Source: an uncultured Bacteroidales bacterium (lineage in GTDB: Bacteria > Bacteroidota > Bacteroidia > Bacteroidales > Bacteroidaceae). Taken from it: a stretch of DNA of 39,463 nucleotides. Each line of letters begins with the position of its first letter. The first letter of the stretch is position 1. Under the pieces are notes generated by a model. It had not been told where the DNA came from, did not search any database, and worked only from the letters and a program-made list of their open reading frames with translations. Below, piece after piece: positions 1-39,463 of the stretch. The translations under genes and the position numbers were made by a program. The stretch is taken from contig CACYCZ010000104.1 of assembly GCA_902773055.1 (NCBI GenBank), forward strand, positions 1 through 39,463, given 5' to 3'.

Positions 1-1
1 G

Positions 2-172
2 AACGGAGAGCGTTACGATGTTATCCGCATCGGAAATCTGGACAATTTCCAAAACTTCAGGATAACAGGCAAGAACGCTCACGTCTCTTGGATGTTTGTA
101 AACTTGTGTAAACAAGAATACTATATCCTTGAGCGTGGGCTTTGTTTGTTACTTGGAGTTGGGCAAGTCTAG
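2..172 (+). CDS. C-terminal fragment of an unknown protein, cut by the window edge
   Basis: An open frame runs in from the left edge and stops with TAG at 170-172, giving about 56 residues that include the motif RYDVIRIGNLDNF. I do not recognise the family. The first 35 or so residues use codons like the neighbours; the last 20 are less convincing. A hairpin terminator follows ten bases after the stop, which supports a transcription unit ending here. It could also be a chance frame, because the start and most of the gene are missing. Confidence 0.35.
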   Translation, partial: NGERYDVIRIGNLDNFQNFRITGKNAHVSWMFVNLCKQEYYILERGLCLLLGVGQV

Positions 173-181
173 AGCCTCGAT

Positions 182-214
182 GTGGTAGCAATCAAAAGTT
201 ACCACGCTTTTTCT
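182..214 (+). terminator. Rho-independent terminator
   Basis: Arms GTGGTA and TACCAC enclose a loop of about 12 bases and are followed by GCTTTTTCT. It closes the transcription unit entering from the left edge. Confidence 0.6.
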
Positions 215-273
215 ATGTCTAAATTTTTAAAAGATGAATCCATTAGGTGACGGTGGATAGATTTAATTCTGAA

Positions 274-768
274 ATGAAATATCTCATTTTTATTTTGGCT
301 TTGACGGGGTGTGTAATGGCTTTTGCTCAGAAAGAGGTGACCCTTAAGGCAGGAACTGTGATACCGATTAAGAACCAAAATGCTTTTCGCGCAGTTGATG
401 TGGAGGAGGGACAAATGGTGAAATTTATCGTTTCACGTGATGTGAATGTTGATGGCGTAACGGCAATACCTTACGGCTCAGAGGTAAAGGGTATAGTTAC
501 TCAAGCCAAGCGCTCGTCTTGGTGGGGAACGCGTGGCCGCTTACGTATAAGTTTGCAGTCGGTCGTTGCACCCGATGAGACAGAAATACCTTTGCAGAGG
601 ACCTCGGATGTAGAAATTAAGGGTGTAAACCATACAGCATGGTCAGTATTGCTGTTTTGTTTTGTAGCATTACCGGCGTGTGCTATATGTGGCGGCAAGG
701 CAGAAATGCCTGCCGGCTACGAAATGGAAGCAAAATTGGCCAGCACAACAACAGTTAAAGTGAAATAA
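274..768 (+). CDS. Small secreted protein of unknown function
   Basis: The 164-residue product starts with a typical signal peptide (MKYLIFILALTGCVMAFAQ, about residues 1-19). The ATG at 274 is preferred over the upstream GTG at 247 because it places the signal peptide at the N-terminus. The mature part begins with KAGTVIPIKNQ, a beta-rich stretch that resembles the start of the periplasmic domain of VirB10/TrbI-like proteins, but that resemblance is weak. A hydrophobic, Cys-containing segment near residues 120-140 (SVLLFCFVALPACAICGG) is followed by an AEMPAGYEMEAKLAS tail. It may be a periplasmic or inner-membrane-associated protein. It is monocistronic, with its own terminator at 823-843. 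I cannot assign a function. Confidence 0.7.
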   Translation: MKYLIFILALTGCVMAFAQKEVTLKAGTVIPIKNQNAFRAVDVEEGQMVKFIVSRDVNVDGVTAIPYGSEVKGIVTQAKRSSWWGTRGRLRISLQSVVAPDETEIPLQRTSDVEIKGVNHTAWSVLLFCFVALPACAICGGKAEMPAGYEMEAKLASTTTVKVK

Positions 769-822
769 ACATGATTGTTTAGTATCAACAGTTATAATAT
801 TGATAATTGCTATGGTCCGTGC

Positions 823-843
823 AATTGCAAATGCAATTTTTTT
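823..843 (+). terminator. Rho-independent terminator of the secreted-protein gene
   Basis: AATTGC, loop AAAT, GCAATT, then a run of Ts. It lies 55 bases after the stop codon at 768. Confidence 0.6.
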
Positions 844-854
844 GGACGAGTGCA

Positions 855-899
855 ATAAACAAAAGAGCGCATCTGGCCGATAATGTCCAGATGCGCTCT
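855..899 (-). terminator. Strong hairpin terminator of the DUF2582 gene
   Basis: A perfect 13-bp stem (AGAGCGCATCTGG at 864-876 pairs with 887-899) encloses a 10-base loop. On the minus strand it is followed by TTTTGTTTATT. It lies just after the stop codon at 921. Confidence 0.8.
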
Positions 900-920
900 T
901 GGGTATGTGAAAAAGGGGGA

Positions 921-1127
921 TTACTTCAACTTGAAAACTGGAGCATCGGCAGTTCCGCTTACTTCCAGTTTGCCTTCGCGGAGCAACCAACCGATGGCAA
1001 GGTAGAACTCAGTGGAGCGGCGTACCTTAATGCCTTTCATGATTTCCTTTTCGTCAGCCTTGCCGGTTGCATTCAGAAATTCCCATACTTTTCCGGCTAA
1101 TGTTCCGGCCTTTTCTTCTAATGTCAT
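921..1127 (-). CDS. Winged helix-turn-helix protein, DUF2582 family
   Basis: The 68-residue product (MTLEEKAGTLAGKVWEFLNA at its start) has the pattern of the DUF2582 winged-helix family (PF10771): a helical start, a KGIKVRRSTEFYLAIGWLLREGK recognition segment split over two helices, and a short beta wing ending in VFKLK. These small proteins are widespread in Bacteroidetes and presumed to bind DNA; their targets are not known to me. The ATG at 1127 is chosen because a -7 promoter box lies at 1154-1161, so the upstream start at 1151 would fall in or before the transcription start. It is monocistronic, with its own promoter and terminator. Confidence 0.85.
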   Translation of the reverse strand: MTLEEKAGTLAGKVWEFLNATGKADEKEIMKGIKVRRSTEFYLAIGWLLREGKLEVSGTADAPVFKLK

Positions 1128-1153
1128 TTTAATAATCTTTTTGTTAAGCACTG

Positions 1154-1161
1154 CAAAGTTA
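1154..1161 (-). promoter_or_regulatory. -7 box of the DUF2582 promoter
   Basis: On the minus strand the sequence reads TAACTTTG, a perfect match to the Bacteroidetes -7 element TAnnTTTG, 26 bases before the ATG. No clear -33 TTTG was found at the usual distance. Confidence 0.6.
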
Positions 1162-1232
1162 CAAACAATTAGATATTTGTATCATTGGAAATTGTCGGAA
1201 AATGCAGATTTGTATGGTTGTCTGTAACAGAA

Positions 1233-2408
1233 TCAGTTAATTACCTTGACTTTTGCTGCCTGTGCTTTACATTTGTCGCGCAGTTCATCGACATTGGTGC
1301 CCAACGGACCATAAGTCAGGACAACACCCATGCGACGATGCACGCGTGTGGCCAGTTTGCCGAAGATACGTATGTCGGTTGCCGGTAGGCTGATGGCATC
1401 TTCCACTCCTTCGTAGATGGGGTCTGCGGTGCTTGCCTTGCTGGCCAGAATGACAGCGCTGGCACCTGCCTTTTCCAGGGTAATGGCTGGGATGGGCAGA
1501 CCGAGTACGGCGCGGGCATGAAGTTCAAACTCGCTGAGATTTTGGGTGTTGGCAAGGGTTACCATGCCAGTGTCGTGGGGACGTGGAGACAGTTCGGAGA
1601 AATAGACGCCATCCTTGTTGCTGAGGAAGAATTCAACCCCCCAGATGCCGGCTCCGGTAAGTGCCTTGGTCACCTTGTCGGCAATGCGCTGTGCTTCTGC
1701 CAGATGCTCGGGCGAAACCACGGCAGGCTGGAAACTCTCCTGATAGTCTCCGTTTTTCTGCACATGGCCTATCGGCGGACAGAAGAGGGTGGGACCATTC
1801 TGCTGGGTAACCGTGAGGAGCGTGATTTCGGAGTCAAAGTGGATAAATTCTTCAATGATAACCTCTTGAATGTCACCGCGACTGCCGGAACAGGCATAAT
1901 CCCATGCGGCCTTGAGGTCATCGGCTTGCTTGACTACACTCTGGCCTTTGCCCGACGAAGACATCAGTGGCTTGATGACACAGGGGAAACCGATCTTTCG
2001 GGAAGCTTCCTCAAGTTCTTCATAGGTGTTTGCATAGAAGTAGCGTGCAGTCTTGAGCCCCAGTTCCTTTGCAGCCAGATCGCGTATGGATTTCCTGTTC
2101 ATGGTGAAATTGACGGCATGTGCACTTGGAACGACCTGTATTCCGGCTTTCTCGCACTCATAGAGTTTCTCCGTACGGATAGCTTCAATCTCGGGCACGA
2201 TGATGTCGGGGCAATGTTTCCTGACGGCCGCCATGAGGGCATCGCCGTCCAGCATGTTGAAAACTTCACACTCATCGGCGACCTGCATGGCTGGTGCCTG
2301 AGGGTAGCGGTCGCAAGCGATGACATATTGACCGAGTCGTTTGACGGCAATGGTAAATTCCTTGCCTAACTCACCGGAACCTAATAATAAAATCTTTTTT
2401 GGTTTCAT
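1233..2408 (-). CDS. purT: Formate-dependent phosphoribosylglycinamide formyltransferase (GAR transformylase 2)
   Basis: PurT uses ATP and formate to formylate GAR, the third step of de novo purine synthesis, without folate; it is cytoplasmic. The 391-residue length is normal for the family. The N-terminal preATP-grasp fold starts with [13 protein letters not shown]; the ATP-grasp core contains [16 protein letters not shown] (about 145-160) and the C-terminal metal/ATP site [13 protein letters not shown] (about 272-284). The gene lies 44 bases after the GH43 gene on the same strand, so it could be co-transcribed with the lectin/GH43 pair, although the functions are unrelated and a separate promoter is possible. 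I am very sure of the assignment. Confidence 0.97.
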
Positions 2409-2452
2409 AAGAATATAATATGTATGTGTTTTTGAATTATCAGTCTTTATTA

Positions 2453-3472
2453 TCAGAATGACGGCTTAGCAGCCCTTGCCGCCGGCGACTGTCCTATAAC
2501 GCGTGGCCAGTCACCTGTCCATATAATTTTGTCCATGAGAGCCATGCGACCAATGTTAGGTTCTTTCTTGTTATAGGCGTGGTAGATTATCCATTCGTCA
2601 TTGTTCTTGTCGGTGACGATTTCTGCATTGTGGCCGGTACCGGCCCAGGCGCTGTTGCTTTGGATAAGGAGTTCGTGCTGGTTGTCGAGTAATTTGCCTC
2701 CAGACTTGTTGTAGTAGGGACCGAAGAGACTGGTGGAGCGGGCATACACCGTATGGTATGTACTGCTGGCACCGCTGCAGCAAGTCCCCGAGGAACCGAA
2801 GAAGTAGTAATAGCCGTTTCGCTTGTATATGTAGCTGCCTTCATATGCACTGCCTGCAATCTTCTGCTTGACTGCACCAGACTTGACAGAAAGGCCGTCA
2901 TCGCTGAGCTCGATGATGTAGATGCCGTTGAAACTTCCCCATATAAGATACTTCTTTCCATCATCTTCTTCAAAATAACACGGGTCAATACTGTTCCTGA
3001 CCCCAATCTCGTAGCTCCTGAACAGTTTGCCTTGCTCAGGTTCAGGCGTAGCGGGGTTGTCGTATGGAATGAATGGCCCCTGGGGTTTGTCGGAAGTAGC
3101 TACGCCAATACCGCAACTGTCTATCTCTCCCCATTTAGATAAGACGAAATAGAGGACATATTTGCCGTTAATTTTGTTGATGTCGGGAGCCCAGAAACGG
3201 TTTACCCCAGGGACAAAAGTTGGACGGTTGTCGGAACTGAATGCTTTTCCTACATATGTCCAGTTGACCAGATCACGGCTTTTCTTTATGTTCTCACCAG
3301 TGGCGTAAAGGTAAAAGTAGCCGTCATCGGCCTTGATATAGCTGGGGTCGGGATAATCCTCATTGATAATAGGATTGGTATATGTCCCGTTCGTGTTGGG
3401 TTGCAGAGTGACGACCTGGGCAGTTGCCGTAAGGCTCCAAGAAAGGATGATACAAAAGAATAAGGTTTTCAT
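2453..3472 (-). CDS. Secreted family 43 glycoside hydrolase (arabinanase/arabinofuranosidase/xylosidase type)
   Basis: The 339-residue protein has a signal peptide (about residues 1-19, ending TATAQ) followed by a five-bladed beta-propeller of family GH43. The expected acidic triad is visible: the base Asp in [10 protein letters not shown] (about 42), the pKa-modulating Asp in [15 protein letters not shown] and the general acid Glu in [17 protein letters not shown] propeller His in GTGHNAEIV is also present. GH43 enzymes remove or cut arabinose or xylose units in plant polysaccharides; the exact substrate cannot be read from the sequence. No sorting domain is present, so the mature enzyme may be periplasmic. 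Its ATG overlaps the TGA of the upstream lectin-like gene (ATGA), which implies translational coupling. Confidence 0.9.
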
Positions 3473-4212
3473 TTAACTGATACTTTTTGGGTTTTACCAT
3501 TGATGACGACAAGATATGTTCCAGGTTGGAGCATTGCGGTATTGCGGACAGGTTTGCCGTTCAGGTCATAGATGTCATAATTGGTCGCACCGCTAATCTT
3601 GATGTGGCGGTTCGCAACACTGATTTGGGGTGCAACTTTTTGAACAGAGTGGATGCCGGTAGTGCTGGCCGTATCCTTAGCCAGTTCAAGCCGCCATGCA
3701 AATCGGGTATTCTTGTTGAGAATAGGGTTGTTCTTGTAATTGGGAATAGTAGCTGTGGTATCGCTGGCATGGAGATAAAAATGTACGCCATAGATATCAG
3801 TACAGCTTATTTCTACTTGCCCTGTCGTGCCGATGTCGGTAATTTTCCAGGGTGTGCTTTTGTTCTTGCTGACTTGAAATGCTGCTTTATTGAAATTGCG
3901 TTTGCTGCCTTCAGACGGCTCACCACTTAGGTAAAGGTGGGTCTTGGCATTACAGATATAATACATGGTGCTGTCATCGGCAGAACGGACGAAAATCCAT
4001 TCCTGACGTTGTTCAGATGTATCGCGTGGAGCAAAGGAATAGATGTAATTGTTGTTTGTGCCCAACCCTTTGTCATCCTGCAGGCATATGCCGGAGAATT
4101 TGGAATAAGCATTGTAAATAACATAATTGGTGCTTTCAAGAATGTCTGCAGCATCTATTGGGAGTAGGGGGCTGAGCAGAATGAGAAGGATAAATGTCTT
4201 AAAATACTTCAT
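3469..4212 (-). CDS. Secreted ricin-like lectin with T9SS type A sorting domain
   Basis: This 247-residue protein starts with a signal peptide (LILLSPLLPIDAA, about 1-21). Residues 25-175 look like a ricin-type beta-trefoil: YVIYNAYSKFSGICLQDDKG, QRQEWIFVRS and ICNAKTHLYLSG resemble its repeated QxW units. After a linker, the last 60 residues (from ISVANRHIKISG, through YDIYDLNGKPVR and LQPGTYLVVINGK to KVSVK) match the type A C-terminal sorting domain recognised by the type IX secretion system. I infer a cell-surface or secreted carbohydrate-binding protein. It is the first gene of a coupled pair with GH43, with a promoter box at 4233-4240. The lectin fold is less certain than the sorting domain. 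Confidence 0.8.
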   Translation of the reverse strand: MKYFKTFILLILLSPLLPIDAADILESTNYVIYNAYSKFSGICLQDDKGLGTNNNYIYSFAPRDTSEQRQEWIFVRSADDSTMYYICNAKTHLYLSGEPSEGSKRNFNKAAFQVSKNKSTPWKITDIGTTGQVEISCTDIYGVHFYLHASDTTATIPNYKNNPILNKNTRFAWRLELAKDTASTTGIHSVQKVAPQISVANRHIKISGATNYDIYDLNGKPVRNTAMLQPGTYLVVINGKTQKVSVK

Positions 4213-4232
4213 AGCATATTTTTTAGTTAATA

Positions 4233-4240
4233 CAAAATTA
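4233..4240 (-). promoter_or_regulatory. -7 box of the lectin-GH43 promoter
   Basis: The minus strand reads TAATTTTG, matching TAnnTTTG, 20 bases before the ATG at 4212. The 314-base space 4213-4526 is a divergent promoter region; apart from this box and the one at 4459-4466 I see nothing else in it. Confidence 0.55.
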
Positions 4241-4458
4241 GTAAATATAGCTTAAATCCAAGAAGATAATTAGATGGAAAAAACATCTGCCAGTAAAAAA
4301 ATCAGAAAAGAAATTATCTCGTGTGCAAGGGTGAAAAATACGGTCTTAAATGTCCAGATTGCTGATGCTGATACAATAGCAATGGCAATTGCAGTATATG
4401 TGGATGTAAATATTTAAAAACTTTTTGTTGTTTAGTAGCTCGTTTATAAATAATTTCT

Positions 4459-4466
4459 TATCTTTG
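4459..4466 (+). promoter_or_regulatory. -7 box of the glycogen operon promoter
   Basis: TATCTTTG matches TAnnTTTG and lies 60 bases before the ATG of the debranching-enzyme gene. T-rich sequence with TTTG at 4424-4427 is further upstream than the usual -33 spacing. Confidence 0.6.
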
Positions 4467-4526
4467 GACATATAAAGAATGATATCCTGAAAGTGGATAG
4501 AAAAACAGAATAACAGACACAAGAAA

Positions 4527-6500
4527 ATGGCAATAGACATATTCAAGGATAAGGTCCCCTGCTACCTGCAGTTTGACAAAAACCAGATGACTAATCTGCA
4601 GATATCCATGACAAAGGAAATATTGCTGACCAATCGTTTGGGCGGTTTCTGCAGTACAACGGTTTTAGGTTGTAATATCCGAAAATACAATGGCCTGTTG
4701 GTCGTGCCTGTGCCTCAGTTGGACAATGAGAACCATGTGTTGTTATCTTCACTTGATGAAACGGTAGTGCAGCATGGCGTTGAGTTCAATATGGGTATAC
4801 ATAAGTTTCAGGGTGAAAACTATAGTCCAAAGGGCCATAAGTATATTATCAGATTTGAATGGGACAAGGTGCCGACGATATACTATCGCGTCGGTGGGGT
4901 TATACTCCAAAAGGAGATGGTCTTCATGGCAAATGACCAGCGTTTGATGATACGCTATACTCTTTTGGAAGCCCATTCGCCTACTACACTAAGACTGAGA
5001 CCTTTTTTGGCCTTCAGGAGTGTGCGCGAATTTACTCACCGCAACAATGCTTTCAACGGTGGATACGAGACAGTCCGTAATGGGGTGAAGATGTGTATGT
5101 ATAACGGCTATCCGGATTTGTATATGCAGCTGAGCCGGAAAAATGAATTTAACTATCTTCCAGACTGGTATCTTGGTTTTGACTATCCTCGTGAGCGTGA
5201 ACGGGGCTACTCGTCTGATGAAGATTTGTTTACTCCAGGCTACTTTGAGATACCCATCAAGAAAGGGGAAAGCATAGTTTTTTCAGCCGGTATCTCGGAA
5301 ATGCATCCTTCAATCATGAAGCACACGATGGAGAAAGAAAAGGATACGAAAGATTCCATGTCGGGATTTTATAATTGTCTGGTACGTTCTGCCCATCAGT
5401 TTCATATTGAGAAAAAAGGAGAGCATTACATCAAGGCCGGATATCCATGGTTTAAGTGTCGGGCACGCGATTTCTTTATAGCAATGCCAGGACTGACCCT
5501 TTACATTGGTGAGCAAGCGAAGTATGAACAATATATGGCGACGGCTTCCAAGGCGATGAAGCAATGGATGAATGGTGACGGAGTTGACGTGGAGGTCTAT
5601 GAAGTACACCAGCCAGATGTGTTGCTATGGGCAATATGGTGCTTGCAACAATATGCTAAATTCACATCGCTGGAACAGTGCTATCGTAAGTATGGCAAAT
5701 TCGTGGACCAGATTATGAAATTTATCCTCGGCGGGCGACATCCCAATCTGTTCGTGCATGATAATAAATTGCTCTATTCCTATGGACGTGATGTCGCTGT
5801 TAGCTGGATGAATTCAGAGAGTGAAGGCAGACCCGTGATACCAAGAACTGGATATATTGTTGAATTTAATGCCTTATGGTATCACGCTGTGTGTTTTTGG
5901 GCAGAAATGCTGAGTGCCTCCGGACATAAGAATAAAGCCGAATACTATAATGAATTATCTCAAAAGATATATTCCTCCTTCCGCAGAGTGTTTATAAATA
6001 AGTATGGCTATCTGTACGATTATGTAGATGAGAATGAAGTGTGCTGGGATGTTCGTCCGAATATGGTCTTTGCCATTGCCATGCATTTCAGCCCTTTGAC
6101 GCGTGAGGAACAGAAGAATGTATTGGATATCTGCACGCGTGAATTGCGGACACCAAAGGGACTGCGTTCCTTGACTCCGAAGAGTGGAGCTTACAACCCG
6201 ATATACGAGGGACCAAACTGGAAGCGTGATTATGCCTATCACCAGGGAACGACATGGCCATGGTTAGCAGGATTCTATCTGGAAGCCTATATGCGTATAT
6301 ATAAGCGGAGTGGATTGACCTATATAGAAAATCAGATGATAGGTTTTGAAGACGAGATGAAATTCCACGCATTGGGCTCTATTCCGGAACTCTTTGATGG
6401 AAATCCGCCGTTTCATGGTCGAGGGGCGATATCGTTTGCTATTAATGTTGCTGGAATATTGAGGGCACTACGCCTGCTGGACGATTATGAAAATGAATAA
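4527..6500 (+). CDS. GH133-type glycogen debranching enzyme-like protein (amylo-alpha-1,6-glucosidase family)
   Basis: The 657-residue protein has the two-part layout of prokaryotic glycogen debranching enzymes: an N-terminal beta-rich domain (about 25-260, with NRLGGFCSTTVLGCNIRKYN) and a C-terminal alpha/alpha barrel (about 300-650, with AGYPWFKCRARDFFIAMPG, PRTGYIVEFNALWYHA, YHQGTTWPWLAGFYLEAY and ELFDGNPPF). The family removes alpha-1,6-linked glucose at branch points. Where the eukaryotic enzyme has WMD with a catalytic Asp, this protein has WMN (Asn429), so its activity needs testing; the Glu of PELFDG is kept. No signal peptide is seen, so it should be cytoplasmic. It is the first gene of an operon with a glycosyltransferase and a GH57-like protein, an order conserved in Bacteroidetes. 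Confidence 0.9.
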   Translation: MAIDIFKDKVPCYLQFDKNQMTNLQISMTKEILLTNRLGGFCSTTVLGCNIRKYNGLLVVPVPQLDNENHVLLSSLDETVVQHGVEFNMGIHKFQGENYSPKGHKYIIRFEWDKVPTIYYRVGGVILQKEMVFMANDQRLMIRYTLLEAHSPTTLRLRPFLAFRSVREFTHRNNAFNGGYETVRNGVKMCMYNGYPDLYMQLSRKNEFNYLPDWYLGFDYPRERERGYSSDEDLFTPGYFEIPIKKGESIVFSAGISEMHPSIMKHTMEKEKDTKDSMSGFYNCLVRSAHQFHIEKKGEHYIKAGYPWFKCRARDFFIAMPGLTLYIGEQAKYEQYMATASKAMKQWMNGDGVDVEVYEVHQPDVLLWAIWCLQQYAKFTSLEQCYRKYGKFVDQIMKFILGGRHPNLFVHDNKLLYSYGRDVAVSWMNSESEGRPVIPRTGYIVEFNALWYHAVCFWAEMLSASGHKNKAEYYNELSQKIYSSFRRVFINKYGYLYDYVDENEVCWDVRPNMVFAIAMHFSPLTREEQKNVLDICTRELRTPKGLRSLTPKSGAYNPIYEGPNWKRDYAYHQGTTWPWLAGFYLEAYMRIYKRSGLTYIENQMIGFEDEMKFHALGSIPELFDGNPPFHGRGAISFAINVAGILRALRLLDDYENE

Positions 6501-6532
6501 AATGTTGAAACAATAAAATAATCTAGGCAATA

Positions 6533-7807
6533 ATGAAAGTACTGATGTTCGGCTGGGAATTTCCTCCTCATATTTTGGGGGGATTGGGCACGGCGAGTTA
6601 TGGCTTGACCAAAGGACTGTCTGCACAGCCAGATATGGAGATTACTTTCTGTCTACCGAAGCCATGGGGAGACGAGGACCAGAGTTTCTTGAAAATCATT
6701 CCGATGGATTGTGTTCCTGTGGTGTGGCATGACGTCAGTGTGGATGATATTTCCAATTGCTCCGGAGGCAGAATATCACCGGAAGTGTACTATTCAATGA
6801 GAGATTGTATATATGCAGATTTCCGCTATATCCATACAAACAATTTGGGTTGTATAGAGTTCTCTGGCAGATACCCCGATAACTTATATGAAGAAATCAA
6901 CAATTATAGTATTGTTGCAGGTGTAGTTGCTCGTCAGCAGCAGTTTGATATCATTCATGCTCATGATTGGCTGACTTATCCTGCTGGTATATACGCTAAA
7001 CAGTTATCGGGTGTACCGTTGGTTATTCATGTACATGCTACGGATTTTGACAGGAGTAGAGGAAACGTGAACCCTGTAGTCTATGGTATAGAGAAAGACG
7101 GTATGGATCATGCAGATTGCATTATGTGCGTCAGTGAGTTGACCAGACAGACTGTGATTAATCAGTATCATCAAGATCCGAATAAATGTTTCGCTATGCA
7201 CAATGCGGTTTACCCCTTACCGGAGCGTATTCAAAAAATGGTAGATCAGCGCAGATCTTTCAGGGAAAAGAAAGAGAAGGTAGTAACTTTTTTGGGGCGT
7301 ATAACGATGCAGAAAGGCCCTGAATATTTTGTTGAAGCAGCAAAGCTGGTTATTGAGCGTTCACGCAATATCCGCTTCTGTATGGCCGGAAGCGGTGATA
7401 TGATGAACGCTATGATAGAGCTTGTTGCCCAAAAAGGTATTTCTCATCGATTCCATTTCCCCGGATTTATGAAAGGTGATGCTGTGTATGAAGCATTCCG
7501 TGACAGCGACGTATATGTGATGCCGTCAGTATCAGAGCCCTTTGGTATTTCTCCCTTGGAAGCTATGCAGTGCAGAGTGCCAACAATAATCAGCAGACAG
7601 TCAGGATGCGGAGAAATTCTTAATAAATGTATTAAGACGGATTATTGGGACATTCACTCAATGGCTGATGCTATTTATGCGCTGTGCAAATATGAATCGT
7701 TGCATAATTACCTGAGTGTTGAAGGAAAACGTGAGGTGGATACGATTACTTGGGAAAAAGTAGGCGAACGTATACGTTCTCACTATGATAGGCTTTTGGG
7801 CATATAA
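6533..7807 (+). CDS. Glycosyltransferase of the GT4/GT5 glycogen synthase type
   Basis: The 424-residue protein is a GT-B fold glycosyltransferase. The N-terminal half begins KVLMFGWEFPPHILGGLG, the glycine-rich acceptor/donor loop found in starch and glycogen synthases, and the C-terminal half contains VVTFLGRITMQKGPEYFVEA and the retaining-transferase E-x7-E motif EPFGISPLE. It presumably moves glucose from a nucleotide sugar onto a growing alpha-glucan in the cytoplasm. It sits 32 bases after the debranching-enzyme gene and 40 bases before the GH57-like gene, clearly one operon. All transferase motifs look intact, unlike those of its two neighbours. Substrate (UDP- or ADP-glucose) cannot be told from sequence. 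Confidence 0.9.
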   Translation: MKVLMFGWEFPPHILGGLGTASYGLTKGLSAQPDMEITFCLPKPWGDEDQSFLKIIPMDCVPVVWHDVSVDDISNCSGGRISPEVYYSMRDCIYADFRYIHTNNLGCIEFSGRYPDNLYEEINNYSIVAGVVARQQQFDIIHAHDWLTYPAGIYAKQLSGVPLVIHVHATDFDRSRGNVNPVVYGIEKDGMDHADCIMCVSELTRQTVINQYHQDPNKCFAMHNAVYPLPERIQKMVDQRRSFREKKEKVVTFLGRITMQKGPEYFVEAAKLVIERSRNIRFCMAGSGDMMNAMIELVAQKGISHRFHFPGFMKGDAVYEAFRDSDVYVMPSVSEPFGISPLEAMQCRVPTIISRQSGCGEILNKCIKTDYWDIHSMADAIYALCKYESLHNYLSVEGKREVDTITWEKVGERIRSHYDRLLGI

Positions 7808-7847
7808 TAAAAGTGGATTAAATTGTTAACAAAGATATTACAGCAAT

Positions 7848-9188
7848 ATGAAAACCATTTGTTTGTATTTTGAACTGCATCAGAATATTCATCTTAAGCG
7901 TTATCGTTTTTTTGATATAGGTTCTGACCATTATTATTATGATGATTATGAGAATGAGCGCAGTATCGTGGAAACAGCTAATAATTCTTATATTCCGGCC
8001 TTGAATGCACTGATAGAGATGGCAGAGGAGAATCAAGGCTTTTTTAAATGTGCTATATCCTTGTCAGGGTGCTCAATAGAACTTTTGGAAACGCATGCGC
8101 CACAGGTAATAGGATTGTTGATAAAACTGGTCCATACAGGATGCTGTGAGATAGTTGCTGAGCCTTATTCTCACGGATTGGCTTCCTTGGGAAATGAATC
8201 AGCCTTTCGTGCCGAAGTGAATCATCTTTGTGAGAAAGTGGAAGGCCTGTTTGGTGTTAAGCCGACCGTGTTTAGGAATTCTTGCTCAATATACAGTGAT
8301 GAGATAGGGCGTATGGTTTATGAGATGGGTTTTAAAGGAATGTTGACGGAAGGTGCCAAGCACATACTTGGGTGGAAAAGTCCGCATTTCCTTTATAATT
8401 GTGCAGAGGCTTCTTCGCTTAAATTGTTGTTGCGCGACAATCGTTTGTCGGAAGATATTAGTTTCCGTTTTGCAGATTCTAATTGGTCAGAGTATCCGCT
8501 CATGGCAGATAAATATATGGATTGGATAGCCCAACTGCCCGAAGATGAAAAACTGGTAAATCTCTTTATGGAACTTTGTGCGTTAGGTGTATTCCAACCA
8601 CTGTCATCAAATATTTTGGACTTTTTTAAGGCGATACCGAATGAGGCCCAAAAACGCGGCGTCAAATTTGCCACTCCATCAGAAATTTGTAAAAAAATGA
8701 AACCGGTAGGAGCCATTCATGTGACGGATCCTATTTCTTGGGTGGATGAAGAACGTGACGTGAGTCCTTGGCTGGGTAATATAATGCAGCAAGAAGCTTT
8801 TGAAAAGTTATATAGTATTGCTGATAGGGTCTTGGTATGTAATGACCGACGCTTGTTGCAGGATTGGGATTATTTACAGGCTACAAATAATTTCCGTTTC
8901 ATGTCAACAAAGCATGGTTCGGAAAATGCATATAGAGGAATATATGATACAGCTTATGATGCATTTACCAATTATATGAATATTATTGGTGACTATATTA
9001 CGCGTGTAAATAATTTGTATCCCGATTTGGAAAATGAGGAGATTTCTCCACTGATGATGATTATTCGTAATCAAGAGGATGAATTGAATCGTAAGAATAG
9101 AGAAATTGCACATCTCCAAAAAACATTGGAATTGCTGAAAGGTAAGTCAAAGGCTAAAGCTTCTAAGCCGAAGGGTAAAAAAATATAA
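7848..9188 (+). CDS. GH57 alpha-amylase-like protein with altered catalytic residues
   Basis: The 446-residue protein aligns by eye with bacterial GH57 alpha-amylases: YFELHQNIHLKRYRFFDIG (motif 1 HQ), CCEIVAEPYSHGL (motif 2), FRNSCSIYSDEIG (motif 3) and NLFMELCALGVFQ (motif 4). In active members motif 3 reads FRNTELIYS with the nucleophile Glu, and motif 4 contains MDYETFG with the acid Asp. Here the nucleophile position is Cys146 and the acid position Glu242, and the surrounding YETF is lost. The fold appears intact and the gene is uninterrupted, so I infer a glucan-binding or regulatory pseudoenzyme. A coiled coil (about 400-435) and a Lys-rich tail end the protein. There is no signal peptide. 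It is the third gene of the glycogen operon. Confidence 0.85.
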   Translation: MKTICLYFELHQNIHLKRYRFFDIGSDHYYYDDYENERSIVETANNSYIPALNALIEMAEENQGFFKCAISLSGCSIELLETHAPQVIGLLIKLVHTGCCEIVAEPYSHGLASLGNESAFRAEVNHLCEKVEGLFGVKPTVFRNSCSIYSDEIGRMVYEMGFKGMLTEGAKHILGWKSPHFLYNCAEASSLKLLLRDNRLSEDISFRFADSNWSEYPLMADKYMDWIAQLPEDEKLVNLFMELCALGVFQPLSSNILDFFKAIPNEAQKRGVKFATPSEICKKMKPVGAIHVTDPISWVDEERDVSPWLGNIMQQEAFEKLYSIADRVLVCNDRRLLQDWDYLQATNNFRFMSTKHGSENAYRGIYDTAYDAFTNYMNIIGDYITRVNNLYPDLENEEISPLMMIIRNQEDELNRKNREIAHLQKTLELLKGKSKAKASKPKGKKI

Positions 9189-9208
9189 AAAGTTCCAGAA
9201 CTGTTTTT

Positions 9209-9254
9209 AAAGGCTAAAAGATCAGATGAGACATGCTGATATTTAGTCTTTTTT
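9209..9254 (+). terminator. Terminator between convergent genes
   Basis: An imperfect stem (GGCTAAAAGATCAG with CTGATATTTAGTC, one side bulge and G-U pairs) is followed by TTTTTTA on the plus strand. It closes the glycogen operon and runs into the last codons of the TPR gene on the other strand. Confidence 0.5.
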
Positions 9255-11264
9255 ACTTGTGTTGTTTTTTTGCTTGCGAAAATGCTTGATGAGACTGTAG
9301 GCAGAGTATAGTCCGTGTTCGCCAGCTTTGCTGAGATCAGAAAAACCTTGCTGCATGTTGCCGTTCTGTATGTTTAGGATTCCCTTATTATAATAAGCTT
9401 CTCCTAAAGTATTGTTAAGTTGTAATGCACTGTTAAAATCCTGCAAGGCTTTTTCCGCATTTTTAATGCGGGCATATAGACACCCTCTGTTGTAAAAGAG
9501 GTAAGGACAGGTGTCATCGGCCATGATGGCGGCTGTAATATCTTGGATTGCAGATTTGATAAGAATGTTGTATTCTTCAACATTCATGTTGCCGGCATCG
9601 GCCTTTTTCTTTTCTGCTGAAGGGTATTGCAGGTTGATTTCTGCTTGGCGTGCTTTCAGATTTGCACGGAGGAAAAGGGCTCCGACATGGTCGGGAGCAT
9701 ATTTAATCGCCTTGTCTAGACCAGTCATAGCATCGATGTAGTTTCTCTCAGCAGCGAGATATACGGCATGATAGAAATGCAGTTGTGCTGCATCTTTGTG
9801 TGTAGATATCAGGTCAACAACTCTAGCATCTTCCTTGTGGATAATATCAATGTCTGTGATGTCGGTCTGTGCTTCGTAGGTGGAAAGGTAGAGAGGATAA
9901 TATAATTCTTTAGTGACATTAATGCGTTCAACAAAGGCTGCATAATTGTAGTGCTTGGATAGACCGTTGTCAACTTTTGAAAATGTAAATATAAACATCG
10001 GTTGCAGTTCTACTGCGACATTACGGTTTTGGATTCGTCCCCGATAGTCGTTGGAATAGAATTTAGCCAAATTATTTTCATCATTTTCAACAACGAGTTT
10101 TTCATAGTCATCAATATTTTGTTCTTTTTGTTTGCGTGTAGCTTTTGTAGTCTTCTTTTTTGTGCCAAAGGCTTCGTCTAATTTGGCTATGTAGACTTTT
10201 CTCTCATCAGCGACAGCGTGTTTAGTGTCTCCGATGGCGCGATAGCAGCGGGCGCGGTTTATATATCCTGTCAAGAAATTGGGGTATTGCTCAATGACAG
10301 TGGTATAGTCGCGAATGGCAGTATGGTAGTTGCCTGTCAATTCGGACAGGGTAGCTCTGTTAAAGAGAGCCAATCTGTCGTTAGGTTCTTTTTTCAAGAC
10401 GAAGTCAAAGTCTGTGATCGCTGCATTGTTTTCTCCAACCTGCATGCGGAGTAATCCTCGGTTGTAGTGACCGAGGTAACTATCAGGATTGATGTCTAGC
10501 GAAATGTCATAATCATCCATTGCTCCTCGCAGATTATTTTGTTTGTAACGTGCAAGTGCTCTATTAAGGTAGAAACTTGATTCTTTTGGCTTTTGGATAA
10601 TGGCTTTGTCGTATGCGGCTTCAGCTTCAGCGTAGAAATTGCGTTGTAGTAGAAGCTGGGCTTTAGCCGACCAAGCATCAACTTCATATGGGCTGATTTC
10701 AATAGCTTTGTTCAATAGGGTATCAGCAGCGATAGTGTCTTTGCGTTGTACGGCGATTTGAGCTTTTAGAATATAGCAGCGTGCATACTTTGGCCATTTC
10801 TCAATCATTGTGTCTAGCATGAGATCTGCTCTTTCCAGACTATCCAATTGGGTTTCACATAGTACCATGTTGGACCAAATATCGCGATTCTCAACTTCCA
10901 TGCTAATAAGTTTGCGATAGTCTATTATAGCTTTTTCATATTGTTCAGTCATGATGTAGTTGATTGCACGCAACTTGTAGGTATCATCAATGAACGGATC
11001 GCGTTCAATGGAAGCATTGCAATCTTCTATGGACCCTGTGTAGTCTTCCAGGTAATATTTGGCAATGGCCCGATAGAAATAAGGTTCGTAAAGGTATGCT
11101 TTGGCCTGTATGGCTTGGTTGAAGTATTGGATTGACAAAGCATAGTCTTCATAATAGAGCGCATTGCGTCCTATGGTGATGACTCCGTCGGTATTGGTCT
11201 GACCGAATAAACCGGCTGGTATGAATGTAGTGATGATAAAGGATATGAAAAGGAGATATCTCAC
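9243..11264 (-). CDS. Secreted tetratricopeptide repeat protein
   Basis: The 673-residue protein has a signal peptide (about 1-22, ending AGLFGQ) and two TPR blocks, roughly residues 25-345 and 490-660, with repeats such as AEAAYDKAIIQKPKESSFYLNRALARY and GEAYYNKGILNIQNGN shown here only in part. Between them is a less repetitive segment with a Lys-rich stretch (TKKKTTKATRKQK) and a beta-like region. TPR arrays bind proteins; it probably acts in the periplasm or outer membrane as a scaffold. The start is a GTG at 11264 that overlaps the TGA of def (GTGA), so the two are translationally coupled. The order ruvX-def-TPR is conserved in Bacteroidetes. No specific partner can be named. Confidence 0.88.
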   Translation of the reverse strand: MRYLLFISFIITTFIPAGLFGQTNTDGVITIGRNALYYEDYALSIQYFNQAIQAKAYLYEPYFYRAIAKYYLEDYTGSIEDCNASIERDPFIDDTYKLRAINYIMTEQYEKAIIDYRKLISMEVENRDIWSNMVLCETQLDSLERADLMLDTMIEKWPKYARCYILKAQIAVQRKDTIAADTLLNKAIEISPYEVDAWSAKAQLLLQRNFYAEAEAAYDKAIIQKPKESSFYLNRALARYKQNNLRGAMDDYDISLDINPDSYLGHYNRGLLRMQVGENNAAITDFDFVLKKEPNDRLALFNRATLSELTGNYHTAIRDYTTVIEQYPNFLTGYINRARCYRAIGDTKHAVADERKVYIAKLDEAFGTKKKTTKATRKQKEQNIDDYEKLVVENDENNLAKFYSNDYRGRIQNRNVAVELQPMFIFTFSKVDNGLSKHYNYAAFVERINVTKELYYPLYLSTYEAQTDITDIDIIHKEDARVVDLISTHKDAAQLHFYHAVYLAAERNYIDAMTGLDKAIKYAPDHVGALFLRANLKARQAEINLQYPSAEKKKADAGNMNVEEYNILIKSAIQDITAAIMADDTCPYLFYNRGCLYARIKNAEKALQDFNSALQLNNTLGEAYYNKGILNIQNGNMQQGFSDLSKAGEHGLYSAYSLIKHFRKQKNNTSKKD

Positions 11265-11824
11265 TTCTTTTTTATTGTCTTGACTTTATAAGAGCAGCGT
11301 GCTTTCCCTTTTAGGAAGTTGTTGATCTTGCTGAAGTTCATCTTGCGTCTGAAAGGGGATATCCTGTCAATGAAAACATGTCCCTCTAAGTGGTCAAATT
11401 CATGCTGCATGACGCGTGCGAGATATCCTTCAACCCACTCATCATGGTAGATGAAGTCATCATCGTAATATGTTACTCTGATTCTGTTGGGGCGTGTAAC
11501 ATCTTCAGAGATGCCAGGAAGACTGAGGCAACCTTCGCTGAGAGTCTCGGTTTCTTCACTGGTTTCAATGATATGTGGATTATAAAAAGCATGGTGGAAA
11601 CCTTTGTATTCAGGCAAATCATCCGAGATGATATCTAAGTCAATGACAACGACACGGATGGCTTTACCTATCTGTGGAGCTGCTAGCCCCACACCGCCTG
11701 AATGTTTTAGTGTGTCATACATATCCTGTGTGAGTGCTTGTATTGCCTCTTTGTCGGTGATGTCTATATCTTGGCTGATTTGGCGTAGTACGGGTTGACC
11801 GTAGATGTAAATAGGTAAAACCAT
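11261..11824 (-). CDS. def: Peptide deformylase
   Basis: Peptide deformylase removes the N-formyl group from new polypeptides in the cytoplasm. All three family motifs are present in the 187-residue product: GVGLAAPQIG (motif 1, about 45), EGCLSLPG (motif 2, metal-binding Cys) and QHEFDHLEG (motif 3, HExxH with two metal-binding His and the catalytic Glu). Length is normal. The basic C-terminal tail (CSYKVKTIKKK) is typical of Bacteroidetes forms. It lies 15 bases after ruvX and overlaps the TPR gene by four bases. Confidence 0.97.
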   Translation of the reverse strand: MVLPIYIYGQPVLRQISQDIDITDKEAIQALTQDMYDTLKHSGGVGLAAPQIGKAIRVVVIDLDIISDDLPEYKGFHHAFYNPHIIETSEETETLSEGCLSLPGISEDVTRPNRIRVTYYDDDFIYHDEWVEGYLARVMQHEFDHLEGHVFIDRISPFRRKMNFSKINNFLKGKARCSYKVKTIKKK

Positions 11825-11839
11825 AATAGAATGTTGTAT

Positions 11840-12265
11840 TTATATATTTTTATTTCTTTTTTCTTCCATATATGATTGCAGGATGATCGTGGCACTGATC
11901 TCGTCAACAAGTGCCTTGTTTTGTCTAGCCTTTTTCCCAATACCGCTGTCAATCATGGCACGATGTGCCAAAGCTGACGTAAAGCGCTCGTCATATTGCA
12001 CGATAGGCTTGCAGGGAAACTCCTGAGTTAATATTTTAATAAAGCGTTTAGTGCGGCAGGCATTTTCGGATGGGTCTCCTTTCATGGTCATAGGCATACC
12101 AATAACTATGCAATCTACTTCTTCTTTTGCAATGTAGTTTTTTAGGAAAACTAATAACTGAGAGGTGTTGACAGTTGTCAACCCTCCGGCAATAATCTGC
12201 AAGGAATCTGTTACAGCTATTCCTGTGCGCTTTGCTCCGTAGTCAATAGCTAAAATTCTACCCAT
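11840..12265 (-). CDS. ruvX: Putative pre-16S rRNA nuclease / Holliday junction resolvase-like YqgF
   Basis: The 141-residue YqgF family protein has an RNase H-like fold with the catalytic acids expected: Asp8 in ILAIDYGAKRTGIA, Glu in VQYDERFTSALA and Asp in KALVDEISA. In E. coli this family matures the 5' end of 16S rRNA. The ATG at 12265 is chosen because family members begin MxRILAIDYG; an upstream start at 12286 would add seven unconserved residues. It is the first gene of the ruvX-def-TPR cluster. Confidence 0.93.
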   Translation of the reverse strand: MGRILAIDYGAKRTGIAVTDSLQIIAGGLTTVNTSQLLVFLKNYIAKEEVDCIVIGMPMTMKGDPSENACRTKRFIKILTQEFPCKPIVQYDERFTSALAHRAMIDSGIGKKARQNKALVDEISATIILQSYMEEKRNKNI

Positions 12266-12345
12266 GCCAGCTTCTTGTGAATGCAAAAATACGATTTTTG
12301 TGCCGATGGAGGCTACTTGGATGTAAGAAAACTTGTGGGGAACGC

Positions 12346-12594
12346 TTAATGCAGTAGTTTGAATACAGAGAAGACTCCTTTCAGCAGTTTGAAAGTGTAG
12401 TTGGCCGTGGATAAGGTATTAAAGAGTGATTTTATAGGAGTCTGAGGTTTTAAATTGCCTTTTTGCAGAGGACTGAGCAGGGCTGTTGAATAGATTTTAA
12501 TCAGTTGCTTCTCCTTGCGTAGATTCTGCAGAGCCTCTCTTTTCTGTTGATGTATAGATATAAAGGCTGAACTGTCTCTAGAGATTTTCTTCAT
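12346..12594 (-). CDS. Small basic protein downstream of the holin-like gene
   Basis: The 82-residue, Lys/Gln-rich product has a helical first half (QQKREALQNLRKEKQLIKIY) and a hydrophobic end (FKLLKGVFSVFKLLH). I do not recognise a named family. It overlaps the 3' end of the holin-like gene by 17 bases and is the third member of the YtxH-holin cluster; such clusters often end with a small membrane-associated protein of this kind in Bacteroidetes. It probably works with them at the inner membrane, but this is inference from position only. Confidence 0.65.
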   Translation of the reverse strand: MKKISRDSSAFISIHQQKREALQNLRKEKQLIKIYSTALLSPLQKGNLKPQTPIKSLFNTLSTANYTFKLLKGVFSVFKLLH

Positions 12595-12952
12595 TGTTGT
12601 CGGGTTGCTGGGAATCTAATAGAATGTTGGAGAAAAATTTTGTCAAGGGATCAACTATCCAAGGCTTTCGCATCCAAAAGATAATAAAGCAGGTCAGAAT
12701 AAATAAACATGAAATGGAACCATAAGCAAAACATGCATTTCCTGTCCATGTTTCAATGGCAGCTGCAATTGTCAATGCTATAAAAATTACAGCGATGATG
12801 CTGATGACGAAAATTACTGCACCAATAATTAAAGCCGTAAGTAGTATAGTTAATTTTTCGGTAAGGTCAAGCTGAATATAGGTCCGTTGGTATCCAAGGT
12901 ATCGTTTGAGTGATTCCGCCAACCTTACAATAACATCTGTAGTGGTCTCCAT
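12578..12952 (-). CDS. Holin-superfamily-like inner membrane protein (phage holin family / DUF1469 type)
   Basis: The 124-residue protein has a soluble N-terminal helix (about 1-35), two closely spaced membrane helices (about 36-62 and 68-92) and a short cytosolic tail with MRKPWIVDPLTKFF. This is the pattern of chromosomal PF07332 'phage holin family' proteins, which in Bacteroidetes are housekeeping membrane proteins of unknown job and are not part of a prophage; there are no phage genes nearby. It lies between the YtxH gene and the small basic protein. A perfect 17-bp hairpin lies directly upstream. Confidence 0.8.
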   Translation of the reverse strand: METTTDVIVRLAESLKRYLGYQRTYIQLDLTEKLTILLTALIIGAVIFVISIIAVIFIALTIAAAIETWTGNACFAYGSISCLFILTCFIIFWMRKPWIVDPLTKFFSNILLDSQQPDNNEENL

Positions 12953-12981
12953 TGCTTTTTCAAGTTTATTTTGAGCATAAC

Positions 12982-13029
12982 TTTACATCTGAGAAATAGT
13001 AAATAAGGAGCATATTTCTCAGATGTAAA
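12982..13029. repeat. Perfect 17-bp inverted repeat between ytxH-like and holin-like genes
   Basis: TTTACATCTGAGAAATA (12982-12998) is exactly complementary to 13013-13029, with a 14-base loop. It occupies most of the 98-base space between the two minus-strand genes and has no T-run on the minus strand. It may be an attenuator or processing site. Confidence 0.85.
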
Positions 13030-13050
13030 ATTGTGCTTGAGGAGTACGAC

Positions 13051-13257
13051 TTAGTCTTCAGTTTTGAGCTCGTCTGTTATGTCATCAACGAGGTTTTCCA
13101 TTTCTTTGCGGTTGAGCTTTATGCCTCTAGCCTTGATGGCTTCGGCAATACGTGCACGCACCTCTGAACCTTTTTCTGGAGTGAAGAGGACTCCAATACC
13201 TAAACCGATAACAACACCACCTAAGACGGCAGCAAAAATATTTATACCATTTCTCAT
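13051..13257 (-). CDS. YtxH-domain membrane protein
   Basis: The 68-residue product starts with one hydrophobic, Gly-rich segment (IFAAVLGGVVIGLGIGVLFT, about 6-25) followed directly by PEKGSEVRARIAEAIKARG, the PxKGxExR hallmark of YtxH-like proteins, and an acidic amphipathic end. YtxH proteins are small stress-related inner-membrane proteins in Firmicutes; the role in Bacteroidetes is not known. It leads the cluster with the holin-like gene and has a promoter box at 13281-13288. Confidence 0.85.
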   Translation of the reverse strand: MRNGINIFAAVLGGVVIGLGIGVLFTPEKGSEVRARIAEAIKARGIKLNRKEMENLVDDITDELKTED

Positions 13258-13280
13258 ATTACATTAGTTTTTTTCAACGC

Positions 13281-13288
13281 CAAACTTA
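13281..13288 (-). promoter_or_regulatory. -7 box of the ytxH-like gene
   Basis: The minus strand reads TAAGTTTG, matching TAnnTTTG, 23 bases before the ATG at 13257. Confidence 0.6.
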
Positions 13289-13413
13289 CATATTTTTTTG
13301 TTAGTAGAGATAAAATCTGCGTTAAAAAAACGGAAAATAGATAAAATTCATTATTAATGATGTTTTTTTGTCTTTTTTTTAGTTTTTTGTTTCTGTATAT
13401 GAAATAGAAATCG

Positions 13414-13421
13414 TAAATTTG
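13414..13421 (+). promoter_or_regulatory. -7 box of the SPOR lipoprotein gene
   Basis: TAAATTTG matches TAnnTTTG 26 bases before the ATG at 13448; a TTTG lies at 13386-13389, slightly further than the usual spacing. Confidence 0.6.
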
Positions 13422-13447
13422 TACAAAATAACAAACTTAATATTTCT

Positions 13448-13954
13448 ATGTTTACCAAGAAAATGAATAAAATTTCTATTTTGGCGCTGGCTTTTTGTGC
13501 AGTTGCCATGATGACTTCATGTAAGTCTCGTGAAAGTGCTTATAAAAAAGCATATGAAAAGGCACAGGCTCAGGCTGCCCAGACTCAACAGACAACCGTT
13601 GCTACTACAACTCCTGCAACGCAGAATGTTCAGATTGCTCCAGTTGCTACGCAGCCGCAGACTGTTGATGTTTCCAACGAACCAGTCCGCACTGAAAATG
13701 TCAGCCTTATCAGTGGCCCGGCTTTAAAGGCTTATAGTGTTGTTTGCGGTAGTTTTTCTTTGAAGACAAATGCTGAAGGGTTGCAGCAAACCTTGAAAGC
13801 TAAAGGTTATAATCCTTCAATTGTATATAATCCTAGCATCAAGTTTTATCGGGTAGCTGCAACTTCTTATGATGATAAGGTATCTGCAGTATCTTCTCGC
13901 AATCAGTTGCGTTCAACTTATCCTGATGCATGGCTGCTTTTGAGAGGTAAATAG
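13448..13954 (+). CDS. SPOR-domain lipoprotein
   Basis: The 168-residue precursor has a lipoprotein signal peptide with the lipidated Cys in MMTSCKS (about residue 25). A Gln/Thr/Ala-rich linker (about 35-85) leads to a C-terminal SPOR domain (about 95-168: AYSVVCGSFSLKTNAEGLQ, GYNPSIVYNPSIKFYRVAAT, AWLLLRGK). SPOR domains bind denuded peptidoglycan at division sites, so I infer an envelope role. Either ATG at 13448 or 13463 could be used; both keep the signal peptide. It is monocistronic, with a promoter box upstream and a strong terminator downstream. Confidence 0.9.
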   Translation: MFTKKMNKISILALAFCAVAMMTSCKSRESAYKKAYEKAQAQAAQTQQTTVATTTPATQNVQIAPVATQPQTVDVSNEPVRTENVSLISGPALKAYSVVCGSFSLKTNAEGLQQTLKAKGYNPSIVYNPSIKFYRVAATSYDDKVSAVSSRNQLRSTYPDAWLLLRGK

Positions 13955-13978
13955 TACATTTAAAATATTTTATTGTTG

Positions 13979-14009
13979 AGAGGATAATCAAGAGATTATC
14001 CTCTTTTTT
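13979..14009 (+). terminator. Strong terminator of the SPOR lipoprotein gene
   Basis: A perfect 11-bp stem (AGAGGATAATC, loop AAGA, GATTATCCTCT) is followed by a T-run. In the rest of the 347-base gap 13955-14301 only the hairpin at 14219-14256 stands out. Confidence 0.85.
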
Positions 14010-14218
14010 GTATGCAGTTTTTAGATGGTTGTTTTATTCAGATATATGATTTGTGAAAGATTTAAACGTATGTGATGATTTCCGACGTTCTCTTATTGTT
14101 TTTTAGGGCATCATATACTTTACTTCCTTATTAATTAGGTATTATGTGAACTGTTTCTTCCTTTTGAAGATGTGGTATGTCTTACCAGAAAATATAATAG
14201 GTGCTATTGGTATATGAA

Positions 14219-14256
14219 CTTAGTATCGCATTATCTATGGATAATGCGATACTAAG
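14219..14256. repeat. Perfect 17-bp hairpin downstream of asnA
   Basis: CTTAGTATCGCATTATC (14219-14235), loop TATG, then its exact complement at 14240-14256. It lies 46 bases after the asnA stop on the minus strand and is followed there by TTCATATACC, without a T-run. It probably ends or stabilises the asnA mRNA. Confidence 0.8.
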
Positions 14257-14301
14257 CCTGTTAAATAAAGTTACGATGTTGGCAATGATGCTGCAGTATG
14301 G

Positions 14302-15339
14302 TTAAATCAATGAGAATCCTAGTTCTTCACATTGCTTACGCATGTCTTCTGGCCATATGCTGGCTTGCACCTCCCCGATATGAGCCTTGTGCAGAAGGAG
14401 CATGCATAAACGCGATTGGCCGATACCACCACCTATGCTTAAGGGTAGTTCGTCGTTCATCAGTTTTTTGTGGAAATATAAGTTTAGGCGCTCTTGTTTT
14501 CCTGTTATGTCCAGTTGGTGCACTAATGCCTTTTTGTCAACTCTTATGCCCATTGAACTGAGTTCAAGGGCTTGGTTTAGAATACTGTTCCATACAAGCA
14601 AGTCTCCGTTCAGTCCATTCAATCCATTTTCTCCAGGTGTTGTCCAGTCATCATAGTCTGGTGCGCGTAGGTCATGTGGCATTCCGTCTCCCAGTTTATC
14701 TCCTATACCAATAATAAAGACGCTGCCTTTTTCCTTTGCAATCAAATTTTCTCTTTCTTTGGGCGATTTGTCAGGATACATCTGACGTAATTCTTCGGAG
14801 TGTATAAAGAAAATATCGTTTGCCAATATGGGGTCAAGCATGGTATATTGCTCGCATACATTGAATTCTGTACGGAGCATTGCCTTATATATGGATTTTA
14901 CAGTTTGTTTAAGATAGTCAATATTTCTTTGTTCAGGCAGTATAACTCTTTCCCAATCCCATTGATCTACATAGAGCGAATGAATATTGTCTAATTCTTC
15001 ATCAGCCCTGATGGCATTCATGTCTGTATATATGCCATATCCTGGTTTTATTTGTTGGGTAGCCAATGTCAGCCTTTTCCATTTGGCAAGTGAATGGACA
15101 ACCTCGGCTTTTTTGTCCCCCAGGTCTTTTATCGGGAAGGTAACGGCTCGCTCAACCCCATTAAGGTCATCATTGATACCCATGCCCTGTAGTACGAACA
15201 AAGGACCTGTGGTGCGGTGAAGTTTCAGTGCTGTTGAGAGATTTTGTTGAAAACACTCTTTGATTAGCTTGATAGCTAATTCATTTTGGTGTATATCTAA
15301 TAAAGGGATATAATTTATGGGAATACTTAATTGACTCAT
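14302..15339 (-). CDS. asnA: Aspartate-ammonia ligase
   Basis: AsnA makes asparagine from aspartate, ammonia and ATP (AMP-forming) in the cytoplasm, with a class II aminoacyl-tRNA synthetase-like fold. The 345-residue length fits the family, and the protein contains the expected GPLFVLQGMGINDDLNG, VVHSLAKWKR, YVDQWDWERV and SIGGGIGQSRLCMLLL segments (the last is the class II motif 3 Arg). The promoter box lies at 15362-15369. It is transcribed in the same direction as sprA-ruvA but has its own promoter. Confidence 0.97.
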   Translation of the reverse strand: MSQLSIPINYIPLLDIHQNELAIKLIKECFQQNLSTALKLHRTTGPLFVLQGMGINDDLNGVERAVTFPIKDLGDKKAEVVHSLAKWKRLTLATQQIKPGYGIYTDMNAIRADEELDNIHSLYVDQWDWERVILPEQRNIDYLKQTVKSIYKAMLRTEFNVCEQYTMLDPILANDIFFIHSEELRQMYPDKSPKERENLIAKEKGSVFIIGIGDKLGDGMPHDLRAPDYDDWTTPGENGLNGLNGDLLVWNSILNQALELSSMGIRVDKKALVHQLDITGKQERLNLYFHKKLMNDELPLSIGGGIGQSRLCMLLLHKAHIGEVQASIWPEDMRKQCEELGFSLI

Positions 15340-15361
15340 ATTCTAAATAATTATATTGTCG

Positions 15362-15369
15362 CAAAATTA
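15362..15369 (-). promoter_or_regulatory. -7 box of asnA
   Basis: The minus strand reads TAATTTTG (TAnnTTTG), 22 bases before the ATG at 15339. Confidence 0.55.
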
Positions 15370-15456
15370 CCTAAAATAATTCAATTTGTTAATATTTTAG
15401 TCTAAAAAAGTTGAATACGTATCAAAAAGGCAGGCCAACTGTTCGCTCTGTATAAA

Positions 15457-18400
15457 TTACCTGACAAGTGAGAATCGCATACTGAACCCAAAATCCTGTG
15501 TCGTCGTAGGATAAGAACTGGAGGTTAAAAGAGGCTTTGTTGTCTGATGGTCAAAGTAGGCGCTCATCGTCAGTAATTTGCTGAGGGTATATTCGGCTGT
15601 AATTGACAACTTGATAGCTTTATTACCACTTGTAGCCTGAGATGTTCCTGTGAGTATGTCACGATTGATGGCACTTTGGTCGCGCAGTGAAAAATCAATA
15701 CGCAGGTTAAGGTCATTGTTCATCCCCGAAGGTGTGGGAGCATTATTTGCTTCCTGTTTGTTATTTTCGTCTTCCTTGTCCTTTATTCCCTTGACATTGC
15801 CCTTCTTCTTCCGCGCCTTGCTGGCAGAGGCTTTTTGGTTTGGTGAACGGAATATCTTCAGGTCGTTAATCTTGTAGCCTAATCCTAAAACAATATCTTT
15901 GGACATGGCTTCGGTCAGTTTGAGTGAAGTCATGCTCAATGTGAGAACTCTTGTCCTGTTGTATCTTAGAGAAAGGGTAAGGTCGTTTTGCAGTGTGGTA
16001 GATATACCCAGAAGTGGAGAGAATGCTTCATTAATAGATACTGTATTGACATTGTACATGCTACTGGGTAGTATGCTGTTGTTTGTGGCGTCAATAACAA
16101 ATCCCAATCCTCCCATATACTCCATATAGCTGCTGTAGCTGTTGTATGAGCCGATAGAAAAGATACTTTTATATCCGTGGTCTATAGTTAAGGTCTTGAA
16201 TTTGTCCTTAAACCAAGGTAATTTAGCCAAACCGCCATAAGATACCGTCCAGTTGGGTAGCATTCTTGTTACGGCGGGGAAAATACCAAGAGGTGAATTT
16301 GTGCTCCCGCCACAGTACGCTGCCAGGAAGGCAGGAATCATGACATCGGAAGAGTATTGGTTTACGGTTCCGTTTTCCGGGTTGAAAGCTTGCCCTGCCA
16401 AGGAAGTGCCTGACGGATATTTTGCTCCGGCATATTGTGCTTCAACTCTTTTCTGGAAATGAGGAAGGAAACTTACAAACTTGTTGAATGTTTTATTCTT
16501 ATACCCATTGTCAGCATTGCCGATGCCGTCAAAAGCTGACTGAATGCTGATAGTAGACATGTTGAAGGAACCACTTTGTGTGACAGGGCAGCCTGCATAA
16601 GTATAGAAAATGCTTTTTGACATACTACGTGTGCGAGTTGCGTTCATGTCAATCTTCAATCCAGGGATGGGTTCTATGATTGCGCTGACTTGTAAATCTT
16701 TGTTTCTGTTGGTTGATGCCATGCTTGATATGCTGTCATTATCTAACAACCAACCGTTTTCTCTGGCGCGCTCCACATAGCTGTCTCCTGTGAGACCGAA
16801 AGCAAAATCCAGTCCGGGTGACATGATGTTACCCCGCCGTTGCCCGAAGAAGTCTCCTGCGTTGGGCATGAAGCCGGGAAGGTTCATGCCGTAGTGGTCA
16901 CTATAGCTGATGTTGATGTTTCGTACCATCATCGCTGTGCGAGCCAAAAATCTCAGGCTTTTAGATAGGAATGTTTCGTTTTCACCCGTTTTAAGTGGTA
17001 TGACAGTGACTTTTACGGCAATGGAATCTTTATTTAGGATTTTAATGCTGTTACTGCCGCTGATTTTGTATTTCAGGAGATAGCGTTTGCCGTCTTTCTG
17101 AATGGCTCTTACTCTGATTTTTCTGGTTTTGAGGTTGTGTTGTAGCGAAATGGTACTGTCGGTGCTGAGCGTGACTTCTTTTTCGAAATTTTTCTTGGTT
17201 TTGAGATCTTTTCTCGCTTTGCCAACGGTCTTTCCAACAGCCTTAATCTCATAATATCTGTTGGTTTTTTGCAGGTAGGGTACTTTCGAGTATAGGTCCT
17301 CAAGATTGATTCTTCCAGTAATTCGTATGTTTCTGCTGTTATTGATGGTGTTGCCTAGAGTACTGTTGTCTTCTAGTATGGTACCACGTTCCCAACCATA
17401 ATTTGAATCGTAGCTGAAATCACTGGAAATCCATGAGAAAGCCGGAATGAGATCTAATGGCGGTTTCCAGCCTAGATTGAAAGACTGTGAGTAGGTCAGT
17501 GGTCGTCCCCAGTGCTTGATGCTGTGCCATACAGAATCTTTCCACATTTCATAATTGTCAGAATACAGGCTTTTGTTTTGGACATATGGCTCTACTATTT
17601 CTGCATTGGTGGCAGTGGAGAGGGAAGCATGAATGTTGTTGGTGATATCCCAGTTTATGCCCATGCGTCTGTTCCACAGGAAGTCACTGCTGAAACTGAG
17701 TGGAATGGATTTGTCTTCCAGATTGTCCATATCTCTCTCCTGCAATTCGAAATATGTACGTGTAATGTCGGAGGTCAAAGATATGTTTTGCGGAAGCCAG
17801 TTCAGTTGGAATTCTTGCAGGAACCTTAGCCAGCCGCTCTTGTCCTTTATGTTTTTGAAAGGACTGAAAGGTTCATATGTTGGTGCATAGTCGTAACTGG
17901 TATTCAGTTTCCAGGTATCGTTCTTTTCCCACATGGTGGTTTCGCCCGAAGAGAATTGGTGGCTGTGCGAATAGCTTGCGCTGAAATTCGCCGGGTCATA
18001 GGGCATGGGATGATTTTTGCTTGAGATATCTACCTTTACATTGCTGAGGCTAAAGTTTCTGTTGATTGTCGTGGTGCTGACAATGTTCTGCAGTGAGTCT
18101 TTTTCCTGTTTCGTTGACAAGGCATCCAGCGCGTCATCTAAAGTAATATCAGTGTCCAGAGAATTGTATTTGGGTGAGATTTTGTTTTTGGTATAGGAAT
18201 AATATACAGGCGCATTAATCTTGGCTTTTTCCGGGAAGAGCTTGCCTAATTGGACATTAGTAGTTATACCATAGGAAAACAGATTTGTGTTGCGCCGTTC
18301 TGTCACGCCTTGTTCCAGACCACCGAAACCGCTGGTCTCAATATGACTGTTGACCGATATTGAGGCTAAATCGGAGACCTTGATATCAAGTTTGGCCTGG

Positions 18401-21400
18401 GCAGCCATACCGCCATCTTCTGAATAATTTTGCAGTCGCAGTTCATTGACCCATACCTCAACGCTCTTGTTGTCGCGTGAATTGTTTCTGACGCCAATCA
18501 TCAACGTCTTGATATTACCCATGGAAGGGTTGCCCATAACTGTTATTTTGTTGTTAGGCTTGTTGGGGTCATAGTCATAGAATGGTATGGCATAGGATGC
18601 ATGACCAAGATTTTTCTGTCTGTTTCGTTCTCTTTTCAGTTCAGTAAGGAGGGACAGGTCTATGTCAAGCATGTTGTCTTCCGGCCAGACGCTTTTACAG
18701 TCAGCTGTACTGTAGCGGTCATAGTGGCCTGGTGCGGTCAGCCTCAGTGGAATCTCGTATTCGTAATAGTTGTTTTTGTAGTCTGTACCCATTCTGACAA
18801 ATACGCTTGTTTCGTAATCTCTCAGGGTGAGGTCACCTGAGAGAGCATTGGCATGGGTATACATTTGGATGTGTTTGTATTGACGCAAATCCAGACTATA
18901 GTTTTTATAGACAGCCCTGCTTTCATTTGAAGGCAGATTTTTTACGGTAATATTCAATGCCTGCTCGTTGTTTTCTGTCAGCTGGCTCTGTGTGCGGTCA
19001 ATAACAGGAGAAATACCAGGCGGGAGGATATAGTTTACAGGTGTTTTCGTATTGTTTTCCTGTATATTGACTGCAGCAACGTCAAGTGTTCCTTGAGCGG
19101 CTTGGTTAGCCCTTCCATTGAGGGACAGGTCGTAGTTTCGCCATTCACCGCGGACGAGTTCCAGCGTTCCGAAGCGCAGTACAATTGGTTTCTCAAAGTT
19201 AGTGAGGAACATGCGCATGAAGCGTATGCTGGAGAAATCATTGATATTTCCTTTTTTTGTCTTGTATTCATCCAAGGGGATGCGGAAGAGATACCAGTTT
19301 ATAGTTTCCGTATTGCCGTTGCGCAGTGAAACTTTGGCTTCTCTGCTGTCTACGATGAATCCGGTACCGACTTTCATGCTGTCAGGGGCCAGGCGTACGC
19401 GGTATTCGTAATAGTTGTTGTATTCGTTAAGAGTATAATCCTTGTTGATGTCTTCGGCATCGGGTATAGTCTTGTATGCCGTGCTGTAGCTTTCTGGTGA
19501 ATTTTCAGTGTCGACAGAGTTTCCTTCAGGGTTGTTAATACGTTTGTAGCGATCCATGATGGAAACTCTTTGTGCATCGAAATCCGAACCTCTGAAGTAG
19601 TGATAGTCATCCCCGGCAGGATCGGCAGAGATGGAATCAAATATACTCGGACTGACCTTTGCTTGGATGCTGTTCAGATATGACTGGTATTCGCCATAGG
19701 TTTTTTCTTCTGCGCTCGTCAGGCCATTGAAGCCGATATCTTGCCTGCTGCGTGAGCCACTGCTTGTGTTGAATGCATAAGTTACGGTATTCTCTGTCGG
19801 AATGCGTCCCCACGTGCTTTCCATATAGGATGTGGAGGCTCCGTCAGTCGGCATGCCGCTCTCATAGAACTTGTTGCCGTCCCTTAGGATGTCTTCACTG
19901 ATATCTCCAAGATCGAAATAAAGTTCACCGCCATATTCTCCGGATGTCCCTCGTGTATAGATGAACGGGTCCATCATCCAGAATTCAATGTATTCAATAT
20001 TTGCTGTCTCAAAGTCTGTGGTCTCCAAAGCACGCATCATGCCTCCCCAGTGATTTTTGGGGTTAAGCAGCTTGCCGTTGTAGTCAAGGTTTGTGTTGAG
20101 GTTGTAGGGACCTCGCTCGTCGGGATAATATGCAAGGTTGAGAATGTTCAATGTGGATGATTCGCCGACGGTGAGTTCCTTGTTTGGAAACAGTTCGGTG
20201 CGGTATACTTCGCGCACATAATGGTTGCTTAGCTGTGTAAGGTCGCTCTTGATATGTCCCGGTGTCAGGGATGAGCTTCTGCGTGTGAACATGGGGTCAA
20301 TGTTGTACCAGCTGAGCAGGGAACGGTTAAACCCGTATCTGATATCATTGGAGAGGGAAGATTCACTGAACAGCAGGGGGCAGCTGCTTATTACCCATTC
20401 GCTTGGTGTGCTGATGTCGATGGCACTTTTGGTATTTTCAAAATCATCAATGTATGAGGCGTTGCCCTGACTTTGCCTGTTGGCTCCTGTAAACAATTTG
20501 GCAAATTCTGCGGTGAAGTTGATGGATGAAGGCTGGGTGACATGGACGAAGGGTATTTTGTCGATGATGTCTGTCAGCCACTGGCTGTTTTGTTTCCATG
20601 ACACGCTTAGTCCCATGATGGTGTTGCTCAGCGGTTCGTTGCCCATGGCAATCTTGGAGGTCAGTGACTGTTCTGAAAGATGCATCAGCGTACCGCCCAG
20701 GATGAAATTCTTGTTGAAGTCATATTGCCAGTTAAGTCCCAGCATTGTTTTGCGTTCAAGGCTTTCTCCCGTGCTTTCCAGACTGACGTTTACGGCTGTG
20801 CCGGCATCGATAATGCTTTGGTTCAGAATCGTTACTTCACCAGTTCCGTAGTTGACACTGTAATCTATGTTTTCAGTAAGTGTTACGCCTCCTGCAGTGA
20901 CGACGACGCTTCCGCGCGGAACGTTGACGGCTCCCAGTGAGATGACGTTTCCGCTGGAACTGCCTTTGTATTGACCAGTAAGGATGAATTTGTTTTTCTC
21001 GACAATTTGTTTTGCTATTATTTTAGTGGAGTCATAAAGTTCGTTGTAGATGAATTTGTCGCTGATGCTTTTGTCCTGAATGATGTTTTCAAGATATTTT
21101 CCGAAGGGTTCTGCTGCCGGAAGGTATACTCGTCCTGTTGAACGGTCTATCGTGTAGCCGTCGATAACATCATAGTATCCGTTAGGGTGAGTGTTCTCAT
21201 TATTGTCCAGCCTGTCCATACCTAAGAGCTTCAGGAGGGGTGTGCTTTTGTACTTCTCTGTCGGGAGATAGGTAATGTATACTCCGCTGGTATCGCTCAG
21301 GTATTTGATGTCTAACCGGAATCGGGATTTGTCAATAGATGATGCTCCCAATGAGTACACGTTCTTCATCATCAGGTCCCAGTTTGCGGCAGAAGGTGTG

Positions 21401-22935
21401 CTTGAGGCGTTCTTTAAGGTCTTGACGTAGAGACACTCGGTGTTGTCTGTCCTGTCTGTAGAGAATTCTCCGACCTGATATGTCTGTCCTCTGTAAGTAT
21501 ATTCGTATGCAACGGCAAGGACCTGGTCTGTCTGCAGTGTCGTCTTCAGAGACAAATAGCCCAGACTGCTGTTGAGGGTATATTCCGATGGGCTTAGCAG
21601 GCGTGCGCTTTCAATTTTTTCATAGTCTATGCCTCCGGTGAAGTTGCTCAGGGCCCCCAGTGTGGAATAAACCTGATTGATGACTCTTGCGCCCGTGTAG
21701 CTGGTATTGATTGTTGTGTAGAGGTCATTGGAATAGTTGCTCGGCTCGGCATTTCCGCTTGAGTGCCATAGGCTGTTGCCGATATGGCTGTTTTCTGCCA
21801 AGTCGGTAAATCCTATGATGTTGCGCGTGTTGGTTGTCGTGTTGTTCTTGTTGGTTACCCATACTTCTATGCGGTTTATTGTGATGCCGCTTGTTATGTT
21901 GGGCAATTTGGCCATGGATTTGTCGTAGTTGTCGCGGAAGAAGTGTGCAAGGAAAAAGTGACGGTTTGACTCATAGTTGTCAGCTGTAATCTCAAATGTG
22001 GTGAGTTGGTCGCCTCCGGTTGAGGAAACGCTTTTGCTTACTCCTTTCTTTTGGGATACGACGGTCTGAAGCTGAAGTTTGCCAAACTGCAGGTCGGTTC
22101 TGAGGCCAAACAGTGAACTTGAACCTTGAACGAGCGAATTGTTTGAGGGGAAACTGATGTTACCGGCTTCGATGAGCTTGACGATTTCATCTTCCTTGCC
22201 TTGATATTGCAGTTTGAGACTTTTTGCGTCAAAATCAAATGTGGCTTCTGTGTTGTAATTCAGGTTGAAGTCCATCTTGTCGCCGATGGTTCCTGTTACG
22301 CTGAGGTTTATCTGTTCATCAAAATCCAGTCCTGTTGTCTTGCGGTTTCGGATGGGCAGGCTGGGATTGTCAACGGTCTTCCTGTTCAGTCCGAATTTGA
22401 TTTCTGCCGACCCTGATGACTTGATCTGGACTCCACCAGGACCAAATATCTTCTCGGCCGGGCCGAGGCTGAACTGCATGTTGGAGAAACTGAACTTATT
22501 TTCTTCTTTGCTCTCAAAGGCTTCCTTGTTCTTGTTGGCATAATATTGCTGCATGGATTTTCTGATGCTCCACTCCTGATACTCCTGAGGGGTCATCATA
22601 ATGGGAGTGTTCATGAATCCGCCATTGATTTTGGTGCCAATCAGATAATTCCCGCTGTGCTCATCATATTCTTCCTCCTCCTTGATGTTGTCGGGATTTT
22701 TCAGGTCAGCAGTTTTTTTCTTGGTGTCATCTAATGTGACAGGGGCTGTCGGTTTTACGGAGAAGCGTGGTTTGCTCTTGGTCGTGTCGGCAGGCTGCTC
22801 GCTGTTTGGGGTATGTGTGCCCCCGGGAGAAGGGGTATAGGCCCATGCAATACTGCCGGCCAGTAAAAAGAGTATTACCGGCAGGAGTATTCCCTTGTGC
22901 GCTAAGATAAAACAACAGCTGTGTCTCCCGTTCAT
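15457..22935 (-). CDS. sprA: Type IX secretion system outer-membrane translocon SprA (Sov)
   Basis: The 2492-residue length, the N-terminal signal segment (ILLPVILFLLAGSIAWA, about 16-32) and many beta-strand repeats ending in a C-terminal aromatic-rich strand (DFGFSMRFSLVR) identify SprA/Sov. This 36-strand outer-membrane barrel is the channel through which T9SS client proteins leave the cell. Family segments visible include SLGPAEKIFGPGGVQIKSSG, the GSAEIKFGLNRK strand, INLSVTGTIGDKMDFNLNYN, FGLRTDLQFGKLQLQTVVSQ and WVNELRLQ; residues 1-40 and a Pro/Thr/Lys-rich region before about 75 precede the barrel. It starts 12 bases after ruvA, an arrangement conserved in Bacteroidetes. Its presence shows that T9SS is encoded, and the lectin at 3469-4212 is a candidate client. 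Confidence 0.97.
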   Translation of the reverse strand: MNGRHSCCFILAHKGILLPVILFLLAGSIAWAYTPSPGGTHTPNSEQPADTTKSKPRFSVKPTAPVTLDDTKKKTADLKNPDNIKEEEEYDEHSGNYLIGTKINGGFMNTPIMMTPQEYQEWSIRKSMQQYYANKNKEAFESKEENKFSFSNMQFSLGPAEKIFGPGGVQIKSSGSAEIKFGLNRKTVDNPSLPIRNRKTTGLDFDEQINLSVTGTIGDKMDFNLNYNTEATFDFDAKSLKLQYQGKEDEIVKLIEAGNISFPSNNSLVQGSSSLFGLRTDLQFGKLQLQTVVSQKKGVSKSVSSTGGDQLTTFEITADNYESNRHFFLAHFFRDNYDKSMAKLPNITSGITINRIEVWVTNKNNTTTNTRNIIGFTDLAENSHIGNSLWHSSGNAEPSNYSNDLYTTINTSYTGARVINQVYSTLGALSNFTGGIDYEKIESARLLSPSEYTLNSSLGYLSLKTTLQTDQVLAVAYEYTYRGQTYQVGEFSTDRTDNTECLYVKTLKNASSTPSAANWDLMMKNVYSLGASSIDKSRFRLDIKYLSDTSGVYITYLPTEKYKSTPLLKLLGMDRLDNNENTHPNGYYDVIDGYTIDRSTGRVYLPAAEPFGKYLENIIQDKSISDKFIYNELYDSTKIIAKQIVEKNKFILTGQYKGSSSGNVISLGAVNVPRGSVVVTAGGVTLTENIDYSVNYGTGEVTILNQSIIDAGTAVNVSLESTGESLERKTMLGLNWQYDFNKNFILGGTLMHLSEQSLTSKIAMGNEPLSNTIMGLSVSWKQNSQWLTDIIDKIPFVHVTQPSSINFTAEFAKLFTGANRQSQGNASYIDDFENTKSAIDISTPSEWVISSCPLLFSESSLSNDIRYGFNRSLLSWYNIDPMFTRRSSSLTPGHIKSDLTQLSNHYVREVYRTELFPNKELTVGESSTLNILNLAYYPDERGPYNLNTNLDYNGKLLNPKNHWGGMMRALETTDFETANIEYIEFWMMDPFIYTRGTSGEYGGELYFDLGDISEDILRDGNKFYESGMPTDGASTSYMESTWGRIPTENTVTYAFNTSSGSRSRQDIGFNGLTSAEEKTYGEYQSYLNSIQAKVSPSIFDSISADPAGDDYHYFRGSDFDAQRVSIMDRYKRINNPEGNSVDTENSPESYSTAYKTIPDAEDINKDYTLNEYNNYYEYRVRLAPDSMKVGTGFIVDSREAKVSLRNGNTETINWYLFRIPLDEYKTKKGNINDFSSIRFMRMFLTNFEKPIVLRFGTLELVRGEWRNYDLSLNGRANQAAQGTLDVAAVNIQENNTKTPVNYILPPGISPVIDRTQSQLTENNEQALNITVKNLPSNESRAVYKNYSLDLRQYKHIQMYTHANALSGDLTLRDYETSVFVRMGTDYKNNYYEYEIPLRLTAPGHYDRYSTADCKSVWPEDNMLDIDLSLLTELKRERNRQKNLGHASYAIPFYDYDPNKPNNKITVMGNPSMGNIKTLMIGVRNNSRDNKSVEVWVNELRLQNYSEDGGMAAQAKLDIKVSDLASISVNSHIETSGFGGLEQGVTERRNTNLFSYGITTNVQLGKLFPEKAKINAPVYYSYTKNKISPKYNSLDTDITLDDALDALSTKQEKDSLQNIVSTTTINRNFSLSNVKVDISSKNHPMPYDPANFSASYSHSHQFSSGETTMWEKNDTWKLNTSYDYAPTYEPFSPFKNIKDKSGWLRFLQEFQLNWLPQNISLTSDITRTYFELQERDMDNLEDKSIPLSFSSDFLWNRRMGINWDITNNIHASLSTATNAEIVEPYVQNKSLYSDNYEMWKDSVWHSIKHWGRPLTYSQSFNLGWKPPLDLIPAFSWISSDFSYDSNYGWERGTILEDNSTLGNTINNSRNIRITGRINLEDLYSKVPYLQKTNRYYEIKAVGKTVGKARKDLKTKKNFEKEVTLSTDSTISLQHNLKTRKIRVRAIQKDGKRYLLKYKISGSNSIKILNKDSIAVKVTVIPLKTGENETFLSKSLRFLARTAMMVRNINISYSDHYGMNLPGFMPNAGDFFGQRRGNIMSPGLDFAFGLTGDSYVERARENGWLLDNDSISSMASTNRNKDLQVSAIIEPIPGLKIDMNATRTRSMSKSIFYTYAGCPVTQSGSFNMSTISIQSAFDGIGNADNGYKNKTFNKFVSFLPHFQKRVEAQYAGAKYPSGTSLAGQAFNPENGTVNQYSSDVMIPAFLAAYCGGSTNSPLGIFPAVTRMLPNWTVSYGGLAKLPWFKDKFKTLTIDHGYKSIFSIGSYNSYSSYMEYMGGLGFVIDATNNSILPSSMYNVNTVSINEAFSPLLGISTTLQNDLTLSLRYNRTRVLTLSMTSLKLTEAMSKDIVLGLGYKINDLKIFRSPNQKASASKARKKKGNVKGIKDKEDENNKQEANNAPTPSGMNNDLNLRIDFSLRDQSAINRDILTGTSQATSGNKAIKLSITAEYTLSKLLTMSAYFDHQTTKPLLTSSSYPTTTQDFGFSMRFSLVR

Positions 22936-22947
22936 TTTTGAAGATCG

Positions 22948-23556
22948 CTATATGGTCTTGAGAGCCAGTTTGATCAGTTCTTCCGTGCTGACGTTTGGAT
23001 GGGTTTCTATAATGGCGTTGACAGCTTTCTTGGTCGGAGCCGGGGAAAAACCCAGCATAGTCAATGCCTGAACGGCTTCCTTGACTTTTTCTTCCGCTTC
23101 GGGAGTCAAGGTGTTCTTGCTGCTGTTTTCTTCGGAAACGGGCAGGTTGTCTCCTACGGCGGGTATCTTGTCCTTGAGTTCAACAATGATACGCTGGGCT
23201 GAGCGCTTGCCGATGCCTTTGATATTGCATAGAAGCCTTTCGTCTCCTTGTGAGATAGCCTTGCACAGTTCGGCGGGGGATACAGACGACAGTATCATCC
23301 GTGCCGTGTTACCTCCAATGCCGCTGACAGAGGTCAGCAACAGGAATAAGGTCCGTTCTTCCTGTGAAATAAATCCGAACAGCACCCAGGCGTCTTCACG
23401 AATGTTTTCATAGATGTAAATTTTGGCATCTTCTTTGCCTTGGAGAGAGGTGTATGTATAAAGTGAAATGTTGATATCGTATCCGATACCATTGACATCC
23501 AGAATCACTTTTGCAGGCAAGAGCTCAGCAATTCTGCCGTTTAAGTAGTCTATCAT
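22948..23556 (-). CDS. ruvA: Holliday junction branch migration protein RuvA
   Basis: RuvA binds four-way DNA junctions as a tetramer and recruits the RuvB motor. The 202-residue protein shows the OB-fold N-terminus (MIDYLNGRIAEL, VILDVNGIGYDI), two helix-hairpin-helix motifs (SVSGIGGNTARMI at about 80 and IKGIGKRSAQRI at about 115) and a flexible linker followed by the C-terminal RuvB-binding domain (ALTMLGFSPAPTKKAV). It is the first gene of the ruvA-sprA unit. No clear -7 box was seen upstream. Confidence 0.97.
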   Translation of the reverse strand: MIDYLNGRIAELLPAKVILDVNGIGYDINISLYTYTSLQGKEDAKIYIYENIREDAWVLFGFISQEERTLFLLLTSVSGIGGNTARMILSSVSPAELCKAISQGDERLLCNIKGIGKRSAQRIIVELKDKIPAVGDNLPVSEENSSKNTLTPEAEEKVKEAVQALTMLGFSPAPTKKAVNAIIETHPNVSTEELIKLALKTI

Positions 23557-23749
23557 GTTCCTTAGGTTGTAATATATTACTTAATCTATAACGTCTGTTT
23601 GTCTTATTTATTATATAATGTAGTGTAAAAATGTTTGTATTCGCATAGTGTGTCCGTCGCGAGGCTTTTGCCGAAGCGTTTTCTTTTGGATTTTACTGTG
23701 GCTTGCGGGGACTGGGTTTGTTTTAATATAATTAACAAAATTTAATGTT

Positions 23750-23776
23750 TTTACACTTTTCCAAGTAGAGTGTAAA
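23750..23776. repeat. 8-bp inverted repeat, part of three AGTGTAAA motifs
   Basis: TTTACACT (23750-23757) pairs with AGTGTAAA (23769-23776). A further AGTGTAAAAA lies at 23622-23631 and is complementary to 23748-23757. All are in the untranslated 558-base gap between ruvA and gdhA. Confidence 0.5.
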
Positions 23777-23777
23777 T

Positions 23778-23863
23778 AATTGGCAGGCCTTGGCGTTTTC
23801 ACTGGCAGGCCTGGTAGCAAAAACTGCAAGGCCTGCCAGTAAAATCTTGCAGGCCTGCCAATT
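23778..23863. repeat. Two nested perfect inverted repeats built from TGGCAGGCCT
   Basis: The outer arms AATTGGCAGGCCT (23778-23790) and AGGCCTGCCAATT (23851-23863) pair perfectly over 13 bp, and the inner arms ACTGGCAGGCCT (23801-23812) and AGGCCTGCCAGT (23829-23840) over 12 bp. The flanks AATT and ACT match only within their own pair, so the element can fold as one long two-step stem. No protein frame explains it. Confidence 0.9.
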
Positions 23864-24067
23864 TTGCCCCCATTGTAATACCTTCTGTACGGGTAGTATT
23901 GATGTCGATAATGATTTTTCGTAGGGGTTAATAAATGTTAATTATTTGACAGGCTGATTGCTTCTGTCAGAAGACAAAGTGTGGATGCTGTAGGGAAAAG
24001 TAATGTATAAATGGTGCATAGTTACAAAGAATTTCAGTATAAAGTTTTTGTAATACGATTATTTTAT

Positions 24068-24075
24068 TACTTTTG
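24068..24075 (+). promoter_or_regulatory. -7 box of gdhA
   Basis: TACTTTTG matches TAnnTTTG, with TTTG at 24047-24050 as a candidate -33 element (17-base spacing). The box lies 39 bases before the ATG at 24115 and rules out a start at 24073. Confidence 0.65.
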
Positions 24076-24114
24076 CACACAGAAAATAACCTGAATACTC
24101 AATATCAAGAAATC

Positions 24115-25449
24115 ATGAATACACAACAAGTATTATCAGAATTGGAAATGCGCCATCCTGGTGAGATGGAATTCCTCCAGGCAGTGCGTGAAGTGCTGGA
24201 ATCAGTAAAAGATGTCTACAACCAGCATCCGGAATTTGAACGGAACAAAATTTTAGAAAGGATGGTCGAACCCGACAGGATTTTTACATTCCGTGTTGTT
24301 TGGGAAGACGATCGTGGTGAACTTCAGGTCAACCGTGGCTACAGGGTACAGTTTAATAACGCCATTGGCCCGTACAAGGGAGGATTGCGTTTTCATGCAT
24401 CAGTCAATCTGTCTATTCTGAAGTTTTTGGGATTTGAACAGATTTTCAAGAATGCCCTGACAACCTTACCAATGGGAGGGGCCAAAGGTGGCAGCGACTT
24501 TTCACCCCGTGGCAAGAGTCCGGCCGAAATTCGCCGTTTTTGCCAGGCCTTCATGCTTGAGCTCTGGCGTAACATAGGGCCCGATATGGATGTCCCTGCC
24601 GGAGATATTGGCGTAGGCGGTCGTGAGATAGGATATCTGTATGGCATGTACAAGAAATTGACGCGCGAGCATACAGGTACCCTGACGGGCAAGGGACTTG
24701 AATATGGCGGTTCTATCCTGCGTCCCGAGGCGACAGGATTCGGCGCATTGTATTTTGTCAATCAGATGCTGCAGGACCGCGATATGGAAATTGCAGGCAA
24801 GACAGTGGCTATTTCAGGATTTGGCAATGTGGCATGGGGTGCTGTGACCAAGGCAAATCAGTTGGGAGCCAAGGTCGTTACCATCTCCGGTCCAGACGGT
24901 TATGTCTATGATGCAGACGGAATATGCGGAGATAAAATTGACTATATGCTGGAATTGCGGTCTTCGGGCGATGATATCGTTGCACCGTATGCAGAGAAAT
25001 TCCCCAATGCAGTATTTTATGCCAATAAAAAGCCTTGGGAGCAGAAGGTGGATATTGCCCTGCCTTGTGCAACTCAGAATGAACTTGGTGCTGACGATGC
25101 CCAACAGTTGATTGCCAACGGTACAAAATGTATTGCAGAGGTGTCTAATATGGGATGTACGGAAGATGCAGTGAAACTGTTTGTGAAGAATAAGATGCTC
25201 TTCGCTCCGGGTAAGGCTGTCAATGCCGGAGGTGTTGCTACAAGCGGTTTGGAAATGTCGCAAAATGCCATGCATATTTCATGGGGAGCCGATGAGGTAG
25301 ACCAGCGCCTGCACCATATAATGCGCAGCATTCACGAACAGTGTATTACATATGGTCGTGAAAACGACTATATCAACTACGTCAAGGGTGCTAATATCGC
25401 AGGGTTCATGAAAGTAGCCCGTGCCATGATGGACCAGGGACCGATTTGA
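24115..25449 (+). CDS. gdhA: NADP-type glutamate dehydrogenase
   Basis: GdhA reversibly aminates 2-oxoglutarate to glutamate in the cytoplasm. The 444-residue product is of the small hexameric class: YKGGLRFHASVNLSILKFLG, LPMGGAKGGSDFSPRGKS (catalytic Lys and substrate-binding residues), DVPAGDIGVGGREIGYLYG (catalytic Asp) and the Rossmann loop VAISGFGNVAWGAVTKA. The ATG at 24115 starts MNTQQVLSELEMRHPGEMEF, as in relatives; the frame extends upstream to a TTG at 24073 that lies inside the promoter box. The gene is monocistronic with a perfect 17-bp hairpin terminator at 25471. Coenzyme preference is inferred from family class, not proven. Confidence 0.97.
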   Translation: MNTQQVLSELEMRHPGEMEFLQAVREVLESVKDVYNQHPEFERNKILERMVEPDRIFTFRVVWEDDRGELQVNRGYRVQFNNAIGPYKGGLRFHASVNLSILKFLGFEQIFKNALTTLPMGGAKGGSDFSPRGKSPAEIRRFCQAFMLELWRNIGPDMDVPAGDIGVGGREIGYLYGMYKKLTREHTGTLTGKGLEYGGSILRPEATGFGALYFVNQMLQDRDMEIAGKTVAISGFGNVAWGAVTKANQLGAKVVTISGPDGYVYDADGICGDKIDYMLELRSSGDDIVAPYAEKFPNAVFYANKKPWEQKVDIALPCATQNELGADDAQQLIANGTKCIAEVSNMGCTEDAVKLFVKNKMLFAPGKAVNAGGVATSGLEMSQNAMHISWGADEVDQRLHHIMRSIHEQCITYGRENDYINYVKGANIAGFMKVARAMMDQGPI

Positions 25450-25470
25450 TAAATCGGCGTGAATGTCAGA

Positions 25471-25517
25471 AAGGAAGCCCATGCTCCATATATAACGGAG
25501 CATGGGCTTCCTTTTTA
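25471..25517 (+). terminator. Strong terminator of gdhA
   Basis: A perfect 17-bp stem (AAGGAAGCCCATGCTCC with its complement at 25497-25513), 9-base loop and trailing T-run. Confidence 0.9.
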
Positions 25518-25623
25518 GGGAGAGTAATGAAAACAGCGGCTGATTAGTTTCTAAAATATTTTTCACGGAGCATACCTATTCATCCAAATATGTGTAAATT
25601 TACATTCTCAAAAACATTTGAAG

Positions 25624-26961
25624 ATGACAAGAAAAGAAGAGCTGAAGGCTCAAATCCTCGATTTGACCCGTAAATATTATAAAGAGGTACATGCTGTACC
25701 TCAAGATTTTATACCAGGCAAGACAAAAGTTAATTATGGCGGAAGATATTATGATGATGCCGAGATGGTAAATTTGGTAGATTCCGCTTTAGACTTCTGG
25801 CTGACAGCAGGTCCGTGGGCTCATAAATTTGAAACACGCTTTGCCCAATGGCTGGGTGTGAAGTATTGCTCCCTGTGCAATTCCGGTTCTTCTGCAAATT
25901 TGCTGGCATTTAGTGCACTGACCGCTCAGGAACTGGGAGAACGTGCCATCAGGCGCGGGGATGAAGTCATCACAGTGGCGGCAGGTTTCCCAACGACAGT
26001 CTCTTCCATCATCCAATATCATGCTGTGCCGGTCTTTGTAGATATGGATGTCAATGAGGCAAATATAGATACAAGTCAGTTGGAGGAAGCTTATTCAGCG
26101 AAGACAAAAGCAGTGTTCGTAGCTCATTCTCTGGGCAATCCGTTCAATCTTCAGGCCGTCGTTGATTTTTGCAGGCGACATGACCTGTGGTTGATAGAGG
26201 ACAATTGCGATGCATTGGGAAGTGAATATTTTATAGATGGAGAATGGAAGAAAACAGGTACGGTAGGTGATATCGGTACATCTTCATTCTATCCGCCCCA
26301 TCACATGACGATGGGTGAGGGAGGGGCTGTATATACAAATAACCCTGAACTGCATAAGTATGTCAATAGCTTCAGAGACTGGGGGCGTGATTGCTGGTGT
26401 GTCGGTGGAGTTGACAATACTTGCGGATGTCGTTTCACGGGACAGTTCGGGCAACTTCCTGCCGGTTATGACCATAAATATGTCTATAGTCATATGGGAT
26501 ATAACTTGAAGGCTACAGATATGCAGGCTGCAATAGGCTGCGCCCAACTGGACAAACTGGATGAAATAATCAGACGCCGCAGGGAAAATTTCAATTATCT
26601 GCAAAGCCACCTTGAAGGTGTTGAGGGATTGTTGTTGCCTTCTGCTCAGAAGAACAGCAGGCCCAGCTGGTTCGGATATTTCATAATGGTAAAAGAGAAT
26701 GCGCACTTCACGCGCAATGAATTGACGACTTTTCTGGAAGAGCAAAAAATACAGACGCGTAACTTGTTTGCCGGCAATCTGTTGAAACATCCAGCCTTTG
26801 AATCTTATGTCGAGGGTGTGGATTATCGAGTTGTCGGTGATTTGCGTGTTACGGATATGATAATGAAAAACAGTTTCTGGCTGGGTGTATATCCGGGAAT
26901 GACGCAGGAGAAACTTCAATATATGGCTGATACTATTATTGATTTTGTTTCAGGAAAATAA
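25624..26961 (+). CDS. rfbH: CDP-4-keto-6-deoxyglucose-3-dehydrase type PLP/PMP enzyme with [2Fe-2S] cysteines
   Basis: The 445-residue protein belongs to the DegT/DnrJ/EryC1 sugar aminotransferase fold, specifically the RfbH/E1 branch that removes the C-3 hydroxyl of CDP-4-keto-6-deoxyglucose with PMP. Two hallmarks are visible: the usual PLP Lys is replaced by His in SSFYPPHHMTMGEGGAV (His226/227), and the iron-sulfur Cys set is present (Cys195 in DNCDALGSEY; Cys257, Cys259, Cys267 in DCWCVGGVDNTCG). The route leads to 3,6-dideoxyhexoses of surface polysaccharides. The ATG at 25624 is used rather than the TTG at 25618. It stands alone here, with no reductase or other nucleotide-sugar genes nearby, and has its own terminator. 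Confidence 0.9.
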   Translation: MTRKEELKAQILDLTRKYYKEVHAVPQDFIPGKTKVNYGGRYYDDAEMVNLVDSALDFWLTAGPWAHKFETRFAQWLGVKYCSLCNSGSSANLLAFSALTAQELGERAIRRGDEVITVAAGFPTTVSSIIQYHAVPVFVDMDVNEANIDTSQLEEAYSAKTKAVFVAHSLGNPFNLQAVVDFCRRHDLWLIEDNCDALGSEYFIDGEWKKTGTVGDIGTSSFYPPHHMTMGEGGAVYTNNPELHKYVNSFRDWGRDCWCVGGVDNTCGCRFTGQFGQLPAGYDHKYVYSHMGYNLKATDMQAAIGCAQLDKLDEIIRRRRENFNYLQSHLEGVEGLLLPSAQKNSRPSWFGYFIMVKENAHFTRNELTTFLEEQKIQTRNLFAGNLLKHPAFESYVEGVDYRVVGDLRVTDMIMKNSFWLGVYPGMTQEKLQYMADTIIDFVSGK

Positions 26962-27026
26962 TATGATTCAGGGATTACATACAGCGGTTGAATATGTAAT
27001 GTAAGAGTATCTGGAACGAGAATATG

Positions 27027-27076
27027 AAATCTTGCATGACAATCGGCTTTTATGCGCATTCATGCAAGATTTTTTT
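27027..27076 (+). terminator. Terminator of the rfbH-like gene
   Basis: A perfect 12-bp stem (AAATCTTGCATG pairing with 27061-27072), 22-base loop and a T-run at the 3' side. Confidence 0.8.
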
Positions 27077-27190
27077 GCATTGTGCCAGAACAAAATAGGC
27101 AATTGACTCAAAGATGTAACAACCCGTTGGGGATTGGTGAAGGATGCTGTGGTATTGCGTTGCGGGATAGGTTGCACGGATAAAATTCAA

Positions 27191-27234
27191 CAGCCTCTTC
27201 GCATTGTTGTGCATACAGTTATGCGAAGAGGCTG
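27191..27234 (-). terminator. Hairpin downstream of the nucleotidase genes
   Basis: A perfect 14-bp stem (CAGCCTCTTCGCAT pairing with 27221-27234) with a 16-base loop, 32 bases after the minus-strand stop at 27267. The minus strand then reads TTGAATTTTATCC, a weak T-run. In the 305-base gap 26962-27266 nothing else but this and the previous terminator is seen. Confidence 0.6.
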
Positions 27235-27266
27235 CCCTTGAGAAAAAAGTAATAATATATGTCGCG

Positions 27267-28112
27267 TCAGCGCATTTTGGTAAGGGTAAGTTGCATCTTA
27301 CCGACATTTATGCCATTCTTTCCTGAATGCAGGATAGGAGTGGGGATGCCTTTTTTGTTTTTGAGATATAAAGGTTCCTTCAGTACGGTATGGCTGTGCC
27401 CGCCCAAAATGAGATCAATGCCAGATGTATTTGCAACGAGATAGTTGTCGTTCAATGAGGACAGGGTGTTGATGCCGAGATGAGACAGACAGATGACAAG
27501 GTCACATTTTTTATCCTCTCTCAGAATCTTTACCATATTCTGTGCTGCAATGGCGGGGTCAATAAATTTTATATTCTTGCATTTCTCGGCTTGAACAAGG
27601 CCTTCAAGCTGAGCACCGAGGCCAAATAATCCAATCTTCAGACCATAACGCCGGATGATGGTATAAGGCTTGACACAGCGTTCAAGTGGTGTACCTGTGG
27701 TAATGTAGTTGGCGCAGATTACAGGACATTTCAGCTTTTTGAATATGCGTGCCATATTGTCCAATCCGAAATCAAACTCGTGATTACCGATGGTGACAGC
27801 ATCATATCTCAAGCGATTTATCATGTCCACCTCAACATCGCCCTTGAACATATTATAAAAAGGAGTGCCTTGGCAGAAATCTCCGCAGTCAAAGACTAAT
27901 GTCTGTGGGTCTTTGGTGCGCTCAGCCTGGATGATGTTTGCCCGGCGAACAACGCCTCCCCGGTTTGCGTTTTTGTCTTTGGAAACTGCCGGAACAGGTT
28001 CGATCCTGCTGTGAGTGTCACTGGTCTGAAGAATGTTGACTACGATATCGCGTGCGGATGTCGGCAATATAAATCCGCAGATGATGATAATATATAACAG
28101 ATGTCTTTTCAT
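27267..28112 (-). CDS. Metallophosphatase half of a split 5'-nucleotidase
   Basis: The 281-residue protein has a signal peptide (YIIIICGFILPTSA, about 1-20) and the N-terminal calcineurin-like domain of the 5'-nucleotidase/2',3'-cyclic phosphodiesterase family: ILQTSDTHSRIEP (metal ligands Asp and His), VFDCGDFCQGTPF, AVTIGNHEFDFG (Asn-His-Glu) and LILGGHSHT. The C-terminal substrate domain is absent and encoded by the gene upstream. It is probably periplasmic and would free nucleosides from nucleotides. Its ATG overlaps the TGA of the C-domain gene (ATGA), so translation is coupled. Confidence 0.92.
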   Translation of the reverse strand: MKRHLLYIIIICGFILPTSARDIVVNILQTSDTHSRIEPVPAVSKDKNANRGGVVRRANIIQAERTKDPQTLVFDCGDFCQGTPFYNMFKGDVEVDMINRLRYDAVTIGNHEFDFGLDNMARIFKKLKCPVICANYITTGTPLERCVKPYTIIRRYGLKIGLFGLGAQLEGLVQAEKCKNIKFIDPAIAAQNMVKILREDKKCDLVICLSHLGINTLSSLNDNYLVANTSGIDLILGGHSHTVLKEPLYLKNKKGIPTPILHSGKNGINVGKMQLTLTKMR

Positions 28113-28882
28113 TGCTCAACTAATTTAATCCTGCCGTCACACCGGCCATCTATTTTTTTACCTTCTTTTGTCTGTTGTTTGACATAGTTCATGAACATAT
28201 CGCGCAGGAGCCCGGCAGGCAGATCCTGGCGTTTGATAGACTTTTTGAATGAAGGCATGCCGTCATTCCCTTCAGCCAGATAGTCGATAGTGCCAATGGT
28301 ATATTCCTTATCTGGTTCTATGGGCTTTCCTTGTACGGAGCAGTTTGTCAGCTTGCCGTTGCGTGTAATTTGAAGTGAGGCACCACTGATACCCTCTCCA
28401 CCTCTGTGCGCAATTTCTTCAAAAAGGTGCAGGAGGTCTGCTCCTTTTAAAGTCAGTACTATTATAGTGTTTTCAAAAGGAAAAATCTCGTAGATATTAC
28501 CAACGGTGATAGTGCCCTTCGACAAGGATGTCCTAAGTCCTCCCATGTTCATTACAGCTAAATCGGCGGGCCTCCCGAGAAACTGAGAAGCGGTTTCTCT
28601 AAGAAAGTCGGCAGCCAAGTTAGACAATGGACTTTCAGGTTGGAAAGTTTTCAATGTCGTCGCAGATTCCCCAATGGGTTGGTTCATGATATTTTCAATC
28701 TGCGACTTGTACGAAAGGATTGCAGCAGAAACTGATTGGTTACCTCGGGTGTCCCATGTAGAATCAACGGGAATCAAGTATCCTTGCGATTCCGTGAGCT
28801 TAAAGTGAGCATGGGAACATGAAAAAAGCATTGCTGCGTATGTTACAGAAATGCTCAGAAATAAAATATGTCGTTTTGTCAT
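28109..28882 (-). CDS. Lipoprotein carrying the C-terminal domain of 5'-nucleotidase
   Basis: The 257-residue lipoprotein precursor has a hydrophobic N-terminus with a lipobox at MLFSCSH (about residue 22). The rest is a 5'-nucleotidase C-terminal domain: VMNMGGLRTSLSKGTITVG, NIYEIFPFENTIIVLTLKG and TIDYLAEGNDGMPSF, the last being the nucleotide-stacking region in the full-length enzyme. In one-gene family members this domain follows the phosphatase domain; here it is a separate gene placed before it. I infer that the two products assemble on the periplasmic face of a membrane. A promoter box lies at 28900-28907, shared with the divergent permease region. Confidence 0.9.
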   Translation of the reverse strand: MTKRHILFLSISVTYAAMLFSCSHAHFKLTESQGYLIPVDSTWDTRGNQSVSAAILSYKSQIENIMNQPIGESATTLKTFQPESPLSNLAADFLRETASQFLGRPADLAVMNMGGLRTSLSKGTITVGNIYEIFPFENTIIVLTLKGADLLHLFEEIAHRGGEGISGASLQITRNGKLTNCSVQGKPIEPDKEYTIGTIDYLAEGNDGMPSFKKSIKRQDLPAGLLRDMFMNYVKQQTKEGKKIDGRCDGRIKLVEQ

Positions 28883-28899
28883 GGATGTGGTTTATTTTG

Positions 28900-28907
28900 C
28901 AAAATTA
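28900..28907 (-). promoter_or_regulatory. -7 box of the nucleotidase operon
   Basis: The minus strand reads TAATTTTG (TAnnTTTG), 17 bases before the ATG at 28882. It sits in the 87-base divergent region shared with the permease. Confidence 0.5.
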
Positions 28908-28969
28908 GAACAAAATAAAGTATTATACGAAAATTTATTATTATTTTCGCAATAATATTAAAAAGTATC

Positions 28970-30220
28970 ATGAATATAAAATATCGTTTGATCGTAATGA
29001 ACTTCCTGCAATTTGCAGTGTGGGGAGCTTATCTGACATCAATGGGAACTTTCTTGGCAAATGCTGGCTTTGGAGCAGTAATCGGTTGGTTCTATGCGGT
29101 CCAGGGGATTGTTTCTATATTTATGCCAGCCTTGATGGGTATTGTGGCAGACCGTTGGATACCAGCCCAACGGCTATTGGGAATATGCCATATGCTTGCC
29201 GGCGCATTGATGATAGCAGCAGGAGTGTATGGTTGTGCCCAGGAACTGAGCATGGCCGTGTTGTTCTCGTTGTATGCCTTGAGTGTGGCATTTTTCATGC
29301 CTACTATTGCCTTGTCTAACAGTGTTGCGTTTAATGCCTTGACAAAGAATGGCCTGGATACCATTAAGGATTTTCCGCCAATACGAGTATTTGGCACTAT
29401 TGGATTTATATGTACGATGTGGGCTGTTGACTTGTGCGGGTTCCAGGTTTCAGCATACCAATTTGTGGTTAGTGGAGTGCTGAGTATAATTTTGGCATTA
29501 TATGCACAGACCCTTCCGGCATGTCCTGTGAAAGACAAGGAAAATGGAGGTGCGACCTTGGCTCAGGCTTTAGGACTTGATGCCTTTAAACTGTTTAAGA
29601 ACTACAGGATGGCGGTTTTCTTTGTCTTTTCGATGTTCCTGGGTGTGAGTTTGCAGATAACTAATGGCTACGCTAATCCTTTTATAACCTCCTTCGGAAG
29701 TATTCCAGAATACAGCGAAACTTTCGGTGTCCAGCATGCCAATATCCTTATTTCATTGAGCCAGATCAGTGAAACGTGTTGTATCCTGCTCATTCCATTC
29801 TGCCTAGGACGGCTGGGAATAAAGAAAGTTATGATGATAGCCATGTTTGCGTGGGTATTACGTTTTGGATTGTTTGGTGCGGGTAATCCTGGTCCTGGAG
29901 TATGGATGTTTGTTCTGTCATGTGTGGTATATGGAGTTGCATTTGATTTTTTCAATATATCTGGTGCGTTGTTCGTGGACAAGAATACCGATGGCGGCAT
30001 ACGTTCTTCCGCACAGGGCTTGTTTATGGTAATGACAAACGGATTGGGCGCAACGATAGGTACATTGGTGGCTCAGGCTGTAGTAAATCATTTTGTATTT
30101 CATGCTGCTGAGACGGCCCAATTGGAAGGCTGGCGTACATGTTGGTATATTTTTGCAATATATTCGCTACTTGTTTTGATAATGTTTGTATTCCTTTTTA
30201 AGGATGCGGATGCAAAATAA
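28970..30220 (+). CDS. Nucleoside:proton symporter family permease (NupG-like)
   Basis: The 416-residue integral membrane protein has about twelve hydrophobic helices. Its opening MNIKYRLIVMNFLQFAVWGAY and the helix GVVY region with ALSNSVAFNALTKN match the nucleoside:H+ symporter (NHS) family, to which NupG and XapB belong. It imports nucleosides across the inner membrane. It is divergent from the nucleotidase pair, which gives a coherent salvage module: release of nucleosides outside, uptake here. There is no signal peptide beyond TM1. No strong terminator lies downstream. Confidence 0.92.
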   Translation: MNIKYRLIVMNFLQFAVWGAYLTSMGTFLANAGFGAVIGWFYAVQGIVSIFMPALMGIVADRWIPAQRLLGICHMLAGALMIAAGVYGCAQELSMAVLFSLYALSVAFFMPTIALSNSVAFNALTKNGLDTIKDFPPIRVFGTIGFICTMWAVDLCGFQVSAYQFVVSGVLSIILALYAQTLPACPVKDKENGGATLAQALGLDAFKLFKNYRMAVFFVFSMFLGVSLQITNGYANPFITSFGSIPEYSETFGVQHANILISLSQISETCCILLIPFCLGRLGIKKVMMIAMFAWVLRFGLFGAGNPGPGVWMFVLSCVVYGVAFDFFNISGALFVDKNTDGGIRSSAQGLFMVMTNGLGATIGTLVAQAVVNHFVFHAAETAQLEGWRTCWYIFAIYSLLVLIMFVFLFKDADAK

Positions 30221-30250
30221 TTTTTTTTGAACTTGAAAATTGTAACAAAA

Positions 30251-30799
30251 ATGGTTGATACCAATCAAGAATTTAAACAAGTTATGGATATATGCCGTGA
30301 CTTGTTCCAAAAGAAGTTGCATGATTATGGCGCAGCTTGGCGTATTTTAAGAATTCCGTCAGTGACTGACCAGATTTTTATTAAGGCTAAGCGCATACGT
30401 TCGATAAATGAAAAAGGAGAAGCTCGGATTAATGAAGGTAGTGTGTCTGAGTTTATAGGAATTGTAAACTATGGTCTTATTGGCTTGATACAGTTGGAAC
30501 TCAAACCTACGATAGAAGCAGACATCTCAGAAGAAACAGCATTGGCGATGTATGATAAATATGCTAAGGAGACTTATGAACTCATGATGAAAAAAAATCA
30601 TGATTATGATGAGGCTTGGCGCAATATGAGAGTCAGTTCATATACAGATTTGATTTTGATGAAGATTTATCGTACAAAGCAGATAGAAGAGTTGCATGGT
30701 AAGACTTTGGTGTCTGAAGGAATAGCAGCCAACTATCAGGATATGATTAATTATTCTGTTTTTGCCTTGATAAAACTCGAAATTGAAAAAGAGCAGTAA
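30251..30799 (+). CDS. DUF1599 / nucleotide-modification-associated domain 1 protein with two repeats
   Basis: The 182-residue soluble protein contains two copies of the same module: [20 protein letters not shown] at about 25-45 with [17 protein letters not shown], and [20 protein letters not shown] at about 115-135 with [16 protein letters not shown]. This is PF07659 (DUF1599, also named Nmad1), suspected to act in nucleotide metabolism because related domains occur in phage modification loci; its reaction is unknown to me. The ATG at 30251 is chosen over the upstream TTG at 30227. It begins a run of same-strand genes with the DoxX-TIM gene, SPOR gene and folE. Confidence 0.88.
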
Positions 30800-30833
30800 C
30801 GTTAAATGTGGATTAAGTCAGGTGAGTCATTGG

Positions 30834-32816
30834 ATGATTCGCCTGTCGTTGTCTTTTATCTTTCTGCTGTCGGGAGTATTGAAGGCGATAGATCCTAAAG
30901 GGACGTCTTACAAGATTGCAGAATACCTTAACGCTTTTCAATTTCATCAAATTGCACAAAAAGAGAATTTGGTATGGATATCAAGTATTTTTTTGTGCAT
31001 TGTTGAGTTTGTTTTGGGAGTATATATCCTTCTGGGAATTCGTCGTAGATTCGCATCATTATTCAATTGCTTTCTTGCTGTAGCATTTGCTCTGCTTTCA
31101 TTGTATGTATGGATGTCTGATGCAGTCAGCGATTGCGGCTGTTTTGGTGACGCGATCGTTTTGACAAATGCCCAAACTTTTATAAAAGCTATTGTCCTGT
31201 TGGTTCTGTCGGTGCTGTATCGGTTCTCCTGGCATAAAACAGACAGCCTGTTACTGGAAAATATGCATTGGATAGTGTCATTATATTCAATATGCTTTAT
31301 TGCCGTGCTGGGCATTATGTCAAGCCGATATCTTCCGATGATAGATTTTCGGCCGTATAAAATAGGTGTTAATATTTCCCAGGCAATGGAGATTCCTCCT
31401 AATGCTGATTTGCCGGTATACGAAAATTATTTCATATTAAGTAAAAATGGAAAACAGCAGAGGTTTACTCTGAATAACTATCCTGATAGTACATGGGAAT
31501 TTGTCCGTTCAGAAAATAAACTTGTCAAGCCGGGCTATGAGCCGTTAATCAAAGATTTTTATGTGACAGATACTCTCGGGAATGATGTGACCCACAGCCT
31601 CCTGAATATAGAGCAATATCTCTTCCTCTTGGTTTTTCCCCATATGGAAAAGTCTGAAGATGCATATATTGATGAAATAAATAATGTTGTGGATTATTGT
31701 CAGCAGCATGGGTATATGTTTGCTGCACTGACGGCTGCATCGAAAAAAAGTATAGATGAATGGCAGCATTATAGCGGAGCTGATTATCCAGTCTTCACTT
31801 GTGATGAAACGTTGCTGAAGACCATGATACGTTCCAATCCGGGGCTCATGTTGTTGAAAAAGGGGACAATTCTGGCAAAATGGAGCAGTAATAACCTGCC
31901 GGCTGTTAATGAAAATACCAATATGACCGCTTTGCAGCAGGATGCGGACCTTTCAATGTTTCAATTTCTGAAAATAATTTTATACTATGTTATTCCACTA
32001 TTATTTATTACCTTTGTAACAAATTTGGTAAGATCCTATAAAATCAACTTAAATAAAAATAAGATGAGAAAGAAAATCGTAGCAGGTAACTGGAAAATGA
32101 ATAAAAACCTGCAGGAGGGTATAGCCCTTGCAAAAGAACTCACAGAAGTTGTTAAAAATCCTAATTGCGGTGTTGTAATTTGCACTCCGTTTATCCATTT
32201 AGCGAGTGTTGCAGACGTAATAAAAGGCTCTGCTATTGAACTTGGAGCAGAGAATTGCGCAGATAAGGCTTCTGGCGCTTATACCGGTGAGGTTTCTGCA
32301 GAAATGGTTAAATCAACAGGTGCGCAGTATGTTATTTTGGGGCACTCTGAGCGTCGTCAGTACTATAACGAGACTCCGGAGATTCTAAAAGAAAAAGTGC
32401 AATTGGCTTTGGCAAATGGTCTGAAGGTTATCTTCTGTATTGGTGAAACCTTGGAAGAACGTGAGGCTAACAAGCAGAATGAAGTCGTAAAGGCTGAATT
32501 GGCAGGCTCTGTTTATAATCTGAGTGCAGAGGAATTTAAGAATATCGTTATTGCCTATGAACCTATATGGGCAATTGGTACAGGCAAGACAGCGACAGCA
32601 GAGCAGGCAGAAGAAATTCATGCATATATACGTTCTACTATTGCTGAGGTATATGGACAGGCTGTTGCCGATGAAACTACTATTCTTTATGGTGGTTCTT
32701 GTAAGGCCAGCAATGCTCCCGAACTGTTCGCCAAACCTGATATCGACGGCGGCCTCATTGGTGGTGCTTCTTTGAAGGCTCCCGATTTCAAGGGTATTAT
32801 TGACGCTTGGAATTAA
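30834..32816 (+). CDS. tpiA: DoxX-like membrane protein with thioredoxin-like domain fused in frame to triosephosphate isomerase
   Basis: One uninterrupted frame encodes about 660 residues. Residues 1-200 hold five membrane helices of the DoxX/MauE type with the CxCFG motif (SDCGCFGDA) between helices 3 and 4. A soluble thioredoxin-like domain (about 200-370, without an active-site CxxC but with [15 protein letters not shown]) follows, then a sixth helix ([17 protein letters not shown]). From residue 411 a complete 250-residue triosephosphate isomerase follows ([32 protein letters not shown]), with Lys, His and Glu catalytic residues intact. The linker [13 protein letters not shown] contains no stop. 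Six helices would leave the isomerase in the cytosol, where glycolysis occurs. The N-terminus is unsure: TTG 30783, GTG 30822 or ATG 30834. Normally these are two adjacent genes. Confidence 0.85.
32064..32816 (+). CDS. tpiA: Triosephosphate isomerase, possible internal start within the fusion
   Basis: The internal ATG at 32064 is in the fusion frame and starts [13 protein letters not shown], which is exactly where standalone TpiA begins; 250 residues is a normal length. It is preceded by an A-rich stretch (AACTTAAATAAAAATAAG) like other start regions here. A free soluble enzyme could therefore be made from the same gene, separately from or alongside the fusion. I cannot decide between the two from sequence alone. 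Confidence 0.55.
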
Positions 32817-32831
32817 TCAATATTAAATAGG

Positions 32832-32880
32832 AAAGATAGGGATGGTTCCCCCACGAATGGGTAACTCTCTCTATCTTTTC
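32832..32880 (+). terminator. Imperfect terminator after tpiA
   Basis: AAAGATAG with pairing to CTATCTTT, extended by G-U pairs towards the loop, followed by TTC. The T-run is short, so read-through into the SPOR-folE genes is likely. Confidence 0.55.
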
Positions 32881-32911
32881 ATATTAAAGCATTTCCCAAT
32901 ATCTTAGGAAC

Positions 32912-33532
32912 ATGAAAAGGGTATTAAGTATAGTGTTTATCCTGTTGTTTGCTAATCTGTATTCAATTGCTCAGACTTTTACAGAGAAGGTAACGGCAGT
33001 TAGGCCTGGTGAGGGAAGTGTGATTTTTTATCAGGAACCCTACTTGGAGGCAATGCTTAATGGAACGGAGTATCCTCCCAAACAATTACCCAAGCCAAAA
33101 ATACCGGTATCGGCAGAAAAGAAAAACGTTCCTCCCAAGAAAAAGGATAGCGTATCAGAAACTGCAGATAGTCCAGTGCAGGATATATCCAAGAATGTGT
33201 TGACGATTACAGACAAGTCTAATATTTCATCGGATCAGTACAAAAAGAAGATATATAAGAATAGTACTACTGTTAACGGCTATCGTATTCAGTTATATTC
33301 GGGCTCTAATTCCAGAGAGTCAAGACAGAAGGCTTATTCTGTGGGATATTTATTCAAGTCAAATTATCTGAACATACCGGTATATACTCATTTTGTGTCT
33401 CCTCGTTGGACCTGCTGCGTAGGGAATTTTAAGACCTATGCCGATGCTCAGGCTTTTCTTTCGGAAATCAAGGCGTCCGGGCAGTTTAACGGTGCGATGA
33501 TTGTTAAGTCAAAAATTCAGGTTGTTGAGTGA
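32912..33532 (+). CDS. SPOR-domain secreted protein
   Basis: The 206-residue protein has a signal peptide (about 1-20, ending YSIAQ), a Pro/Lys-rich linker ([20 protein letters not shown], about 53-72) and a C-terminal SPOR domain (about 122-203: [39 protein letters not shown]). SPOR domains bind peptidoglycan, so it is probably a periplasmic envelope protein. Its stop at 33530-33532 lies five bases before the folE ATG, so the genes are probably co-transcribed. Two Cys residues in WTCCVG stand next to each other, which is unusual for the domain but otherwise unremarkable. Confidence 0.88.
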
Positions 33533-33537
33533 AAACT

Positions 33538-34122
33538 ATGCAAGAGCAGGATTTTGAAAAGAGCGAGAATTATGATGCTCTGACAGAATTGTATCGGAAA
33601 GAGCTGGAGTTGATAGGTGAAAACCCTTATCGGGAAGGCCTCCTGAAGACGCCGTCTCGTGTGGCGAAGTCAATGTTATATCTTACAAGTGGCTACAATA
33701 TGGACCCGTTAGCTGTATTGCAGTCTGCCAAATTCAATGAGGATTATAAGCAAATGGTTATTGTGAAGAATATTGACTTTTTCTCCATGTGTGAGCATCA
33801 TATGTTGCCTTTTTATGGAAAAGCCCACGTGGCATATATTCCTAACGGCTATATTACGGGTTTGAGCAAGATAGCGCGCGTTGTGGATATTTTTGCCAGA
33901 CGTCTGCAAGTCCAGGAGCGAATGACAACTCAGATTAAGGAATGCATTCAAGAAGCTTTGAATCCCCTTGGTGTTATGGTGGTATTGGAAGCGCGCCACA
34001 TGTGTATGCAGATGCGGGGAGTTGAAAAACAGAATTCGGTTACTACAACCAGTGATTTCACGGGTGCCTTCAATAGTTCTAAGACCCGGGCTGAATTTTT
34101 GAATTTGATAGGGAGGGAATAA
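33538..34122 (+). CDS. folE: GTP cyclohydrolase I
   Basis: FolE converts GTP to dihydroneopterin triphosphate, the first step of folate synthesis, in the cytoplasm as a homodecamer. The 194-residue product contains the family motifs [34 protein letters not shown] (zinc Cys and His), [20 protein letters not shown] and [12 protein letters not shown] (second zinc Cys). The ATG at 33538 is preferred over the GTG at 33529, which would overlap the SPOR gene. Length is normal, and the call is firm. Confidence 0.96.
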
Positions 34123-34173
34123 CTGTATCTTACCTGATATGGTTTGAAAGTCTGTTTTATGATGACTATGACA

Positions 34174-36156
34174 TTATAGGGATATATTTGTCTGTCCGCC
34201 TTCTTTGGCAAGTTTTTTCTTGGTTGCAACTAACAGGGAAAATCTTGTCAGGAGATTTTTGTATTCTTCCGAGTTTTCATTTGCAATGCTTATCTGCTGT
34301 CGGAGTTCTTTTAGTTGCTTGTCTACAATTTGTGTTTTTAGTTTCAGTATGAGTTGAGGGACGATGGTAACCAGTTTCTGTGAAGTTGGTTTTATTGTGT
34401 TGTCCTTGAACCATTGGCTCAATTGGTAATTATCAATCATCATTGATGCTGCGGCCTTGCTGATTTCTATATCAGGGTTTGTCGTGAAATGCGTTGCGGC
34501 ATTGAAACCTTCTTCTTGGTAATGTTCAACTGCATCGAGCCACATTTTTTGATACAGGGGGTTAGAGAATTGCAGCTCGTTGGTTTTAAATTCAGCCAGG
34601 ATATATTCAATCAGTGATACTGCGGCCTTTTCTGTCGGCGAGATGGGCACTTCCACGATAGTCTGTTCCCCATATCTGATGATGAGTTTCATTATAGCAG
34701 ATTCTGTCTTGTAATTGCTATTGTCAGACTTATCCGTATATATGGGGCTTTGCTGCTCTGGTATTGGCTCTGCGGCATCGGAGTCGGCAGATTCTTCTTG
34801 CCTTGCTTCGCGTCTTTTTCTTTGGGCAATCTGTTCATCTTCGTTTTGTTGCCGTTTGTTGGCTGTCTGCCTGATCAGGACTTCTTCTTTGATATTCAGC
34901 AGCCGGCTGCTTTCTTGCAGATATACAGAACGGGTAACGGCATCGGGTATCAGGGCAATGCTTTCAATGATGTCGTTGACTACTTGGGACCGTTTCTGCA
35001 GGTCGTCGTGTGCATCTTCCTGAAGGATACGTGTCTTGAACGTGAGGAAGTCTTCCTGGTACGATTCAATATATGCCCGGTATTCTTCTGCGTTGTGTTT
35101 TCGGGCGAAGCTGTCGGGGTCGTCTCCGTCAGGCAGGAGCAGGACTTTTATGTTCATGCCTTCAGCGAGCAGCATGTTGATTCCTCTGAGCGAGGCATGT
35201 ATGCCGGCCGAGTCGCCGTCATACAGTACCGTGATATTGCTTGTAAAGCGATGCAGCATCCTGATCTGTCCTTCTGTCAATGATGTCCCGGATGATGCAA
35301 CGACATTTTCGATACCGCTTTGATGCATTGATATGACGTCCATGTATCCTTCCACCAGATAGCACCTGTCTTGTTGCGTGATGGCTTTTTTGGCCTGGTG
35401 TATACCATAAAGCTCGTTGCTCTTATGGTATATTTCCGACTCAGTGGAGTTGATGTATTTTGCTACTTTCTTGTCATTACTCAGGGTGCGCCCGCCGAAC
35501 GCCACTACTTTGCCGCTCAGGTTGTGGACGGGGAAGATGACCCGCCCGCTATATTTGTCATACAGGCTCCCGTTGTCGCGTTTGAAACACAGGCCTGTCT
35601 CTATCAGGTATTCTTCCTGGTATCCCAGTTTGATGGCGGTACTGCTTAAGGCGTCATTCTGTGGGAGGCAGTATCCAAGTCCGAACTTTTTTATGATGTC
35701 GTCTCTCAGTCCTCTGCCGCGAAGGTAGCCCAGCCCGTAGGCCTTGCCGTCTGCCGTGTTATACAGGTTGTCCTGGAAGTATTCGTCAGCCCATTGGTTT
35801 ACGATGAAGAGGCTTTCCCTTCTGCCTCGTGCTTCCAGTTCCTCGGGCTTAAGTTCTTTTTCTTCAATCCTGATGCCGTATTTGTTGGCCAGCCAACGCA
35901 GGGCTTCGGGATAGGTCATTTGTTCATGCTCCATAAGGAAGTGGACTGCAGTTCCTCCCTTGCCGCATGAGAAACAGTGACAGATGCCTTTGCTGGGTGA
36001 TACGACAAACGACGGCGTTTTCTCATTGTGAAAGGGGCACAGTCCTTTGTAGTTGACTCCTGCTTTGCGCAGGGTTACAAATTCGGACACCACTTCTACA
36101 ATGTCGGTTCGGTTGTATATCTCATCAATGGTCTTGCTGTCGATCCTGTTTGCCAT
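34174..36156 (-). CDS. dnaG: DNA primase
   Basis: DnaG makes RNA primers at the replication fork. The 660-residue product shows the N-terminal zinc finger (CPFHNEKTPSF and CHCFSCGKGG, about 40-70), the RNA polymerase basic core (VIFPVHNLSGKVVAFGGRTL, about 215) and the TOPRIM fold (CYLVEGYMDVISM and VLYDGDSAGIHA, about 270-325) with its acidic residues. A long Gln/Glu/Arg linker (about 430-475) leads to the C-terminal helicase-binding domain. The promoter box lies at 36176-36183. The convergent folE gene ends 51 bases away. The divergent MFS gene starts 76 bases from the dnaG start. Confidence 0.97.
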   Translation of the reverse strand: MANRIDSKTIDEIYNRTDIVEVVSEFVTLRKAGVNYKGLCPFHNEKTPSFVVSPSKGICHCFSCGKGGTAVHFLMEHEQMTYPEALRWLANKYGIRIEEKELKPEELEARGRRESLFIVNQWADEYFQDNLYNTADGKAYGLGYLRGRGLRDDIIKKFGLGYCLPQNDALSSTAIKLGYQEEYLIETGLCFKRDNGSLYDKYSGRVIFPVHNLSGKVVAFGGRTLSNDKKVAKYINSTESEIYHKSNELYGIHQAKKAITQQDRCYLVEGYMDVISMHQSGIENVVASSGTSLTEGQIRMLHRFTSNITVLYDGDSAGIHASLRGINMLLAEGMNIKVLLLPDGDDPDSFARKHNAEEYRAYIESYQEDFLTFKTRILQEDAHDDLQKRSQVVNDIIESIALIPDAVTRSVYLQESSRLLNIKEEVLIRQTANKRQQNEDEQIAQRKRREARQEESADSDAAEPIPEQQSPIYTDKSDNSNYKTESAIMKLIIRYGEQTIVEVPISPTEKAAVSLIEYILAEFKTNELQFSNPLYQKMWLDAVEHYQEEGFNAATHFTTNPDIEISKAAASMMIDNYQLSQWFKDNTIKPTSQKLVTIVPQLILKLKTQIVDKQLKELRQQISIANENSEEYKNLLTRFSLLVATKKKLAKEGGQTNISL

Positions 36157-36175
36157 TGTAACGTGATTTTGTTAG

Positions 36176-36183
36176 CAAATTTA
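36176..36183 (-). promoter_or_regulatory. -7 box of dnaG
   Basis: The minus strand reads TAAATTTG (TAnnTTTG), 19 bases before the ATG. A TTG lies at 36206-36208 at roughly the -33 distance. Confidence 0.6.
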
Positions 36184-36217
36184 ATTATTTATTTTCTTCC
36201 CGAAACAATGTTTTGGT

Positions 36218-36225
36218 TAAATTTG
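36218..36225 (+). promoter_or_regulatory. -7 box immediately before the MFS transporter start
   Basis: TAAATTTG matches TAnnTTTG and ends seven bases before the ATG at 36233, so transcription should start at or within a base or two of the start codon. Confidence 0.55.
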
Positions 36226-36232
36226 TGCCGTT

Positions 36233-37441
36233 ATGCTGAAAAAGAACAAATCCCCTCTGGTCGGTCGTCATTTTGTTGTGCCGTTTGTTCTTGTTACCTC
36301 CTTGTTTTTCTTGTGGGGATTTGCGCGTGCTGTCTTGGATGTGCTGAACAAGCATTTTCAGGATATCCTGCAAATCTCTGTCGCTCAAAGTTCATTGATT
36401 CAGGTCACTACCTATTTGGGCTATTTCCTGACGGCGTTGCCTGCCGGCTGGTTTATTGCCCGATATGGTTACCGTCGTGGTGTGATTGTCGGTTTGCTGT
36501 TGTATGCGGCAGGTGCGTTCCTGTTTGTCCCCGGTATGCGCTCAGCCGCTTTTCCGACATTCCTGACGGCATTGTTCGTTATCGGATGCGGGCTGACATT
36601 CCTGGAGGTGTCGGCTAATCCCTATATTACTCTTCTCGGCCCGCCCCCGACGGGTTCCAGCCGGCTTAATCTGGCCCAGTCGTTCAATGGATTAGGTTGC
36701 GTCTTGGCTCCTCTTGTCGTCGGCCGCTTCCTGTTTGGCCGTCAGGATGCTGATGTCAGCATTCCGTATGTTATCATGGGTGTTTTCGTTATTCTTGTTG
36801 CAATAGTCTTTTCATTTGTCAGGTTGCCTGAAAATGCTTCTGTGGCCATAGGGCGGTCTCCTCAGGTGCCGTCAGGATATTCTCTTGGTTCGCTGTTGCA
36901 GAAAAGGAGCTTGTTGTATGGATTGGGTGCCTTGCTGGCATACGAGGTGAGCGAGATCAGCATAAACAGCTATTTTGTCAATTTCACAGTCGGCTCAGGC
37001 TGGCTGACCGGCGTGGGTGCGAGCAATGTCTTGTCTTTGGCTCTGGTGCTGTTTATGGCCGCACGCTTTGGCGGCAGCTGGATAATGCGCTATATCTCTG
37101 CCGGCAGGGTCTTGCTGATATGTGCAGGTGGCTGCGTATGCTGTATGCTGGCTGTGTTCTGCAATGTCAGGAACGTCAGTCTGGCTGCCCTCATGCTGAA
37201 CTATGCTTTTGAGGCTGTCATGTTTCCCACCATCTACAGCCTCTCGCTGAGTGGCTTGTCGGCGGCCGAGGCAAAAGGCGCCGGCAGTCTTCTCATGATG
37301 ACTCCCGTCGGCGGGTGTGCGTTTCTGTTGATGGGTGTGATAGCCGACACGACGTCGCTGGTAATACCCTTTGTGCTGCCGCTGGCCGGGTTTATTGTTG
37401 TTGCAGCATACGCGCTGTGGCTTCTTCGTAGGTCTCGTTGA
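36233..37441 (+). CDS. MFS transporter, FucP/GluP sugar permease type
   Basis: The 402-residue protein has twelve predicted membrane helices and belongs to the major facilitator superfamily. LFFLWGFARAVLDVLNKHFQDIL at its start and TYLGYFLTALPAGWFIARYGYRRG (loop between helices 2 and 3), LEVSANPYITLLGPP and RLNLAQSFNGLGCVLAP match the fucose/glucose:H+ symporter branch. The substrate is unknown. It is convergent with a PfkB-family sugar kinase, and the two 3' ends overlap by 50 bases, so the pair may import and phosphorylate one sugar. The composition of these two genes looks more GC-rich than the rest of the window. The ATG at 36233 is the only good start. Confidence 0.9.
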   Translation: MLKKNKSPLVGRHFVVPFVLVTSLFFLWGFARAVLDVLNKHFQDILQISVAQSSLIQVTTYLGYFLTALPAGWFIARYGYRRGVIVGLLLYAAGAFLFVPGMRSAAFPTFLTALFVIGCGLTFLEVSANPYITLLGPPPTGSSRLNLAQSFNGLGCVLAPLVVGRFLFGRQDADVSIPYVIMGVFVILVAIVFSFVRLPENASVAIGRSPQVPSGYSLGSLLQKRSLLYGLGALLAYEVSEISINSYFVNFTVGSGWLTGVGASNVLSLALVLFMAARFGGSWIMRYISAGRVLLICAGGCVCCMLAVFCNVRNVSLAALMLNYAFEAVMFPTIYSLSLSGLSAAEAKGAGSLLMMTPVGGCAFLLMGVIADTTSLVIPFVLPLAGFIVVAAYALWLLRRSR

Positions 37442-38279
37442 ACGGACCGTGGTGTTCGAGTTTGGCGCAGCTCACAGCTGTGGCAAACTGTCCGGCCCGA
37501 AGTACATCGGCTCCTGATGCCCTTTGGAAGATATAGCCCATTACATAGGTGTCTCCGCAGCCGGTAGTGTCAACGAGTTCGTGGGGATGCAGGGCCGGCA
37601 ATTCGTAGAAGGTTCCCTCGTGAAGCAGGATGCTGCCGTTTTCTCCCAGTGTCAGCAGGACTTCCTTTACGCCCCATCGGGCAAGCAGCAGGCAGGCTTT
37701 GTGATAATCTGTTTCGCCTGTCAGCATTTCTACTTCGTATTCGTTGATTTTGAGTATGTCTGTGTATTTCAGTGCTTCCATCTTCCATTCCCAATCGGTG
37801 GCATATACTCTGTAATCCCTTATGGAGCGCAGGAATCCCTGCGCATCTATCGTGAGGATGCTTCTGCTGTGCAGATACCTGAGAATCTCCAGGTTGAAGT
37901 CTTCGGCAAGCAGGGACCCCAGGACGATGTAGCGTGCTTCTATATCTTGCAGGTCTTTGAGGCTGAAGGGGTCGGCTGTGGCCAGAACGCGCTGCCGGCG
38001 GTTGTTGACATCGTTGTCGTAGATGTTTTCAAAGTACAGCGTTTCCCTGCTCGGGATGACCGTGGTCTCGATACCAGTCCGCCTTAGCCGGGCGATGACG
38101 TCGGCATCCGTGTCAGCAATGCTGGTGACGAGTCGGTAGCTGATGCCGTGCCGGCCGGGATTCAGGGCCTGGATGCCGCACGAGAAGTAATAGCTGGTAC
38201 CCCCGGGGAGATGGATGTCGCTGTGGGGCGTTATGATATGGTCGTGGGTGATATGGCCGATGCAACAGATATCGTGCAT
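37392..38279 (-). CDS. PfkB-family carbohydrate kinase
   Basis: The 295-residue protein belongs to the PfkB/ribokinase family: CIGHITHDHI and LPGGTSYYFSCG at the substrate end (about 5-40) and HELVDTTGCGDTYVMGYIFQ at the C-terminal anion-hole/catalytic end, where DTTGCGD replaces the common DTxGAGD, keeping the catalytic Asp. The exact sugar cannot be named. The ATG at 38279 is preferred over the TTG at 38306 since family members begin just before the Gly-Xaa-Xaa motif. Its 3' end overlaps the convergent MFS gene by 50 bases. Confidence 0.85.
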   Translation of the reverse strand: MHDICCIGHITHDHIITPHSDIHLPGGTSYYFSCGIQALNPGRHGISYRLVTSIADTDADVIARLRRTGIETTVIPSRETLYFENIYDNDVNNRRQRVLATADPFSLKDLQDIEARYIVLGSLLAEDFNLEILRYLHSRSILTIDAQGFLRSIRDYRVYATDWEWKMEALKYTDILKINEYEVEMLTGETDYHKACLLLARWGVKEVLLTLGENGSILLHEGTFYELPALHPHELVDTTGCGDTYVMGYIFQRASGADVLRAGQFATAVSCAKLEHHGPFNETYEEATARMLQQQ

Positions 38280-38363
38280 AAATATATTTGATGACGTTGT
38301 TTTCAATTGTAAATTTAGTGTTGTTCGGAATATCTGCAGGTTAAAGAAACATAATTTTTGTTT

Positions 38364-38693
38364 TTATTCATTGAAAAGCGGGTACAGAGATAACGATTTG
38401 TCGCCTTTGTTGCGTAGGCATCTTGGGTATTTGCAGATTCCACTTTTCAAAATCCCGGTTTCCCTGTGACGTAAAGTCGCTGCTGCGGCGTTGCAGTCCT
38501 TGGGGGATGCATGTCCGTATTTATGTTTACCGTTGTTGAATGTATGTTCAGCGTCGGTGAATATATGTTCCGCATCGGTGAATATACGTTCACCGTCGGT
38601 AAACATAGATGCTGTCGCCGTGCCGGCAGACTGTTGAGGCCATAGTGTCTGTCTGCTGTCGTGCCTTTCGTCACTTGATGGTGAAGAATTCAT
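38364..38693 (-). CDS. Doubtful ORF across a 21-bp tandem repeat
   Basis: A 109-residue frame starting MNSSPSSDERHD (the frame continues upstream to 38840) contains four 7-residue repeats of the type FTDAEHI (MFTDGER, IFTDAEH, IFTDAEH, TFNNGKH), followed by a His/Cys-rich basic end. The repeat is equally well explained as a palindromic DNA array, and the rest of the frame shows no recognisable domain or signal peptide. I consider it more likely non-coding or an orphan gene than a conserved protein. No clear promoter was seen near 38693. Confidence 0.3.
   Translation of the reverse strand: MNSSPSSDERHDSRQTLWPQQSAGTATASMFTDGERIFTDAEHIFTDAEHTFNNGKHKYGHASPKDCNAAAATLRHRETGILKSGICKYPRCLRNKGDKSLSLYPLFNE
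38523..38606. repeat. Four 21-bp tandem repeats with a palindromic core
   Basis: Units lie at 38523-38543, 38544-38564, 38565-38585 and 38586-38606. The consensus core TTCACCGTCGGTGAA is a 15-bp palindrome around one central base, and it recurs every 21 bp with a few substitutions per copy. The rest of the 944-base gap between the PfkB gene and the DUF3791 gene is AT-rich and mostly blank. Confidence 0.9.
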
Positions 38694-39009
38694 ATTGAAG
38701 TATTTTATACCTTTATAAGTATCTGTAACGCAGATGGAAAGAGAGATAATCCAAAGTTGAAAGGTACAAAAAAGTGCAATTTGCGATTTGATGATTTTTG
38801 TGTCAACACAAGCAGTTTTTCTATCATAAAAACCAGACAAGATTTAACATTTAGTTAAGATTATTTAACAGGTAATTTTTAGCCATTTTGTGCTTTTGGC
38901 AACTTTGGTGAGCAAAGACGAAGCTTTTTGTCAGTCAAAAGAGAGAAGAAAAGCATCAAAATGTGGTCAGTTTTACCGCCGTTGTATCTCAGACCCTCTA
39001 AGTGTCTGG

Positions 39010-39038
39010 AATTCAATGGAGGTTAATAATTCAATGGA
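39010..39038 (+). repeat. Short direct repeat AATTCAATGGA
   Basis: The 11-base word occurs at 39010-39020 and 39028-39038, 18 bases apart, in the noncoding stretch upstream of the DUF3791 gene. The role is unknown. Confidence 0.5.
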
Positions 39039-39145
39039 TCTTGGCAAAAATGTCATCTCAATGTGAATGACCAAGGTGTAATTTCGTAAAAATCGCTAAA
39101 AATAATGCCTTATAACAGTAAAAACTTGGTGTATTCAAAATAAAT

Positions 39146-39171
39146 GTGTAACTTTACAAACAAAGTTACAC
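39146..39171. promoter_or_regulatory. Palindrome over the likely DUF3791/DUF3990 promoter
   Basis: GTGTAACTTT (39146-39155), six-base spacer, AAAGTTACAC (39162-39171): perfect 10-bp arms. The plus arm contains TAACTTTA, near the -7 consensus, and the minus arm TAACTTTG, a perfect match. It lies 53 bases before the ATG and could be an operator for an autoregulated pair, or a bidirectional promoter. Confidence 0.55.
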
Positions 39172-39223
39172 CAGTGCGGATGCTACATGGCATCTGAGCG
39201 GAGTAAAAAGAAGTGATTTGCTT

Positions 39224-39445
39224 ATGTCAAAGCAGGTAATGGACAGAATAGAGTATCTTGTGTTGTTGGTGGCTGAGTTCGCTGCTCACAGTAAGGTGTC
39301 AGAGGCGATGGCTTACCGATACCTCAATCAGTATGGGGCTTTGGCACTTTGCAACAAGCATTATAATGTGATGCATACGCTGTCGGTTGAAGAGAACATC
39401 CAGACCTTGCGGGAATACTGCCAAAGGAGGGGCGGAAACCTATGA
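39224..39445 (+). CDS. DUF3791 family protein
   Basis: The 73-residue product (MSKQVMDRIEYLVLLVAEFA at its start) is a small helical protein with the AEFAAHSKVSEAMAYRYLNQYGALALCNKHY signature of DUF3791, split here over two helices. It is commonly found beside DUF3990 genes in Bacteroidetes and Firmicutes, where it is suspected to be an antitoxin or partner. The ATG at 39224 is used rather than the TTG at 39218. Its TGA overlaps the next ATG (ATGA), so the two are translated together. Confidence 0.8.
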   Translation: MSKQVMDRIEYLVLLVAEFAAHSKVSEAMAYRYLNQYGALALCNKHYNVMHTLSVEENIQTLREYCQRRGGNL

Positions 39446-39463
39446 AACTCTATCATGGTTCAA
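39442..39463 (+). CDS. Start of a DUF3990-like gene, cut by the window edge
   Basis: Only the first seven residues (MKLYHGS) are inside the window. This start is typical of DUF3990 proteins, which begin with a [KL]YHGS strand like that of ADP-ribosyltransferase-fold domains. The four-base ATGA overlap with DUF3791 and the usual gene pairing support the call, but the bulk of the gene is missing. Confidence 0.6.

Follow-up and report, generated by a model that had tools for sequence, protein, structure and literature searches.

The window, a stretch of 39,463 nucleotides from an uncultured Bacteroidales bacterium, contains an open reading frame (30783..32816, forward strand) in which a DoxX/MauE membrane protein of the BT_3928 family runs without a stop codon into a triosephosphate isomerase (TIM), as defined by the open frame and profile matches. 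Judging from this frame and its many relatives, we consider it probable that one gene gives rise to two proteins, namely a membrane-anchored DoxX-TIM and a free TIM translated from an internal start.

The fused frame and its domains

Counted from TTG 30783, the fused frame encodes 677 residues and translates with zero internal stops. Three candidate starts were recognized, TTG 30783, GTG 30822 and ATG 30834; the last, which the original prediction had taken as the start, is one of the three, and TTG 30783 or GTG 30822 is also possible. GTG 30822 and ATG 30834 are each absent from one of the two nearest relatives. TTG 30783 is kept in both and overlaps the upstream gene for a DUF1599 protein (30227..30799, forward strand, identified by profile) by 17 nt, but the same stretch also encodes this gene. 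Where the membrane protein begins within positions 30783-30833 is therefore best regarded as uncertain.

According to the profiles, the first 427 residues of the fused protein form the BT_3928-family part, with MauE/DoxX helices in front. Residues 17-373 match NF045576 (BT_3928_fam) with 428.6 bits (cut-off 250; model positions 3-358 of 358), while Pfam MauE and DoxX match residues 16-146 (61.6 bits) and 18-102 (27.5 bits), respectively. Averaged over 15 aligned proteins, the hydropathy shows five helices followed by a domain of about 206 residues, then a further, sixth helix and finally a short linker of basic character. In the window, the five predicted helices that resemble DoxX/MauE occupy 30834..31343 (forward strand; Pfam, hydropathy and invariant columns), the sixth predicted helix (residues 394-412, from hydropathy) occupies 31962..32018 and the linker 32019..32063, both on the forward strand. 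A DCGCFGD loop at residues 117-123 is conserved, as seen from invariant alignment columns. The positive-inside pattern suggests that the N terminus and TIM are cytosolic and that the domain of about 206 residues lies outside, and this predicted topology agrees with the placement of the isomerase on the cytosolic side in the original prediction.

The predicted external (periplasmic) domain (31344..31961, forward strand) was assigned a thioredoxin/ResA-like fold with AlphaFold and Foldseek. Modelled alone, it reached a pLDDT of 86.4, and its best Foldseek matches were the thiol-disulfide oxidoreductase 4nmu and ResA (E ~4e-6, TM-score by target ~0.6); Pfam AhpC-TSA scored 14.6 bits on it, under the cut-off of 26. 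It had been described before as a thioredoxin-like redox domain. The fold was borne out, and the label “redox domain” is unproven, given that no invariant cysteine was found among 10 aligned external domains. The window protein has no CxxC between residues 188 and 393, and the conserved cysteine pair sits in an inter-helix loop, outside the thioredoxin-fold domain.

The TIM part (32064..32816, forward strand) is complete and begins at an internal ATG, as supported by profiles, invariant residues and structure search. Residues 431-675 match PF00121 with 315.6 bits (cut-off 20.1; positions 1-244 of 245), TIGR00419 matches the same part with 209.3 bits (cut-off 130.6), and the structure search returned B. 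thetaiotaomicron TIM 7rpn at 74% identity. The catalytic residues of TIM are the Asn and Lys in GNWKM, the His in GHSERR and the Glu in YEPxWAIGTG, and N436, K438, H521 and E593 of the window protein are invariant in alignments of 9 and of 15 proteins. By its sequence, the window TIM should thus be catalytically intact, with activity predicted. No second TIM match was found in the draft genome to which it belongs (95% complete, 153 contigs). Between the last predicted helix and the TIM Met lie 15 residues (413-427), and the full-length structure model (pLDDT 80.3, pTM 0.55) drops below a pLDDT of 50 at junction residues 420-428.

Distribution and turnover of the junction

The fusion proved to be real, with no stop in frame and with the same frame open in relatives, including single-contig genomes. 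Two relatives (G014 and G001, 76% and 73% identical) are open over the same length. Homologs with the same fused architecture were searched for in related genomes and found: after each DoxX frame was read to its stop, the 313 classified loci comprised 134 fused, 43 with an out-of-frame overlap and 136 separate, shares which are not population estimates, since sampling was uneven and directed to where long frames had already turned up (genus codes g1, g6, g15 and g22 are represented by nearly all of their listed full-length matches, other genera by a part). These loci came from 80 named ones, minus 20 without a DoxX match and L093 with a masked junction, and from 256 unnamed ones, minus L189 (no usable TIM) and L005 (duplicate of L041); 306 of the 313 differ over 1,200 nt. 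One locus, L015, was an overlap by rule and was relabelled fused, its junction being open and its stop lying 113 codons into TIM.

The fused state is spread over several genera: 65 of 119 loci in g6, partly from single-contig genomes, 25 of 51 in g15, 12 of 17 in g22, and 12 of 13 in the window's own genus g1 (a count that takes in the window and the relabelled L015; the remaining locus is separate). No fused locus occurred among the 10 of g19, the 8 of g14 or the 4 of g21. In the own-genus search, 15 of 19 genomes had a match and full-length open frames recurred; in the family search, 240 of 251 genomes had a TIM match, and at least 42 open frames of at least 550 aa surrounded TIM among the 150 family matches listed, one frame being interrupted by an internal TAG. 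The named fused genomes include those of Hoylesella pleuritidis JCM 14110 and of Prevotella lacticifex. Outside the family but within the order, only 2 of 115 matched genomes (G438 and G523; completeness >=90) were fused as judged by frame length, which suggests that the DoxX-TIM fusion is rare there. That the two are adjacent genes in other Bacteroidetes, as the original prediction had it, is true of most classified relatives outside the lineage, and in Phocaeicola vulgatus ATCC 8482 the DoxX gene and tpiA are separate, 30 nt apart. Among the unnamed loci, all 255 that have a usable TIM (one genome entered twice) also have a DoxX match upstream of it; of the 80 named loci, a set reaching further out taxonomically, 20 yielded none.

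Several observations were made on single loci. In L015 (G004:C12), an in-frame TAG stands about 113 codons into that draft genome's only TIM match and is likely an assembly error or a strain variant. L085 (JAMPEL010000003.1), titled Roseburia sp., matches L346 of G046, a genome of the window's family, without a single difference in 1,200 nt, and the Roseburia title is probably wrong. Five fused loci of the own genus (L009, L010, L011, L013 and L014) carry long low-complexity linkers rich in Asn, Ser and Asp, with 153-171 nt from the last-helix Pro to the TIM ATG, compared with 69 nt in the window. Elsewhere in the window, on the reverse strand (27267-28112 and 28109-28882), a phosphoesterase domain and a 5′-nucleotidase C-terminal domain are encoded by two adjacent genes with a 4-nt overlap, the gene for the C-terminal domain coming first.

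ATGA-type overlapping genes show translational coupling, and the out-of-frame relatives with a 4-nt overlap share this arrangement. In six loci of g17 and g29 (L038, L040, L042, L345, L346 and L085), the DoxX tail is long and variable and the two genes overlap by 4 nt at an ATGA, an alternative to fusion. Unlike in ATGA coupling, the fused state involves no termination, so that a free TIM would need true internal initiation.

The history of the junction was followed on a single FastTree tree built from both proteins. The four-way junction state changed at least 75 times on this tree. For fused versus not fused, 52 changes were counted compared with a mean of 101 with shuffled labels, which indicates that the fusion is labile but inherited. 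Sampled reconstructions gave on average 26 fused-to-separate and 15 separate-to-fused changes, together with 15 fused-to-overlap and 2 overlap-to-fused ones; with about 41 mean losses, there is no strong need for the fusion. Even L300 and L301, which are 0.016 apart on the tree, are set apart by a stop codon in the tail. The original picture of a single stop codon lost in one genome thus had to be abandoned, for the boundary opens and closes repeatedly across the family.

The internal start and selection on the fused frame

Given that TIM follows the membrane protein without a stop, we examined whether its ATG retains the features of a translation start. ATG is present at the TIM start in 134 of 134 fused loci; this conservation alone is weak evidence, since the residue that follows, Arg2, is conserved almost as strictly (132 of 134). 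In Flavobacterium johnsoniae, A at -3, -6, -12 and -13 are positive initiation determinants according to the excerpt of the published study (PMC6847099). At these positions, A occurs with frequencies of 0.82, 0.95, 0.78 and 0.82 in 129 fused loci, and of 0.77, 0.74, 0.78 and 0.74 in 136 separate ones. All four positions are A in the window, and an exception is g22, where A at -3 occurs in 0.58 of 12 fused loci. Since both the ATG and the A preference are kept as in separate loci, the linker is best read as the old tpiA leader, now translated, which bears out the earlier view of it as a former intergenic space; in the window it doubles as the tpiA translation-initiation region. The kept context also makes internal initiation the natural expectation, and ATG 32064 is well placed to start free enzyme, just as had been proposed.

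A promoter within the fused gene was considered as another source of free TIM. TAnnTTTG is a -7-type promoter motif that is paired with a -33 element, and it was scanned for within 150 nt of the TIM ATG. It was found in 11 of 134 fused loci (5.3 expected), 20 of 136 separate loci (7.4 expected) and 3 of 43 overlapping loci (2.5 expected), and together with a -33 element in 2, 2 and 0 loci (0.6, 1.2 and 0.1 expected). In the window, a single -7-like site lies at -55. The excess is about twofold but the frequency is low, and an internal tpiA promoter was rejected as a general source, with single loci possible.

In the mechanism that we propose, a tight gene pair would lose its DoxX stop and become fused. 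Ribosomes starting at the DoxX start would then read through to yield the 677-residue membrane protein, whose TIM would be suspended in the cytosol from a flexible linker of positive charge, while ribosomes starting at ATG 32064 in its kept A-rich context would yield TIM in its usual soluble form, the probable source of most of the glycolytic activity. The boundary itself, as the comparison of loci suggests, would flip among fused, overlapping and separate states.

The strongest competing reading, possible though clearly less probable, is a neutral and leaky boundary: the genes are close, the junction is A-rich, the DoxX stop drifts, and the TIM tail would be useless, with free TIM doing all the work. 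The frequent state changes, the 43 of 313 loci that overlap out of frame and the near pair L300/L301 are all consistent with drift, and so are the indels in fused linkers, of which, without duplicates, 23 are in frame and 20 shifted, compared with 9 and 11 in separate-separate pairs (p=0.36). With duplicates, at 24/17 against 8/14 in the control, the counts were suggestive of frame-keeping (p=0.078), and against a plain one-third expectation the 23 of 43 gave p=0.005. A general four-parameter frame test (p=0.07) likewise leaves room for neutrality. However, a one-parameter likelihood test for the fused frame, chosen after seeing the data, gave p=0.0054, and the other two frames gave p=0.037 (disfavoured) and p=0.80.

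The share of fused loci among those that read through also speaks against neutrality, being above the frame-blind expectation. Among 172 non-duplicate read-through loci, 131 are fused and the other 41 lie out of frame, and of 2,000 runs simulated with frame-blind rates, 0.55% came to a fused share this high (any frame, 1.3%). Since the simulated runs had on average 72 read-through tips compared with 172 observed, the subset of 490 runs in which no fewer than 100 tips read through provides the fairer figure, with 1.6% reaching the fused share and 4.5% reaching it in any frame.

Fused linkers (30 nt, 39 pairs) showed 51, 68 and 95 changes at codon positions 1, 2 and 3, a third-position excess that neutrality does not predict (p=0.0008 compared with an expectation of one third; p=0.041 for the third versus the second position), with the position-1 changes partly held down because A is kept at -3, -6 and -12. 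Separate leaders (18 nt, 48 pairs), with 123, 132 and 122 changes, had no such excess.

Neighbouring junctions served as controls. The genes for a SPOR-domain protein (32912..33532) and for GTP cyclohydrolase I, FolE (33529..34122), both downstream on the forward strand and identified by profile, were fused in 0 of 151 loci, though 49 of these 151 junctions overlap or nearly so; DoxX-TIM was fused in 69 of the same 151. The DUF1599-DoxX and TIM-SPOR junctions were fused in 0 of 57 and 0 of 52 loci, within a locus set in which 15 of 60 DoxX-TIM junctions were fused (L093 counted in). As none of the control junctions was fused, a general fusion tendency of the operon was rejected. We conclude that the fused frame is moderately favoured over the other frames (p ~0.005-0.016) and is dispensable.

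Adaptive tethering, by which TIM would be held at the inner membrane near the DoxX protein or a transporter, or the amount of TIM would be coupled to that of the membrane protein, seems improbable as an account of the fusion. The predicted topology puts a cytosolic TIM behind a membrane helix, the fused frame is favoured, and TIM works with an N-terminal partner in the PGK-TIM of Thermotoga, as described in the excerpt of PMC7729029; against tethering, the fusion has been lost many times, even between close relatives, and no other glycolytic enzymes were found among the same-strand neighbours examined. An assembly or sequencing error that deleted a stop codon, conceivable in a genome of 153 contigs, is extremely unlikely given that the same frame is open in relatives at 73-76% identity and that the single-contig genomes G023, G160, G295 and G237 are fused (L273, L271, L282 and L296). 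Equally far-fetched is a TIM made solely as the fusion, an obligate membrane enzyme, which the single TIM match and the lack of a stop between the two parts would allow, but against which it speaks that the internal ATG retains an initiation context like that of separate genes.

Relation to known systems and biological meaning

Fusions of TIM as such are already known. In the available excerpt on Thermotoga (PMC7729029), PGK is also made alone besides PGK-TIM (NF010569), and this system resembles the one proposed here in that TIM is joined at its N terminus and one partner is also made alone. It differs in that the partner there is a soluble glycolytic enzyme and here a membrane protein, and in that the protein predicted to be made alone is TIM here, not its partner. 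The bifunctional PGK/TIM model NF010569 scored 309.1 of 883 bits on the window protein, below its cut-off, and covered the TIM part only. Eukaryote TPI-GAPDH fusions likewise join TIM to another protein but, going by the excerpt of PMC3527533, have mitochondrial targeting signals, the next glycolytic enzyme as partner and an unrelated origin. Unlike the usual BT_3928-family gene (NF045576), which stands separate before tpiA in Phocaeicola vulgatus, the window copy has no stop of its own; the NCBI type of this model, equivalog_domain, would fit a BT_3928 domain occurring inside longer proteins. No published DoxX-TIM fusion was found in a literature search of open-licence PMC titles and abstract starts, nor did the open-licence PMC literature yield a membrane partner for TIM together with boundary toggling within one bacterial family.

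In a sizeable Prevotella-type group, then, a central glycolytic gene, single in the genome studied here, has lost its own boundary yet kept its own start. A bolder reading, which we regard as rather doubtful, is that many Prevotella-type bacteria make soluble and tethered TIM from one frame, with the boundary acting as an evolutionary switch flipped both ways and the tethered form being preferred wherever the switch is on. The gene pair occurs in fused, overlapping and separate versions, which provides a natural, often repeated comparison in which a role of TIM tethering or of internal initiation could be tested in existing species pairs. For the annotation of such genomes, a “TIM” of about 680 residues probably has a second, shorter product.
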